Shown: piece by piece, positions 1 to 64,000 of the stretch
Numbering within the stretch: the first letter of the stretch is position 1
Layout of the letters: the number at the start of each line of letters is the position of its first letter
Assembly: GCA_017432325.1 (NCBI GenBank)
Contig: JAFRJJ010000040.1
Location: forward strand, 1-64,000
Direction of reading: 5' to 3'
DNA: 64,000 nucleotides
Origin: Solobacterium sp.
GTDB lineage: Bacteria; Bacillota_I; Bacilli_A; Erysipelotrichales; Erysipelotrichaceae
Program-made: the position numbers and the translations under genes
Notes under the pieces: generated by a model
What the model was told of the DNA's origin: nothing
Database searches by the model: none
What the model saw: only the letters and a program-made list of their open reading frames with translations

Positions 1-138
1 ATATCTGGGGCTGGAATCAAATGGTTGCTTGAAGAGCCGTATGCGGGAAAACCGCACGTACGGTTCTGTGAGGGGCGGCAGGCAGGCCTTTCACTTACAC
101 AATGTTTATGAAAGGAGTGTCGAGCATGCCTACTCGAC
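1..138 (+). mobile_element. 3' end of a group II intron (domains V and VI)
   Basis: Positions 34-66 fold as a group II intron domain V: a 33-nt hairpin with the AGC catalytic triad at 35-37, a GAAA tetraloop at about 47-50 and the returning arm ending in CGGTTC. A domain VI-like stem follows (GGCAGGC near 76-82 pairing imperfectly with GCATGCC at 124-130, enclosing a CTTTCA/TGAAAG hairpin). The intron appears to end at the CTACTCGAC motif (130-138). The intron-encoded reverse transcriptase, if present, lies left of the window. Confidence 0.8.
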
Positions 139-145
139 GGTGGAT

Positions 146-844
146 ATGGCAGACTTCTATATCAGAACAAAACAAGATGTGATCGATACAGTCGAACGGT
201 TAGGGTTTCTTCCGTTCTTCTCCAATGAGATCGAAGGCTTTTCCATTGAAGAAAACGTCGATCCCAAGGTCTATTTCGGGGATGAGGAAGGCGTCTGGGA
301 CTGGAAGGGACCGGTGATCCAGGAAACAGGCTGTGCCTACGGGAAATTCTTCCGGAACAAGGCAGTCTTTATCTCCCGCAAATGGTTCCCTGACTTTGCC
401 AATTACAGGCGTGACGGATATGACTTTGACGCAAGGGTCGATGACGGGATCGCAACATACAATGAGCAGTACCTGTACAACATCATCGCTTCCAGACATT
501 CCCTGCTTTCCAAAGACGCGAAAGTGATCGGGGGATATGTCAAGCCCAGGGTCAAAGGACAGGACCAGTGGGAACCAAGAAAGGGATTTGATACGACGAT
601 CACACGTCTGCAGATGCAGTGCTATATCATTACGTCCAACTTTGAGTATGAGATGGACAAAAACGGCAATTTCTACGGATGGGGGATCGCCAGGTATACG
701 ACACCTGAGGAATTCTTCGGAAAGAAGTTTACGAACCATGTCTATGACCGTACGCCTGAGGAATCAAAAAAGCGGATCATCAGGCATCTCAAAAAGATCC
801 TGCCCGGTACATCCGAGGCAGAGATCGAACATCTGCTGAAATAA
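146..844 (+). CDS. AlkZ-related protein (winged-helix DNA glycosylase-like)
   Basis: A 232-residue protein. The Met at 146 is chosen because the longer frame upstream runs through the intron tail. The sequence (start MADFYIRTKQDVIDTV, with WDWKGPVIQ and a conserved GFDTTITRLQMQ block near the middle) resembles the AlkZ-related family of Bacillota, distant relatives of winged-helix DNA glycosylases. Family assignment is from remembered conservation, and activity is unproven. A group II intron ends only about 8 bases before the ATG, so the native promoter and leader are separated from the gene. GGTGG at 139-143 is the only ribosome-binding-like stretch after the intron end, and it lies unusually close to the ATG. 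Confidence 0.7.
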   Translation: MADFYIRTKQDVIDTVERLGFLPFFSNEIEGFSIEENVDPKVYFGDEEGVWDWKGPVIQETGCAYGKFFRNKAVFISRKWFPDFANYRRDGYDFDARVDDGIATYNEQYLYNIIASRHSLLSKDAKVIGGYVKPRVKGQDQWEPRKGFDTTITRLQMQCYIITSNFEYEMDKNGNFYGWGIARYTTPEEFFGKKFTNHVYDRTPEESKKRIIRHLKKILPGTSEAEIEHLLK

Positions 845-908
845 GGAAACCGATATTTATTTGTTTTCCGGTCAGCTTATGATCGGAACAGCATATAGGG
901 GGGGAAAT

Positions 909-2333
909 ATGGATAAACGATCACTTTTGAAAACAGCACTCAGCAGTTTCATGCTCATCAGCCTTACTGCCTGCGGCAGTTCCTCGTCTTCTTCTGAAAA
1001 GCCTGCTTCTGCGTCTTCACCGGCAGATCCGGCTGAAACGGAACCCGCGGAAACAGTTCCGGCGGAAGAAGAAAGCACGGTGTTTGCAGGGAAAGGCACA
1101 ACTGAAGAAACTGTCCTTGTCGATGAAGCGGACATTAAGATCACAGCTTCCGAACTGACCTATAATGAATACGCCGCGATGATGGACCTGACGTTTGAAA
1201 ACAATACAGACAAGAGACTGGTATTTTACGGCGGCGGCGGATTGTCCCGCTGGGATACAACGATGACAGTCAACGGCTGGGCTATGTCAGAAGATGTTTA
1301 CGAAGACATAAAACCGGGAGAAACAAAAACCGAAGAGCTGTATATCCGGAATGACGACCTGAATTTCTTCGGGATCACGGACATTGCCGAGATCGGATTC
1401 CGTTTCATCGTACTCGATAGAGAAGCCGAAGAAATATATCTGGCCACAGATCCCCTGAAGATCACCACGTCCTCCGCTTCCTCATATGATCTCAAGGAAG
1501 ATACCTTCCAGAAGGCGGTTAAAGACGGCCGCTTTGCGCAGGCCTGGGAAGCTGAAGTCAGAGAATTTGCTGCAGATAACTTCTATGCACAGGATGGCGT
1601 CAATATTACCTCTGCGCTCCTCGTCGAAAAAGACGGGAAGAATTATGTTCTCTTCGAAGTGGAAAACACCACAGATGAGATCAGAAACCTGACCTGGCGC
1701 CAGTTCGGCGTGAACGGCCTGATCCTGCAGAAGACCTGGAAAAGCAATCTCACACTGGATCCGGGAAGCCGGGCGGTACTCCGCGCAGACCCCGAAAACA
1801 TGATCTACCGGGATGGACTGGATTCCCTTGGAATCAACGACATCACGACTGCTTTCTTCACAGTCCGTCTGATCGACGCAAATGAAGAACCGCTGAGTGA
1901 AGAGACGATTGTCACGATTCCCTTGAAAGACGAAATCCTCTCCGGACGTGAAGGAGAAGAACTTTACTCCAACAACGGGATCCGCGTTATCCGCAGCGGC
2001 ATTGAAGATACAAAGAGCTTCTACAACATTCTGCTGACCGTGTTCAACGACACGCCCGATACCATCAGTGTCAAAGACAGCGGTAAGTATCTGCTTGTGA
2101 ACGGCCTCCAGAACGCCCAGGACAACTACAATGTGACCATTGCCCCGGGACAGGCCGGTGTCATGAAGGTCGGACTGCGCAAGACGGATTCCTCGATCGC
2201 GATGGACGCAAACAACATCACACCGGAACAGATCGAGACGATCGAAACTTCGCTGAAACTGTTCAAAGACGGCGATGATGTCTGGCTCGGTACACCGTTT
2301 GATGCGCCTGAGATCGTCATGCACCTGAAATAA
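909..2333 (+). CDS. Lipoprotein with three similar beta-rich modules
   Basis: A 474-residue secreted lipoprotein. The Met at 909 follows a GGGGG-rich ribosome binding site. The signal peptide (MDKRSLLKTALSSF...) ends in lipobox LTAC with the lipidated Cys at residue 22. A Ser/Ala/Pro/Glu-rich linker follows to about residue 70. The rest appears to be three copies of one module (about 74-185, 215-350, 355-474). Each has a pattern of fluid/functional statement, 'xxFENNTD', 'VENTTD' or 'VFNDTPD', then a PGE/PGS/PGQ turn and a closing SL-I-ITT/F strand. This resembles immunoglobulin-like ligand or cell-wall binding repeats of Bacillota lipoproteins. No enzymatic motif is seen. It is monocistronic with its own terminator. 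Confidence 0.7.
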   Translation: MDKRSLLKTALSSFMLISLTACGSSSSSSEKPASASSPADPAETEPAETVPAEEESTVFAGKGTTEETVLVDEADIKITASELTYNEYAAMMDLTFENNTDKRLVFYGGGGLSRWDTTMTVNGWAMSEDVYEDIKPGETKTEELYIRNDDLNFFGITDIAEIGFRFIVLDREAEEIYLATDPLKITTSSASSYDLKEDTFQKAVKDGRFAQAWEAEVREFAADNFYAQDGVNITSALLVEKDGKNYVLFEVENTTDEIRNLTWRQFGVNGLILQKTWKSNLTLDPGSRAVLRADPENMIYRDGLDSLGINDITTAFFTVRLIDANEEPLSEETIVTIPLKDEILSGREGEELYSNNGIRVIRSGIEDTKSFYNILLTVFNDTPDTISVKDSGKYLLVNGLQNAQDNYNVTIAPGQAGVMKVGLRKTDSSIAMDANNITPEQIETIETSLKLFKDGDDVWLGTPFDAPEIVMHLK

Positions 2334-2344
2334 CGATCAATACA

Positions 2345-2396
2345 AGGATGCAGCTTTGGGAGTATCCATACTTCCCGAAAAACTGCATCCTTTTTC
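2345..2396 (+). terminator. Rho-independent terminator of the lipoprotein gene
   Basis: AGGATGCAG (2345-2353) pairs with CTGCATCCT (2383-2391), followed by a T run. An inner GGGAGTAT/ATACTTCCC hairpin strengthens it. Confidence 0.85.
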
Positions 2397-2421
2397 TGTT
2401 CCGGCACAAGTTTTTACAATA

Positions 2422-2456
2422 TAAAAGACTGCCGCAGCTTATTCAGCCGCAGCAGC
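2422..2456 (-). terminator. Terminator of the minus-strand GH1 gene
   Basis: Read on the minus strand, a 10-bp stem with two G-U pairs (arms at 2446-2455 and 2429-2438) is followed by TCTTTTAT. It lies just after the GH1 stop codon at 2470 and faces the terminator of the convergent lipoprotein gene. Confidence 0.75.
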
Positions 2457-2469
2457 CTTCAGTGTCTGA

Positions 2470-3942
<1,473 letters not shown>

Positions 3943-4105
3943 TCAATTAACCTCCTTTTTTGATTATCTGTATATGAATGTAATGTTTCCACTACTATTA
4001 TACAGGAAACGACCGCACTTATTGTGTGCGTTTCGTGTACTCCGGTCTTCACTCATACCGTAAAGTTTTCTGACGGCAGACCTTATTCTCCTTTATAATT
4101 TTTGT
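3943..4105. promoter_or_regulatory. Divergent promoter region, GH1 / Y-family polymerase
   Basis: For the GH1 gene the minus strand shows a TATAAT -10 (about 4000-4005). Near its -35 lies an imperfect inverted repeat: GAAACGACCGCAC, TTATT, then GTGTGCGTTTC (about 4011-4042). It is a candidate operator. For the polymerase, TATAAT lies at 4094-4099 with a weak TCTGAC at 4069-4074. This places the predicted transcription start at or next to the ATG at 4106. Confidence 0.55.
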
Positions 4106-5599
4106 ATGGAAGAAAAACAGCGTACATATCTGACGATCGATCTGAAAAGCTTTTACGCGTCTGTGGAATGCCAGGAAAGGGGACTGGATCCCCTGCGGAC
4201 AAACCTGGTTGTGGCGGATGAAAGCAGGACGGAAAAAACGATCTGCCTGGCGGTATCGCCTCCTCTCAAGGAATACGGCATCTCTTCGAGAAGCCGTCTG
4301 TTTGAGGTGAATGAAGCGGTCAGGAAGATCAATCAGAAAAGGAAGGCCGCAAACCGGAACCGTGCGTTTACGGGCAGTTCATGTGACAAGCAGGAACTTG
4401 CACAGCACCCGGATTATGAGCTTGCTTTTCATACGGCCGTGCCCAGGATGGCGCTGTACATGGAATACAGCACAAGGATCTACGGGATCTACCTGAAATA
4501 TATCGCTCCGGAAGATATCCATGTCTACTCGATCGACGAAGTGTTCATAGATGTGACGAGCTACCTGAAAACATATCAGATGGACGCGCATGAACTGGCG
4601 ATCCTGATGATCCGGGATGTCCTGCGCAATACGGGCATTACCGCGACAGCCGGGATCGGTACGAATATGTACCTGGCAAAGGTCGCAATGGATATCGTTG
4701 CCAAGCATATCGAAGCGGATGAGGACGGCGTAAGGATCGCGGAGCTGGATGAAATGAGCTACCGGAAACTGCTGTGGGATCACCGTCCGCTGAGGGACTT
4801 CTGGCGGGTCGGCAGGGGATATGTCAGACGGCTGGAAGAAGCGAATATGTATACGATGGGCGACATCGCAAGATGTTCCCTGGAGAACGAGGACCTGCTG
4901 TATAAGATGTTCGGCGTCAACGCGGAACTGCTGATCGACCATGCATGGGGATATGAGCCGTGCACGATCGCGGCGATCAAAAAATACGAACCGAAGTCCA
5001 GCAGTATCAGCAGCGGCCAAGTGCTGGCAGAACCGTATTCATTTGAGAAAGCGGAGATCATCGTCAAGGAGATGACGGACGCGCTTGTCCTGGACCTGAC
5101 GGAAAAGCACCTGCTGGCAGTCGGGTTCGTGCTGGCGATCGGCTATGATACGGAAAACCTGAACGAAGACCTGACCGGGCTGACGATCACGGATGACTGG
5201 TACGGCCGGAAAGTGCCCAAAGGCGCACACGGCTCCGTCAGCTTTGATGTACCGAATGTTTCGTCCTCACGGATACGTGCCGCCGCAGTGCAGATCTATC
5301 ATAAGATCGCGGACCCGGCGTGCACAGTGCGCAGGGTCACAGTCTGTGCGCAGGTGATCGATGAAGACACGCCGCGTCCCGTCAGGGTCCAGCAGTTTGA
5401 CCTGTTCTCGTCATCCGATGAGCAGACCGAAGAGACAGAAAGCCTGAAGGAAGACCTTGAACGAGAGAAACGCGCCCAGGAGGCGATGGTCTCCCTGCAG
5501 AAGAAGTACGGGAAAAACATCATCCTGAAGGGAACCAACCTGACGAAAGGTGCTACGATGAAACAGAGAAACAACCAGATCGGAGGCCACCGGAAATGA
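4106..5599 (+). CDS. Y-family DNA polymerase (UvrX/YqjW type)
   Basis: A 497-residue translesion polymerase. The palm motif IDLKSFYASVEC carries Asp12, and YSIDEVFIDV carries the second catalytic pair, Asp144-Glu145. The little-finger domain follows from about residue 300. A C-terminal QQFDLF near residue 430 matches the consensus for binding the sliding clamp. The highly charged tail ends the protein. Length and the YolD-like gene overlapping its stop codon fit the B. subtilis UvrX/YqjW branch rather than DinB. There is no ribosome binding site, and the TATAAT sits so close that translation is probably leaderless. No clear LexA box was found. It heads a four-gene operon. Confidence 0.88.
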   Translation: MEEKQRTYLTIDLKSFYASVECQERGLDPLRTNLVVADESRTEKTICLAVSPPLKEYGISSRSRLFEVNEAVRKINQKRKAANRNRAFTGSSCDKQELAQHPDYELAFHTAVPRMALYMEYSTRIYGIYLKYIAPEDIHVYSIDEVFIDVTSYLKTYQMDAHELAILMIRDVLRNTGITATAGIGTNMYLAKVAMDIVAKHIEADEDGVRIAELDEMSYRKLLWDHRPLRDFWRVGRGYVRRLEEANMYTMGDIARCSLENEDLLYKMFGVNAELLIDHAWGYEPCTIAAIKKYEPKSSSISSGQVLAEPYSFEKAEIIVKEMTDALVLDLTEKHLLAVGFVLAIGYDTENLNEDLTGLTITDDWYGRKVPKGAHGSVSFDVPNVSSSRIRAAAVQIYHKIADPACTVRRVTVCAQVIDEDTPRPVRVQQFDLFSSSDEQTEETESLKEDLEREKRAQEAMVSLQKKYGKNIILKGTNLTKGATMKQRNNQIGGHRK

Positions 5600-5997
5600 A
5601 GCGGGATGACATGCATCAATACGATGACATGCTGGAGCTTCCGCATCATGTGTCACGCAACCATCCAAGGATGTCCGAGGAAAACCGGGCGGCGCAGTTC
5701 ATGCCGTTTGCGGCACTGACAGGGTATGGTGACATGATCGAAGAACGCGGCAGGCTGACGACGCTGAAACCCGAGCTCTCCGAATGGCAGCAGGAAGAAG
5801 TAAACGCTGTCCTGTCTGCAGTCAATAAAGGCGATACTGTGCTGATCACATGGTTTGAAGCCGATCAGTTCAAAGAAGGCGGCAGGATCCGCAATGAGAC
5901 CTGCCGTATTATCAAAACCGATGCATACCGGCAGGTACTGCATACCGATCAGGGAATGATCGCATTCGACAGCATACTGGAAATGGAGCAGTTATGA
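5596..5997 (+). CDS. YolD-like family protein
   Basis: A 133-residue protein whose ATG overlaps the polymerase stop codon (ATGA). The stretch NRAAQFMPFAALTGYGDMIEE near residues 31-51 is the hallmark of the YolD-like family, small proteins that accompany UvrX/YqjW polymerases in Bacillota (YqjX in B. subtilis). The C-terminal half (VLITWFEADQF, later IIKTDAYRQVLHT) looks like a small beta-barrel. The molecular role is not established for the family. Translational coupling suggests it works with the polymerase. Confidence 0.85.
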   Translation: MKRDDMHQYDDMLELPHHVSRNHPRMSEENRAAQFMPFAALTGYGDMIEERGRLTTLKPELSEWQQEEVNAVLSAVNKGDTVLITWFEADQFKEGGRIRNETCRIIKTDAYRQVLHTDQGMIAFDSILEMEQL

Positions 5998-6632
5998 AGA
6001 AACCGAAACATATCAGAACAGACCAGCTTCTCGAAACACCGTATATCAGGGTATATGACCTGGTCTATGAAGACGGGACGCATTACTATGACGCAAGCAG
6101 GAGAAAGACAGGGGACCTGGCCGCCGAGCATGAAGAGACTCTGATGGCTGATGCGGTCAGCGCGTTTGTCGTGCTCAACGAAGAGAACCCGAAGCTGCTG
6201 CTGTTCTACGAATACCGTTATCCGACAGGACAGTATGTGCTGAGTATCCCGTCCGGACTGATCGACCCGGGTGACAGTTCCCGCAAAGACCCGCTGTTTC
6301 ACGCGATGATCCGCGAACTGCATGAAGAGACCGGTATCGGGATCACGGATCAGGACCGGCTTGCGCTGATCAATCCCCTCGTATACTGTTCACCGGGCTT
6401 TACCGATGAATGCACAGCTCTGATCTCTGTTGTCGTCAACAGTGACTGGCAGGGTCATCTGTCTCAGGCAGGCGGGGAAGGGACCGAACATTTTGAAGGC
6501 TTTGTCCTGTCCGACAGACAGGAAGTACTGGAACTGCTGAGAAAGGGCACCGACGCATACGGCAACCCGTATCCGCTTGTTACATGGGCGGCAATGAGCT
6601 GGTTTGTGTCGGACATGTGGAAGTCACTATGA
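5994..6632 (+). CDS. NUDIX hydrolase, ADP-ribose pyrophosphatase-like
   Basis: A 212-residue protein, ATGA-overlapping with the YolD-like gene. The NUDIX box spans about residues 88-115. It starts GLIDPG and ends in RELHEETGI, the REx2EE metal-binding core. The box is longer than the canonical 23 residues because of an insertion (SSRKDP). The N-terminal arm (YIRVYDLVYEDGTHYYDASRR) resembles ADP-ribose/NDP-sugar pyrophosphatases. Its position with a translesion polymerase suggests cleanup of damaged or signalling nucleotides, but the substrate is not known. Confidence 0.8.
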   Translation: MKKPKHIRTDQLLETPYIRVYDLVYEDGTHYYDASRRKTGDLAAEHEETLMADAVSAFVVLNEENPKLLLFYEYRYPTGQYVLSIPSGLIDPGDSSRKDPLFHAMIRELHEETGIGITDQDRLALINPLVYCSPGFTDECTALISVVVNSDWQGHLSQAGGEGTEHFEGFVLSDRQEVLELLRKGTDAYGNPYPLVTWAAMSWFVSDMWKSL

Positions 6633-7030
6633 ATGAGATGAGAGACCGTGATGAGATCCGGAATGAGCTGCTGCTGTACAACAGGCAGATCAATGATGAA
6701 CAGATCCATGACCTAATCAGGGATATCATTGCCCAGCAGAAGGTGCTTGATACCCTGACGGATGTACAGGATGAAACATTCAATAGACGTCTTTACCTGA
6801 GGGATTACCCTGCGATCCTGACGATCCTGGAACAGTACGCGGCACTGGAAGAGCCCAGTGAGAGCGAACGCTTCAATACCATAAGCATGCTGAGGATGTT
6901 CCTGGCAAGGATGATCGAACAGACAGGACGAAAGACAGAAGAGAAAACACTGGACATGAGCGCGGACATGAAAATGCTGAATGCGCTTTTGGGTATGGAC
7001 GGGCTCAATGATGATCTGAAAATGAAATGA
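6629..7030 (+). CDS. Small helical protein of unknown function
   Basis: A 133-residue hypothetical protein. The Met at 6629 overlaps the NUDIX stop by ATGA, continuing the pattern of the two previous junctions. It is rich in Asp, Glu, Arg and Leu and predicted all-helical (e.g. LLLYNRQINDEQIHDLIRDI), with no signal peptide, membrane segment or recognisable catalytic motif. It ends the operon begun by the Y-family polymerase. No family is recognised. Confidence 0.65.
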   Translation: MNEMRDRDEIRNELLLYNRQINDEQIHDLIRDIIAQQKVLDTLTDVQDETFNRRLYLRDYPAILTILEQYAALEEPSESERFNTISMLRMFLARMIEQTGRKTEEKTLDMSADMKMLNALLGMDGLNDDLKMK

Positions 7031-7093
7031 TCTCCATATGCAGAGGACCTTCGATTGAAGTAAAATATAGGAAAGAAGTGAAAGAGGTACAAT

Positions 7094-7480
7094 ATGTTCA
7101 AGTGGCTGAAAAAACTATTCTCAAAGAAACATGAAACCGAAGAACCTGCACCCGAGGAACTGCCTGTTGTTGAAACACCCGCGGAAACAGTGACTCTGAC
7201 ATTTGTACCCACTCCTGCTGAAGAACAGCAGGAGATGCCGGAATCAAGGTATGACACACCGGAATACCAGGAATTCCTGAAACAGCAGGAAGGAGAGGCT
7301 CCTGAGGTGACAGTCAGCCGGACAGGTGAAGCAGCTCCTGAAGAGGAGTGCCCTGAAGTGGAAGTTGATGCTGAACCGGAAACGGAAACACCGGAGCAGG
7401 AAGAGGCGGAAACAGAAACACCAGAAAAGGAAGAACCGGAAGAAGAACCGAAGGCTGACCGTTCCAAACTGCAGTACTGA
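7094..7480 (+). CDS. Acidic low-complexity protein
   Basis: A 128-residue protein. A short basic amphipathic start (MFKWLKKLFSKKHE) is followed by a Glu/Pro/Thr-rich acidic, probably disordered chain with repeated PE, ETP and EEPE units. It resembles small proteins annotated from the FKW/K-rich start in Bacillota. The start may be a membrane-peripheral anchor. A TAAAAT -10-like box lies about 30 bases upstream, and a strong terminator follows. No function can be assigned. Compositional bias means a chance reading frame cannot be wholly excluded, though the promoter and terminator argue for a gene. Confidence 0.55.
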   Translation: MFKWLKKLFSKKHETEEPAPEELPVVETPAETVTLTFVPTPAEEQQEMPESRYDTPEYQEFLKQQEGEAPEVTVSRTGEAAPEEECPEVEVDAEPETETPEQEEAETETPEKEEPEEEPKADRSKLQY

Positions 7481-7494
7481 TCAGGCCGAGCACA

Positions 7495-7524
7495 GCACCT
7501 CCCTTGAAAACGGAGGTGTTTTTT
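7495..7524 (+). terminator. Rho-independent terminator
   Basis: GCACCTCC (7495-7502) pairs with GGAGGTG (7512-7518), followed by six Ts. Confidence 0.9.
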
Positions 7525-7604
7525 CATGCAGATGTATGCTGAACGGAAACAGCGTACAGTGAACTGCAGTGTACGTATGATACGCTATAATAAAGCGGAA
7601 ACAG

Positions 7605-8144
7605 ATGGAAAATATGGAACTGGTGAAAGTGACAAAAGAGAATATCGAAGAAGCAGTATCCCTGCAGAAAGAACTGTTTCCTGATGAAAACGGGAGGGCG
7701 AATCTTGAGGCGTCCCTCATGGACGGATCGGTCTTTACATATGCCCTGATCTATGAAGAAGGGGAACTGGCAGGGATTATAGGGATCTATGAATATGACG
7801 AAGATCACGAAAGTGCCTGGCTCGGATGGTTCGGGATCAGGGAAGGTCTCCGGCGCAGGCAACTTGGCTCAAAAGCGATCCGCAGGTTCGAAGAAGAAGC
7901 CTCTGCCCGGAGGTACCGTTTTGCCAGGCTATATACCGATGCGTCTGATAACGATGCGGCGATCGCGTTCTACAGAAAAAACGGCTACGTTTCCGAGCTG
8001 TATATGAATCCGGATGATCCGGCTTCCATCGAATATCCGATGCTGATCTTCTCAAAATCATTGACGTTTGATCCGCTCGTTCCATGGAACAGCAGAAACA
8101 TTCACCTGACCGAACAGATCGATCTGCAGAACCGGCAGAAATGA
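7605..8144 (+). CDS. GNAT family N-acetyltransferase
   Basis: A 179-residue acetyl-CoA-dependent acetyltransferase. Motif A is WFGIREGLRRRQLGSKAIRRF (about residues 72-92), whose R-x-x-x-G-x segment binds the acetyl-CoA pyrophosphate. Motif B is AIAFYRKNGYV near residue 124. The acceptor substrate is unknown. A TATAAT at 7586-7591 gives a predicted leader of only about 7 bases. A near-palindrome with GTACA/TGTAC ends (about 7551-7571) precedes the -10 and may be an operator. It is a single gene with a terminator. Confidence 0.85.
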   Translation: MENMELVKVTKENIEEAVSLQKELFPDENGRANLEASLMDGSVFTYALIYEEGELAGIIGIYEYDEDHESAWLGWFGIREGLRRRQLGSKAIRRFEEEASARRYRFARLYTDASDNDAAIAFYRKNGYVSELYMNPDDPASIEYPMLIFSKSLTFDPLVPWNSRNIHLTEQIDLQNRQK

Positions 8145-8171
8145 CGGCTTGTCAGATGGTATCCATACAGT

Positions 8172-8204
8172 GGACAGGCCGTCCTGATCTGCCTGTTCTT
8201 TTTT
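8172..8204 (+). terminator. Rho-independent terminator after the GNAT gene
   Basis: GGACAGGC (8172-8179) pairs with GCCTGTTC (8191-8198, one G-U), followed by a T run. Confidence 0.85.
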
Positions 8205-8344
8205 GGCGGAAGGGTCATTTATGAATATATAAGAATATGATCATATGTTCCGGTTATTTAACAGCAGCTGGGAAGTAATGCTCATTTTGTTTGCAAATTC
8301 ACCTTCTGACGAGGATAATAATTGCATTGAAAGAGGAAATAAAT

Positions 8345-9286
8345 ATGGATGTCACACAGTTCAGGTCCTATCGTGACCGTATTATAAACAATGTCGGAAA
8401 GATGATCCTCGGCAAGGATGAGATGATCCTGAGAGTCATCGTGACCTATCTCTGCTCCGGACATGTCCTGCTGGAGGATGTGCCCGGCACGGGAAAAACG
8501 ATGCTGCTGAGAGCTTTCGCGAGGTCTGTAGGCGGTGAGTTCAAGCGTGTGCAGTTCACACCTGACCTGCTGCCGTCCGATCTGACTGGCATCAATTTCT
8601 ATAACATGAAAACTCAGGAATTCGAATTCCGTCCGGGTCCTGTCTTTTCGCAGATCATCCTGGCTGATGAGATCAACCGCGCTACTCCGCGTACACAGGC
8701 ATCCCTGCTGGAAGCGATGGAGGAGCGCCAGGTAACGATCGACGGCGTCACCAGGAAGATGAAAGAACCGTTTATGGTCATGGCTACGGAGAACCCGCTG
8801 GAAAGCTACGGAACATTCCCGCTCCCGGAAGCGCAGGTTGACCGTTTCTTCATGCGCCTGAGCATGGGCTATATGTCACGTGAAGAAGAACTGGCTGTTA
8901 TTTCCAGGAAACCTGCTTCCCAGATCGTTTCCGAACTGGAACAGGTCGTCAGCGAGGAAGAGACCATGAAGCTGAAGGAAATGGTACGTGATGTCAAGGT
9001 ATCCGGCGCATGCGCGGATTATATGATGGATATCATTACAGCGACCAGGAATGATGAATCCCTCAGCAACGGTGTTTCTACCCGCGGAGGCATCGCGCTG
9101 TACCAGGCCTGCCAGGCATACGCGGCATTGAACGGCAGGGATTATGTGATTCCGGAAGATATCCGTGATCTTGCTCCGTGCATCCTCGCGCACCGCATCG
9201 GTGCTTCCACCGCTTCTCGCAAAGAAACGGAAGCTTATGTGACGCGCCTTGTTTCATCCATTAAGGTACCTCTGGAGGAACTGTGA
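8345..9286 (+). CDS. MoxR family AAA+ ATPase
   Basis: A 313-residue cytosolic AAA+ ATPase. The Met at 8345 is chosen for the AAAGAGG ribosome binding site. Walker A GTGKT is at residues 48-52, and Walker B ILADEINRA at about 105-113 is followed by the family's LLEAMEERQVTIDG. Sensor-region ATENPLESYGTFPLPEAQVDRF is also conserved. MoxR ATPases act as chaperone-like partners of the protein encoded next door (DUF58). A promoter with TTGCAA, a 17-bp spacer and GATAAT lies upstream (about 8290-8325). It starts a three-gene overlapping operon. Confidence 0.93.
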   Translation: MDVTQFRSYRDRIINNVGKMILGKDEMILRVIVTYLCSGHVLLEDVPGTGKTMLLRAFARSVGGEFKRVQFTPDLLPSDLTGINFYNMKTQEFEFRPGPVFSQIILADEINRATPRTQASLLEAMEERQVTIDGVTRKMKEPFMVMATENPLESYGTFPLPEAQVDRFFMRLSMGYMSREEELAVISRKPASQIVSELEQVVSEEETMKLKEMVRDVKVSGACADYMMDIITATRNDESLSNGVSTRGGIALYQACQAYAALNGRDYVIPEDIRDLAPCILAHRIGASTASRKETEAYVTRLVSSIKVPLEEL

Positions 9287-10362
9287 ATTTTCTGACTCTG
9301 GCTGTTCTGATCGCCGCAGCGTACCTGATCCAGAAGTACGTATTGATGCATGCGCTGGACGGCCTGACATATGATATGAGAAGTGAACGCCGGGCAGTCG
9401 AACCGGATGAACCCTTTCATCTTGTTTCGACGATCGAAAACAACAAACGGATGCCGGTGTTTTTTCTGCATCTCAACGAGACTGTGCCTGCCGGCATTCA
9501 GCTCGGTGAGCACGAGAAAGGCATTGATTTCCGTGTCATGAAAGCATACGGGACCGAACCGCTGGCATCGATGCAGCAGGTACTGTATCTGATGCCCCGT
9601 CAGAGGGCAGTGCGCAGGACAGAAGTGTCTATTTCCAGACGCGGCAGGTATATCCTCAGAGGCGCAACACTGACAGCAGGCGATCTGCTAGGTCTTGAAA
9701 GCAGATCATACCAGCATCCTCTGGCAAGGGAGATCGTTGTCTATCCCAGGAAAACAGATATCAGCCATGTCAGACAGGCATACGGCGGATATCTTGGCGA
9801 TATTTCCGTCAGACGATTCATCATGCCGGACCCGATCGATACGATCGGCTTCCGGGAATATACGGGCAATGAACCGCAGCGTGATATCTCATGGCGTGAA
9901 ACACTGCGCAGAGGGCGCCTGATGGTCAAACAGTACGACTATACGGCTGAGATGAGAGCTTCCCTGATCGTTGACATATCGGACGCGACAAAAGAAGAGG
10001 CAGAACGGATCTTTTCGGTGACCCGCAGTATCGCGGACAGTCTGGAGGAAAAGCACATTATGTTCAGCTTCGTGACCAATGCCTGGATCCTGTCATCGTC
10101 ATCAGTGTTCGGCTATGTTCCGGACGGGACCGGTCCGGTGCACCTGAACGCTGTTCTGGAGTGCCTGGGCAGGGCATCCTGTGAGATCACACAGGATACC
10201 GGAAAAATGCTGAGGGACACCCTCAAGGGCAGAAACGACGGCAGGTCCTATATTTATATCTCCGCCGACAGCACGAAGCGGAGGGATATCCTGAATTATT
10301 ATGAAACCGAAGCAGGACAGAAACTGTTCAGGGTAGACTGTGCGAAGGAGGCCGTCCTATGA
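9283..10362 (+). CDS. DUF58 domain-containing protein
   Basis: A 359-residue protein starting with GTG at 9283, overlapping the MoxR stop (GTGA) behind a GGAGG site. An N-terminal hydrophobic segment (LTLAVLIAAAYLIQKYVL) suggests a membrane anchor. The DUF58 core is FREYTGNEPQRDISWRETLRRG near residues 188-209, followed by a von Willebrand A-like strand with a partial metal site (VDISD). DUF58 proteins pair with MoxR ATPases throughout bacteria. The roles suggested are in envelope or complex assembly, and the exact function here is unknown. Confidence 0.88.
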   Translation: MNFLTLAVLIAAAYLIQKYVLMHALDGLTYDMRSERRAVEPDEPFHLVSTIENNKRMPVFFLHLNETVPAGIQLGEHEKGIDFRVMKAYGTEPLASMQQVLYLMPRQRAVRRTEVSISRRGRYILRGATLTAGDLLGLESRSYQHPLAREIVVYPRKTDISHVRQAYGGYLGDISVRRFIMPDPIDTIGFREYTGNEPQRDISWRETLRRGRLMVKQYDYTAEMRASLIVDISDATKEEAERIFSVTRSIADSLEEKHIMFSFVTNAWILSSSSVFGYVPDGTGPVHLNAVLECLGRASCEITQDTGKMLRDTLKGRNDGRSYIYISADSTKRRDILNYYETEAGQKLFRVDCAKEAVL

Positions 10363-11585
10363 ATGTGATGGCTGTGATCTCCGTGATCCGTGAAATGTGT
10401 CTGTACCTGGCGTCATTCGGTTATTTAACAGTGGGAATGGTCTCCCTGGAGGGAAGCCTGCTGATCCTGGGAACAGCTGTGCTCTGCTGTGTCATCTGTC
10501 AGCTGTACCATCCTGATTCCATCCTGAAGTATCTGCCGCTCATCACCTGCGGACTGATGTTCATCAGGGGAACAGCGGGCATACAGATCGCCGCAGCGGT
10601 ACCGGTCATCGGTTATCTGTTCCTGAAGATCAGGAACGGACATTGGGAAGCAGGATATCCGGCAGTGATCTCCACCTTGAAATCAGGATCGCTGGCATAC
10701 GGTATCTTTATGTTCTTCCTCTGGATCTACGCTTCCGATGTCGCAAAAGGAACAAATACCGCATCGATACCGTTCTTTGCAGTGTTCCTGATCCTGAGTG
10801 TTTTCAGCATGCGCCTGCAGAGAGACTCGGCACTCATGTCGTTCGGCACCAAATACAGGCTCCTGTCACTGGTCCCGGTCATCCTGACCGTACTGCTGGC
10901 AGTCCTGCTGAGCAGTCCTCCTGTCAGGGCTCTGTTCGTAACGCTGATGCGGCTGTTCGGGGAATATATCGTATATCCGCTGCTGGTCGTATTTGCCTAT
11001 ATCATGCTGATCATTGTCAACATCCTGAAGTATCCCGTACTGTGGCTGCTGAGAAGGGGCGGCATGCATTCAATCGATGAAAGTGAAATGGGCTTCGAAG
11101 ACCTCGGGGACATGAGCGATATTTTCGATACAGGAGAAGTGACCGGTTCACCGATCCTGGATATGATCTGGAAAGCACTGCCCGCTATCCTGCTGCTGGC
11201 ACTGGTGATCTTTATCATCAGGCGTATCTCGCGCAATACCGGGTTCAGTGCGGCATCATCCGGCAGCTACCAGAGGGAAGCCATTGCTCAGACCGGACCG
11301 AAGCGCAGGACATTGAAGGACCTGCTGCGGCCGCCCCTGACACCTGTCAGGGAAGCGTACCGCCAGTACCTGAAACTATGTGCATCCTCACAGATCCCGG
11401 CTGACGGATCGCTCGCCTCAGACGAAGTGCTGAGACTGACCTCACAGCATATCCCTGCAGAGGATGCTGAAAAACTGAGAGAGCTCTGGCTTCCGGTCAG
11501 ATATGGAAACATGGAAGACAATGATCCTGCTGCCGCAAAACAGCTGATCAGACATATCAGAAAACAATTCCGCTCGAAACAATAG
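10359..11585 (+). CDS. Polytopic membrane protein with DUF4129-like C-terminus
   Basis: A 408-residue membrane protein whose ATG overlaps the DUF58 gene (ATGA). At least eight hydrophobic segments lie between residues 10 and about 300. A cytoplasmic C-terminal domain (PVREAYRQYLKL...LASDEVLRL...ELWLPVRYG) resembles DUF4129, the tail of TgpA-type transglutaminases that normally complete MoxR-DUF58 operons. The extracytoplasmic transglutaminase domain itself is missing, so this is a reduced version. Function is unknown. Confidence 0.7.
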   Translation: MNVMAVISVIREMCLYLASFGYLTVGMVSLEGSLLILGTAVLCCVICQLYHPDSILKYLPLITCGLMFIRGTAGIQIAAAVPVIGYLFLKIRNGHWEAGYPAVISTLKSGSLAYGIFMFFLWIYASDVAKGTNTASIPFFAVFLILSVFSMRLQRDSALMSFGTKYRLLSLVPVILTVLLAVLLSSPPVRALFVTLMRLFGEYIVYPLLVVFAYIMLIIVNILKYPVLWLLRRGGMHSIDESEMGFEDLGDMSDIFDTGEVTGSPILDMIWKALPAILLLALVIFIIRRISRNTGFSAASSGSYQREAIAQTGPKRRTLKDLLRPPLTPVREAYRQYLKLCASSQIPADGSLASDEVLRLTSQHIPAEDAEKLRELWLPVRYGNMEDNDPAAAKQLIRHIRKQFRSKQ

Positions 11586-11603
11586 ACGGATCATACAGCA
11601 GAT

Positions 11604-11663
11604 ACCGTTGAAAGAACGGTTTGTACTAGGCGTTTGTTCATCTCGGTTTCATTGATGAACAAA
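11604..11663 (+). promoter_or_regulatory. Hairpin and 10-bp inverted repeat before the IIB-ROK gene
   Basis: ACCGTT (11604-11609) / AACGGT (11615-11620) with TTTGT may be a weak terminator of the MoxR operon. It is followed by a perfect inverted repeat, TTTGTTCATC (11633-11642) and GATGAACAAA (11654-11663), separated by 11 bases. This lies 30 bases before the next start codon and could be an operator or a leader hairpin. Confidence 0.6.
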
Positions 11664-11694
11664 ATCGGTTATTCTGTAATAGGGGGACCTACTT

Positions 11695-13116
11695 ATGACA
11701 GCTTATTCTCAGGAAGAATTCCGGAACTGGATCCTGGAGCAGCAAAATGATCTTTATGAGATCAAAGAAGAAGAGAACCAGATCATTCTGGACGCAGGTT
11801 ATGCGACTGCGACGGTGACCTTTCATGAGCTGAATATCGTTGAACTGATCATCCTGAACGCGGCAGACGGACTGAATCGTTTTTATCTGCATTTCCAGCT
11901 GAATGAAAAGGAACATGCGCAGTCACTGTTCCGTGAAATGCAGGATACGCTGATCGGGCTGCAGGGGCATCATACACTGAAGGTGATGCTGAGCTGTACA
12001 AGTGCCCTCACGACGTCATTCTTTGCGGAAAGCCTCCAGCAGGCAGCAGATTCAATGGGACTCGATTACAGCTTTGAGGCTGTTTCATACAGCCGTCTGT
12101 ATGAAGTCGGAAGTGAAGCGGACGTTATCCTGCTTGCGCCGCAGATCGGCTTTGAACTGGAAAAGGTAAAAGAAGCGTTCCACCACAGAGTCGTTCTCGT
12201 CATACCTGCAAAGATATTTGCCCAGTACAATGCCTATGACCTGATCACGGAGATCCGCAATCAGATCGCTGAACGTGCTGTAGAAAACAAAGAACATAAT
12301 ATCGAGATCACTGCCAATGATGCCGTGATCCTTGTTGTAGTGGTCATCAACAGACGTGATGGAAAACGCTATGGATACAGGGTATACGATCATGGTGAGA
12401 TCGTCATGGACGGTGAAGTCATCAAGCCGAATATGACGCTGCAGGATCTTGAGGATATCATCACGACATGCTATGTCCGCCACAACAATATCGATATCGT
12501 AGGACTTGCGCTTCCGGGAACAGCCGCCTATGGTGAACTGGATTATCCGGAACTCGGTTTCCACCATATCAATATCGAAGAATATTTCTCTGAACGCTTC
12601 CCGATGCGCTTCTACCTGGTCAACGATACCAACGCGGCAGTCGCAGGCTATCATATTGACCACCCGGACGATATTTCCACGGCATTCCTGTACATTCCGG
12701 ACAATATGCTGATACCGGGTGTCGGGATCATGCAGCGCAAAGAGATCATCAAGGGAAAGAACGGCTTTGCCGGAGAAGTGTCTTCCTACTTCAGGTATCT
12801 TTATCCGGATGACAGGAGACTGAACAGCCTGCCGCTGAAGACTGTCCTGACAGATACACTGATGGCGATCATCTGTACCCTTGCGCCGGACAAAGTAGTG
12901 ATCAACTGCCGCCAGTATCCGTTCGTTGATGAACTGAAAGCGGAACTTGAAAAATACATTGATCAGGCATTTATCCCTGAACTGGAGATCACATGGCATA
13001 TGAAGCATTATATGATGCCGGGTATGGTCGTACAGTGTCTGGATTACCTGAATCACGAGAAACTGAAGAGAAGACTGCGCGAAATGCATAAACCGGACAG
13101 AAAAGGAAGACGGTAA
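11695..13116 (+). CDS. PTS IIB-like / ROK-fold fusion protein (copy 1)
   Basis: A 473-residue soluble protein in three parts. Residues 1-92 are an unrecognised alpha/beta domain (QEEFRNWILEQ...). Residues about 95-190 look like a lactose/cellobiose PTS IIB domain: KVMLSCTSALTTSFFAE has the phosphocysteine position at Cys101, and ADVILLAPQIGFELEKVKE matches the second half. Residues about 205-460 have the ROK fold: GLALPGTAAYG, then LVNDTNAAVAGY with the catalytic-base Asp311, then KGKNGFAGEV. The N-terminal DxGGT phosphate loop and the Cys zinc motif of ROK kinases are absent. No helix-turn-helix is seen. A paralog with the same architecture lies at 54983-56413. A sensor or regulator of sugar/PTS state is inferred. 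Confidence 0.7.
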   Translation: MTAYSQEEFRNWILEQQNDLYEIKEEENQIILDAGYATATVTFHELNIVELIILNAADGLNRFYLHFQLNEKEHAQSLFREMQDTLIGLQGHHTLKVMLSCTSALTTSFFAESLQQAADSMGLDYSFEAVSYSRLYEVGSEADVILLAPQIGFELEKVKEAFHHRVVLVIPAKIFAQYNAYDLITEIRNQIAERAVENKEHNIEITANDAVILVVVVINRRDGKRYGYRVYDHGEIVMDGEVIKPNMTLQDLEDIITTCYVRHNNIDIVGLALPGTAAYGELDYPELGFHHINIEEYFSERFPMRFYLVNDTNAAVAGYHIDHPDDISTAFLYIPDNMLIPGVGIMQRKEIIKGKNGFAGEVSSYFRYLYPDDRRLNSLPLKTVLTDTLMAIICTLAPDKVVINCRQYPFVDELKAELEKYIDQAFIPELEITWHMKHYMMPGMVVQCLDYLNHEKLKRRLREMHKPDRKGRR

Positions 13117-13130
13117 AAGGAGAAACACAT

Positions 13131-13679
13131 ATGCCGGATTTTATTAAACCGGATCTGGACGAACTGGCGTACCGGAAGAAGCTTCTGGCAAACAAACGCA
13201 CGATGAATTTCGGTACCGGAACGGAAAATTTTGACGAGAGTGTCTGGGACAGCTGGTATGACAAATGGATCGAATGTGATCCTGCTGATCGGTATTTCAG
13301 ACTGATCTACTGCAATGGCTGCGGTTATTATGTCGGTGAGACAGGATATGAGCGGGCAGAGGATGGAAGCGCGCGCATCCATCTGCTGATCGGGGCCGAC
13401 AACAGGGAGTCCGGATACGGAAGTTCCGGACTGAAACATATTGCTTCTACAGCCCTGGAAAACGGAATGAGCACACTGAGCGTGCGCATGCATCAGAGCA
13501 GTCCTTACTTCAGGTACATGAAAAAAAGAGGATTTAAACCAGCTGCCCAGGATGGGGATACCATCCTGATGAAGGCTGACAGCCTTGAAGTATCAAATGG
13601 TAAGATCTATGAGATCGATGAGTCATACTGCAGATGTAAAAAGAAGAAAGAGAACAGCGATGCTGCAGAGAATTCCTGA
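13131..13679 (+). CDS. GNAT family N-acetyltransferase
   Basis: A 182-residue protein, 14 bases after the IIB-ROK gene with an AAGGAG site. The acetyl-CoA motif is ADNRESGYGSSGLKHIA (about residues 90-106), where R-x-x-G-x-G binds the cofactor pyrophosphate. SPYFRYMKKRGFK is motif B. The N-terminal half (SWYDKWIECDPADRYF) and a Cys-rich basic tail (YCRCKKKKE) are atypical. The acceptor is unknown. Its last 20 bases overlap the next gene. Confidence 0.75.
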   Translation: MPDFIKPDLDELAYRKKLLANKRTMNFGTGTENFDESVWDSWYDKWIECDPADRYFRLIYCNGCGYYVGETGYERAEDGSARIHLLIGADNRESGYGSSGLKHIASTALENGMSTLSVRMHQSSPYFRYMKKRGFKPAAQDGDTILMKADSLEVSNGKIYEIDESYCRCKKKKENSDAAENS

Positions 13680-14247
13680 AGAAACATCTCTGATCATAGA
13701 GCGGATCAGCCGCCTGAGAGAAGAGGGAAAACGCACGGTGATCGCGATCGACGGCAGATGCACGTCCGGGAAGACGACATATGCCGGGATCCTGGGTGAA
13801 CTGCTGGAAGTCCCGGTATTCCACATGGATGACTTCTTCCTGCAGGTCCATCAGAGAACACCTGAACGCTATGCGGAACCTGGCGGCAATGTCGACCGGG
13901 AGCGCCTGATCGAAGAAGTGCTGGAGCCTTTCCGGGACGGTTGTACCGTGATCAGCCACCGCAGATTCATCAGAGGCATCATGGCCTTAAGTGAACCGGT
14001 CAGTACAGAAGTGGGGGACTGCATCATCCTGGAAGGATCCTACAGCTGCCATCCGCTGCTGCAGAAATACAGCAATCTGAAGATCTTCATGGACATCGAT
14101 CCGGAAGAACAGCTGAAGCGCGTGCTTGCGCGTGACGGCATTTCGAAATACGACGAATTCAAAGAGAAGTGGATCCCGCTGGAAGAGAACTACTTCAACG
14201 CATACGACATCCGCAGTATCTGCGATATCGTCATTCACAATGGTTAA
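13660..14247 (+). CDS. Uridine kinase-like P-loop kinase
   Basis: A 195-residue nucleoside/small-molecule kinase. The Met at 13660 follows AAGAAAGAG within the end of the GNAT gene. The P-loop is AIDGRCTSGKTTYA (about residues 28-41). Then come FHMDDFFLQ, with the DD(F) substrate/base motif of the uridine kinase family, and an R-rich lid (LKRVLARDG). Relatives are annotated as uridine kinase or as P-loop kinase of unknown substrate. Nearby genes give no decisive clue. Confidence 0.75.
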   Translation: MLQRIPEETSLIIERISRLREEGKRTVIAIDGRCTSGKTTYAGILGELLEVPVFHMDDFFLQVHQRTPERYAEPGGNVDRERLIEEVLEPFRDGCTVISHRRFIRGIMALSEPVSTEVGDCIILEGSYSCHPLLQKYSNLKIFMDIDPEEQLKRVLARDGISKYDEFKEKWIPLEENYFNAYDIRSICDIVIHNG

Positions 14248-14292
14248 TACCTGCAAATGGGAATCAGCAGGTATATACGAAGGAGGATTTAT

Positions 14293-15426
14293 ATGGAACA
14301 GGAATTTGCAAAAAACATGCCGAAACTCGGGTTTGGTCTGATGAGACTTCCCCGCTGCAACAAGGAAACAGATGAGATCGATATTGAACAGACAAAAAAG
14401 ATGGTCGATATGTTCCTTGATGCAGGATTGAAATATTTTGATACTGCATTTGTCTACAACGGATCCGAAGCTGCCGCGAAGCTGGCTCTGGTAGACCGTT
14501 ATCCGAGAGAGTCCTACTATCTTACGTCAAAGCTGAACGCTTCTGCGCATGCATGCCACGATGAAGAATCCGCCAAACAGGAATTCTTTACCAGCCTGGA
14601 GCGCACAGGTGCCGGATATTTTGATTTCTATCTGCTGCACGCCCTCAGCAAAAACAATATCGACAAATATGAGGAATATCATATCTGGGACTTTGTCCAG
14701 GAACAGAAAGCAAAGGGACTGATCAAACATGTAGGTTTCTCCTTCCACGATACAGCAGACGTTCTGGAAAGCATCCTGCAGGCACATCCGGAAGTTGAAT
14801 TCGTCCAGCTGCAGCTGAACTACGCCGACTGGGAAAGCCCTACAGTTCAGTCCAGAAAATGCTATGAAGTATGCGAGAAATACGGCAAGCCGGTCGTTGT
14901 TATGGAACCCGTCAAGGGCGGTACGCTGGCAGATCCGCCGATGCCCGTCAAAGAGATCCTGACAAAAGCAGAACCGGATATGTCACCGGCTTCCTGGGCG
15001 ATCAGATATATCGCTTCACTGCCGAATGTCATGGTCGTACTGAGCGGTATGTCCAACATCGAGCAGATGGCCGACAATACATCCTATATGAAAGACTTCA
15101 CCGGCATGACCGAGGCAGAACAGGAAACGATCCGCAGTGCCCAGAAAGCACTCTCCGAGATCCCGCAGATCCCCTGCACCGCATGCAAGTACTGTGTAGA
15201 CGGCTGTCCGATGCAGATCCGCATCCCGGATATCTTTGCGGCAATGAACCGTGAGATGATCTTCTCACAGACAGAAGCTGCGAAACGTTCTTACGCAAAC
15301 GCGACAAAAGAGCCTCACGGCAAAGCGTCCGAGTGCATCCAGTGCGGTGCCTGCGAAGGCGCGTGCCCGCAGCATCTGCCGATCCGCGAACTGCTTGTCA
15401 AGTGCGCGGAAGCTCTGGAAAACTGA
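14293..15426 (+). CDS. Aldo/keto reductase with 4Fe-4S ferredoxin-like C-terminus
   Basis: A 377-residue oxidoreductase behind GAAGGAGG. The N-terminal TIM barrel has LGFGLMRLP, the catalytic Asp/Tyr region YFDTAFVYNG (residues about 45-54) and HVGFSFHD. The C-terminal 90 residues hold two iron-sulfur motifs, CTACKYCVDGCP and CIQCGACEGACP, typical of the ferredoxin-linked aldo/keto reductases (YeaE/predicted oxidoreductase COG1453) of anaerobes. The natural substrate is not known. It has a strong terminator. Confidence 0.92.
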   Translation: MEQEFAKNMPKLGFGLMRLPRCNKETDEIDIEQTKKMVDMFLDAGLKYFDTAFVYNGSEAAAKLALVDRYPRESYYLTSKLNASAHACHDEESAKQEFFTSLERTGAGYFDFYLLHALSKNNIDKYEEYHIWDFVQEQKAKGLIKHVGFSFHDTADVLESILQAHPEVEFVQLQLNYADWESPTVQSRKCYEVCEKYGKPVVVMEPVKGGTLADPPMPVKEILTKAEPDMSPASWAIRYIASLPNVMVVLSGMSNIEQMADNTSYMKDFTGMTEAEQETIRSAQKALSEIPQIPCTACKYCVDGCPMQIRIPDIFAAMNREMIFSQTEAAKRSYANATKEPHGKASECIQCGACEGACPQHLPIRELLVKCAEALEN

Positions 15427-15436
15427 TACAGTTCAA

Positions 15437-15471
15437 CTCCTGGGATCGTGATGATCTCAGGAGTTTTTTTT
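15437..15471 (+). terminator. Rho-independent terminator
   Basis: CTCCTG (15437-15442) with inner GATC/GATC pairs with CAGGAG (15458-15463), followed by eight Ts. Confidence 0.92.
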
Positions 15472-15586
15472 GACCCCAAAGACGCGGAACAGACATATTT
15501 TTGATCTTACAGGACCGGCAGGAAACATCAGGGATGAAACGGTTGTGTTCATATCTGATACGATCGTGCCGATTTCTTTTTTACAC

Positions 15587-18674
<3,088 letters not shown>

Positions 18675-18684
18675 TCACATGAAC

Positions 18685-18731
18685 AAAGAGCCGCGGCAGG
18701 GGAGTGATATCCCGGAGCTGCGGCTCTTTTA
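18685..18731 (+). terminator. Terminator of the GH1 pair
   Basis: AAAGAGCCGC (18685-18694) pairs with GCTGCGGCTCTTTT around 18718-18730, with an inner GGGA/TCCC stem, then a T run. Confidence 0.85.
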
Positions 18732-18741
18732 CTGTTTCATG

Positions 18742-18773
18742 AAAAAAGATCCCTGCCCGAGGCAGAGATCTTT
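18742..18773 (-). terminator. Terminator of the convergent GH1 gene
   Basis: On the minus strand, AAAGATC-CTGCC pairs with GCAG-GATCTTTTTT directly after the stop at 18782. Confidence 0.85.
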
Positions 18774-18781
18774 CAGTCTGA

Positions 18782-20281
<1,500 letters not shown>

Positions 20282-20306
20282 CTACTTTTAGTATATCGGA
20301 AGTGAC

Positions 20307-20340
20307 AAAAAAATACAGCCGTCAAAGAACGGCTGTATAA
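20307..20340 (-). terminator. Terminator of the uracil permease gene
   Basis: On the minus strand, ATACAGCCGT pairs with ACGGCTGTAT (arms 20329-20338 and 20313-20322), followed by TTTTTTT. Confidence 0.9.
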
Positions 20341-20360
20341 AAGTTTATTCTGACCTTTTC

Positions 20361-21686
20361 TTATTTCAGGTCCGGATCATTTGCCAGCAGATTGTTGACG
20401 ATGATGCCGAGGATCAGGGCACAGGCGATCGATGTGATCGTGACTTTGCCGAAGGACAGTGAGAGTCCGCCGATACCGGAGATCAGGATCGTGGAAACAA
20501 CGAACAGGTTCTTGTTCTTTTCCAGATCGACCTTCTGCAGCATCTTCAGACCGGAGACGGAAATGAATCCGTACAGAGCCATGCATACGCCGCCCATGAC
20601 GCATGCGGGGATGCTGGAGAGGAATGCGATGAACGGTGAGATGAAGGAGATCAGCAGACATTCTGCCGCAGCTGTCATGATCGTTGTAACGGATGCGTTT
20701 CTTGTGATGGCAACGCAGGCAACGGATTCACCGTATGTTGTGTTCGGGCATCCGCCGAAGAATGCGCCGACGATGGAACCGACACCGTCACCAAGCAGTG
20801 TACGGCTCAGGCCCGGATCTTCCAGAAGATCGTGTTCGATGATGGAAGAAATGTTCTTGTGGTCTGCGATATGTTCAGCGAAGACAACGAACGCGACGGG
20901 AATATACGCGACAGCGATCGTTCCGAGATATGCGCCGTCAACTTCTCCCATAGCACCGAATGCTTTGAGGAAGGTGAAGTCAGGCAGTGCGAAGAGTCCG
21001 TGGATGTTCTTCAGTGACTCGAAGTTTGTGATGATCATTGCAGTGTTGCCTGTAGACTGACCGATCAGGGTCAGGACAGCAGCAGCTACATAACCTGCCA
21101 GGATACCGATGATGAACGGGATCAGTTTGGCGTTTTTCTTGCCGTATGTGCTTGCGATCATCGTTGCAAACAGAGCGATCAGTCCGCAGAGAACTGCCCA
21201 CTGGGTAGCTTCGCCGGTAGCGCTGGATGTCTGCAGATCGCCGACTGCGTTTCCGGCAAGCGACAGACCGATAATTGCGACTGTCGGGCCGATGACGACC
21301 GGCGGCATCAGTTTGTTGACCCAGTCAACACCGACGCTCTTGATCACAAAGGACAGGACCACATATACCAGACCTGCGCAGAGCGCGCCGAAGAGCAGTC
21401 CGACATAGCCTGCCTGAGCACTGACTGCTCCGGCAAAGGCCGCATTCATTGATCCGATAAATGCAAAAGAAGAGCCCAGGAAAACAGGGCTTTTACGATT
21501 GGTAAAGAATACGTAGATGAATGTGCCCATGCCGGCACCAAAGATAGCAGCTGCTGTGCTCATTCCGTGACCGATGATCATCGGAACAGCGATCGTAGCG
21601 GCCATGATAGCCAGGACCTGCTGAAAAGCAAAAACAACAAGCTGGCTCGGTGCTGGTCTGTCATTGACGTTGTAAATGAGCTTCAT
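20361..21686 (-). CDS. NCS2 family uracil/xanthine permease (UraA-like)
   Basis: A 441-residue polytopic membrane transporter with about 12-14 hydrophobic segments. It begins MKLIYNVNDRPAPSQLVVFAFQQVLA. This matches the start of UraA/PyrP uracil permeases. The signature PPVVIGPTVAIIGLSLAG near residue 130 and the FVVFAEHIADHKNIS and GGCPNTTYGES motifs fit uracil-proton symport. It supplies pyrimidine salvage. It is monocistronic; no PyrR-type attenuator is visible in the short leader. Confidence 0.87.
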   Translation of the reverse strand: MKLIYNVNDRPAPSQLVVFAFQQVLAIMAATIAVPMIIGHGMSTAAAIFGAGMGTFIYVFFTNRKSPVFLGSSFAFIGSMNAAFAGAVSAQAGYVGLLFGALCAGLVYVVLSFVIKSVGVDWVNKLMPPVVIGPTVAIIGLSLAGNAVGDLQTSSATGEATQWAVLCGLIALFATMIASTYGKKNAKLIPFIIGILAGYVAAAVLTLIGQSTGNTAMIITNFESLKNIHGLFALPDFTFLKAFGAMGEVDGAYLGTIAVAYIPVAFVVFAEHIADHKNISSIIEHDLLEDPGLSRTLLGDGVGSIVGAFFGGCPNTTYGESVACVAITRNASVTTIMTAAAECLLISFISPFIAFLSSIPACVMGGVCMALYGFISVSGLKMLQKVDLEKNKNLFVVSTILISGIGGLSLSFGKVTITSIACALILGIIVNNLLANDPDLK

Positions 21687-21775
21687 ATAATTTTTTGCCC
21701 CCTTTTGACCGCTATCATACAGGCTTCACAACTGTATGTAAAGCAGAAATTCAACGGAAAAAGGGGAAATACGGC

Positions 21776-21818
21776 TGTAAGCGCTTTAATGGAAATGAAA
21801 ACATTTTCCTTGAATTTT
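21776..21818. promoter_or_regulatory. Putative cre-like catabolite control sites
   Basis: TGTAAGCGCTTTAA (21776-21789) differs from the CcpA cre consensus TGWAARCGYTWNCW at one position. A weaker cre-like TGAAAACATTTTCC follows about 10 bases later. They lie between the divergent uraA-like and TRIC genes and could affect either. Confidence 0.5.
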
Positions 21819-21872
21819 ACTGGAAGAAACGGCTGAATGTGGAATAATACTAGGGTAAGAAACGGGGTGGAT

Positions 21873-22532
21873 ATGGAAGAATTGCTGATCCTGCTTGAAA
21901 TGATCGGTACGGCTGCGTTTGCGGTATCGGGCGCGCTGACAGCTTTGAGGCACAAGACAGACCTCCTGGGAGTGATCATGCTCGGCATCCTCACAGCAAC
22001 AGGCGGCGGCGTCATCAGGGACCTGCTGCTCGGCAATGTCCCGCCCTCAGCCTTTACCGATTCGAAATATGTCCTGGCGGCAGCGGTCACATCCGCGATC
22101 ATTTTTATCGCTGCCAAAAACAATACGGACCATCATACGGCATTTGACTCCGGTCGGCACAGAACACAGCTGTTCATCATGGATACGATCGGGCTGGCTG
22201 TATTTACGGCGGCAGGCGTGATCATTGCCTGGGAGATGTTTCCGGAAAACGGCTACCTTTGTGTATTCTCGGGTGTCGTATCGGGTGTCGGCGGCGGACT
22301 GATCCGCGACATCGTCGTTAATGAGCTGCCGTATATTTTCTCCCGGCATATCTATGCCGTGGCATCCATGGCAGGGGGCATCACGGAGATCCTGCTGCTG
22401 GACCGCGTGTCCCAGAAAACAGCAGCCATCGCAGCTGCCGCTGTCATAATTGTGATCCGCTTCGCATCGGCAAGATATCACCTGAACCTGCCGAAGATCG
22501 AAGCGTTTGAAGAGAGGTCTGACAATGACTGA
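21873..22532 (+). CDS. Trimeric intracellular cation channel (TRIC/UPF0126) family protein
   Basis: A 219-residue membrane protein with seven hydrophobic segments. The Met at 21873 follows ACGGGGTGG. Two internal repeats each carry a glycine-rich GGGxxRD motif: TATGGGVIRDLLLG (about residues 42-55) and SGVGGGLIRDIVVNE (about 142-156). That pair is diagnostic of the TRIC family (YadS/YicG type), potassium-permeable channels with unknown physiological role in bacteria. The gene overlaps the DUF1294 gene by 8 bases. Confidence 0.88.
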   Translation: MEELLILLEMIGTAAFAVSGALTALRHKTDLLGVIMLGILTATGGGVIRDLLLGNVPPSAFTDSKYVLAAAVTSAIIFIAAKNNTDHHTAFDSGRHRTQLFIMDTIGLAVFTAAGVIIAWEMFPENGYLCVFSGVVSGVGGGLIRDIVVNELPYIFSRHIYAVASMAGGITEILLLDRVSQKTAAIAAAAVIIVIRFASARYHLNLPKIEAFEERSDND

Positions 22533-22806
22533 AGATCCGATGATGATATTGTTTGCGCTGTGGATCGTATTCTGGAATTTCCTGGCGTACCTGATGTTCT
22601 GGCTGGACAAGCAGTACGCAAGAAAAGATATGTGGAGGATCCCGGAAAAAACGCTGATCATCAGTGCGCTGCTGGGCGGCAGTATCGGTGCGCTGCTGGG
22701 CATGAAGCATTTCCGCCACAAAACAAAGCATCCGAAATTTACCGTCGGGATCCCGGCGATCCTGGCTGTGCAGGCGATCTGCGCCGCGGTTTATATAATC
22801 ACATAA
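22525..22806 (+). CDS. DUF1294 domain-containing membrane protein
   Basis: A 93-residue membrane protein overlapping the TRIC gene. Two or three hydrophobic helices enclose the family signature FWLDKQYARKDMWRIPEKTL and LGGSIGALLGMKHFRHKTKHPKF (residues about 29-77). Function of the family is unknown. The overlap implies co-translation with the channel. Confidence 0.85.
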   Translation: MTEDPMMILFALWIVFWNFLAYLMFWLDKQYARKDMWRIPEKTLIISALLGGSIGALLGMKHFRHKTKHPKFTVGIPAILAVQAICAAVYIIT

Positions 22807-22852
22807 AATCACATAATATACTCATAATTCTGCGATTGAGGAAGGGTATAAA

Positions 22853-22960
22853 TATAATCAGAAAGATACAGAGCGGCAAAAATGAACCCCCCTTTCTGAT
22901 TTGCCAGTAGAATATACATCCCCCCCGAAATCGAAAGAGCTCCCGGCCAGGAGCTTTTTC
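22853..22960 (+). promoter_or_regulatory. Structured leader with possible pseudoknot and terminator
   Basis: TCAGAAAG (22858-22865) is complementary to CTTTCTGA (22892-22899). GGCAAA (22875-22880) is complementary to TTTGCC (22900-22905). The order of the arms would form an H-type pseudoknot. C6 and C7 tracts follow the loops. A terminator-like hairpin (GAGCTCC/GGAGCT with T5, about 22937-22959) comes next. A TATAAT at 22853-22858 overlaps the first arm, so whether the whole structure is transcribed depends on the promoter used. Confidence 0.4.
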
Positions 22961-23014
22961 ATTGTTTATTTTATGCTGGCTTCAGCGTATACTTCAGGAG
23001 AAGAGGTTTTCATT

Positions 23015-24235
23015 ATGTACGATATCATTGAACAGCACAGGATACAGGATCAGATCCTATCGGAACGTCTGGACACTGTTCTTCCCGAAGTTATGCGTGA
23101 AACAGGCACGGAATGCTGGGTCATCGCATCCAGGGAATACAACGAGGACCCGATGTTCCAGCATATCGTTCCTTCGATGTATCCCCACGCAAGAAGAATG
23201 ACGATCCTGATCTTTTCCATGAAGAATGATGTTCTCGACAGGATCAGCGTCACCTTCCCGGACCAGTTCCTGGACCGCTATTACAGACATGACTTTGACA
23301 GGACAAAGGAGACACAGATGCAGGCTCTGGAACGGGTACTGCGTGAGCTTGATCCGGCGAAGATCACACTGAACATCTCGGACAGCTATGCTTATACGGA
23401 CGGACTGTCCGCAGGCCTTTACAGGGTGTTCATGAAAGAACTGCCGGAAGATCTGACATCACGCTTTATTTCCAACGACCAGGCAGGCATCCGTCTTCTG
23501 GAAACAAGGACGGAGACCGAACTGAAGTACTATCCGGAAGTCATGGATCTGGCACTGCAGATCATTACTGACGCGTTCTCACCGGAGGTCATCCATCCCG
23601 GCGTAACGACCTGCCGCGATGTCATGGATTTCATGATCCGCAGGGTGAATGAACTGGGCATCACAACGTGGTTCAACCCGGACATCGACCTGCAGAACAG
23701 CACCGGCATACACGGTGAGGAAACGGTCATTCAGAAAGGCGACCTGCTGCACTGCGACTTCGGCATCGAATACATGAACATGCGGACGGATACCCAGCGC
23801 CTTTGCTATGTCAGGAAAGACGGAGAAACGGAAGCACCGGAAGAGCTCCGGAACGCATTGAAGCAGAACAACCGTTTCCAGGACATTGTCCGTGAACAGA
23901 TGAAAGTCGGAAAGACCGGCAATGAAGTCTTCCTGGATTCCATTGCCCAGGGCAAAGCGGAAGGACTCCGTCCGGTTCTCTATACACATCCGCTCGGACT
24001 GTTCGGTCATGCATGCGGTCCGACGATCGGTCTGTGGACAGATCAGAACCCGATCTATCCGGCCGGAGAACTGATCGTTCATGAACATACCAGTTACGCG
24101 CTGGAGCTGAGCATTATCGAGTATCTGGAAATGTACGGAAGGGATACGTATATCTTTACCGAAGAATCCGTTGTGCTCGTCAACGATCATGTGGATTTCC
24201 TCTGTGAAGGAAGGGAACACTTCTTCCTCATCTGA
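23015..24235 (+). CDS. M24 family metallopeptidase (Xaa-Pro aminopeptidase-like)
   Basis: A 406-residue protein. The Met at 23015 has an AGAAGAGG site. The N-terminal creatinase-like domain runs to about residue 170. The C-terminal pita-bread domain holds metal ligands in LHCDFGIEYMNMRTDTQR (Asp near 248 and 257), THPLGLFGHACG (His region) and LELSIIE (Glu). The sequence is divergent from canonical PepQ, and a related hydrolase activity is possible. It is cytosolic and monocistronic with a bidirectional terminator. Confidence 0.82.
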   Translation: MYDIIEQHRIQDQILSERLDTVLPEVMRETGTECWVIASREYNEDPMFQHIVPSMYPHARRMTILIFSMKNDVLDRISVTFPDQFLDRYYRHDFDRTKETQMQALERVLRELDPAKITLNISDSYAYTDGLSAGLYRVFMKELPEDLTSRFISNDQAGIRLLETRTETELKYYPEVMDLALQIITDAFSPEVIHPGVTTCRDVMDFMIRRVNELGITTWFNPDIDLQNSTGIHGEETVIQKGDLLHCDFGIEYMNMRTDTQRLCYVRKDGETEAPEELRNALKQNNRFQDIVREQMKVGKTGNEVFLDSIAQGKAEGLRPVLYTHPLGLFGHACGPTIGLWTDQNPIYPAGELIVHEHTSYALELSIIEYLEMYGRDTYIFTEESVVLVNDHVDFLCEGREHFFLI

Positions 24236-24243
24236 GCATTCAA

Positions 24244-24270
24244 AAAGAACGGCAAGGACCGTTCTTTTTT
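24244..24270. terminator. Bidirectional terminator
   Basis: AAAAAGAACGG and CCGTTCTTTTTT are perfectly symmetrical, so the hairpin can end both the M24 gene and the minus-strand membrane protein gene. Confidence 0.88.
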
Positions 24271-24916
24271 ACAGGATATTTGCCAGCAGGGCTTCCAGAC
24301 CAAGCAGGGCAATGCCCAGCCCCGGCATATAGATCATCGGAAGTTCCCTGAATTTATCCGGCCTGAATTTGTACAGACCGTATCCAATCGCCATTGTGAT
24401 CAGCGGATTGCCCAGCGCGAAGACGACCGGGACATTGATATATCCGAATACGATATTGCACGCAGCTACGACCGACGTACAGAGCAGCGAGATCACCGCA
24501 ATGGCACAGACCGGGATCCTGAATGATTCGATCAGCTCATACAGGATGCTGTCGATATTGGCTTTGTCTTCCAGCTTCTGATAGAGAATGATCATCACGC
24601 ACCATACAGCATGGCAGAGGAACAGACCTACGGACGAAACGGAAGCGCAGCCCTTCAGCAGTGCCGCAAAGGACGGGCTGGCCTCGGAGATCATGTTGGC
24701 CATGGAAACCAGACCGATCGCATAGCCGATCGAAGCCGCAAGCGCGAGCAGGATCGAGATCCCGATGTTCAGGTCCGGTATCGTCGCCCATGCGGAATGG
24801 ATCATATTCATTGGTCCGGATACTTCATCCGGTTCTCTATACACAGCCAGCAGATGGCAGGCGTAGCAGTATGCGCATCCGGCAAGCAGACCGATCACAG
24901 CAAAAACGATATTCAT
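24269..24916 (-). CDS. Membrane protein of unknown function
   Basis: A 215-residue polytopic protein with about six hydrophobic segments. The Met at 24916 is preferred to an upstream Met because GAGGTGATTTAC lies in front. Features include a small-residue-rich first helix (FAVIGLLAGCAYCYACHLL), a loop with the motif REPDEVSGPMNMIHSAW, and helices ISILLALAASIGYAIGL and VVFALGNPLITMAIGYGLY. No domain is recognised (a DUF6796-like arrangement is possible). Confidence 0.6.
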   Translation of the reverse strand: MNIVFAVIGLLAGCAYCYACHLLAVYREPDEVSGPMNMIHSAWATIPDLNIGISILLALAASIGYAIGLVSMANMISEASPSFAALLKGCASVSSVGLFLCHAVWCVMIILYQKLEDKANIDSILYELIESFRIPVCAIAVISLLCTSVVAACNIVFGYINVPVVFALGNPLITMAIGYGLYKFRPDKFRELPMIYMPGLGIALLGLEALLANIL

Positions 24917-24967
24917 GTAAATCACCTCAAGTACTGATACATGCATTATACAGGAAACAGGAGAAAT

Positions 24968-25000
24968 GAAAATCAGGAACCGGAGAAATTCGGTTCCTGT
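24968..25000 (-). terminator. Terminator of the rRNA modification/acylation operon
   Basis: On the minus strand, AGGAACCG pairs with CGGTTCCT (arms 24991-24998 and 24975-24982), followed by GATTTTC just after the stop of the RluA gene. Confidence 0.75.
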
Positions 25001-25003
25001 TCA

Positions 25004-25897
25004 TTAAGTTTTACTGAAAAATGCAAAGTCGGGATTTTCCCTGTCACAGACAGTACAGAGTTCTTCTGTAACAGGGTTCCGGAATTCGATCCTGTCTGCC
25101 CAGAGACACATATGGCTGAAAGAAGCGGAAGGGACACCGTACAGCGGGTCGTTGACGATCGGATGCCGTGAACTGCTGAGATGGACACGGATCTGATGTG
25201 TCCTGCCTGTTTCAAGCTCACATCCCATCAGGAGGAATCCGTTCTTTGCGTCCAGGCATTCCGCCTTTGTCAGGGCAGGCTTTCCGGTATCGGAAACACG
25301 GTATTTCCCGCTGACATGACGGTCCCTGCCGATCGGCTGGTCAAAGGTAAACTTCTGGCCTTTTTTTGCTTTGCCCGTGCAGACTGCAAGGTAATGACGC
25401 CTGATCTTCTTTTTCCGGAGCTGGTCGTCAAACCATGCCTGGAAGAAGGGGACTTTGACAAACAGGACCAGGCCGGAAGTATCCTTGTCCAGTCTGTGGA
25501 TATAACGTACCGGCACATGCAGGCCATGGCTGTTCTGCCACGCTGCCGCCATGGATGCCAGTGTGTCGTTCCTGTCCGTATCATGAACGATGATGCCTGC
25601 GTCTTTATGCACGACATATACAAGGTCATCCTCATAGACGACTTCGCATTCCTCTTCAGCCGGAACAAATCCGGGTTCTTCGTCTTTGATCAGGATCGTT
25701 ACGGTATCCTTCGCGTGAATGACTGTCTGTTCATCTTTCACAGGCACGCGGTTCAGCAGAATGGTTCCTTCGGTTTTCATCTGATGCCTGTTTCCGGCAG
25801 TGATCAGATACCTGTCCAAAAGGTCCTCAACGGTCTTTCCTTCCATGGACGCATCCATGAACAGCTCAAACCTGCCGGGTTTCACCGTGAAGCGCAT
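25004..25897 (-). CDS. RluA family pseudouridine synthase
   Basis: A 297-residue RNA pseudouridine synthase. The N-terminal S4-like RNA-binding domain is short (residues 1-75). The catalytic Asp137 lies in HRLDKDTSG, and the second motif RYHYLAVCTGKAKKGQ-like follows. TGRTHQIRVHLSS near residue 235 completes the active site. RluA-family enzymes modify rRNA or tRNA uridines. It is the last gene of a minus-strand operon. Its ATG shares one base with the RlmD-like stop codon (TAATG). Confidence 0.9.
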   Translation of the reverse strand: MRFTVKPGRFELFMDASMEGKTVEDLLDRYLITAGNRHQMKTEGTILLNRVPVKDEQTVIHAKDTVTILIKDEEPGFVPAEEECEVVYEDDLVYVVHKDAGIIVHDTDRNDTLASMAAAWQNSHGLHVPVRYIHRLDKDTSGLVLFVKVPFFQAWFDDQLRKKKIRRHYLAVCTGKAKKGQKFTFDQPIGRDRHVSGKYRVSDTGKPALTKAECLDAKNGFLLMGCELETGRTHQIRVHLSSSRHPIVNDPLYGVPSASFSHMCLWADRIEFRNPVTEELCTVCDRENPDFAFFSKT

Positions 25898-27210
25898 TAT
25901 CTGCCGCCCGTCCTTTCAAGCACGCATATCGCTTCCACCAGAGGTGTGTCCGGGAACATGTCGTAAGGAATGATCGTGCGGATATCGTATGCCTTTTTCA
26001 GTTCCTTCAGGTTCTTTCCAAGTGTTGCGGGATTGCAGGAAACATAAATGATGCGTCTGACCCTGGATTGGAGCAGGGAAGAGATCATGTTTTCATCCAT
26101 GCCGCTTCTGGGCGGATCGACAAGTACACAGTCGACCTCCCTGGTCTTACAGGCATTCCGGAAGGCTTCCGCGCTGTCCGCGCAGACAAACGTTACATTC
26201 GGAACACGGTTCATTTCGGCGTTTGCCTGAGCATTGATGACTGCCTGCTGTGAGAACTCGGCACCCGTTACTTTGCGTGCCTTGTCTTTTGCCATCAGGC
26301 TCATCGTGCCGATGCCGCAGTATCCTTCAAACAGGTGATCGCACGGATCGAGCTTCTGGATGACCATGTCATACAGCTGCTCAGCCTGTTCCGTGTTCAT
26401 CTGGAAAAAGGATTCCACAGACAGCTGGAGCTTCAGACCGTGCATTTCAATACGGATGGTCTCGTCACCTGCCAGGACTATTGTCGAACCGAAGATGCCT
26501 GTCGTCTTTCTGCGGTCGTTGATGCTGTGGGCGACCGTACGCATCTGCGGGATCCCGGCAAGCTCGTCGATCAGTGCCTGGGAAAGCTGGTCCTTGCCTG
26601 TGACTAGCGTCAGCTGGCACTGTCCCCGGATCACGCGGATGACGACAAAGCGCAGACCGTGTCCTGTCTTGACATCAAACGGCTTGAGCTTCGACTTCTG
26701 CAGGATATCCAGGACCTGCAGTCTGATCTCTTCCAGTTCTTTTGTATGGGTGCTGAAATGATCGACCGGGATGAAATGGTTGGAGCCTGTCCTGTACAGA
26801 CCCATCACGAGTTTACCGTCTTTCAGTCCGACCGGCAGCTTGCATTCATTGCGGTAGGCTGTCGGGGACGGCGACGCATGCATGGTCCTGATCAGCTTCC
26901 GGTTGACATGTCCGTATTTCCAGAGCGCTTCCTCCAGAAGGGCATTCTTCCAGTAGAGCTGCTGTTCATAATCCAGGATGGAAAGCTCTGCCCCGCCGGA
27001 AAGGTATTCCTCTTCGGATACCGGTTTCCTGCGGTAAGGAGATGTCTTTATGATCCGTACGGCTTTGCCGCGCCTGAACGAACGGTTGTCTTCTGTGATC
27101 TGTATTTCCGCTGTCTCGCCGGGCAGCAGTCCCGGGATGAAGACAGGCGTTTTATCGATATAGGCGATGCCTTCGCCGTTGATCCCCATTTTGATGCATT
27201 CTGCTTTCAT
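25897..27210 (-). CDS. 23S rRNA (uracil-C5)-methyltransferase, RlmD/RlmCD type
   Basis: A 437-residue SAM-dependent methyltransferase. The N-terminal TRAM domain (residues 1-55) is followed by the central domain. The SAM-binding strand is LFEGYCGIGTMSLM (about 291-304). VDPPRSGMDE then YVSCNPATL hold the nucleophilic Cys. Iron-sulfur cysteines found in RlmD are missing: the CGGCxLQH region reads SGGAELSIL, as in some Gram-positive homologs. It sits between the DHHW gene (4 bases upstream) and the pseudouridine synthase. Confidence 0.88.
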   Translation of the reverse strand: MKAECIKMGINGEGIAYIDKTPVFIPGLLPGETAEIQITEDNRSFRRGKAVRIIKTSPYRRKPVSEEEYLSGGAELSILDYEQQLYWKNALLEEALWKYGHVNRKLIRTMHASPSPTAYRNECKLPVGLKDGKLVMGLYRTGSNHFIPVDHFSTHTKELEEIRLQVLDILQKSKLKPFDVKTGHGLRFVVIRVIRGQCQLTLVTGKDQLSQALIDELAGIPQMRTVAHSINDRRKTTGIFGSTIVLAGDETIRIEMHGLKLQLSVESFFQMNTEQAEQLYDMVIQKLDPCDHLFEGYCGIGTMSLMAKDKARKVTGAEFSQQAVINAQANAEMNRVPNVTFVCADSAEAFRNACKTREVDCVLVDPPRSGMDENMISSLLQSRVRRIIYVSCNPATLGKNLKELKKAYDIRTIIPYDMFPDTPLVEAICVLERTGGR

Positions 27211-27214
27211 GTCT

Positions 27215-28318
27215 TTACCTCAGCAGTACAGGACTTGGATCCTGCGCGAAATTATCCAGGCTGTATATGACATACAGGTCTGTGTTTTCATCGATCATTC
27301 CGGATACCGGCGCATGCCAGTAGCGGAGGTCGATGAGGATGATATGCTCATATTCCTGTACCAGGAACGGGATCAGGATATGGGAATAAGAGTCCTTGAT
27401 GATCAGGGCGGTATTGCCTTTGCCGTTTTCGGAATGGATCTCCGTATAGGCGTGGTTTCCGTCTACGTAGTATGTGTACTGGTCTTTTTCGGAAAGACGC
27501 TTCTCGCTGTAGATGCTGTCGGTCTCTTCAGACTGGTCATAAACGACACGGACATCATATTCTTCTGAGGGGACGATCCGGTAAAGATCGTCTGCTTCTG
27601 TCCAGAATGCGCCGGAGCGGGAATACATGGTGCCCTTGAAGGAATCCGATACCTGTTCAGAGGTGAATGTTTCAGGCTCCTTATGCAGGACGTTTTCCGC
27701 GATCGCCTTGTAGCCGATCAGCGCGCCGTTATGATTCCAGTGGTGATCTGTCCGGAAATAGACATCGTCAGCCTGACTGAGCGCTTCATCGATCCGGATG
27801 AAGTTCTGGGATTCCATCTGCTGTCCGATCTCGTCCAGCAGGGCAGTCTGGTCAATGTCCCAGGCACCGCCCGGTCTGCTGTCCTTATCCATATCCGAGG
27901 CAGTCGGTACCAGCAGGACATTTGCCGTTATGTCATTGTCCTGCGCAAATTTGTTGACCGCATTGATATTCTGCGACAGCGTCTTCTGCGGATAGGAGGC
28001 GAACCTGCGGATCAGCTTTCCCTGTTTTGCAAAGTAGACATCATTGTTTTCGATCGAACCGGCTGCTTTTCTGGAAGCGGCCTTTGACTCGATCCAGAAA
28101 TCACGGAAGATGAAATGATCCGAGAACCATGTCTCAAACTGTTCATCAAATTCGCCGTTGACCAGCGCGCTCATCGTGAGCTTTGGAGCGGGGGCGAGGG
28201 ATCTGTTCTCATTTTCGGAGAACGTCTTCTTTTCCGAGAGCACGGAAGCACACGAAAGGACTCCGATATACGCGGAGAATACAGCGATACAGATCTTCTG
28301 CAGTGTCTTTTCTTTCAT
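27215..28318 (-). CDS. DHHW family protein (AlgX/DltD-like SGNH fold)
   Basis: A 367-residue extracytoplasmic protein with one N-terminal membrane segment (ICIAVFSAYIGVLSCASVL). RTDHHWNHNGA near residue 187 is the DHHW motif. NxRSLAPAPKLT near 40 and the DSYSHILIPFL strand resemble AlgX/AlgJ SGNH-type acyl transferase partners. These proteins act with an MBOAT membrane acyltransferase, the next gene upstream, to O-acylate secreted or cell-wall polymers. The polymer is unknown here. Confidence 0.85.
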   Translation of the reverse strand: MKEKTLQKICIAVFSAYIGVLSCASVLSEKKTFSENENRSLAPAPKLTMSALVNGEFDEQFETWFSDHFIFRDFWIESKAASRKAAGSIENNDVYFAKQGKLIRRFASYPQKTLSQNINAVNKFAQDNDITANVLLVPTASDMDKDSRPGGAWDIDQTALLDEIGQQMESQNFIRIDEALSQADDVYFRTDHHWNHNGALIGYKAIAENVLHKEPETFTSEQVSDSFKGTMYSRSGAFWTEADDLYRIVPSEEYDVRVVYDQSEETDSIYSEKRLSEKDQYTYYVDGNHAYTEIHSENGKGNTALIIKDSYSHILIPFLVQEYEHIILIDLRYWHAPVSGMIDENTDLYVIYSLDNFAQDPSPVLLR

Positions 28319-28327
28319 AGTGTCCTT

Positions 28328-29722
28328 TCAGAAACGGAAATACAGGAACGGATTGTAGGTGGCGTCCACCATGAAACCCGTACAGATAAACAGAACGAAC
28401 AGGATCAGCAGCGGTTCGAGACGGCGCAGTTTTGTCGCGTGGATCTTCGCGAAGATGTTCTTCGGAAGATATGTCGAACCGATCAGGCAGCTGATCAGCA
28501 GCACAGCGTTGTTCCTGAGATAGTAAACGGTCAGTCCGTCAGCGAAGCTGCCGGATGCGCCGAACATCATGCCGAAGTACCTCGTCAGTTCCCGGAAATC
28601 AGTGAACGCGAATAGTACCCAGGCTAGCAGGAATACGACACATGTATACAGCCTGCTGAGCCAGCCGGGTGCTTTCTGCAGATGCTCAAACAGGAACATT
28701 TTCTCGATGATCAGGATGATCCCGTAGAAGAGACCCCAGAGAATGAAATTCCAGGATGCCCCGTGCCACATACCGGTCAGGAACCATACGATCAGGATAT
28801 TGAGGATCTGACGGGACAGGCCGCGGCGGTTGCCGCCGAGGGGAATATATACGTAATCACGGAACCAGAAAGACAGGGTCATATGCCATCTGCGCCAGAA
28901 CTCCGTGACTGATGAGGAGGTGTAAGGATGGTCGAAGTTTTCCGGGAAGTCGAACCCAAGCATGTGGCCGAGTCCGATCGCCATGTCGGAGTATCCGCTG
29001 AAGTCATAATAGATCTGGAAGGCAAAGGCGATGATGCCAAGCCATGCGGTCAATACTGACTGCTGGCTGTCCGCAAGCACGGCGATCTCTTCGTAGACCT
29101 GGCCGATATTGTTGGCAAGCAGTACTTTTTTCGCCAGTCCGCAGAGGAACCTGCGGATACCCTTGGCGAACTTTGCCGTGCTGATGGTACGGCTGTCCAG
29201 CTGCTTGTCGATGTCCGTATAGCGGACGATCGGTCCGGCGATCAGCTGGGGGAACATCGTGACATAGGCGCCGAAGCTCACCAGGCTCTTCTGGGGATCC
29301 GTCTGTTTTCTGTACAGGTCGATCGGATAGGACATCGTCTGGAATGTATAAAAGCTGATGCCGATCGGCAGTGCGATATTGAGCGTGCTCAGGTTCAGGC
29401 CGAGCAGGTTCAGGTTGCGGATCACAAAGTCGGCGTATTTGAAGAAACCCAAAAGCAGCAGGTTGAACGCAATGCAGAGCTTCAGCCACAGGAATGACCG
29501 CTTGCGGTCTGAGTCTCTGTAGCGGGCGATCTGCTTCCCGAAGAGCCAGTTGATCACGATGGACGATATCATGACCAGAACATATACCGGCTCGCCCCAT
29601 CCATAGAAGAACAATGATACGATCAGCAGTACCAGGTTGCGCCATTTCATCGGCACGCAGAAATAAGCCAGCAGAACGGCCGGCAGATATGCGTACAGGA
29701 ATGTGAGGCTGCTGAATACCAT
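28328..29722 (-). CDS. MBOAT family O-acyltransferase
   Basis: A 464-residue polytopic membrane acyltransferase. The Met at 29722 is chosen for the TTGGAGG site. The extension upstream to 29821 lacks one. About ten hydrophobic segments are seen, with FQIYYDFSGYSDMAIGL, FWRRWHMTLSFWFRDYVYIPLGG, and GMWHGASWNFILWG carrying the conserved catalytic His near residue 310. It moves acyl groups across the membrane in the DltB/AlgI manner. A TATAAT promoter lies about 25 bases upstream. It leads a four-gene minus-strand run. Confidence 0.92.
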   Translation of the reverse strand: MVFSSLTFLYAYLPAVLLAYFCVPMKWRNLVLLIVSLFFYGWGEPVYVLVMISSIVINWLFGKQIARYRDSDRKRSFLWLKLCIAFNLLLLGFFKYADFVIRNLNLLGLNLSTLNIALPIGISFYTFQTMSYPIDLYRKQTDPQKSLVSFGAYVTMFPQLIAGPIVRYTDIDKQLDSRTISTAKFAKGIRRFLCGLAKKVLLANNIGQVYEEIAVLADSQQSVLTAWLGIIAFAFQIYYDFSGYSDMAIGLGHMLGFDFPENFDHPYTSSSVTEFWRRWHMTLSFWFRDYVYIPLGGNRRGLSRQILNILIVWFLTGMWHGASWNFILWGLFYGIILIIEKMFLFEHLQKAPGWLSRLYTCVVFLLAWVLFAFTDFRELTRYFGMMFGASGSFADGLTVYYLRNNAVLLISCLIGSTYLPKNIFAKIHATKLRRLEPLLILFVLFICTGFMVDATYNPFLYFRF

Positions 29723-29815
29723 AGAGATCCTCCAAAGCCTTCTTATTATATCAAGTTTTATAGTGTGTAAAACCCCTGATTGACGCACCTGATTGGTATA
29801 CAAATCCGTCTGGTA

Positions 29816-29867
29816 TTGCAAACAAAGTTTTCAGGAATTAAAATATTTTTATAGGCACTGACAGTGC
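29816..29867 (+). promoter_or_regulatory. Strong promoter of the BMP lipoprotein gene
   Basis: TTGCAA (29816-29821), a 17-base spacer and TAAAAT (29839-29844). A small GCACT/AGTGC hairpin (29855-29867) sits in the leader just before GAGGAGG. No purine-riboswitch core was recognised. Confidence 0.65.
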
Positions 29868-29880
29868 GAGGAGGAAAGAA

Positions 29881-31059
29881 ATGAAGAAGTTCGTTTCACT
29901 GTTACTGGCTGGTCTTACAGCAGTCAGTATGGCAGCCTGCTCTTCCGGCGGCGGATCAACACCTGCACCTGATGCAGGCAATACGCCGAAAGAAACAGCA
30001 GAAGCTGCACCTGCTGAAGAAACAGCAGAAGTCAAAGTAGCGATGATCACTGACTATGGTGACATTACCGACCAGTCTTTCAACCAGACAACTTACGAAG
30101 CAGCTAAGGCATACTGCGACAGCAACGGCCTGGCCTTCACATACTACAAGCCTGCCGGAGACAGCACAGCTGAACGTGAAGCTATGATCGATAAGGCAGT
30201 CGCTGACGGTTACAACGTACTCGTTATGCCGGGCTTTGCATTTGCTGAGGCAATTGCCGGTACAGTTGACATGTATCCCGATGTTAAATATGTTGCGCTT
30301 GACGTATCTGAATTTGACCTGAACAGCTATGGTCTGACAGAGATGCCCGAAAACCTCTTCTCCGCAGTTTACCAGGAAGAGATCGCCGGTTATTTCGCTG
30401 GCCAGGCAGCAGTCAAACTCGGATATGAAAAACTCGGATTCCTCGGCGGCATGGCTGTTCCTGCAGTTATCCGTTATGGTTACGGCTTCGTTCAGGGCGC
30501 TGACGATGCAGCAGCTGAACTGGGCAAGACAGTTGATATTAAATACGCTTACGGCAACCAGTTCTATGGCGACGCTGACATCACAGCAGCTATGGACACA
30601 TGGTATGGCGCAGGCACAGAAGTAGTCTTCGCTTGCGGCGGCGGTATCTACACATCCGCAGTTGACGCAGCTAAGAAGGTCGGTGCTAAGGTTATCGGCG
30701 TTGACGTTGACCAGGCTGGCGTTATCAAGGCTTATGCTGAAGAAGACGGCATGACAGTTACATCCGCTATGAAGGGTCTGGCAGCTACAGTTAATTCCGT
30801 TCTTTCCGCTATCAAAGACGGCAGCTGGGCAACATACAGCGGACAGATCCAGAATCTGGGACTGGTTTCCGGTACAGATCCGGCTGTGAACTATGTCGGA
30901 CTGCCTTCCAGCACACAGTGGGCAGACGGATTCACAGAGGCTGATTACAACAAGCTGGTCGCTGATGTATTCTCCGGAGCAGTTACTGTTTCCAACGATA
31001 CAGCAGCTGAACCTGAAACAACAAATGCGAATGTTGACTACCAGGGCAACATCAAGTAA
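29881..31059 (+). CDS. BMP family nucleoside-binding lipoprotein
   Basis: A 392-residue secreted substrate-binding protein. The signal peptide ends in SMAAC with the lipidated Cys20, followed by a Ser/Gly/Pro/Glu linker. The mature fold (VAMITDYGDITDQSFNQTTYEAAKAY near residue 53-78, then VMPGFAFAEA and AAVKLGYEKLGFLGG) is the BMP/PnrA/Med family, which captures nucleosides for the adjacent ABC transporter. Codon choice is strongly biased, suggesting high expression. A terminator separates it from the transporter genes. Confidence 0.92.
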   Translation: MKKFVSLLLAGLTAVSMAACSSGGGSTPAPDAGNTPKETAEAAPAEETAEVKVAMITDYGDITDQSFNQTTYEAAKAYCDSNGLAFTYYKPAGDSTAEREAMIDKAVADGYNVLVMPGFAFAEAIAGTVDMYPDVKYVALDVSEFDLNSYGLTEMPENLFSAVYQEEIAGYFAGQAAVKLGYEKLGFLGGMAVPAVIRYGYGFVQGADDAAAELGKTVDIKYAYGNQFYGDADITAAMDTWYGAGTEVVFACGGGIYTSAVDAAKKVGAKVIGVDVDQAGVIKAYAEEDGMTVTSAMKGLAATVNSVLSAIKDGSWATYSGQIQNLGLVSGTDPAVNYVGLPSSTQWADGFTEADYNKLVADVFSGAVTVSNDTAAEPETTNANVDYQGNIK

Positions 31060-31084
31060 CCGCGCACTGAAAATTTCGTGAAAT

Positions 31085-31118
31085 AGACCGGTCAATCTTT
31101 CAACGGCCGGTCTTTTTT
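31085..31118 (+). terminator. Terminator between BMP gene and ABC genes
   Basis: AGACCGG (31085-31091) pairs with CCGGTCT (31107-31113), then a T run. A TATAAT follows at about 31120-31125, so downstream genes may have both read-through and their own promoter. Confidence 0.85.
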
Positions 31119-31162
31119 AATATAATTTAATGAGAATATCATGGAGGGAGGACGATAATTTT

Positions 31163-32701
31163 ATGGATACGCCATATGCTATCGAGATGCTCAATATCAC
31201 GAAACGCTTTCCCGGAATTATCGCAAACGATAATATAACCCTTCAGCTGAAACGGGGGGAGATCCACGCGCTCCTGGGCGAAAACGGTGCCGGCAAGTCA
31301 ACTTTGATGTCGGTACTGTTCGGCCTGTATCAGGCGGAAGAAGGTATTATCAAGAAAGACGGAAAGGTCGTATCGATTAAAAACCCGAATGATGCCAATG
31401 ACCTTGGCATCGGAATGGTACATCAGCACTTCAAGCTCGTACAGTGCTTCACGGTCCTGGAAAACATCATTCTCGGTGTGGAGACAACGAAGAACGGTAT
31501 CCTGCAGAAGGACGAAGCGAGAAAGAAGGTCATGGCACTTTCCGAGAAGTACGGCCTGATGGTAGACCCTGACGCGCTGATCCAGGATATCACGGTCGGC
31601 ATGCAGCAGAGGACCGAGATCCTGAAGATGCTTTACCGCGACAACGAGATCCTGATCTTTGATGAACCGACAGCTGTCCTGACACCTCAGGAGATCGCCG
31701 AACTGATGCAGATCATGAAGAACCTGGCAAAGGAAGGCAAATCCATCCTGTTCATTTCCCATAAGCTGAACGAGATCATGGAAGTCGCCGACAGATGCAC
31801 GGTATTGAGGCGCGGCAAGTACATCGGTACGGTCGATATCAAGGATACGACACAGGAAGAACTGTCCCGCATGATGGTCGGCAGGGATGTACAGCTGGTC
31901 GTCGAAAAGGGACCCGCACATCCGGGTGAAGTCGTCCTGGATATCAGAAACATGACGGTCGCTTCCAAGGTGCACAACAATAACGCGGTCAAGAACGTTT
32001 CCCTGCAGGTCAGATCCGGCGAGATCGTATGTATCGCCGGTATCGACGGAAACGGCCAGACAGAATTCGTTTACGGACTTTCCGGTCTGGAACCGCTGGT
32101 CAGCGGAACGATCACGATGCTTGGCAAGGATATCACCCGTGCCACGATCCGTGAGCGTGCGTCAGAAATGAGCCATATTCCGGAAGACAGACATAAGCAT
32201 GGTCTGGTCCTGGACTATTCCCTGGAATACAACATCGTTCTGCAGAGATACTGGCAGCCTGAATTCACGAAGAACGGCTTCCTGGATCAGAAAGCGATCA
32301 GAAACTATGCGGAAAGACTGATCGAAGAGAACGACGTCCGTTCCGGACAGGGTGCGATCACAACGACACGCGCGATGTCGGGCGGCAACCAGCAGAAGGC
32401 GATCATCGCCCGTGAGATCGACAAGAAGCACGAACTGCTGCTTGCGGTACAGCCGACCAGAGGCCTGGATGTCGGCGCGATCGAGACCGTTCACAGAAAT
32501 CTGATCCGTGAGCGCGACAGCGGAAAAGCAGTCCTGCTGATCTCGCTGGAACTGGAAGAAGTCATGAACGTTGCCGACAGGATCCTCGTTATGTATGAAG
32601 GAGAGATCGTCGGTGACCTTGATCCGAAACAGATCACAGTTGAAGAGCTCGGTCTTTACATGGCCGGCGCAAAACGCAATACGGTTAAGGAGGGCGCGTA
32701 A
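31163..32701 (+). CDS. ABC transporter ATP-binding protein, nucleoside uptake (NupA/YufO type)
   Basis: A 512-residue duplicated ATPase. The Met at 31163 has GGAGGGAGGAC. Cassette one has Walker A GENGAGKST (about residues 46-54), signature-like ITVGMQQRTEIL and Walker B ILIFDEPTAVL. Cassette two has a degenerate Walker A (GIDGNGQTEF near 300) and signature MSGGNQQKAI. This two-cassette form with a degenerate second P-loop is typical of BMP-linked sugar/nucleoside importers. It works with the two permeases that follow without gaps. Confidence 0.93.
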   Translation: MDTPYAIEMLNITKRFPGIIANDNITLQLKRGEIHALLGENGAGKSTLMSVLFGLYQAEEGIIKKDGKVVSIKNPNDANDLGIGMVHQHFKLVQCFTVLENIILGVETTKNGILQKDEARKKVMALSEKYGLMVDPDALIQDITVGMQQRTEILKMLYRDNEILIFDEPTAVLTPQEIAELMQIMKNLAKEGKSILFISHKLNEIMEVADRCTVLRRGKYIGTVDIKDTTQEELSRMMVGRDVQLVVEKGPAHPGEVVLDIRNMTVASKVHNNNAVKNVSLQVRSGEIVCIAGIDGNGQTEFVYGLSGLEPLVSGTITMLGKDITRATIRERASEMSHIPEDRHKHGLVLDYSLEYNIVLQRYWQPEFTKNGFLDQKAIRNYAERLIEENDVRSGQGAITTTRAMSGGNQQKAIIAREIDKKHELLLAVQPTRGLDVGAIETVHRNLIRERDSGKAVLLISLELEEVMNVADRILVMYEGEIVGDLDPKQITVEELGLYMAGAKRNTVKEGA

Positions 32702-33835
32702 ATGAACGGAAAAGACAGCTTCTTCAGGCGCCCGGGTGTCCAGACATTCCTGTCATCGATCATCTGCGTGGTGTTCGGACTCCTGCTTGGATACATCATC
32801 CTGCTTCTGATCAACGCGAAGGGCGCTTCCGCGGGGATCGTAACACTTCTGAAAAACTATATGAACTATCCGACCAGACCTGCCCAGATGAAATATCTCG
32901 GCAATACGCTGGTCAAAATGGCTCCGCTGCTGATGTGCGCGCTGTCGATATGCTTCTGCTATAAGGCAGGTCTGTTCAACATCGGCGCGGCAGGCCAGTA
33001 TGTCGTCGGTGCAGGTGCCTGCCTCTACGGAGCACTCTCACTCAAGCTTCCGTGGATCGCTTGTCTGCTCTTCAGCATCGTGATCGGTGCCCTGTGGGGA
33101 ATGATCGTCGGAGCGCTGAAAGCCTACCTGAACGTCAACGAAGTTATTTCCGGCATCATGCTGAACTGGATCGGTCTTTATCTGGTCAACATGTCACTGG
33201 CTCCCGTCAAGGAACTGGCAAGCCCGTACACACAGAAGGTCGCTGCGGTCAATAAAGCGGCGCTCCTGCCGAGCATGGGACTGAGCAGTCTCTTCTCAAA
33301 GAACCAGTATGTCACCATCGCGATCCCGCTTTCCATCCTGACAGCGATCGTATTGTGGGTGGTGCTGAACAAGACTGCCTTCGGTTATGAACTGAAAGCG
33401 ACCGGCTACAACAAGGAAGCTTCCAGATATGCCGGTATGCGTGAAAAGCGCAACATCATCATTACGCTCATGATCGGCGGTGCCCTTGCGGGAACCGGCG
33501 CGGCATTCCTCTATCTGACAGGATTTGAAGAATGGTCGGTCACACAGTCATCTGTTCCGGGCATGGGATTCAACGGTATTGCGGCAACGTTCCTCGGCGG
33601 TCTGAGCCCGATCGGGACCATCTTCGCTTCTTACTTTATCCAGCACATCACCAGCGGCGGTGCATATCTGGATAAAGCGATCTATCCGTCCCAGATCTCC
33701 GATCTGATCATCGCGCTGATCATCTATCTGTGCGGCTTCGTCCTGTTCTTCAAGACAGTCATGAACAGCAGACGTCCCGCCAAGGTGATAAACAACGCAA
33801 ATGATACGGAAAAGAAAGGAGGCAAGGCACAATGA
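32702..33835 (+). CDS. ABC transporter permease, nucleoside uptake (NupP type)
   Basis: A 377-residue permease starting at the base after the ATPase stop. Nine to ten hydrophobic segments, with the BPD_transp_2 core (ICFCYKAGLFNIGAAGQYVVGAGACLYG near residue 80) and GFNGIAATFLGGLSPIGT near residue 290, characteristic of the BMP-associated permeases. It overlaps the second permease by four bases. Confidence 0.92.
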   Translation: MNGKDSFFRRPGVQTFLSSIICVVFGLLLGYIILLLINAKGASAGIVTLLKNYMNYPTRPAQMKYLGNTLVKMAPLLMCALSICFCYKAGLFNIGAAGQYVVGAGACLYGALSLKLPWIACLLFSIVIGALWGMIVGALKAYLNVNEVISGIMLNWIGLYLVNMSLAPVKELASPYTQKVAAVNKAALLPSMGLSSLFSKNQYVTIAIPLSILTAIVLWVVLNKTAFGYELKATGYNKEASRYAGMREKRNIIITLMIGGALAGTGAAFLYLTGFEEWSVTQSSVPGMGFNGIAATFLGGLSPIGTIFASYFIQHITSGGAYLDKAIYPSQISDLIIALIIYLCGFVLFFKTVMNSRRPAKVINNANDTEKKGGKAQ

Positions 33836-34773
33836 CATTACTGATCCAGTACACTTTGATCTTCGCCTCCGTACTCCTGCTGGTAGCGCTCGGCGGATGC
33901 TTCTCGGAGCATTCCGGCGTCATCAACCTCGGTCTTGAAGGCATCATGGTACTCGGTGCCCTGGGCGGGGCACTTGCCATGAAATATGTGCCAAGTACCG
34001 TTCCCGCGATCGTCATGATCTTTGTCGTATCACTGTGCGCGATCCTCATGGGCATGCTGTATTCGGCACTGCTCGGTGTTGCGGCGATCCACTTCAAAGC
34101 TGACCAGACACTGATCGGAACAGCTATGAACATCATGTCCACAGCTGCCGCTACCGTTATCGTCAAGGCGATCAACGTTGCGGAAAATCCCGACAACATC
34201 TCCTCAGCCATCACTTATACCGGTGCCCGTGCCGCGTTTACGGTCAGACTGGGGAACTTTGAATTCAACTGGTTTATCCTGATCGCAGTATGTGCGCTGA
34301 TCATTTCCAATATCGTGCTTTATTACACTAGATTCGGTCTCCGTCTGATGGCGTGCGGTGAAAACCCGCAGGCTGCCGACTCGGTAGGCATCAACGTTTA
34401 CAAGATGCGCTGGGCAGGTGTCCTGATCTCAGGTCTCCTGGGCGGACTGGGCGGAATCGTCTATATCACTGCAGGCGTCTCAGAATGGAAATTCGAGGTC
34501 GGTGTTGCCGGATTCGGCTTCCTCGCCCTGGCAGTCATGATCTTCGGTCAGTGGAAACCGAAGCGTATCGCGCTGGCAGCTCTGCTCTTCGGATTCTTCA
34601 GAGCTCTGTCAAACGTATATACAGGCTTCCCGTTCCTGGCTGCGCTCAACATTCCGAGTACCGTTTACAACATGTTCCCGTACATCATTTCACTGATCGT
34701 ACTGGCATTTACATCGAGGAACTCCGCTGCTCCGAAGGCAGAAGGAATACCATACGACAAAGGATCCAGATAA
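33832..34773 (+). CDS. ABC transporter permease, nucleoside uptake (NupQ type)
   Basis: A 313-residue partner permease, ATGA-overlapping with the previous gene. The short hydrophobic start and GGCFSEHSGVINLGLEGIMVLGALGG (residues 21-46), then GVAGFGFLALAVMIFG (about 225-240) are the signature of the second BMP-system permease. It forms the heterodimeric channel with the 377-residue subunit. The operon ends at a strong terminator. Confidence 0.92.
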   Translation: MTLLIQYTLIFASVLLLVALGGCFSEHSGVINLGLEGIMVLGALGGALAMKYVPSTVPAIVMIFVVSLCAILMGMLYSALLGVAAIHFKADQTLIGTAMNIMSTAAATVIVKAINVAENPDNISSAITYTGARAAFTVRLGNFEFNWFILIAVCALIISNIVLYYTRFGLRLMACGENPQAADSVGINVYKMRWAGVLISGLLGGLGGIVYITAGVSEWKFEVGVAGFGFLALAVMIFGQWKPKRIALAALLFGFFRALSNVYTGFPFLAALNIPSTVYNMFPYIISLIVLAFTSRNSAAPKAEGIPYDKGSR

Positions 34774-34774
34774 G

Positions 34775-34804
34775 GAAAGTGCAGGTCCGCCTGCACTTTC
34801 TTTT
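34775..34804 (+). terminator. Terminator of the nucleoside ABC operon
   Basis: GAAAGTGCAGG (34775-34785) pairs perfectly with CCTGCACTTTC (34790-34800), followed by TTTT. Confidence 0.93.
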
Positions 34805-34846
34805 CGTCATTCCGGATGTTAGAATAGCGCCGTCGAGGTTAAGAAT

Positions 34847-36052
34847 ATGAAACGCAGTTTTCCGTATATCAGGATCACAAAGAAACAGGAAAAAACAGTA
34901 CAGACGGGTCATCCATGGATCTATGAGGATGAGATCACCGAACAGTCAGAACAGATCGAAAACGGTTCGATCGTCGATGTGTTCGGTTCAAAGGGACAGT
35001 ATCTGGGCAGCGGACTGTATTCCGCTGTATCAAAGATCAAAGTGCGCATCCTTTCAAGGAACGCCAACGAGACATTCACGGATGCTTTTTTTGAACGCAG
35101 GGTCAGGTATGCTGTGAGCTACCGTCATGATGTCATGGAAGCTGACTGGAGTGCCTGCAGGCTGATCCACGGGGAAGCGGACGGACTGCCCGGCCTGACA
35201 GTGGACCGCTATGAAAATATTCTGGCCAGTGAAGTGCTTTCCTACGGAATGGATCAGCGGAAAGACGTGATCTACCGCGCGCTGAAACAGGAACTGGGAT
35301 CATACGGTGTCAGGATCGACGGCATCTATGAGCGCAATGAAGGAGCGCTGAGGAAGCGTGAAGGCCTGGAACAGTATAAAGGCTGGTACGGAGGACCGGC
35401 AGACCCGGTCATTGAGATCACGGAAAACGGGATCAGGTATCTTGTTGATGTCGAGAACGGACAGAAAACAGGCTTTTTCCTGGACCAGAAATACAACCGC
35501 AGGGCGATCCGGACACTTGCAAAAGGCAGGACTGTCCTGGACTGCTGCACACATGTAGGGACGTTTGCGCTCAATGCTGCAGATGCCGGGGCAGCCTCCG
35601 TCAGGGCGGTGGATATTTCCGATACCGCGATCGTCAGCGCAAAAGAAAACGCAGAGCGCAACGGTCTGTCGGAAGTCATGGACTTTGTCGAAGCGGATGT
35701 GTTTGATTTCCTGAAGAACGCATTGGAGACTCATGAACACTATGACATGATCATTCTCGATCCGCCGGCATTCACCAAAAGCAGGAAGACATACGACAAC
35801 GCATATCAGGGATATCTGAGAATGAATACGATGGCCATGCGCATCCTGCCCAGGGGCGGATACCTGGCGACAGCTTCCTGTTCGCATTTCATGCCGACGG
35901 ATTCATTCCGAAAAATGCTGTCGGAAGCAGCCCTTCAGGCAGGTGTCAGCCTGCGCCTCATCGAAGAGCGTCACGCCGGCTTTGACCATCCTGTCATGAT
36001 GGGCATTCCTGAAACAGAATATCTGAAATTTTTCATTCTGCAGATCATTTAA
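34847..36052 (+). CDS. Class I SAM-dependent rRNA methyltransferase (RlmI/YccW family)
   Basis: A 401-residue protein. The N-terminal PUA domain has the family's GHPWIYEDEI (residues 25-34). The C-terminal catalytic domain has GQKTGFFLDQKYNRRAI (about 208-224), the SAM strand VLDCCTHVGTFAL and the catalytic LDPPAFTKS then CSHF near residue 340. These are the features of RlmI, which methylates 23S rRNA cytosine in E. coli. A TAGAAT -10-like box and GAGG precede the start. Confidence 0.88.
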   Translation: MKRSFPYIRITKKQEKTVQTGHPWIYEDEITEQSEQIENGSIVDVFGSKGQYLGSGLYSAVSKIKVRILSRNANETFTDAFFERRVRYAVSYRHDVMEADWSACRLIHGEADGLPGLTVDRYENILASEVLSYGMDQRKDVIYRALKQELGSYGVRIDGIYERNEGALRKREGLEQYKGWYGGPADPVIEITENGIRYLVDVENGQKTGFFLDQKYNRRAIRTLAKGRTVLDCCTHVGTFALNAADAGAASVRAVDISDTAIVSAKENAERNGLSEVMDFVEADVFDFLKNALETHEHYDMIILDPPAFTKSRKTYDNAYQGYLRMNTMAMRILPRGGYLATASCSHFMPTDSFRKMLSEAALQAGVSLRLIEERHAGFDHPVMMGIPETEYLKFFILQII

Positions 36053-36133
36053 AATAGGGTACGTTATGCGTTTGGGGGTACGAAAGCCGTCGCTTTTATG
36101 CTAAAATTTAAGTGGACATGGAGGTGATGGCAC

Positions 36134-36634
36134 ATGTTTCAGATCAATGATATTGTTGTCTACAGACGTGATGTCTGCCGCATTGTTGACACAACAAAAA
36201 GTGATATGACCGGGGAACAGTGCTATGTCCTTGAGCCATACAACATGGTAGGCGGAGGACGCAGAATGCAGGTACCTGTATCTAACCGCGGCGGTCATCT
36301 TCGGAAACTTTCTACAAGCGATGAGATCTACTCACTGATCCGCAGTGTTCCGGATGTAGAGATGCTTGAGAACAAGCCGGCCAACATGAAAAGCCAGTAC
36401 GTAGCTCTGCTCAAGAGCGACAGTCTGGAGGATCTGGTAAGGATCATCAAGACTTCCTACTACAGAAACAAGGAGCGCAGGGACAACCACAAAAAACTTG
36501 CGTCGATCGACGGAGAGTACATGCAGAAAGCAGAACGCTATCTGTTCAACGAATTCTCTGTTGCGCTTGGCAAAAGTTATGACGAATGCAAAGAAGAGTT
36601 TGTAAAAGAGATCAGAAAACTCGAAGAAGCATGA
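36134..36634 (+). CDS. CarD/CdnL-type transcriptional regulator
   Basis: A 166-residue protein behind GGAGGTGATGG. The N-terminal RNA polymerase-interaction domain (FQINDIVVYRRDVCRIVD...YVLEPY...MQVPVSN) and the C-terminal helical DNA-contacting domain (SLEDLVRIIKTSYYRNKERR...YLFNEFSVALGKSYDE) are those of CdnL/CarD. Members bind RNA polymerase beta and alter open-complex stability at promoters. It is monocistronic. Confidence 0.9.
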   Translation: MFQINDIVVYRRDVCRIVDTTKSDMTGEQCYVLEPYNMVGGGRRMQVPVSNRGGHLRKLSTSDEIYSLIRSVPDVEMLENKPANMKSQYVALLKSDSLEDLVRIIKTSYYRNKERRDNHKKLASIDGEYMQKAERYLFNEFSVALGKSYDECKEEFVKEIRKLEEA

Positions 36635-36643
36635 CAAACAGGC

Positions 36644-36670
36644 AAGACAGGCATAGGGGCTGTCTTTTTC
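36644..36670 (+). terminator. Terminator of the CarD-type gene
   Basis: AAGACAG (36644-36650) pairs with CTGTCTTT (36660-36667), with T-rich sequence following. Confidence 0.8.
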
Positions 36671-36698
36671 TTTTTGTATTTGCGGCTATAATGAAATT

Positions 36699-37127
36699 AT
36701 GAAATATCAGCTGAAACCATACCGTCCAAGAATCAGCCTGAGCAATCAGGCAGTACATCTGGATACTGACGACGAACTGAAACAATATCTGCGCTCTTCC
36801 GGAAAGGCATTGAATCATATTGAACGGGAAGTGCGGGAAATGTTCAGGGAGCGGTACAGACGCGATATCAAGATCAAAGGCAGCAGCCTGAGAACAGAGA
36901 TCCTGGTGCATGTCTATGCGGACACCGTCTTTCTGACACTGCTCAGGCTCAATGAAAAACTGCCGGGACCTGTATCATCCAGGCTGGCAGCACCTTTGAG
37001 GAGATTACGGCGTGCGACGGAAGTGATCGATATCGGTGAGCGCTACAATGATCAGAACCGCTTTGTATTTGACTGGCTGTCCATGGCGGAGCCGATCCTG
37101 ACAGCAGTCTTCAGACATCTTGTATAA
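36699..37127 (+). CDS. Protein of unknown function, possibly leaderless
   Basis: A 142-residue basic protein with no recognised family. It reads MKYQLKPYRPRISLSNQAVHLD and has a predicted helical centre (LNHIEREVREMFRERYRR), a beta/alpha tail and no membrane segment. TATAAT at 36687-36692 ends exactly seven bases before the ATG, so the transcript is predicted to start on the start codon. The gene ends in a bidirectional terminator shared with the sirtuin gene. Confidence 0.6.
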   Translation: MKYQLKPYRPRISLSNQAVHLDTDDELKQYLRSSGKALNHIEREVREMFRERYRRDIKIKGSSLRTEILVHVYADTVFLTLLRLNEKLPGPVSSRLAAPLRRLRRATEVIDIGERYNDQNRFVFDWLSMAEPILTAVFRHLV

Positions 37128-37130
37128 AAA

Positions 37131-37153
37131 CAAAAGAGCGGTGAGCTCTTTTG
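37131..37153. terminator. Bidirectional terminator
   Basis: AAAAGAGC (37132-37139) and GCTCTTTT (37145-37152) form a symmetrical hairpin usable from both strands. Confidence 0.8.
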
Positions 37154-37155
37154 CT

Positions 37156-37875
37156 TTACTTCAGATAAGGGAAGACATGGTCGAATGTATCCTGGATATG
37201 CAGGTCAGCCATGTTGTCGTAAGGAGTTGCGTCACGGTTGATCAGGACAAGACGATCGCCCTGGTAATAGCGGATGAATCCGGCAGCCGGATAAACGACC
37301 AGCGAAGTTCCGAGAACGATCAGTGCGTCAGCCTTCATGATCGCGCGTACTGCCCCATCCGTCACTCTTGAATTCAGCGCTTCTTCATAGAGTACGACAT
37401 CCGGCTTGATGATCCCTCCGCACTCGCATCTGGGAATGCCGTCCGCATGGATGACGGCATCGATGCCGTAGAATTTATGACATCTCATGCAGTAGTTCCG
37501 CAGTACGGAGCCATGAACTTCATATACCTTTGTGGAACCTGCTTTTGTATGCAGACCGTCGATGTTCTGGGTGACGACACTGACATCTTTGCCGCGCTGT
37601 TCCAGTTCCGCCATATAGGTATGGACACGGTTTGGCTGCGCGTCCGGGAACAGCATCCTGTTTTTATAGAAGCGGTAGAATTCCTCCGGGTCCGCATCAA
37701 AGAAGCTGCGGCTGATGATCGTCTCAGGCGGATATTTGTATTCCTGATGGTACAGACCGTCCTGGGAGCGGAAGTCAGGGATCCCGCTGTCGGTGGATAC
37801 ACCGGCTCCGGTGAAGAATACAATGCGTTCGCTGCTGTCAATGATGTTTTGAAGCTGTTCGATCTTTTCGTTCAT
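37156..37875 (-). CDS. SIR2 family NAD-dependent protein deacylase
   Basis: A 239-residue sirtuin. NAD-binding motifs are GAGVSTDSGIPDFRS (residues 23-37) and TQNIDGLHTKAG (102-113). The catalytic His121 lies in VHGS. Zinc ligands are Cys129, 132, 150 and 152. Length and layout match bacterial CobB-type lysine deacylases. It lies six bases after the WYL regulator gene on the same strand, so the two form an operon. Confidence 0.92.
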   Translation of the reverse strand: MNEKIEQLQNIIDSSERIVFFTGAGVSTDSGIPDFRSQDGLYHQEYKYPPETIISRSFFDADPEEFYRFYKNRMLFPDAQPNRVHTYMAELEQRGKDVSVVTQNIDGLHTKAGSTKVYEVHGSVLRNYCMRCHKFYGIDAVIHADGIPRCECGGIIKPDVVLYEEALNSRVTDGAVRAIMKADALIVLGTSLVVYPAAGFIRYYQGDRLVLINRDATPYDNMADLHIQDTFDHVFPYLK

Positions 37876-37881
37876 GGTGTG

Positions 37882-38868
37882 TTATCCTCCGTATGTTTTC
37901 TGTATCTCATCCGAGATATTCAATAATTCTTCGATCAGAGACTGCGGCCTGAGTACCGTGGCTTTGCCGCTGAACTGCAGCAGCCATGAGATCAGGGTGG
38001 GTGATACGCTGGTGCGGATCGCTGCCGTAAATGATTCCTCATCAACAGCGGTGATCATGATATCGTATCCGAACTGATCAAATACGATGCTGGAAAGTGA
38101 GAGGTCAAACCGGCATACGACGGTCTGCGGTTCCCCGCGGTACATCCGGAAGCTTGCCTGCATATAGGAATAGACGTCGAAGGGGACATGGTCGGCAGAC
38201 TCCGACAGGGCTGTGACCGTCTCCATTTTATCGATGCGGTATGACGCGAAGCTTTGATGTGCCTGCGAATACATGACACAGTAATACCTGCCGCTGTCCG
38301 TTACGACTGCATATGGTACGGCCTCATATTTCTGTCTGTTCCTGCGGTAGCGCTTCTGCCTGGTCACGGTATAGTCAAAATATCGGAACGTGACGGGATT
38401 CTGATGATGGATGGCATCCAGCAGGACAGACAGGCTGTTCATCAGTTCACTGTCGGGTGCTTTGTTGTCCCGCTTTGGCGTGAGGTATACCTTGTCCCTC
38501 TGGTATGAGCTGAGCTGATCCAGGATCAGTCCGCTGAGCCGCGCCGAAGTCTGTTCATCCAGGGATATGGAATCCCGCACGGCATTGACTGTAATGACAG
38601 CGTCCGCAACACTGAGATCATGTTTCAGATAATAGCCCTGTACGGGCGTGCGCACGAAACGGATATCGTAACCGCATCTCTGCAGAGCGTCAAGGGAACG
38701 GTAGACAGACCGTCTGTCCGCTGTGATCTCTGCCTCATCAAGCAGGGCAATGATCTGCGGCATGGACAGTATGTGTTCTGCGTCAGTATGTTCTTTCAGC
38801 AGCTGCAATAACCTGATCGTGCGTTCACCGGCATCTTTCATGGAACGATCCCTTTCATTTGTATTCAT
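37882..38868 (-). CDS. WYL domain transcriptional regulator
   Basis: A 328-residue regulator. An N-terminal winged helix-turn-helix (about residues 15-75, TADRRSVYRSLDALQRCGYDI) is followed by a WYL domain (AVPYAVVTDSGRYYCVMYSQAHQSFASYRIDKM, about 186-218). The start at 38868 has no ribosome binding site and is next to an operator-like palindrome. A second Met nine residues in (38841) follows GAAAGGGATC and is an equally good start. It heads an operon with the sirtuin gene. Confidence 0.8.
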   Translation of the reverse strand: MNTNERDRSMKDAGERTIRLLQLLKEHTDAEHILSMPQIIALLDEAEITADRRSVYRSLDALQRCGYDIRFVRTPVQGYYLKHDLSVADAVITVNAVRDSISLDEQTSARLSGLILDQLSSYQRDKVYLTPKRDNKAPDSELMNSLSVLLDAIHHQNPVTFRYFDYTVTRQKRYRRNRQKYEAVPYAVVTDSGRYYCVMYSQAHQSFASYRIDKMETVTALSESADHVPFDVYSYMQASFRMYRGEPQTVVCRFDLSLSSIVFDQFGYDIMITAVDEESFTAAIRTSVSPTLISWLLQFSGKATVLRPQSLIEELLNISDEIQKTYGG

Positions 38869-38886
38869 TGTACCACAAACGGTACA
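38869..38886 (-). promoter_or_regulatory. Palindrome at the start of the WYL gene
   Basis: TGTACC (38869-38874) and GGTACA (38881-38886) form an inverted repeat with a 6-base centre, directly beside the WYL start codon. Autoregulation by the WYL protein is inferred. Confidence 0.5.
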
Positions 38887-38937
38887 TCGGTAGTTCCATA
38901 AGGTTCTAGGATATAGTCAGAAAGCGGAGGGAAGGAT

Positions 38938-39492
38938 ATGAATCAGAAAGAAAAGTTTATGATCAACCAGGGACTCATTCTTCTGGCGTTTGCATATGCG
39001 TTAAGTGACTACGATCTGGCATCGTGCGCGTTCGGCATCGCTGCCGTCGGCATGGCCATATATACACATTCAGTCGGAACACTGAAGAAGGGAATGCTGG
39101 TCATTCCCGCAGCGGCACTGCTGCAGGTGATCCTGATCAATGTGATGGAGATGGGAGAGATGCTGCCGTCACTGGGATTCCTGACGGTATGCAATACTAT
39201 CACTGTTTATCTCTGGATGCAGAGCTCCTACAAGGCGATCGATGATGTTGTCCGCATGATGACTGCCGGATTCCTGATCTGCCTGATCATCATCCTCGGC
39301 CTGCCGGAAGGTGTCGTTGAATTCTTTGCCGGTGCGGTATACGCGACAAGGCTGCAGGAGCTTGTATTCACGGCCACGATCTTCATGCCGTGCATCATCT
39401 CCTATGCCGTAAAGTGCTGCATCGACTATGGTATTCCGATCCATGAACCGCAGAAACGTAAAACGTTGGAACAGCAGGTGCGTTTGCGTTAA
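38938..39492 (+). CDS. Membrane protein of unknown function
   Basis: A 184-residue protein with about five hydrophobic segments (e.g. LILLAFAYALSDYDLASCAFGIAAVGMAI, GMLVIPAAALLQVILINVM, FLICLIIILGLPEGVV). GGAGGGAAGG precedes the Met. It is divergent from the WYL gene and within a few bases of the CDF transporter, whose promoter lies inside its last codons. No family is recognised. Confidence 0.6.
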   Translation: MNQKEKFMINQGLILLAFAYALSDYDLASCAFGIAAVGMAIYTHSVGTLKKGMLVIPAAALLQVILINVMEMGEMLPSLGFLTVCNTITVYLWMQSSYKAIDDVVRMMTAGFLICLIIILGLPEGVVEFFAGAVYATRLQELVFTATIFMPCIISYAVKCCIDYGIPIHEPQKRKTLEQQVRLR

Positions 39493-39502
39493 AATAGGTC
39501 TC

Positions 39503-40666
39503 ATGAAAGATCTGCTGCTGAAAAAACTGATACCCGATCATGACCGGATCAATGATCTGAATGTCAGACGCGCGTACGGAAATCTCTCCGGCACCGTCGG
39601 CATCATCGTCAATGCCGGTCTTTTTGCATTGAAGCTGTTTGCGGGCATCATCGCAAATTCATCAGCAGTGATCGGCGACAGTATCAACAGCCTGACAGAC
39701 GGAGTCACCAGCTTAATGACTACACTGGCATACCGTGCCGCGTCCAAACCGGCAGATGCCGGACATCCTTTCGGACATGGTAGGCTTGAATATGTCATCG
39801 GCCTCGCCGTATCCGAGCTGATCCTGGGAGTAGGCGCCGTACTTCTTTATGAAGGCTTTGATAAGATCATCCATCCGCAGGACATCATCTTCCGCATGGT
39901 CACGATGATCATCCTGGTCGTATCGATCGGCGCGAAGCTGATGCTGTACCTGTTCAATAAAGACCTGTCTGTCAGGATCGGCAGTCCCGTCCTGAAGGCG
40001 ACAGCGATCGACAGCCTGAATGATGTGATGACATCATCTGCTGTTCTTGGATCCTTTGTTCTGGGCAAACTGATTCCTGCCGTGCCATTCGATGCTCTCA
40101 CCACGATCATCGTGGCAGTCCTGATCATCAGAACAGGCTTTTCCATGGCAAAGGACCTGGTCTCACAGATCGTCGGAAGACCCTGTGAAGCGGCCAGGAA
40201 AGATGAGATCGAGGAGGTCGTCAGCCACTATCCCGAGATCAGCGGAATTCATGACCTGATCCTGCATGACTACGGACCCGGCAGACTGTATGGTTCCGTA
40301 CATGCGGAAATGAGCAGCAGGCTGAGCCTGAAAGCAGCACATACCGTACTGGAACATGCTGAGGAAGAGATCCTTGAGAAATACGGGATCCACATGGTGA
40401 TCCATGCCGATCCGGTCGATTCGGATGATCCGGTCCTGGAACAGTACAAAAAAATCATTGCCACTTATTTAGATAAAAGGGGTCTTTCCGCGCATGATAT
40501 CCATCTGGAAGACAATGTCCTGAAACTGGATGTCATGATGGAAAATGACAAAACAGACCGTGAAGAAGTCACCATAGGCATTATAGAAGCAGTCCGGGAG
40601 GAATCACCGGATATGCAGGTGCAGATCGATTTTGATTACGGCTTTACGGAGAAGGAAACAGCATGA
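39503..40666 (+). CDS. Cation diffusion facilitator transporter
   Basis: A 387-residue CDF family efflux protein. The Met at 39503 gives a start with a -10 (TAAAAT, 39490-39495) and -35 (TTGGAA, 39466-39471, 18-base spacer) inside the upstream gene, so the transcript is predicted to be leaderless. Metal-site residues lie in SAVIGDSINSLTDG (about 52-65), DAGHPFGHGRLEY (about 84-96) and DSLNDVMTS (about 170). The cytoplasmic C-terminal domain is present. It likely exports divalent metals such as Zn, Co or Mn. Confidence 0.87.
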   Translation: MKDLLLKKLIPDHDRINDLNVRRAYGNLSGTVGIIVNAGLFALKLFAGIIANSSAVIGDSINSLTDGVTSLMTTLAYRAASKPADAGHPFGHGRLEYVIGLAVSELILGVGAVLLYEGFDKIIHPQDIIFRMVTMIILVVSIGAKLMLYLFNKDLSVRIGSPVLKATAIDSLNDVMTSSAVLGSFVLGKLIPAVPFDALTTIIVAVLIIRTGFSMAKDLVSQIVGRPCEAARKDEIEEVVSHYPEISGIHDLILHDYGPGRLYGSVHAEMSSRLSLKAAHTVLEHAEEEILEKYGIHMVIHADPVDSDDPVLEQYKKIIATYLDKRGLSAHDIHLEDNVLKLDVMMENDKTDREEVTIGIIEAVREESPDMQVQIDFDYGFTEKETA

Positions 40667-41520
40667 AGAGCAATATTCAGTTGATTCTGGCTGCGCTGAT
40701 CTGGGGCTGCGCGTTTGTCGCCCAGAGCGTATCCATGGAATATATCGGACCGTGGACATTCAACTGCGTCCGCTTCCTGATCGGAGGCATTACCCTGACG
40801 CTGCTGATCCCGCTGCTTGACAGGATCAGGGGCAAAACAGAACTCATGACATGGAAGAATCCCAGCCTGTACAAGGCAGGCCTGTTCTGCGGGCTGGCGC
40901 TGTCTGCCGCTAGTCAGGTCCAGCAGGTCGGCATCATGTATACAACGGTCGGAAAGGCAGGCTTCATCACTGCCCTGTATGTCGTGATAGTTCCGTTTCT
41001 TGCCCGCTTAACGGGGAAAACGATCCGCGGCAATGTCTGGGCGGCTGCATTGATCGCAGTGGCTGGTCTGTATCTGCTCAGCATGTCCGGCGTGCAGAGC
41101 CTGACAAAAGGAGACGCATACCTGCTTGGATGCGCGTTCCTGTTTGCCGTGCATATCATGATCATCGATTACATCGGTCCTTCCGTGGACGGGATCAGGC
41201 TGTCCTGCATGCAGTTCTATGTGGCGGGAGCTGTCTGCTGTGTCGGGATGTTCCTGAAGGAACAGCCGGTCATGACGGATATCCTGGCTGCGGCCATACC
41301 CATCCTGTATGCCGGTGTCCTGTCATGCGGAGCGGCATATACACTGCAGATCACAGGCCAGCTCCATGCGGATCCGGCAGTCGCCAGCATCCTGCTTTCA
41401 CTGGAGTCGGTCTTCGCGCTGCTGGCAGGATTTGTCATCCTGCACCAGGTCCTTTCCATCCGCGAAATAACAGGATGCGTACTGATGTTCGCGGCGATCA
41501 TGCTTGCACAGAAATCATGA
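40663..41520 (+). CDS. EamA/DMT family transporter
   Basis: A 285-residue membrane protein, ATGA-overlapping with the CDF gene. Ten hydrophobic segments in two EamA halves (LILAALIWGCAFVAQSVSMEYIGP at the start, AAIPILYAGVLSCGAAYTLQ then ILLSLESVFALLAGFVILHQ in the second half). This family exports or imports metabolites; substrate unknown. Confidence 0.88.
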   Translation: MKSNIQLILAALIWGCAFVAQSVSMEYIGPWTFNCVRFLIGGITLTLLIPLLDRIRGKTELMTWKNPSLYKAGLFCGLALSAASQVQQVGIMYTTVGKAGFITALYVVIVPFLARLTGKTIRGNVWAAALIAVAGLYLLSMSGVQSLTKGDAYLLGCAFLFAVHIMIIDYIGPSVDGIRLSCMQFYVAGAVCCVGMFLKEQPVMTDILAAAIPILYAGVLSCGAAYTLQITGQLHADPAVASILLSLESVFALLAGFVILHQVLSIREITGCVLMFAAIMLAQKS

Positions 41521-41561
41521 AAAGATTGTGATATAATGACTAGGTTTTAGAGGGTAAATAT

Positions 41562-42422
41562 ATGTCGATGATACTTGAAATATTGAAATCCATTGTCTTC
41601 GGAGTCGTCCAGGGAATTACCGAATGGCTTCCGATCAGTTCTACGGGACACCTGAATTTTGTGAATCTGTTCATGCCGCTGAATCTGTACGAGACAGCCG
41701 CTATGAACGCGGAATACTGGAACATGTATAAAGTCGTGATCCAGTTCGGATCCATCCTTGCCGTACTTGTCCTGTACTGGAACAAGCTGAATCCGTTCAT
41801 TCCGTCTAAAACAGCGAATGAAAAGAGAAAAACATACCGTCTCTGGCTGATGGCAGTGATCGCTACGATCCCTACCGGGATCATCGGTCTTCTGCTTGAA
41901 GACATCGTAGATGAAAAACTGTCGGGACCGATGGTGTTCGGGATCATGCTCATCGTGTATGGTATCCTGTTCATCGTGCTTGAGAAGTTCCAGAAAAAGC
42001 CTGTGATCAGGTCGACCGGGATGATCACTGTTCCCAAAGCGTTCGGAGTAGGTCTGTTCCAGTCACTGGCACTGATCCCGGGTACTTCCCGTTCAGGTGC
42101 TACGATCCTCGGATCCACACTGCTCGGCTTCAACCGTCCGACAGCTGTTGAATTCTCATTCTATCTGGCGATCCCGACGATGCTCGGAGCATCCCTGCTC
42201 AAGCTTCTCAAAATGAAGATGGCGATGGGTGCTTCCGGTATTATCGTTCTGCTCGTAGGAATGATCACGGCATTCGCCGCTTCCATGATCTGTATCCAGT
42301 CACTGATGAAATATGTACGTACCCACGGATTCAAGGTATTCGGCATCTACCGTATCGTATTCGGTATCCTGATCCTGATCCTTCTGGCTCTTGGAAAACT
42401 GCCCACCGGTTTCGGAGCCTGA
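41562..42422 (+). CDS. uppP: Undecaprenyl-diphosphatase UppP (BacA)
   Basis: A 286-residue membrane enzyme that recycles the cell-wall lipid carrier by dephosphorylating undecaprenyl pyrophosphate. The family motif FGVVQGITEWLPISSTGHL (residues 12-30) holds catalytic Glu and Ser-Thr-His residues, and LIPGTSRSGATI near residue 172 carries the catalytic Arg. Length is normal. TATAAT and an AGAGGG site precede it. Three bases separate it from the CcdA-thioredoxin gene. Confidence 0.93.
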   Translation: MSMILEILKSIVFGVVQGITEWLPISSTGHLNFVNLFMPLNLYETAAMNAEYWNMYKVVIQFGSILAVLVLYWNKLNPFIPSKTANEKRKTYRLWLMAVIATIPTGIIGLLLEDIVDEKLSGPMVFGIMLIVYGILFIVLEKFQKKPVIRSTGMITVPKAFGVGLFQSLALIPGTSRSGATILGSTLLGFNRPTAVEFSFYLAIPTMLGASLLKLLKMKMAMGASGIIVLLVGMITAFAASMICIQSLMKYVRTHGFKVFGIYRIVFGILILILLALGKLPTGFGA

Positions 42423-42425
42423 TCC

Positions 42426-43613
42426 ATGAATGGTACTGTTTCAATGGGAGGAGTATTCCTGGAAGGACTGCTCTCATTCTTTACACCCTGTGTGCTGCCG
42501 CTGATCCCGCTCTATGTCGGCTATCTGACAACGGGCAGCATCACGACGGATGAAGAGGGGAAGGTGCACTATGACAGGAAGAAGACATTCCTGTCGACGC
42601 TGTTCTTTGTCCTCGGTATCTGCAGTGTATTCTTCCTGATGGCTGCAGGCACAGGCGCTGTGCATGATTTCTTTCAGAAATACGATCTGCAGCTGCAGCT
42701 GCTCGGCGGATTCCTGCTGGTCGTGATGGGGCTGACATCGTTCGGTGTCATCCAGGTCCCGTTCCTGATGCGTGAGCACAGATTCAGCCTGAAACAGAAC
42801 AGGACCGGACTGCTCGGTGCATGGCTGATGGGATTCTTCTTCAGCTTTGCATGGAGTCCCTGTATCGGACCGCTCCTGGCCAGCGCGATCATGACTGCCG
42901 CACAGGCAGAAACAGCTGTTCAGGGATATATGTACATCGGTGCGTATACAATCGGATTCATCATCATGTTCCTGGCACTGGGACTGTTTACGGAAGAGGT
43001 CCTTGCCTTTATCCAGAAGAACAGGAATATCGTCAAATATACCGAGAAGCTCGGCGGTGCTGTCGTCGTAGGTATGGGCTGCTGGATGCTGCACCAGGCA
43101 TTCGGCACGATCAGTATCCTGCAGAACCGGACGAACGAACCGGTTGCGGACATCAGTCCCGAGCAGGCAGATACTGCAGTGGTCGATGGTACAGATGCTG
43201 AGAAGTACGGATTTGCGCTCCCCAATGCGGAAGGCGAGACCATCAGGCTGACCGACTATACAGGCAAGGCTGTTGTCGTGAATTTCTTTGGGACATGGTG
43301 CACATACTGCAATCTGGAAATGCCGCATCTGCAGGAACTTGAGGAAACACGTGATGACGTCAAGATCCTGCTCATTGCCACACCGAATGCCGGTGATGAA
43401 AAAGATGAGGAATACATCGAAAACTACATGTCCGAGCACGGTTATACCATGGAGGTCCTGTATGACAGGACACTGCAGGTGACGCAGGAATACGGTGTCT
43501 CCGGATACCCGACGACATATATCGTGAAACCGGACGGCAACTTCCTGGGATATGTACCGGGATATGCCGACAAGGAAGCACTCGACCATTATCTTGAAAT
43601 GGCATACGAATGA
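42426..43613 (+). CDS. CcdA-like membrane protein fused to a thioredoxin/TlpA domain
   Basis: A 395-residue thiol-disulfide protein. The N-terminal CcdA/DsbD membrane domain (residues 1-225, six or more helices) has FFTPCVLPLIP and FAWSPCIGPLL, its paired cysteines. The extracytoplasmic C-terminal domain (about 255-395) is TlpA-like with the redox-active GTWCTYCN. It passes electrons from the cytosol to envelope disulfides, in one chain rather than the usual separate CcdA and redoxin genes. Membrane segments and Cys positions are seen directly. Confidence 0.9.
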   Translation: MNGTVSMGGVFLEGLLSFFTPCVLPLIPLYVGYLTTGSITTDEEGKVHYDRKKTFLSTLFFVLGICSVFFLMAAGTGAVHDFFQKYDLQLQLLGGFLLVVMGLTSFGVIQVPFLMREHRFSLKQNRTGLLGAWLMGFFFSFAWSPCIGPLLASAIMTAAQAETAVQGYMYIGAYTIGFIIMFLALGLFTEEVLAFIQKNRNIVKYTEKLGGAVVVGMGCWMLHQAFGTISILQNRTNEPVADISPEQADTAVVDGTDAEKYGFALPNAEGETIRLTDYTGKAVVVNFFGTWCTYCNLEMPHLQELEETRDDVKILLIATPNAGDEKDEEYIENYMSEHGYTMEVLYDRTLQVTQEYGVSGYPTTYIVKPDGNFLGYVPGYADKEALDHYLEMAYE

Positions 43614-43647
43614 TTCAAAAAATATAGCATTGGCATCTGTTTTATGC

Positions 43648-43748
43648 TATAATTAACAAGTATTTGAAATGAGGCAATAAAAAAAACCGCTTCAGTACAG
43701 CGGCGGATTTATTAGCCTCATTTTTTCGTGAGGCGGAGAGGAAACGGT
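43648..43748 (+). promoter_or_regulatory. pyrG leader with terminator-like attenuator
   Basis: An extended -10 (TGCTATAAT, -10 at 43648-43653) is followed within 15 bases by a terminator hairpin: AAATGAGGC (43667-43675) and GCCTCATTTTTT (43715-43726), with an inner CCGCT/AGCGG stem. The CTP synthase ATG lies 22 bases later. GCCTCA (43715-43720) can also pair with TGAGGC (43729-43734), giving a competing structure. Attenuation of pyrG is known in Gram-positives; the mechanism here is inferred. Confidence 0.6.
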
Positions 43749-45344
43749 ATGAAATACATCTTTGTAACAGGCGGTGTTGTTTCCGGACTCGGAAAAGGAA
43801 TCACTGCAGCCTCACTCGGAAGACTGCTCAAACAGCGCGGTCTGAAAGTCATTGCGCAGAAACTGGATCCGTATATCAATGTCGATCCCGGTACGATGTC
43901 ACCCATACAGCATGGGGAAGTATTTGTAACGGATGACGGTACGGAGACGGATCTGGACCTGGGACATTATGAACGGTTCATTGATGAAAACATGAATCAT
44001 TTTTCCAATCTGACGACCGGCAAGGTGTATTGGAACGTACTGCAGAAAGAACGGAAAGGGGAATACCTGGGCCAGACGGTACAGATCATTCCGCATATCA
44101 CGGATGAGATCAAGCGCTTCATCTACTCGGTAGGTGAACGCGCCAAAGCGGATATCGTCATCACGGAGATCGGCGGCACGGTCGGTGACATCGAATCACA
44201 GCCGTTTATCGAAGCGATCCGCCAGATCAGCATCGAGCTGCCGGAGGAGGATACCTGTTTCCTGCATGTCACGCTGGTACCGTTCATTCCGGGCTCTGAT
44301 GAATACAAATCAAAGCCTACCCAGCATTCCGTCAAGGAACTGCAGGTCTCAGGTGTCAGACCGGATATCATCCTGGCCAGATGCGACGGTCATCTGCCGG
44401 ACGATGTCAAGCAGAAGATATCCCATTTCTGCAATGTCAGACCGGAATGCGTGATCGAGAACACAACGGTCGATGACCTGTATGAAGCACCGATCATGCT
44501 GGAGAAGCAGAACTTCTCCCGCATCGTATGCAATAAACTGAAGATCGATTCAACGCTTATCAACCTGGATGACTGGAACAGGATGCTGGGCAGGATCCAC
44601 AGCAGGCAGCGTGAAGTGACGGTCGCGCTGGTCGGAAAGTACGTCCGTCTGCATGATGCCTATCTGTCAGTCGTAGAAGCGCTGAAGCACGGCGGATATG
44701 AAAACGCTGCCCATGTATCGGTCAAGTGGATCGATTCGGAGGACGTCACGGCAGAGAACAGGGAGGAACTGTTTGCGGATGTGGACGGGATCCTGGTTCC
44801 GGGAGGATTCGGACACCGAGGCATTGAAGGCAAGATCCTTGCCTGCGAATATGCCAGGGAAAACAATATCCCGTATCTTGGATTATGTTTAGGCATGCAG
44901 ATCGCGGTGATCGAATTTGCCAGACATGTCCTGCATTATGAAGATGCGGATTCCGGTGAATTCAACGAAAACAGTATGCACAAGGTGATCGACTTCATGC
45001 CGGACCAGTATAAAGGAATGGATATGGGCGGAACGATGAGGCTTGGCGCATTTCCATGTGCCGTAAGACCGGGCAGCCTGCTGGAAGAATGCTATCAGAC
45101 AGACATGATCTCCGAACGTCACCGTCACCGCTACGAATTCAACAATGAATACCGTGAAGAATTCGAGCTGAACGGTATGCGTATATCCGGTGTCAACCCG
45201 GATATGGATCTGGTTGAAGCTGTGGAATATCCTGACAACAGATTCTTCATCGGTGTACAATATCATCCGGAGTTCAAGAGCAGGCCGAACAGGGCACACC
45301 CTCTGTTCCGTGAATTCGTAAAAGCCTGCACTGAACAGCAATAA
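43749..45344 (+). CDS. pyrG: CTP synthase
   Basis: A 531-residue enzyme converting UTP and glutamine to CTP. The Met at 43749 follows GGAGAGG. The N-terminal amidoligase domain begins KYIFVTGGVVSGLGKGITAASLGRLL, with the P-loop GLGKG. The C-terminal class I glutamine amidotransferase has the nucleophile in LGLCLGMQ (about residue 382) and YHPEFKSRP near the end. Length is normal. It forms a nucleotide-synthesis pair with guaA, 12 bases downstream. Confidence 0.95.
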   Translation: MKYIFVTGGVVSGLGKGITAASLGRLLKQRGLKVIAQKLDPYINVDPGTMSPIQHGEVFVTDDGTETDLDLGHYERFIDENMNHFSNLTTGKVYWNVLQKERKGEYLGQTVQIIPHITDEIKRFIYSVGERAKADIVITEIGGTVGDIESQPFIEAIRQISIELPEEDTCFLHVTLVPFIPGSDEYKSKPTQHSVKELQVSGVRPDIILARCDGHLPDDVKQKISHFCNVRPECVIENTTVDDLYEAPIMLEKQNFSRIVCNKLKIDSTLINLDDWNRMLGRIHSRQREVTVALVGKYVRLHDAYLSVVEALKHGGYENAAHVSVKWIDSEDVTAENREELFADVDGILVPGGFGHRGIEGKILACEYARENNIPYLGLCLGMQIAVIEFARHVLHYEDADSGEFNENSMHKVIDFMPDQYKGMDMGGTMRLGAFPCAVRPGSLLEECYQTDMISERHRHRYEFNNEYREEFELNGMRISGVNPDMDLVEAVEYPDNRFFIGVQYHPEFKSRPNRAHPLFREFVKACTEQQ

Positions 45345-45356
45345 GGAGCATTATCT

Positions 45357-46898
45357 ATGACAGACAAGATCATCGTACTGGACTTCGGGAGCCAGTATAA
45401 TCAGCTGATCGCAAGGCGCATCAGGGAATTCGGGGTATACAGTGAACTGCATCCGGGTGATCTGACATTGGAACAGATCCTGGCATTCCGGGATGTCAAG
45501 GGCATTATCTTCTCAGGCGGACCGAACAGTGTTTATGAAGACGGCGCGCCGAAATGTGACCCCGCGATCTTTACATCAGGTCTTCCGATACTGGGCATCT
45601 GCTACGGCATGCAGATGACGCATTTTATGCAGGGCGGAACTGTCACAGCAGGAGAGAAAAAGGAGTACGGAAGGACAGAGATCACCGTGGATACAAAGTG
45701 TCCGCTGTTTGCCGGTCTGCCGGAAAAGCAGATCGTCTGGATGAGCCATGGAGACCAGGTCTCAGTACCTGCATCAGGATTCCATGCGACAGCTTCCAGC
45801 AGTACATGTCCCTTTGCGGCATCTGCTGATGATGAGAGAAAAACATATACACTGCAGTTCCATCCGGAAGTGCGGAATACGGAATACGGTCTGAAGATCC
45901 TTTCCAACTTTGTATTTAACGTATGCCATGCAGAAAACAACTGGTCCATGAAGAGCTTTATCGATACGCAGGTCGGACTGATCAGGGATACAGTCGGTGA
46001 TGAAAAAGTTCTGCTGGCGTTATCCGGAGGTGTTGATTCATCTGTCGTTGCGGCATTGCTGGACAAAGCGATCGGCAGAAATCTGTACTGCATGTTCATT
46101 GACCATGGCCTGCTGAGAAAAGGCGAAGCGGAATCTGTTATGGAAACGTTTGACAGAAATATGCACCTGAATCTGACAAAGATCGATGCATCAGAACGTT
46201 TTCTTAAACGCCTGAAAAATGTGTCGGACCCGGAACAGAAACGCAAGATCATCGGTTCTGAGTTCATTTATACATTCCGTGATGAAGTCAGAAATCTGCT
46301 GAAGGGCACCGATATCAGATGGCTGGCCCAGGGAACGCTTTACACAGATGTGATCGAGAGCGGCACAAAGACTGCGCAGACGATCAAATCACATCACAAT
46401 GTAGGCGGCCTGCCTGAAGATATGAATTTCAAACTGATCGAACCGCTCAACACACTGTTTAAGGATGAAGTGCGCCAGCTGGGGATCGAACTTGGCCTTC
46501 CGGAAGAAATGGTATGGAGACAGCCGTTTCCGGGGCCGGGTCTGGGCATCAGGGTGCTTGGTGAAGTGACAGAAGAAAAACTGAATATCGTCAGGGAATC
46601 CGATGCGATTCTCAGGGAAGAGATCGCGAAAGCCGGTCTTCAGAGAGAGATCTGGCAGTATTTCACATGTCTGCCGGATATCCGCTCTGTCGGTGTGATG
46701 GGAGATCAGAGAACATATGAATATACAGTTGTCATACGTGCTGTTACTTCGATCGATGGAATGACCGCTGACTGGGCACGAATTCCCTATGATGTTCTTG
46801 ATACGATCTCAACAAGGATCGTCAATGAAGTTCCTCTGGTAAACAGGGTGGCAATGGATATCACCTCCAAACCTCCGGGAACGATAGAGTGGGAGTGA
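45357..46898 (+). CDS. guaA: GMP synthase (glutamine-hydrolysing)
   Basis: A 513-residue enzyme that aminates XMP to GMP. The N-terminal amidotransferase has the nucleophile Cys in LGICYGMQ (about residue 81). The ATP pyrophosphatase motif [16 protein letters not shown] is near 223. The C-terminal dimerisation domain includes [13 protein letters not shown] and ends PGTIEWE, as normal. AAGGAG precedes the ATG. Confidence 0.95.
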
Positions 46899-46960
46899 AA
46901 GAATAGCACCCTGTGGTTTTCGAGTAGTGAAACAGGGTACATAAATGTATTGGTCAGAGG

Positions 46961-46990
46961 AAAGTGCTGCTTGAATGGCAGTGCTTTTTA
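46961..46990 (+). terminator. Terminator after guaA
   Basis: AAAGTGCTGC (46961-46970) pairs with GCAGTGCTTT (46978-46987), two G-U pairs, then TTT. A second stem, ACCCTGT/ACAGGGT, lies at about 46909-46938. Confidence 0.75.
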
Positions 46991-47136
46991 TATGGTTAAA
47001 TGCTGTGAGTGCAGCGCATGGAGAACATGTGGAAGATGGCAACGAAGACAGGAAAGGCAGGTTGATCCTACACAATAATCACAGAACAACAAGTATTGAT
47101 TACATCTACGGAATCTATCATAAATCAATAAGCATA
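46991..47136. other. Intergenic tail between guaA and the AlbA_2 gene
   Basis: No supported gene. A short plus-strand reading frame (46975-47199) shows no family, no ribosome binding site and straddles a terminator. The composition is more A+T-rich than surrounding genes. Confidence 0.4.
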
Positions 47137-47186
47137 GAGACAAAAATGTCACTATGGATTATAATAATGTCACTTCGGAAAGTGAG
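47137..47186 (+). promoter_or_regulatory. Promoter flanked by TGTCACT operator-like repeats
   Basis: -35 GAGACA (47137-47142), a 17-base spacer and -10 TATAAT (47160-47165). TGTCACT occurs at 47147-47153 in the spacer and at 47168-47174 at the predicted start. The second is half of an inverted repeat, TCACTT (47170-47175) and AAGTGA (47180-47185 region). A repressor site is inferred. Confidence 0.6.
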
Positions 47187-47195
47187 AAACATGAC

Positions 47196-48530
47196 ATGAA
47201 CTTAGGAAAAGAAACGGAAACAATGGAATTTAAAAAAACGACTGGTGAGATGAAGGAGGCTATGATCTCAATCTCGTCTATATTAAACAAGCATGGAATC
47301 GGAACTCTGTATTTCGGCGTGAAACCGAATGGAGATGTATGCGGCCAGAATGTTTCTGAATCATCACTAAGAGATGTGTCACGGGCAGTATATGAGAGCA
47401 TAAGACCGCAGATATATCCTGCTATTGAAGAAATAATCCTGGATGGAAAGCAGTTGATCAGGGTTGAGTTCAACGGCAATTGTACACCATATTCTGCTGC
47501 CGGAAGATACTATCTTCGTACAGCTGATGAGGATCGGGAGGTCACTCCGGAAGAACTGAAAAGCTTTTTTATTTCAAATGAATATCGTGAGAAGTGGGAA
47601 AAGACTCCTTCTGCTGCATCGGTGAAGCAAGCAGATAAGAAAGCTGTTAAATCGTTTTGGCAAAAGGCAGTTTCCGTTGGGAGAATACCGGAAGGAAAGT
47701 ACACCTGCCCGATCATTCTGAAACGGTATGGGCTTGTCAATGGTGATAACCTGAACAATGCGGGAGAGTATCTTTTCGGAAACACACATCCTGTTACACT
47801 GAAAGCAGCTATTTTTGCGACAGATGAGAAACTCACTTTCCTTGATATGAAGCTTTTTGAGGACAACATCTATAATCTGCTTGGTATAGGGGAGGAATAT
47901 ATACTAAAGAATATCCGTTGGAGGAGTGAAATCATCGGTACGGAAAGAACTGAGATACCTGAGATTCCAGTGGCAGTCATCAGAGAGGTATTGGCCAACA
48001 GTTTTGCCCATGCAGTTTACAATGGACGCACAAACCATGAGATCTGTATTCATCCCGGCATGATTACGATTTACAGCCCAGGTGAATATGCCAGCAATCA
48101 CAAACCAGAAGACTATATGAAGGGGAATTATGAGTCTGTGATTCGAAATGCTGCGATTGCCAGGATTCTTTATCTCAATAAGTCGATCGAGCAGTTTGGA
48201 AGCGGCTTTAAGCGCATCAGCAGCTTATGCAAAGATGCTGGAATCCGCTTTTCCTATGAAAGTGACGAGCTCGGCTTCAAATTCATATTGTTCAGACCTC
48301 AGCTTCAAAGTGACATCCCCAGTGTCACTTTGGATGTCACTTTGAATGGAACGGAAATGGCCGTTCTCGCCATTTTAAAACAAAACCCAGAGTCCTCGCG
48401 AAGTGAGATTGCTGATAAGATTTCCAAAACTGTTCGGACTGTACAACGAGCATTGGATTCTTTAAGAGAGAAGGGCTATGTTAAGCGTATCGGTTCTAAA
48501 CAAGATCCGAGATGGAAAATACTCAAATAA
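47196..48530 (+). CDS. AlbA_2 / RecG-like ATP-binding regulator with C-terminal HTH
   Basis: A 444-residue protein (start at 47196, 3 codons after a promoter-adjacent Met; Met at 47154 overlaps the promoter, Met at 47223 is also possible). Residues about 1-120 are the AlbA_2 (Schlafen-type) domain, starting ETMEFKKTTGEMKEAMISISSILNK, with YFGVKPNGDVCG. A RecG-like HATPase_c_4 region follows (VIREVLANSFAHAVYNGRTNHEICIHPGMITIYSPGEY), and the C-terminus is a winged helix (SRSEIADKISKTVRTVQRALDSLREKGYV). Such proteins are putative transcriptional regulators with high horizontal mobility. The gene is A+T-richer than neighbours. Confidence 0.8.
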   Translation: MNLGKETETMEFKKTTGEMKEAMISISSILNKHGIGTLYFGVKPNGDVCGQNVSESSLRDVSRAVYESIRPQIYPAIEEIILDGKQLIRVEFNGNCTPYSAAGRYYLRTADEDREVTPEELKSFFISNEYREKWEKTPSAASVKQADKKAVKSFWQKAVSVGRIPEGKYTCPIILKRYGLVNGDNLNNAGEYLFGNTHPVTLKAAIFATDEKLTFLDMKLFEDNIYNLLGIGEEYILKNIRWRSEIIGTERTEIPEIPVAVIREVLANSFAHAVYNGRTNHEICIHPGMITIYSPGEYASNHKPEDYMKGNYESVIRNAAIARILYLNKSIEQFGSGFKRISSLCKDAGIRFSYESDELGFKFILFRPQLQSDIPSVTLDVTLNGTEMAVLAILKQNPESSRSEIADKISKTVRTVQRALDSLREKGYVKRIGSKQDPRWKILK

Positions 48531-48627
48531 AGAAACTGCCTGATAAAACTATGTAAGTTTTTGGGAAAATCAAAAGAATAGACTCTGGAAAAGAATACTT
48601 TAAATAAACCTTAAATAAACTTTAAAT

Positions 48628-48814
48628 AGACTTTATCAGCTGCTGATCTTTGTGTAAATGCTTTGAAGACTGATACCATTCTCTGATACCATTTTGCTGC
48701 CATGCGGATCGTAAACGTGACGGATGTGAGTGAAAATCGTAGATATAAATACATGAAATATAATAACGTAAATTATTTACTTTACGCGAAAGAAATCATT
48801 ATCGAGTGGAAGTA
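48628..48814. repeat. Duplicated intergenic element, copy A
   Basis: About 190 bases highly similar (roughly 85% by eye) to 56444-56634, in the same orientation. Shared blocks include GACTTTATCAGC, TTTGAAGACTGATACCA, CTGATACCATTTTGCT, CCATGCGGAT, GTAAACGTG and GGATGTGAGTGAA. TGATACCATT is repeated within it. A short frame (37 residues, ATG 48703) is open here but broken in the other copy, so coding is doubtful. The rest of 48531-48896 is A+T-rich with no gene seen (it contains repeats of CTTTAAATA). Confidence 0.75.
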
Positions 48815-48896
48815 AAATGGCACTTAACGGTGTATAATTCATCAAAATATAAAATAATACCCCTATAACTCTGGGATTAAATATACCTTAGTCTGA

Positions 48897-49757
48897 TTAT
48901 CTTTCTTCCAGGAAAGTGATCCATTTTGCATACCTTTCCTGGTTTTTCTTCAGAATGACACAATGGTAATGCATGGTGGCTTCCGGATCAAGGATCCTGA
49001 TGAATATACGGCCGTTATCTTCTCTTGAACGGAATAGACGGATCGTCAGGTCGGAAGCAAAGGCCGGAAGGGTGGACGCGTTGATGACTGCACTTAAAGC
49101 TTCCAGAGACTCTTGCAGGACGAATCTGGAATCCGGCAGCATTTTCATTGTCAGATCACGCCAGACACCGATATCTCCAGCCATGACAAATGTTTCTCCA
49201 TTCATCTGGCTGAAGGTAAGCCCCTGGTCTTTGAACAGAGCAGCCGGGTGGGCGGGAATCAGGGAAAAATAAAGAGATTCACTGCCGCATGGAATGCAGA
49301 CCATATCTTCATCCTCGTATGCATGGGAAAGGATCACAAATCCATATTTTCCTGTTCTCAGTCCTTTTAACAAAGCTTCATCATTTTCCATTTCTGAAGA
49401 GACTTTCATCTTGGGATAAAGCTGTGTCAGATGCAAAGGCATTTCCATCATCGGACCAGGCGTGCAATAGCCTGCGGATACGGTATGGAGGGAGGAATCA
49501 TAATTTCTGACAGCGGTGATCATGTCTTCTTCCGATTCCAGAATTCTTCTGGCCATGGCAGCTGCCATCTTTCCGGTTTCATTGAGTGTAATTCTGTTTT
49601 TTGTTCTGTCAAACAGACTGGCATCGAGCAGGTCTTCCAGTTTCTGCATTGAGCGGCTCAAAGCAGGCTGAGAGATATGCAGATGTTCTGCGGCACTGGA
49701 TAAGGTGCCGTAATCAGATAATGCACACAAAGCTTCCAGCAGGTAGATTTCAATCAT
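48897..49757 (-). CDS. LysR family transcriptional regulator
   Basis: A 286-residue regulator; the Met at 49757 has AAGGAG. The N-terminal HTH is TLSSAAEHLHISQPALSRSMQKLEDLLDASLF (about residues 17-48). The effector domain follows. Divergent from the aldo/keto reductase cluster (49870 onward), so it probably activates it. The effector is unknown. Confidence 0.9.
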   Translation of the reverse strand: MIEIYLLEALCALSDYGTLSSAAEHLHISQPALSRSMQKLEDLLDASLFDRTKNRITLNETGKMAAAMARRILESEEDMITAVRNYDSSLHTVSAGYCTPGPMMEMPLHLTQLYPKMKVSSEMENDEALLKGLRTGKYGFVILSHAYEDEDMVCIPCGSESLYFSLIPAHPAALFKDQGLTFSQMNGETFVMAGDIGVWRDLTMKMLPDSRFVLQESLEALSAVINASTLPAFASDLTIRLFRSREDNGRIFIRILDPEATMHYHCVILKKNQERYAKWITFLEER

Positions 49758-49809
49758 ACAATTCTCCTTCACTATGCGTTTCAATTATAGCACGCTTAAC
49801 TATCCGGTA

Positions 49810-49847
49810 TTGTACAAGGGCTTGAAAACTCATTATTCTGAAAGTGC
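49810..49847 (+). promoter_or_regulatory. Promoter of the aldo/keto reductase cluster
   Basis: TTGTAC (49810-49815), an 18-base spacer and TATTCT (49834-49839). TATTCTGAAAGTGC (49834-49847) is found again, base for base, at 57687-57700 in front of the AEC transporter. Both promoters lie opposite a LysR gene. Confidence 0.6.
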
Positions 49848-49869
49848 AAGCAGAAGGAGATACAGAAAT

Positions 49870-50715
49870 ATGGAATACTTAACACTCAATAATGGAAACA
49901 AAATGCCAATGGCTGGCATCGGCGTCTTTCTCCTCAAACCGGAAGAAACAGAACTCTCCGTCTTAAGTGCTCTGGCTGATGGTATTCGCCTCATCGATAC
50001 CGCAAACGCTTATATGAATGAAAAGGCTGTCGGACGTGCAATGAAGAAGAGCGGTGTTGCAAGAGAGGATATCTTCCTTGTCACAAAGTTATGGCCGACT
50101 GTCTACACAGATGAAAATGCTGTCGATGAAACTCTGGCAAGACTCGGCACTGATTATGTCGATCTGCTCTTCCTGCATCAGCCGGCAGGTGACTGGCGTA
50201 CAGGTTATAAAATGATGGAAAAAGCCTATAAAGAAGGCAAGGCCAAAGCTCTCGGTGTCTCCAACTTCCCGATTGAATGGCTGAAGGAGATCATTGAAAC
50301 AGCAGAGATCAAACCGCAGATGGTCCAGGTGGAAGCACATCCGTATTTTCCGCAGACAGAACTCAAGAAGGTTCTTGCGGAAACAGGCATGGGGCTGATG
50401 GCATGGTATCCGCTCGGACATGGTGATAAGAATCTGATCAATGAACCGGTCTTCACAAAACTGGCGGAAAAGTACGGCAAGTCCAATGCCCAGATCATTC
50501 TGAGATGGCATGTACAGTCCGGCAACGTCATCTTCCCGGGATCCAGAAATCCCGCTCATATCAGGGACAACTTCAACATCTTCGACTTCACGCTCACCGA
50601 TGAAGAAATGGCAGAGATCGCATCAGTCGACAAGAACCTCCGCTACTACAACGCAACGATTGAAGAAGCACAGAAATACGCAAAGATGAACATGGACTTC
50701 AATGCCCAGGGATAA
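49870..50715 (+). CDS. Aldo/keto reductase
   Basis: A 281-residue NADPH-dependent reductase, TIM barrel. The Met at 49870 has AGAAGGAG. Catalytic Asp/Tyr are in IDTANAYMNE (about residues 43-52), with Lys in VTKLW and His in FLHQP. IFPGSRNPAHIRDNFNIFDF near the C-terminus is the cofactor loop. It resembles the diketo-gulonate / prostaglandin F family of bacterial AKRs (AKR5). First gene of the cluster. Confidence 0.9.
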   Translation: MEYLTLNNGNKMPMAGIGVFLLKPEETELSVLSALADGIRLIDTANAYMNEKAVGRAMKKSGVAREDIFLVTKLWPTVYTDENAVDETLARLGTDYVDLLFLHQPAGDWRTGYKMMEKAYKEGKAKALGVSNFPIEWLKEIIETAEIKPQMVQVEAHPYFPQTELKKVLAETGMGLMAWYPLGHGDKNLINEPVFTKLAEKYGKSNAQIILRWHVQSGNVIFPGSRNPAHIRDNFNIFDFTLTDEEMAEIASVDKNLRYYNATIEEAQKYAKMNMDFNAQG

Positions 50716-50726
50716 GGAGAAATCAT

Positions 50727-51593
50727 ATGGAATATGTCACATTGAACACAGGCGCGAAAATGCCGCAGGTCGGTTTCGGTGTCTTCCAGATCCCGGACGC
50801 AGACGAATGCAAAAGAGTAGTTCTGGATGCCGTTAAGGCTGGCTATCGCTCTTTTGATACAGCGGCTTCCTATATGAATGAAGAAGCGGTCGGCGCTGCC
50901 ATCAAAGAAGCAATTGAAACGGGTCTTGTCACAAGAGAAGAACTGTTCATCACATCCAAGATGTGGGTCCAGGATATGAAGAACTATGACATGGCAAAGA
51001 AAGCTATTGAAACATCTCTGGAAAAGCTCGGCCTGGAATATCTTGATCTTTATCTGCTCCATCAGGCAATGGGAGATTACTTCTCCGCCTACAGAGCGAT
51101 GGAAGATGCATATAAAGAAGGAAAACTGAAAGCAATCGGTGTTTCCAACTTCTTCCCGAATGTTCTGATGAACCTCGTTGAAAATGTTGAAATCAAGCCG
51201 GCGGTCAACCAGGTTGAACTGCATCCGTTCTTTGCCCAGACAGCCGCTTTGGAAAACATGAAGGAACTCGGCATCCAGCCGGAGGCATGGGCACCTTTGG
51301 CAGAAGGCAAGCACGGCATCTTCACAGATCCTGAACTGACAGCGATCGGTGCGAAGTACGGCAAGAGCGCGGCCCAGGTTGTCCTGAGATGGAATGTGCA
51401 AAGAGGTGTAGTCATTCTGCCAAAGAGCACAAAGCCGGAAAGAATGGCCCAGAACAAAGATCTCTTTGACTTCACATTGACTGATGAGGAAATGGAACAG
51501 ATCACAGCGAAGTCTCTGGATCATTCTGAGATTATCAACCATTTTGATCCAAAACTTGTTCAGTTCCTGAACAGAAGAAACATTCACGATTAA
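50727..51593 (+). CDS. Aldo/keto reductase
   Basis: A 288-residue AKR 11 bases after the previous one with AAGGAG. Catalytic tetrad: FDTAASYMNEE (Asp/Tyr), FITSKMW (Lys) and YLLHQAM (His). The C-terminal VILPKSTKPERMAQN is the NADP-binding loop. Paralogous to the gene before it, so the pair may work on related carbonyl substrates. Confidence 0.92.
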   Translation: MEYVTLNTGAKMPQVGFGVFQIPDADECKRVVLDAVKAGYRSFDTAASYMNEEAVGAAIKEAIETGLVTREELFITSKMWVQDMKNYDMAKKAIETSLEKLGLEYLDLYLLHQAMGDYFSAYRAMEDAYKEGKLKAIGVSNFFPNVLMNLVENVEIKPAVNQVELHPFFAQTAALENMKELGIQPEAWAPLAEGKHGIFTDPELTAIGAKYGKSAAQVVLRWNVQRGVVILPKSTKPERMAQNKDLFDFTLTDEEMEQITAKSLDHSEIINHFDPKLVQFLNRRNIHD

Positions 51594-51604
51594 AGGAGAA
51601 GCAT

Positions 51605-51967
51605 ATGCAAGAAAAACTGTTTGCATTATCTGATGCGTTCTGGAATGCGATGAAAATGAGGGATGGCGAAACGATGTATTCAATCGCTGATCCTAACTGC
51701 AATTTCGTTCATATCGGCACCAACGCCAGTCTGGACAAGGAAGTGAAATACTACACAGACGGCATTTTCCAGCCGACAGATATCACCGTTCATAACCGTG
51801 AACTCCATTCCTTTGGTGATACTGCGATTGTCCTGACCGATGTCGATTACGGTCTGATGCTCGACGGCAGTCCGACAACGCATCACTTCATGGTGACGGA
51901 GGTCTATCAGAAACAGAATGATGACTGGAAGCTGATCCAGTTCACATTTACAGCATTAGTACATTAA
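51605..51967 (+). CDS. NTF2-like (DUF4440/SnoaL-type) protein
   Basis: A 120-residue small protein, AAGGAG site, 11 bases after the AKR. A cone-shaped alpha/beta NTF2-fold is indicated by FWNAMKMRDGETMYSIADPNCNFVHIG at the start and VTEVYQKQNDDWKLIQFTFTAL at the end. This fold includes dehydratases, isomerases and ligand carriers. No catalytic residue can be named. Confidence 0.75.
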   Translation: MQEKLFALSDAFWNAMKMRDGETMYSIADPNCNFVHIGTNASLDKEVKYYTDGIFQPTDITVHNRELHSFGDTAIVLTDVDYGLMLDGSPTTHHFMVTEVYQKQNDDWKLIQFTFTALVH

Positions 51968-51972
51968 CAAAT

Positions 51973-51999
51973 GAAAAGGTCAGCCTGGCTGGCCTTTTG
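51973..51999 (+). terminator. Hairpin after the NTF2-like gene
   Basis: AAAAGG...CAGCC pairs with GGCTGG-CCTTTT (51974-51998). It may attenuate transcription before the alpha/beta hydrolase gene, which follows with AAGGAGG 15 bases on. Confidence 0.6.
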
Positions 52000-52017
52000 T
52001 AAAACAAGGAGGAAGCA

Positions 52018-52905
52018 TTGACATATACAAGGAATACATCAATCAGTGAAGTGATCAATGATCCTGTCTTTCATGGAAAGGGCAGGCTGCTGTTCCCGGT
52101 TCAAAGGGGATATATGTCAGGAAATACCCTGGGAAGCCTGGATCTGACATGGTATTCGGAAATTGACGCTGATATGACTGTAACCATCTGCAATCATCTG
52201 AAGAAAAGAGCAGAAGCAGGAGAAAAGATCTTCCTTGATATCTGGAGTGAGGAAGAGAAGAAAGTAGACCCACGTAAAAATGATACCGGTCTCTGGTATT
52301 TCAAAGGAGAGCCCGGAAGCCGCTTCGCTGTATGCAATGCCGGAGGCGGGTTTGCCTATGTCGGTGCCATGCATGACAGTATGCCCCATGCATATACACT
52401 GTCACAGAACGGATACCACGCCTTCGCTCTGATATACAGACCGGGAGCACAGACTGCCTGCGAAGATCTGGCAAAAGCCATTGCCTTCATCTTTGAACAT
52501 GCTAGAGAACTTGACATCAATACGGACTGCTATTCTCTATGGGGCGGAAGTGCCGGCGCTAGAATGGCAGCCTGGCTTGGCTCATATGGTACTGCTGCCT
52601 TCGGTGAAAAATCATATTCCAATGCCGGAACTGTGGTTATGCAGTATACCGGTCTTGGTGAAGTCTTTGGCAATGAGCCGCCGACCTATAACTGTGTCGG
52701 AACGGCAGACTGGATCGCTTCATATCAGACAATGGAAAGAAGAATTGAAAGAATCAGAAGGAACGGCACAGATGCCATGATCGAAGTCTTTCCCGGACTT
52801 GGCCATGGCTTTGGTCTGGGCAGGCACACAAAAGCGGAAGGCTGGATTGATCGGGCTGTAATCTTCTGGGAAAAACAGATGATACCGGAAAGGAAAAGAA
52901 TATGA
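52018..52905 (+). CDS. Alpha/beta hydrolase
   Basis: A 295-residue protein starting with TTG at 52018, 6 bases after AAGGAGG. AVCNAGGGFAYVGAM (oxyanion-like HGGG region), LWGGSAGARMAAW (nucleophile Ser in GxSxG, about residue 185) and FPGLGHGFGLG (His near the end) are the esterase/lipase features. Substrate unknown. ATGA overlap with the flavodoxin-like gene. Confidence 0.85.
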   Translation: MTYTRNTSISEVINDPVFHGKGRLLFPVQRGYMSGNTLGSLDLTWYSEIDADMTVTICNHLKKRAEAGEKIFLDIWSEEEKKVDPRKNDTGLWYFKGEPGSRFAVCNAGGGFAYVGAMHDSMPHAYTLSQNGYHAFALIYRPGAQTACEDLAKAIAFIFEHARELDINTDCYSLWGGSAGARMAAWLGSYGTAAFGEKSYSNAGTVVMQYTGLGEVFGNEPPTYNCVGTADWIASYQTMERRIERIRRNGTDAMIEVFPGLGHGFGLGRHTKAEGWIDRAVIFWEKQMIPERKRI

Positions 52906-53354
52906 CAAAAGTATTATTCATCAATGGAAGCCCTGAAAGACAGGGAAACACAGCAGGTCTTGCAGCAGCTCTTCTCAAAGGCACAGAAGCAGAAACATTG
53001 AATCTGACAGATTATCGAATCAATGTTTATGGTCAGACATTACCCGGTGATCAGTTTGAAGAAGTGCTTGCCATGATGAAAAAAGCGGATGTGCTGATCA
53101 TTGGCTCACCTGTTTACTGGCATAATATCTGCGGTTCTGTACGCAATCTTCTGGATCGTTTCTATGGGCCTGTTTCACAGGGTGAACTCAGCGGGAAGAA
53201 ACTCTGGTTCATTTACCAGGGTGCCGCACCGGAAAAATGGATGATGGAAGCCGGTGAATACACCATGAAACGGTTTGCCGGTCTCTATGGCATGGAATAC
53301 AAGGGAATGATCAGTACTGTGAAAGAAGCGCAGAAAAAGTCGATCGGAGAATAA
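52902..53354 (+). CDS. Flavodoxin-like NAD(P)H-dependent FMN reductase
   Basis: A 150-residue protein with the FMN-binding loops FINGSPERQGNTAGLA (residues 6-21) and IIGSPVYWHNICGSVRNLLDRFYG (about 66-89). This is the WrbA/NADPH-FMN-reductase subfamily, shorter than WrbA itself. It probably supplies reduced flavin to the neighbouring reductases. Coupled to the hydrolase gene by a 4-base overlap. Confidence 0.85.
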   Translation: MTKVLFINGSPERQGNTAGLAAALLKGTEAETLNLTDYRINVYGQTLPGDQFEEVLAMMKKADVLIIGSPVYWHNICGSVRNLLDRFYGPVSQGELSGKKLWFIYQGAAPEKWMMEAGEYTMKRFAGLYGMEYKGMISTVKEAQKKSIGE

Positions 53355-53358
53355 AAAA

Positions 53359-54210
53359 ATGAATGTCAACAGAATGAAGCTGAACAACGGCCTGGAAATT
53401 CCTAAACTGGGTTTCGGGACGATCGGTCAGTCCGGCGATCTGATCACAGACAACGTCGCATTTGCGCTGAATCATGGCTATGAGCTGATCGATACTGCCA
53501 ACCGTTACGGCAACGAGGTCGAAGTAGGACTGGGACTCAGAAAGTCGGGTCTTAAGCGGGAAGACTATTTCCTTGAGACAAAGCTGGGACCGACCCTTTA
53601 TGAAAAGGACTCTGCCATTGATGATACACTTGTGAGACTCGGGGTTGATTATATTGACGTGATGCTGCTGCATCATCCGGTGAACAATTATCTCTATGCC
53701 TGGGGCATGCTGGAAAAGGCGTATAAGGAAGGAAAGATTCGCGCAATCGGTCTTTCCAACTTCCGGACAGACCAGATTCAGGAAGTTATCGATCAAGGAG
53801 AAATCAGACCGATGATCATGCAGGTGGAATGTCATCCGTACTTCCCGGCTGAGACAAGAAAGCCGTATTGTGACGCCAATGACATCCGTCTGCAGTCCTG
53901 GTTTCCGCTGGGGCATGGTTCACCGGAAATGCTCAGTGAGCTGGTTCTTGTACAGATGGCGGAGAAATACGGAAAGAGGACGGTACAGATTGTCATCAGA
54001 TGGCATATTCAGATGGGATTTGGCCTGGTGCCGGGCTCGAAATCACATGGTCATATAGAAGACAATGCGAAAGTATTTGACTTTCAACTCACTGAAGAGG
54101 AAATGGCATTGATTGCCACTTTGAATAAACATGAACCATTTTACAAGGTGACAAAAGAGTCACTGCATAAAATGGCAGTGACCAAATGCAATTTTGAGGA
54201 ACAGGTTTAA
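53359..54210 (+). CDS. Aldo/keto reductase
   Basis: A 283-residue AKR, third in the cluster. Catalytic region: LIDTANRYGNEVEVG (Asp/Tyr), LETKLGPTL (Lys), MLLHHPVN (His). The cofactor loop is LVPGSKSHGHIEDN. Distinct from the two upstream copies; the DxANRYGNE motif is like the ferredoxin-less 2,5-diketo-D-gluconate group. Four bases after the flavodoxin-like gene, so same operon. Confidence 0.9.
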   Translation: MNVNRMKLNNGLEIPKLGFGTIGQSGDLITDNVAFALNHGYELIDTANRYGNEVEVGLGLRKSGLKREDYFLETKLGPTLYEKDSAIDDTLVRLGVDYIDVMLLHHPVNNYLYAWGMLEKAYKEGKIRAIGLSNFRTDQIQEVIDQGEIRPMIMQVECHPYFPAETRKPYCDANDIRLQSWFPLGHGSPEMLSELVLVQMAEKYGKRTVQIVIRWHIQMGFGLVPGSKSHGHIEDNAKVFDFQLTEEEMALIATLNKHEPFYKVTKESLHKMAVTKCNFEEQV

Positions 54211-54350
54211 GTGCGCTGATGATCAGGTTTCGGAGCAGTGCGTGTAACATCAAAGACAGAAGAAAAACGATGACAAAGAGTTGGATTTTTCTGTGGGAGG
54301 GAAGCTGTAAATACTTGTTATACTGAAAACAGATACAGGAGATAAAGATA

Positions 54351-54977
54351 ATGAAGACCTTATATCTGATGCGTCATGGTCAGACGATGTTTAACGTTGC
54401 CCATAAGATTCAGGGATGGTGCGACGCTCCGCTTACGGATCTTGGCAGAGCCCAGGCGGAAGTTGCCGGGCAATGGTTCCGTGACAGGAACATTACTTTT
54501 GACTATGCTTATTCTTCCACATCCGAGCGGGCAGCAGACACTTTGGAAATCGTTACCGGCGGACAGATGTCCTACGAAAGAATCAGAGGGCTGAAGGAAT
54601 GGTTCTTCGGAAAACTGGAAGGTCATGACGAGTCGCTGAATCCTTCTTTCCCGTATGGTGATCAGTTCAAACAATACGGCGGTGAAGGGGAAAAGGAATT
54701 CCAGGAGCGATTCAGCGATACAGTCACCGGTATTATGAAAATGTCAGAAGATAATACCACGACACTGATCGTCGCCCATGGCGCCGCATGCGGACAGTTT
54801 TTCAACAAATGGCAGTCTTATACGCTGATTCCCAGAAAAACCGGTATCGGCAACTGCGCGATCTTCAAATATTCCTATGACGGGGTCGTCTTTATGTGCG
54901 AGGATGTCATCATTCATGACTTCTCCGGACTCGATCCTGAATTATCCAAAACAGTTTATGTAACCAGCAGGAGATAA
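54351..54977 (+). CDS. Histidine phosphatase (phosphoglycerate mutase-like)
   Basis: A 208-residue enzyme. RHGQTMFNVAHKIQGWCDAPLTDLG (residues 8-32) with the catalytic His9, and VAHGAACGQFF near residue 141 with the second His, define the family. It acts on phosphorylated small molecules or sugars. It has its own TATACT -10 (about 54322) and AGGAG, and is followed after five bases by the second IIB-ROK gene. Confidence 0.88.
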   Translation: MKTLYLMRHGQTMFNVAHKIQGWCDAPLTDLGRAQAEVAGQWFRDRNITFDYAYSSTSERAADTLEIVTGGQMSYERIRGLKEWFFGKLEGHDESLNPSFPYGDQFKQYGGEGEKEFQERFSDTVTGIMKMSEDNTTTLIVAHGAACGQFFNKWQSYTLIPRKTGIGNCAIFKYSYDGVVFMCEDVIIHDFSGLDPELSKTVYVTSRR

Positions 54978-54982
54978 AGAAA

Positions 54983-56413
54983 ATGACAGATAAAGAAATG
55001 TATGAAATTTACCGGAAATGGATTCTGGAACAGACAGATCCGTCTTATGAAATCAATGAAAAAAGCGAAGATGAAATCGACTTTGTAACGGAGAACGCCG
55101 TCGGTCACGTGCAGTTCTATCATCTTGAATTTGAAATCTGTGCCCTCACAATCGAGACCGAAAAATCAGATGAGCCTGTTTTCTTCCTGCATTTTGAAAT
55201 CAAGGATCTTGATCATGCCAAAGATCTGTTCACACAGATGATTGCTTCATTGAAGAAAGCAGGCGCCGACAACAAGGTCAAAGTTCTGTTAAGCTGCACC
55301 TCCGGATTTACCACTTCTTTCTTTGCGGATAAGCTCAATGGTGCTGCGGAAACGTTCGGTCTTGAATATGAGTTCTCGGCTGTTCCTTATACCGAACTGT
55401 TTGAGGCTGCTCAGGACAAGGACGTGATCTTGCTGGCACCGCAGATCGGCTATCTGCTTAAAAAGGCGAAGGAAGTACTGAAAGACAAAGTTATCATCCA
55501 GATTCCCGCCAGTGTATTTGCGTCATACAATGTGACCCAGACCGTCGATCTGATCAAAGAGGAACTGGATAAAGAGGAAAAGGCAGAAGAGATAGCTGAA
55601 GACATTCACGATCCAGAATGGGACAGTTCAATTGCCATTGTGGCCATTATCCGCAGAAACCGCAAATTCGAAATTCACTGGCGTGGAGCGGACAAAGAAG
55701 CAGCGATGGAACGCGGGGTTACTGTGAAAGACGAGATCAATCTCCGCGACCTGGAAGATGTGCTCGATGTTCTGTTCATCCGCCATCCTGAAATCAAAGG
55801 CGTGGCAATCGTGGCTCCGGGTGTTGTATATGAAGGCAGGCTCACACTGCCGACGGTGAAAATCTTCGATGTCGATGTGGTCGGCGAATTCACAAAGAAA
55901 TACGGTCGTACATTTATCCTGTGCAATGATGCCAACGCATCAGCAATCGGCTATTATGCCAATCACCGTGACTGCGGCAATCTTCTTGCCTACTATCATC
56001 CGCTTGGCAACGTTGTCGGCGGTGCCGGTCTTGTCATCAACGGAAATCCGGTTTTCGGAAAGAAGGACTTCGCCGGTGAATGCGCAAACTATTTGAAAAC
56101 ACTCAATTTTTCCGAAGACAGATATGATCTTGCCAGAACACCGGAAGGTATCGTTGAACTGATCACCAAACTTGTCCTGCCGATGATCTGCACGATTGGC
56201 CCGGATACCCTTGCGGTGTACTGTGACCTGCTTACTGATCCGGAAGAATTGAAGGAAAGCCTGAAGAAGTACATCCCTGAACGTCATCTGCCCGAGATTA
56301 TCAAGATGGACAGCCGTTTCTGGGAGCTTTTCTACGGTGCCGGTGTCCTGTTATACAATGTTCTGCATGGAACCTATAAGTACCGTGAAGATCTGGACGG
56401 ATTCAGAAATTAG
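54983..56413 (+). CDS. PTS IIB-like / ROK-fold fusion protein (copy 2)
   Basis: A 476-residue paralog of the protein at 11695-13116. The unrecognised N-terminal domain (about 1-95, with YRKWILEQTDPSYEI) is followed by the IIB domain (KVLLSCTSGFTTSFFADKL, Cys105, and DVILLAPQIGYLLKKAKEV) and the ROK domain (GVAIVAPGVVYEGR; LCNDANASAIGYY; GKKDFAGECANY). ROK's phosphate loop and zinc cysteines are again missing. AGGAG precedes the ATG and it probably shares a transcript with the histidine phosphatase. The role is inferred. Confidence 0.7.
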   Translation: MTDKEMYEIYRKWILEQTDPSYEINEKSEDEIDFVTENAVGHVQFYHLEFEICALTIETEKSDEPVFFLHFEIKDLDHAKDLFTQMIASLKKAGADNKVKVLLSCTSGFTTSFFADKLNGAAETFGLEYEFSAVPYTELFEAAQDKDVILLAPQIGYLLKKAKEVLKDKVIIQIPASVFASYNVTQTVDLIKEELDKEEKAEEIAEDIHDPEWDSSIAIVAIIRRNRKFEIHWRGADKEAAMERGVTVKDEINLRDLEDVLDVLFIRHPEIKGVAIVAPGVVYEGRLTLPTVKIFDVDVVGEFTKKYGRTFILCNDANASAIGYYANHRDCGNLLAYYHPLGNVVGGAGLVINGNPVFGKKDFAGECANYLKTLNFSEDRYDLARTPEGIVELITKLVLPMICTIGPDTLAVYCDLLTDPEELKESLKKYIPERHLPEIIKMDSRFWELFYGAGVLLYNVLHGTYKYREDLDGFRN

Positions 56414-56443
56414 AGGGAGTATAATTTAAAAACAGACTTTAAG

Positions 56444-56634
56444 CAGACTTTATCAGCAGCTGCTCTTAGTGTATACACTTTGAAGACTGATACCACTCAC
56501 TGATACCATTTTGCTACCATGCGGATTGTAAACGTGGTGGATGTGAGTGAATATCGTAGATACAAACACATGAAATATATCAAAACGTAAATCATTTACT
56601 TTACGTACAAGAAATCATTACCGAGTGGGAGTAG
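56444..56634. repeat. Duplicated intergenic element, copy B
   Basis: Counterpart of 48628-48814 in the same orientation, about 85% identical by eye. It lies directly after the second IIB-ROK gene. The short frame open in copy A is stopped here after 26 residues. The remaining intergenic stretch (56635-56714) contains a stem of CCCCGCCC and GGGCAGGG (56667-56697), possibly the terminator of the minus-strand LysR gene. Confidence 0.75.
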
Positions 56635-56714
56635 TTCAATTAGTCTCCTTAACAGCAAGAAGCCCCCGCCCATATTGCGAAGTAGTTGGGCAGGGAGTTT
56701 TACGGCTGAAAATA

Positions 56715-57605
56715 TCAGAGTTGCAGATGTTTGTTTTCAAGGTATTCAATCAGCCTGTTTCTGAACTGAATGATCTCTTTTTCGCGAGAGGAATTGTTTT
56801 TTTTCTGCTCAAGAAGATAAACTTTATGATCCGGATAAGGTTCAGACAATCTGTGAACAGTGAAATCGCAGATCTCTTTCATACTGTGAAGCGCACTGAC
56901 CGGTACGATTGCCCAACGACCCGGTTCATCCAGATAAAAGGGTGTCATTGAACATGTTCCGACGTACAGCCGGTATTCTCTTCCCGGCCATAATTGATCA
57001 TGCCAGATCTCAAAATCGTCAGACCAGCGGGAATAGATCTCCAGTTCCGGATCTAAATCGGAAGGTTTTACAATTGGCGGCAGATCACTGGCAGGTGAAC
57101 TGATCACATACATCGTTTCGCTGAAAAGCGGTTTGATCATGATATTGCTTACAGGATAGATCAAACTTACCAGGCCGAGATCGAGCTGCTGGCTTTCCAT
57201 CATTGCGTAGATCTCCCGTGAATGTCTTGTATGAGAATCAATACGTATATTTTTATGGTTTTTCAGAATATCGCGATAAAAATCACGCAGTGTGAAAGAA
57301 TTAAAACGTTCCAGTGCACCGATCGAGATTTCTGTGACGCTCGTTGTATAGCGTACCTGGTTAAAATCATCCATGATTCCTTCCCATTTCCGGGCGATTG
57401 CAAGAAACTCTTTTCCCTGCGGGGTCAAGGATATTTCGGAGTGTCCTTTGGAACGAAGGATCAGTTGTGTACCGACCTCCTCTTCAAGAGAGCGGAGCTG
57501 CTTTGATAAATGGCTTTGCGTCGTGAAAACGGCGTTGGCAGCGTTGGTGATATTTCCATACTGTACAACGCTCAGAAAAGCCTGAATTTTCTCACTGTCG
57601 ATCAT
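56715..57605 (-). CDS. LysR family transcriptional regulator
   Basis: A 296-residue regulator. The HTH is NITNAANAVFTTQSHLSKQLRSLEEEVGTQLI (about residues 18-49). The effector domain has ISIGALERFNSF and ERVYVISSPA-like strands. Divergent from the AEC transporter gene at 57752, so it probably controls its expression; the promoter shares 14 bases with the promoter of the aldo/keto reductase cluster. Confidence 0.9.
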   Translation of the reverse strand: MIDSEKIQAFLSVVQYGNITNAANAVFTTQSHLSKQLRSLEEEVGTQLILRSKGHSEISLTPQGKEFLAIARKWEGIMDDFNQVRYTTSVTEISIGALERFNSFTLRDFYRDILKNHKNIRIDSHTRHSREIYAMMESQQLDLGLVSLIYPVSNIMIKPLFSETMYVISSPASDLPPIVKPSDLDPELEIYSRWSDDFEIWHDQLWPGREYRLYVGTCSMTPFYLDEPGRWAIVPVSALHSMKEICDFTVHRLSEPYPDHKVYLLEQKKNNSSREKEIIQFRNRLIEYLENKHLQL

Positions 57606-57686
57606 AAGATAGTTCTCCTGGGAATTATTCTATTTTGGACTTTATATTATGTCAAATAACTGTTTTTAGAATTATTTCCTGACTGC

Positions 57687-57700
57687 TATTCTGAAAGTGC
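57687..57700 (+). promoter_or_regulatory. Promoter element shared with the aldo/keto reductase cluster
   Basis: TATTCTGAAAGTGC occurs here and at 49834-49847. It contains the likely -10 of the AEC gene. Confidence 0.55.
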
Positions 57701-57751
57701 TGAAGGAAAGCGTCCCTGCGGGAGCTGACTTACCGAAAAAGGAGATGTGCT

Positions 57752-58669
57752 ATGAATCTCAGTGAACTGTTTATTTTGCAATTCATGATGTTTGCAGAAA
57801 TGTTTATCGGTTATTTATTATGCAGAACAAAAATCCTGCATGTAAAAGACCGTACAGTCTTTTCCAAAGCAGTTATCAATCTGTTTCTGCCGTGCAATAT
57901 CATCAATTCGTTTCTTACAAATACAGGCGCAAATGTAATGAAGGACTTCCTTGTTGTTCTGATCATTTCCATTGCCATCCAGGTATTCTGTTCTGTTTTG
58001 GCAAATGTCCTGTATAACAGAAAGCCGGCAGAACATAAACCGATCCTGCAATACGCAACGGTATGTTCAAATGCGGGCTTTCTGGGTAATGCAGTAGCTG
58101 AAGGAGTCTATGGAGAACTTGGTCTGCTTTATGGACAGATCTACCTGATCCCGCTGCGCATTGTCATGTGGACAGCCGGTATTTCCTACTTTGAAGGAAG
58201 CACTGATTTTAAAAGCAAGATCAAAAAAATCATCACACATCCATGTATTATTGCTGTCTTCATCGGTATCATCCTGATGCTTAGCGGAATCCAGGTACCT
58301 TCCGCAGTAAGCCGGACACTGACTTCCCTTGGAAGATGCTCCACTCCTTTGATCATGCTGTTTCTGGGCATGGTTCTGGCTGAAGCTGGTTTTAAAGGAA
58401 TCATCAGTAAAGAAACGCTCTCCTTTTCCTTACTTCGTCTGATCTTGATCCCGGCAGTGGTTCTGCTGGCCTGTGTACTGTTTAAGGTTGATAGTTTTAT
58501 AACCGGCCTGTCCGTTCTGCTTGCAGCCATGCCGGCTGGCAGCACGACCTCTGTACTGGCGGAACAATATAATACCGATGTGGCTTTTGCTTCAAATATT
58601 GTTATTTGCACAACGATCGGATCGATCCTTCTGCTGCCGGCATGGGTGATGCTGTTTCAGCTGTTCTGA
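57752..58669 (+). CDS. AEC family transporter (auxin efflux carrier-like)
   Basis: A 305-residue membrane protein with about ten hydrophobic segments, AAAGGAG site. FSKAVINLFLPCNIINSFLTN near residue 35 and MPAGSTTSVLAEQYNTDVAFASNIV near residue 270 are AEC-family motifs. Members move carboxylates such as malate or other anions. Its regulator is the divergent LysR. A 14-base element matching the AKR-cluster promoter lies upstream. Confidence 0.9.
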   Translation: MNLSELFILQFMMFAEMFIGYLLCRTKILHVKDRTVFSKAVINLFLPCNIINSFLTNTGANVMKDFLVVLIISIAIQVFCSVLANVLYNRKPAEHKPILQYATVCSNAGFLGNAVAEGVYGELGLLYGQIYLIPLRIVMWTAGISYFEGSTDFKSKIKKIITHPCIIAVFIGIILMLSGIQVPSAVSRTLTSLGRCSTPLIMLFLGMVLAEAGFKGIISKETLSFSLLRLILIPAVVLLACVLFKVDSFITGLSVLLAAMPAGSTTSVLAEQYNTDVAFASNIVICTTIGSILLLPAWVMLFQLF

Positions 58670-58934
58670 CCTTTGAAAGACGCATAATTTGATCAACTTT
58701 GGAGATCCTGACAGTTGATCCGCAAGCTGTATTGGATCATCATGCAGACCATCCGTCCGCTGTTCGGCAGAAGGCTGCTGATTCCTGTTCGTTAAGTCTT
58801 GAATGAGAGAAGAAAATCATCAGCAGTTTACAGGAGATGGAACTTCTTGAACGAAAAGACTAAACCGACCTGGGTTGTAAGGTATAATTACATAAAAAAG
58901 TGTGAAAGACACATCAGTACAAAGGAGAAAAAAT
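58670..58934 (+). promoter_or_regulatory. Intergenic region with promoter of the dipeptidase gene
   Basis: About 265 bases. TATAAT at about 58884-58889 with GTTGTAAGG upstream is the likely promoter; AAAGGAG precedes the ATG. A stretch at about 58713-58795 reads as a 26-residue basic hydrophobic peptide ending in a stop (IRKLYWIIMQTIRPLF...), perhaps a gene remnant. No terminator was recognised for the AEC gene. Confidence 0.4.
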
Positions 58935-60365
58935 ATGCCATGCACAACAATTCTGGTCGGCAAAAAGGCCAGCTATGATGGATCAACAATGATCGCAAGA
59001 ACAGACGACGGTTTCTTTGATGTCAAAAAGACGATCGTTGTAGAACCGAAGGATCAGAAGAAAGAATACAAGAGCGTAATCAGTCACTGCAAAGTTACTC
59101 TCCCGGATCATCCGATGCGCTATACCGCAAGCCCGAGCGTTGACCCGAAAAAAGGGATCTGGGCAGCCAGCGGAATCAATGAAGCCAATGTCGGAATGAC
59201 TGCGACCGAGACGATCACTTCCAATCCGAGGGTGCTCGGAGCGGATCCGATGGTGGTATATAAAGAAAAGACACGTACCGCACCGGAACAGATCGGCGGT
59301 CTTGGTGAAGAGGATTTTGTAGTTCTTGTTCTTCCGTATATTCACTCCGCACGCGAAGGTGTGGAACGCCTCGGCGCTCTGTTGGAACAATACGGAACGT
59401 ATGAGTCCAACGGTATTGCCTTTAATGACGCGGATGAAGTCTGGTGGTTCGAGACGATCGGCGGCCATCACTGGATGGCAAGAAGGGTAAAGGATGAAGA
59501 ATATGTCATCATGCCCAACCGGCTGGGAATCGACTTCTTTGATTTCGAGGATGCCTATGGGGAAAAGAAGAACTTCATGTGCTCTTCTGATCTGAAAGAG
59601 TTCACGGAGAAGTATCATCTTGATCTCAACATGGAGGGAGACTTCAATCCACGCTATGTCTTTGGCTCGCATACAGATGCCGACCATATATACAACAATC
59701 CGCGCGCATGGTATATCGGACGTTATTTCAACCCGAATACGTTCCGCTGGGATGGTGAAAACGCAGATTATACACCGGAAGACGATGATATTCCCTGGGC
59801 ACTGGTACCGGAGAAGAAGATCACTCCGGAAGACATGAAACATATCCTGTCGTCATATTATCAGGGCACTCCGTACAACCCGTATCAGAAAGCAGACATA
59901 CCGGAAAAGGGCATCTACCGTCCGATCGGCATCAGCCGTACCGGTGTGACCGTGCTCTGTCAGATCCGTGGCTATATGCCGAAGGAACTGCAGGCAGTAG
60001 AGTGGATCTCATACGGCGCCAATGCATTTAACGCAATGCTCGGTATCTATGCGAATGTATCGAAACTGCCGAAGTACATCAGCGATGTGAGTCTTAATGT
60101 TTCGACGGAGAACTTCTACTGGGCAAGCCGGCTTGCCGGTGTGCTGGCAGATCCCCATTACGGGTATACGATCCAGGTGATCGAGCGCTATCAGAACGCG
60201 GTTGCCTCCAATACCCATCGTCTCCTGAATGAATATGACGAAAAGGTGAAGGGAAGCGGTGATCTGTCACTGCTCGAAGAGGCAAACAAAAAGATCTGCG
60301 AGATGGCAAAAGAGCAGAGCACAAAGGTGCTCAATCAGCTGATGCTCATTGCAGCCAGCATATGA
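58935..60365 (+). CDS. pepD: C69 family dipeptidase (PepD-like)
   Basis: A 476-residue Ntn-type peptidase. Met at 58935 (GGAG site) gives MPCTTILVGKKASYDGSTMIARTDD: Cys3 is the N-terminal nucleophile exposed after autoprocessing in this family. GIAFNDADEVWWFETIGGHHWMARRV near residue 165-190 and the NTxxLRWDGENADYTPEDDDIPWALVPEKKI block confirm C69. No signal peptide. It cleaves dipeptides in the cytosol. Confidence 0.92.
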   Translation: MPCTTILVGKKASYDGSTMIARTDDGFFDVKKTIVVEPKDQKKEYKSVISHCKVTLPDHPMRYTASPSVDPKKGIWAASGINEANVGMTATETITSNPRVLGADPMVVYKEKTRTAPEQIGGLGEEDFVVLVLPYIHSAREGVERLGALLEQYGTYESNGIAFNDADEVWWFETIGGHHWMARRVKDEEYVIMPNRLGIDFFDFEDAYGEKKNFMCSSDLKEFTEKYHLDLNMEGDFNPRYVFGSHTDADHIYNNPRAWYIGRYFNPNTFRWDGENADYTPEDDDIPWALVPEKKITPEDMKHILSSYYQGTPYNPYQKADIPEKGIYRPIGISRTGVTVLCQIRGYMPKELQAVEWISYGANAFNAMLGIYANVSKLPKYISDVSLNVSTENFYWASRLAGVLADPHYGYTIQVIERYQNAVASNTHRLLNEYDEKVKGSGDLSLLEEANKKICEMAKEQSTKVLNQLMLIAASI

Positions 60366-60412
60366 AGAACGGATTCTCCAGAGCTGATAACTAATACAGA
60401 AAACAGAAATAT

Positions 60413-60436
60413 GAGGCCGTCATTTGCGGCCTTTTA
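60413..60436 (+). terminator. Terminator of the dipeptidase gene
   Basis: GAGGCCG (60413-60419) pairs with CGGCCTTTT at about 60427-60435. Confidence 0.8.
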
Positions 60437-60517
60437 TCATGAAAACCGGTTTATTCGGAGCTGCTCGTTGATGAATGCGCGGCAGGTGATACAATAGGAA
60501 CCTGTGGGGCAGAAAAC

Positions 60518-61693
60518 ATGATGAATATATTTGGAACTGCAGCATTGCTGTTGGCGTTATCGGCGCCATGCGTGCCTGCTTATCAGACTGCACAGCCGGC
60601 CGCTGCAGTGCAGGAGTACATATTGACAGACATGTCAGAAACATTCTTATCAGCGGATGATCATTGGGAAACGACAGTACAAGAGGATGAAGCCGCAGTT
60701 GATTCTGAATCAGATTACGATGATACAGCAGGTCCGGATATCCGTTATCTTCTGTTCCTGCAGGATTTCCGTGCCAGCATCAATGACGCGTGGACGCCGT
60801 TTATGGAATTTGTATCGACATTCGCAACACGATACCTGATCCTGGCAGTACTGTTTATTTACTGGGCAGTCAATAAACGGAGAGGTCTGTACGCGATCGC
60901 GTCCATGTGCCTTACGCTTGCGGTCAACCAGCTGATCAAACTGACTGCCTGCGTATACCGTCCATGGATCCGTGATCCGCGGATCGTTCCGGCAGGAGAC
61001 TCCATCACTTCCGCTACCGGTTATTCCTTTCCGAGCGGTCATACCGCAACGGCCGCGCCGCAGCTCTTAGGAATGGCTGTGACTGCGGACAGGCAGAAGA
61101 AATGGTTTCCTGTTCTCTGCATTCTCGGCATCATGCTGGTAGGCTTTTCACGCAATTATCTTGGTGTTCACACACCGCAGGATGTATTTGTGGCGATCTG
61201 CGAGTCTGTATTGTGCGTGATCATCATGCAGAAGATATTCGCTTATATTGAACTGCACCCGGAAAAAGAGGACCTGTTTCTGATCGCCGGAGTGATCTTC
61301 GGAAGTATCTCGATCGCCTACATTACCTTCAAACCGTATCCGATGACCTATGTAGACGGCAAGCTGCTTGTTGATCCGCAGAAAATGATGAATGACGGAT
61401 ACGGGGATATTTCCTTCCTGATCGCGTTCTGTATCGGACGCTTTATTGAGCGCAGATGGATCAGATTCGAACCAACCGGCATCAATGTGCCGGGGATCCT
61501 GCTGTGGGCGATCGGAGGAGTGATCTTTGTTCTCCTCAACAACAACATCGGCAAACCGCTGGACAACATGCTGGGCAGCCATTGGGGTCATTTAGCCAGA
61601 AGAATGATCACGATCATTTACTACACAGCGCTGTATCCGCTGATCATCAAGCTGGTCATGAACAAGGTCAGGACAAACAGTAAACAAAGCTGA
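60518..61693 (+). CDS. PAP2 family phosphatase with polytopic C-terminal region
   Basis: A 391-residue membrane protein. An N-terminal hydrophobic segment (signal or anchor) and an acidic linker (residues 40-75) precede the PAP2 catalytic core: KLTACVYRPW (motif 1, about 146-155), PSGHTATAA (motif 2, about 177) and SRNYLGVHTPQD (motif 3, about 213). More hydrophobic segments follow to residue 385. It likely dephosphorylates a lipid phosphate such as undecaprenyl or phosphatidylglycerol phosphate at the outer membrane face. Confidence 0.9.
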   Translation: MMNIFGTAALLLALSAPCVPAYQTAQPAAAVQEYILTDMSETFLSADDHWETTVQEDEAAVDSESDYDDTAGPDIRYLLFLQDFRASINDAWTPFMEFVSTFATRYLILAVLFIYWAVNKRRGLYAIASMCLTLAVNQLIKLTACVYRPWIRDPRIVPAGDSITSATGYSFPSGHTATAAPQLLGMAVTADRQKKWFPVLCILGIMLVGFSRNYLGVHTPQDVFVAICESVLCVIIMQKIFAYIELHPEKEDLFLIAGVIFGSISIAYITFKPYPMTYVDGKLLVDPQKMMNDGYGDISFLIAFCIGRFIERRWIRFEPTGINVPGILLWAIGGVIFVLLNNNIGKPLDNMLGSHWGHLARRMITIIYYTALYPLIIKLVMNKVRTNSKQS

Positions 61694-61742
61694 GATGATG
61701 CAGATCAGACCCGTTTGCAAAGCATAAAACAAAAGAATTCAA

Positions 61743-61770
61743 AAAGGCTCCCGTATTTGCGGGAGCTTGT
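61743..61770 (-). terminator. Terminator of the ATP-grasp locus
   Basis: On the minus strand, GCTCCCG pairs with CGGGAGC, then CTTTTTG. It follows the stop at 61790. It could also weakly end the PAP2 gene. Confidence 0.75.
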
Positions 61771-61789
61771 ATTTGTAATGGGTCTGTCA

Positions 61790-62973
61790 TCATTCCAGGA
61801 CAAAGCGGAAGAATCCGTCCATTTCCTCTTTTTCCCTGAACCTGGCCATATACACATAACGCTCCATGGACGGCCAGTCGATCGGAGGCATTTCTTCATG
61901 CAGGACGATCTGTTCCCTGTATCTCTCCATGATCTCCTCAGGGGTATGAAGAAAACTGTGTCCGTCCTTGCGGGCGGCATAGGCACAATAATACGGCATT
62001 TCGTGATCGGGCATGAGGCTTCTGCCTGTGACTGCCATTTCAGCATAGATCTGAAAAACGTCAACAGAATGCGCATAATTCATCATATCAGGGTCATGTC
62101 CGCCGGCAGGACGCATGTTGACTTCCATGACAGCATAACTGCCTGCCTTTCCGATCCCTTCATAATCTTTTGTCAGGTTGATGAATTCAAAATGAACAAA
62201 CCGTCTGTCCGCTTCAAACGCTTTAACGGTCTTTCTTCCGAGTGTACGCAGTTCTTCAGGCATGAAGGGACTCGTGTAAAAATGAATATCCTCATCGTTG
62301 TTTACGGAATCGATGACCGGCGGATAGGTGCACATGGATTCAAACAGCGGCTCACAGTTCGCGTCGATGATCGCGTCATATGTGCAGATATCACCGGACA
62401 GGAACTCTTCCATAACATACGGAACATCCGGAAGGCTGCTGTAAAACGCTGTCAGTTCCTCTTCTGATACGATCTTCATCGCTCCGTTGGCACCTACGCC
62501 GATATCGGGTTTGACGATCACAGGATATCCGACTTCAGCGACAAAATCTCTGGCGGAATCCAGGTCGGAAACGATATGCTGGCGGGCTGTCGGGATACCC
62601 GCTTCCACAAACCTTTTTTCATTTCCGATTTACGGACGATCGTGCCGATCTGATCCTCTCTGGTTCCGACGGCAATATTGAAATCCGTGCGCAGTTTCGC
62701 ATCCGTCCGCAGCCAGTATTCATTCATCGATTCCAGCCAGTCGATCCGTCCGTACTTATGGATGTAGTATGCGACGGCACGGTATACCTGGTCATAGTCC
62801 TCCAGTGAGCTCACATAATAGTACTCACGAAGAGCATTTTTCAGCAGTTCGCTCAGATCGTGATAGGGCGTGTCGCCGATTCCCAGTACATTCGCTCCCA
62901 TTCTGTTCAGCCTGTCGCAGAAAAGCGTACAAGTAATGGGGTATACCGGTGAAATAAATACATAATTCATCAT
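61790..62973 (-). pseudogene. ATP-grasp domain protein split by a frameshift
   Basis: Two overlapping minus-strand frames make one ATP-grasp protein of about 395 residues. The first (62973 down) has the N-terminal domain (MMNYVFISPVYPITCTLFCDRLN, GANVLGIGDTPYHDL). The second (from about 62608 down) has VAEVGYPVIVKPDIGVGANG, VMEEFLSGDICTYDAI and VMEVNMRPAGG, the ATP- and Mg-binding core. The frame changes in an A6 run (62614-62619 on the plus strand as T6): one more A restores MKKRFVEAGIPTA. It may be a true mutation, an assembly error, or transcriptional slippage. Confidence 0.8.
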
Positions 62974-63046
62974 ATTTCCATACCTTTAAATTCAGTCGGG
63001 CGGTTCAGTGTAGTGCCTGTAAATAAAACAGACGTGTCGATTCTCA

Positions 63047-63095
63047 CGCAGGAAGCGTAAACAGTCTTTACCGATACCATTATAAACTTCCTGCG
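63047..63095 (-). promoter_or_regulatory. Inverted repeat around the promoter of the ATP-grasp gene
   Basis: CGCAGGAAG (63047-63055) and CTTCCTGCG (63087-63095) are perfect inverted repeats 31 bases apart. Between them the minus strand has a TATAAT-like -10 and GTAAA/TTTAC half-sites. An operator is inferred. Confidence 0.5.
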
Positions 63096-63190
63096 GTATG
63101 CATGAAAACGCTAAATGCAGGAGACCTGCAGTCTGATATGATCACAGCCTGCAGACTTTTTCTGTCTGAACAGAAAAAATATACGGATCA

Positions 63191-63220
63191 TGTAACCATC
63201 CAGCGGGTTCATTTGTATGA
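63191..63220 (+). promoter_or_regulatory. Possible ECF-type autoregulated promoter
   Basis: TGTAACC (63191-63197) resembles ECF sigma -35 elements, followed after about 18 bases by GTATGATT. It lies upstream of the sigma factor gene, so autoregulation is inferred. Confidence 0.4.
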
Positions 63221-63258
63221 TTAGTGAAAGGCCTTTTACAACAGCGAAGGAAACAGAT

Positions 63259-63741
63259 ATGCGGATCAACACAGAAACAGCGGCAGAAAAGTACCGGGAC
63301 CGTCTGTTCGCGGCAGCGTTTCATATATGCAGGAATGCTGCGGACGCGGATGACGTCGTACAGGAAACACTGCTCCGCTATCATAAAACAGATATGGAAT
63401 ATGAAAATGAGGAACATCTGAAAGCATGGCTGCTGCGCGTAGCGATCAATCAGGCGAAAAATGTGAACCGTTCATTCTTCAGACACAGGATCGTACCTCT
63501 GGAGGACTATATGGAGACATTGTCGTTTGAGTCGCCGGAATCGGAAAACCTCTTCCTGGAGGTGATGCGCCTCCCGGAAAAATACAGGATCGTGATCCAT
63601 CTCTACTACTATGAGGAATATTCCGTCAGAGAGATCAGTCAGATCCTGGGGATCACCGACAGCAACACCAAAGTCCGTCTCAGCCGGGGCAGGGCAATGC
63701 TGAAAGAAAAACTGCAGGAGGAATGGAATGAAAATGAGTAA
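63259..63741 (+). CDS. ECF-type sigma-70 family RNA polymerase sigma factor
   Basis: A 160-residue sigma factor; the Met at 63259 has GAAGGAAAC. Region 2 (YRDRLFAAAFHICRNAADADDVVQETLLRYH, about residues 12-42) and region 4 (YSVREISQILGITDSNTKVRLSRGRAMLKEKL, about 120-152) are present and region 3 is absent, as in ECF factors. It overlaps the next gene by 14 bases; the pair is probably a sigma/anti-sigma unit. Confidence 0.9.
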   Translation: MRINTETAAEKYRDRLFAAAFHICRNAADADDVVQETLLRYHKTDMEYENEEHLKAWLLRVAINQAKNVNRSFFRHRIVPLEDYMETLSFESPESENLFLEVMRLPEKYRIVIHLYYYEEYSVREISQILGITDSNTKVRLSRGRAMLKEKLQEEWNENE

Positions 63742-64000
63742 TAAAGAGAAATATCAGGCAGCGTTCTCAGTGCTGCACGCATCTGCGGTACACAGCATGC
63801 AGAAACAGCAGACAGAAAACAGGCCGGTATTCATGGTCAGAAGATTTGCGGCAGTCTGCGCCGGCGTGATCATCATGCTGGTTGGCGGCTATGGTGTATA
63901 CGCGCTCGGCGGTCAGGCCGTCCGTGAAGTATGGGGCTGGGGAAACAACATGCGTTATACCGAAACGACTGACAGTGAAACAGGTGAAACGGAAAAACAG
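63728..64000 (+). CDS. Membrane partner of the sigma factor, partial (anti-sigma-like)
   Basis: Starts inside the sigma gene (ATG at 63728 or 63734) and runs off the window: 91 residues visible. A cytoplasmic N-terminal segment (about 1-39) is followed by one membrane helix (FAAVCAGVIIMLVGGYGVYAL, about residues 43-63) and an extracytoplasmic start (GGQAVREVWGWGNN). Position and topology fit an anti-sigma factor such as the DUF4179-type proteins; no defining motif is visible yet. Confidence 0.65.
   Translation, partial: MKMSNKEKYQAAFSVLHASAVHSMQKQQTENRPVFMVRRFAAVCAGVIIMLVGGYGVYALGGQAVREVWGWGNNMRYTETTDSETGETEKQ

Follow-up and report, generated by a model that had tools for sequence, protein, structure and literature searches.

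What kind of protein joins a IIB domain of the phosphotransferase system (PTS) to a ROK-like fold in one soluble chain, and what might such a protein do in a gut bacterium? The question is raised by a complete gene (N-terminal domain, PTS IIB and pseudo-ROK; 473 amino acids with an ATG start) that lies on the + strand at positions 11695 to 13116 of the window, i.e., the whole 64,000-nucleotide stretch of a Solobacterium genome analysed here. As read from the open reading frame, from Pfam matches and from an AlphaFold model that was built on an alignment of 63 sequences (mean pLDDT 90 and pTM 0.82 for the whole protein), the product is a single soluble chain of three domains. These are an N-terminal domain (residues 1-93; 11695 to 11973, +), a lactose/cellobiose-type PTS IIB domain assigned by Pfam and by superposition of the model (residues 94-200; 11974 to 12294, +), and a ROK-fold domain (residues 203-473; 12301 to 13113, +). 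The first-pass annotation of this DNA had proposed the same arrangement, an unfamiliar domain followed by a IIB with Cys101 and a degenerate ROK domain, with no HTH or transporter in the chain and no described system of this layout. Pfam, AlphaFold and the relatives of the protein now confirm the three parts, with both the IIB and the ROK folds supported in the predicted model, and neither an HTH nor a transporter domain was matched by Pfam or TIGR profiles. A full-text literature search, with subscription journals mostly outside its reach, likewise turned up no description of the layout. Chance can be excluded as its origin, since the frame and the order of the domains are conserved in relatives that are mostly 28-41% identical. 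The reading that we favor, and to which we give about even chances of being right, is that the window protein is a soluble PTS-linked sensor that would be phosphorylated on Cys101, with its ROK domain changing accordingly.

The gene is one of what is apparently a large and undescribed family of soluble proteins of gut bacteria. Four full-length members are encoded in the window's genome and two of these lie inside the window, where the second copy (476 amino acids; 54983 to 56413, +) had gone unnoticed in the first-pass annotation. Across the order, full-length relatives are common, and carrier genomes have several paralogs each; of the 245 genomes of the order that were sampled, 61 contain a full-length match at E < 1e-100, and these 61 belong to two families. 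Those two families also account for all 19 genomes that a profile of the N-terminal domain alone finds among 392 sampled across the phylum. The loci collected include those of Solobacterium metagenome-assembled genomes (MAGs), Lactimicrobium, Massilimicrobiota, Thomasclavelia, Sharpea and Eggerthia, as well as two contigs of Selenomonadaceae MAGs, one with three tandem copies (L130, 6983-10416) and the other with a member at 7001-8407 (L150). Sharpea azabuensis and Eggerthia catenaformis are carriers that have been cultured. It is possible that the Selenomonadaceae members result from transfer outside the order, or from mis-binning. No relative of the family was found on viral contigs. Invariant positions among the 63 aligned sequences are spread over all three domains (L65, H66, F67, C101, T106, A129, P149, Q150, D254, G275, G354, G360, P398 and G443).

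The case for a PTS input begins with the IIB domain. PTS_IIB (PF02302) matches residues 96-173 with 37 bits, as compared to a cut-off of 23.6, and residues 94-196 of the AlphaFold model superpose on the IIBchb structure 2wy2_D with a Z score of 18.6 and an rmsd of 1.2 Å over 103 residues. The fold, the P-loop and the Cys are common to this domain and to the lactose/cellobiose IIBs CelA, ChbB and PtcB; the latter, however, stand alone at ~100 amino acids and are coupled to a IIC, whereas the window IIB is part of a soluble multidomain chain and scores only 47 bits against TIGR00853, below the cut-off of 110. Codon TGT at 11995 to 11997 (+) specifies Cys101, the predicted site of phosphorylation. 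The aligned full-length members keep this Cys (63/63), T106 (63/63), T107 (62/63) and the P149-Q150 pair (63/63), the Cys-bearing P-loop being retained in every one of them. A phosphorylated-Cys input to the window protein is plausible, and it has indirect support from the invariant Cys, the P-loop threonines and the co-occurrence of the family with a lactose-type IIA.

The N-terminal domain and the IIB also occur together in short relatives, some of which have Ser, Asp or Ala in place of the P-loop Cys (L162, 15446-16048; L167, 17398-18000; L164, 4163-4777; L180, 7704-8297); as a few of them have lost the Cys, the module can exist without it. These replacements, together with the finding that no IIA gene was seen beside the fused genes, are what one might expect if the IIB fold were an interaction module only, with Cys101 retained for structural reasons or for redox or metal chemistry, and with no phosphorylation by the PTS. 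We regard that explanation as unlikely, given that the P-loop and the Cys are kept together in all of the full-length members and that every well-assembled carrier genome has a IIA.

If the window protein is a PTS-linked sensor, phosphate would pass from PEP to EI, then to HPr, then to a lactose-type IIA and finally to Cys101 of the IIB domain. EI is present in 60/60 relatives. Of the genomes with a full-length copy, all 52 that reach 90% completeness encode a lactose-type IIA; it is missing from four carriers, whose completeness is 72-89%. Within the window's genus a lactose-type IIA is found in 22/23 carriers as compared to 11/27 of the non-carriers listed (Fisher p 3e-5, for genomes that are related and with kinship ignored, and from an incomplete list of non-carriers). 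In the window's genome itself there are 15 PTS_EIIC matches and just one lactose-type IIA, which adjoins a canonical 102-amino-acid IIB and has no IIC beside it. That IIB-IIA pair (locus L181, 7950-8581 on G000:C77) is situated beside a YdjC-like gene and another whose sequence suggests DUF871/MupG; in congeners, HAD and transketolase genes lie near a pair of this kind. In a sister family (L183, L184, L185, L186, L187 and L196) a lactose-type IIA gene comes shortly after rpsL-rpsG-fusA-tuf, in most cases separated from tuf by a gene for a Cof-type HAD protein. Both the tuf-linked IIA and the IIA of the window genome's own pair were considered as a dedicated, orphan IIA and set aside, since stand-alone IIB-sized frames of ~100 amino acids exist in 15 of the 15 genomes checked. 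The IIA thus does not appear to be dedicated, because lactose-type IIAs are common in the order without the family and because stand-alone IIBs and many IICs are also present.

The 15 PTS_EIIC matches set against a single lactose-type IIA would also suit a protein that takes part in transport, its IIB feeding phosphate to lactose/cellobiose-type IICs encoded elsewhere and its ROK domain being an allosteric add-on. Separately encoded PtcA and PtcB, which serve CelB in Lactococcus, are a model for such an arrangement, with ptcA/ptcB and celB lying in two distinct regions of the L. lactis IL1403 genome (PMC4286628). We nevertheless consider an auxiliary part in transport to be improbable, as the canonical IIB beside the IIA could serve the permeases and as no PTS family ranks among the most frequent immediate neighbors of the fused genes. 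Among 102 such neighbors, the commonest are adenylosuccinate lyase, MatE, HAD hydrolases and LysR regulators, the 25 most frequent families include no PTS or glycosidase family, no sugar theme emerges from the neighborhood (a point that also weighs against the sensor reading), and no conserved PTS operon was found around the fused gene. Three GH1 genes, two on the + strand and one on the - strand, lie downstream of the window gene (15658-20248 of the window), and the early suggestion that PTS flux is linked through this protein to GH1 genes nearby does not hold as a general feature: GH1 genes are found no more than six genes away from the window copy, from its ortholog of 92% identity and from the copies at three further loci among ~40, and the neighbors elsewhere are mixed. 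RpiR-type regulators are encoded near several copies of the family (L163, L035, L050, L062 and L069), and cre-like sites in the window are at chance level.

The C-terminal domain is a ROK fold without the phosphate-loop and zinc motifs of ROK kinases. ROK (PF00480) is matched at residues 250-362 with 22.2 bits in the whole protein, as compared to a cut-off of 22.9, and with 24 bits when that part is searched alone; in the AlphaFold model, residues 210-453 superpose on the ROK protein 4htl with a Z score of 22.8 and an rmsd of 2.8 Å over 234 residues. When the PDB is searched with a profile of the ROK part, ROK kinases are matched as well as repressors (5nck best, at 1.8e-16; Mlc, 5e-6). In the matching regions of the alignment, the DxGxT phosphate loop, ExGH and the CxC zinc motif are present in none of the 63 full-length members, which bears out the description of this domain in the first-pass annotation as a ROK with Asp311 and with neither phosphate loop nor zinc motif; ExGH is also missing from several ROK kinases of the order. 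Asp311 (codon GAT; 12625 to 12627, +) aligns with the catalytic Asp of ROK proteins in an ND.NA motif, the position being Asp in 46/63 members, including the window protein, and Asn in 17/63. The ROK fold and the presence of both D311 and E361 in the window protein leave some room for an unusual sugar kinase, an explanation that we find very hard to credit in view of the motifs missing throughout the family, the change of the catalytic Asp to Asn in a good part of it, and the separation of these proteins from ROK kinases in trees.

In those trees, for which the ROK kinases were taken from four genomes of the order, a branch (100/100) separates the fused proteins and their stand-alone ROK relatives from these kinases and from E. 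coli Mlc and NagC. The fused proteins also form one group in both of their halves, with values of 93/97 for the ROK part and 86/95 for the N-terminal domain plus IIB; the end branch of the window protein is long in the ROK half (1.3) and measures 0.44 in the other. In three genomes (L033, L034 and L035) the two halves are split, a gene of 203-217 codons for the N-terminal domain and IIB overlapping a ROK gene that lies after it. The L035 partner combines an HTH with a ROK domain, as ROK repressors do, and is the sole split partner with an HTH match above the Pfam cut-off (HTH_24, 29 bits as compared to 21.9); the L033 partner has a sub-threshold HTH_DeoR match and the L034 partner has no HTH match in Pfam. 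Related stand-alone ROK proteins (L039 and L040) have sub-threshold matches to HTH_24, and N-termini that look HTH-like are seen in stand-alone ROK proteins when the sequences are read by eye. The designation as an HTH regulator is firm for the L035 partner and is a reading of sequence for the other stand-alone ROKs. The ROK repressors NagC, XylR and Lmo0178 have the ROK fold in common with the fused protein and differ from it in that the latter has the N-terminal domain and IIB instead of an HTH. The fused form probably derives from a ROK regulator in which the IIB module took the place of the HTH, and we infer that fusion came after the split form and was accompanied by loss of the HTH. Descent from a DNA-binding regulator is only likely, because the HTH has no family match above cut-off in two of the three split partners and because Mlc and NagC group elsewhere.

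The ROK domain of the putative sensor would, in other words, correspond to the effector part of a former ROK regulator, deprived of its HTH on joining the module of N-terminal domain and IIB, and with the HTH gone its output would probably be made through protein-protein contact. One possible output is that of an anti-repressor, in which the fused protein titrates HTH-ROK regulators in mixed ROK oligomers, as dictated by the phosphorylation of its IIB. A paralog in the window's genome lies directly upstream of a gene for a 314-amino-acid ROK protein (L032, 9971-10915) with an HTH-like N-terminus, of which Pfam recognizes the ROK part only, as such an activity might lead one to expect; most copies have no ROK neighbor, and we rate this particular output as rather improbable.

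Less can be said of the N-terminal domain, for which residues 1-93 gave no match to a Pfam family or to a PDB sequence. His66 and Phe67 are invariant and His74 is kept in 59/63 full-length members; when modelled alone, the domain is predicted to consist of a helix, five strands and a helix. Among known structures the TriTu immunity protein 7zhm_C comes closest (Z 9.1, rmsd 2.2 Å over 79 residues); this resemblance and a single weak Pfam match (E 0.033) obtained with a relative are too little to assign the domain. The lactose-type IIA fold is all-helical, and the predicted strands led us to reject a IIA as well.

With a PTS-linked sensor of this kind, PTS sugar uptake would lower the phosphorylation of Cys101 and this would bring about a change in the neighboring ROK domain, to which a bound sugar ligand might be a second input. 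In E. coli, EIICB-Glc in its dephosphorylated state binds the ROK repressor Mlc and keeps it sequestered (PMC3901232). By analogy, this pair may be regarded as the nearest precedent in mechanism, since there, as proposed for the fused protein, a ROK-fold protein is under the control of IIB phosphorylation. The E. coli system, however, is made up of two proteins, its glucose-type IIB belongs to a membrane transporter, and Mlc, which carries an HTH, falls outside the clade, whereas the fused protein is one soluble chain with a lactose/cellobiose-type IIB and no HTH. The PRD-type regulators LicR, MtlR and AtxA are likewise soluble and have PTS-like domains; unlike them, the fused protein has a ROK domain, and no DNA-binding domain was matched in it, nor a PRD in the window protein by Pfam.

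A further and more tentative proposal, one that we think has a smaller chance of being right than the sensor itself, is that of transport-free PTS signalling, in which one shared lactose-type IIA would feed a set of paralogous soluble IIB-pseudo-ROK receivers, each with its own ligand or partner. If this is true, a gut bacterium would read PTS flux on several channels, in the manner of two-component receivers elsewhere. The split relatives and the predicted phosphorylation site make the idea of a PTS-linked sensor directly testable. Sugar regulation in this order is little known, and the presence of a IIB and an HTH-less ROK domain in a soluble chain suggests that sugar flux may be read inside the cell without a transporter. 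If the sensor reading is right, the family would represent the Mlc-EIIB principle in covalent form, with many paralogs across an order of gut bacteria.
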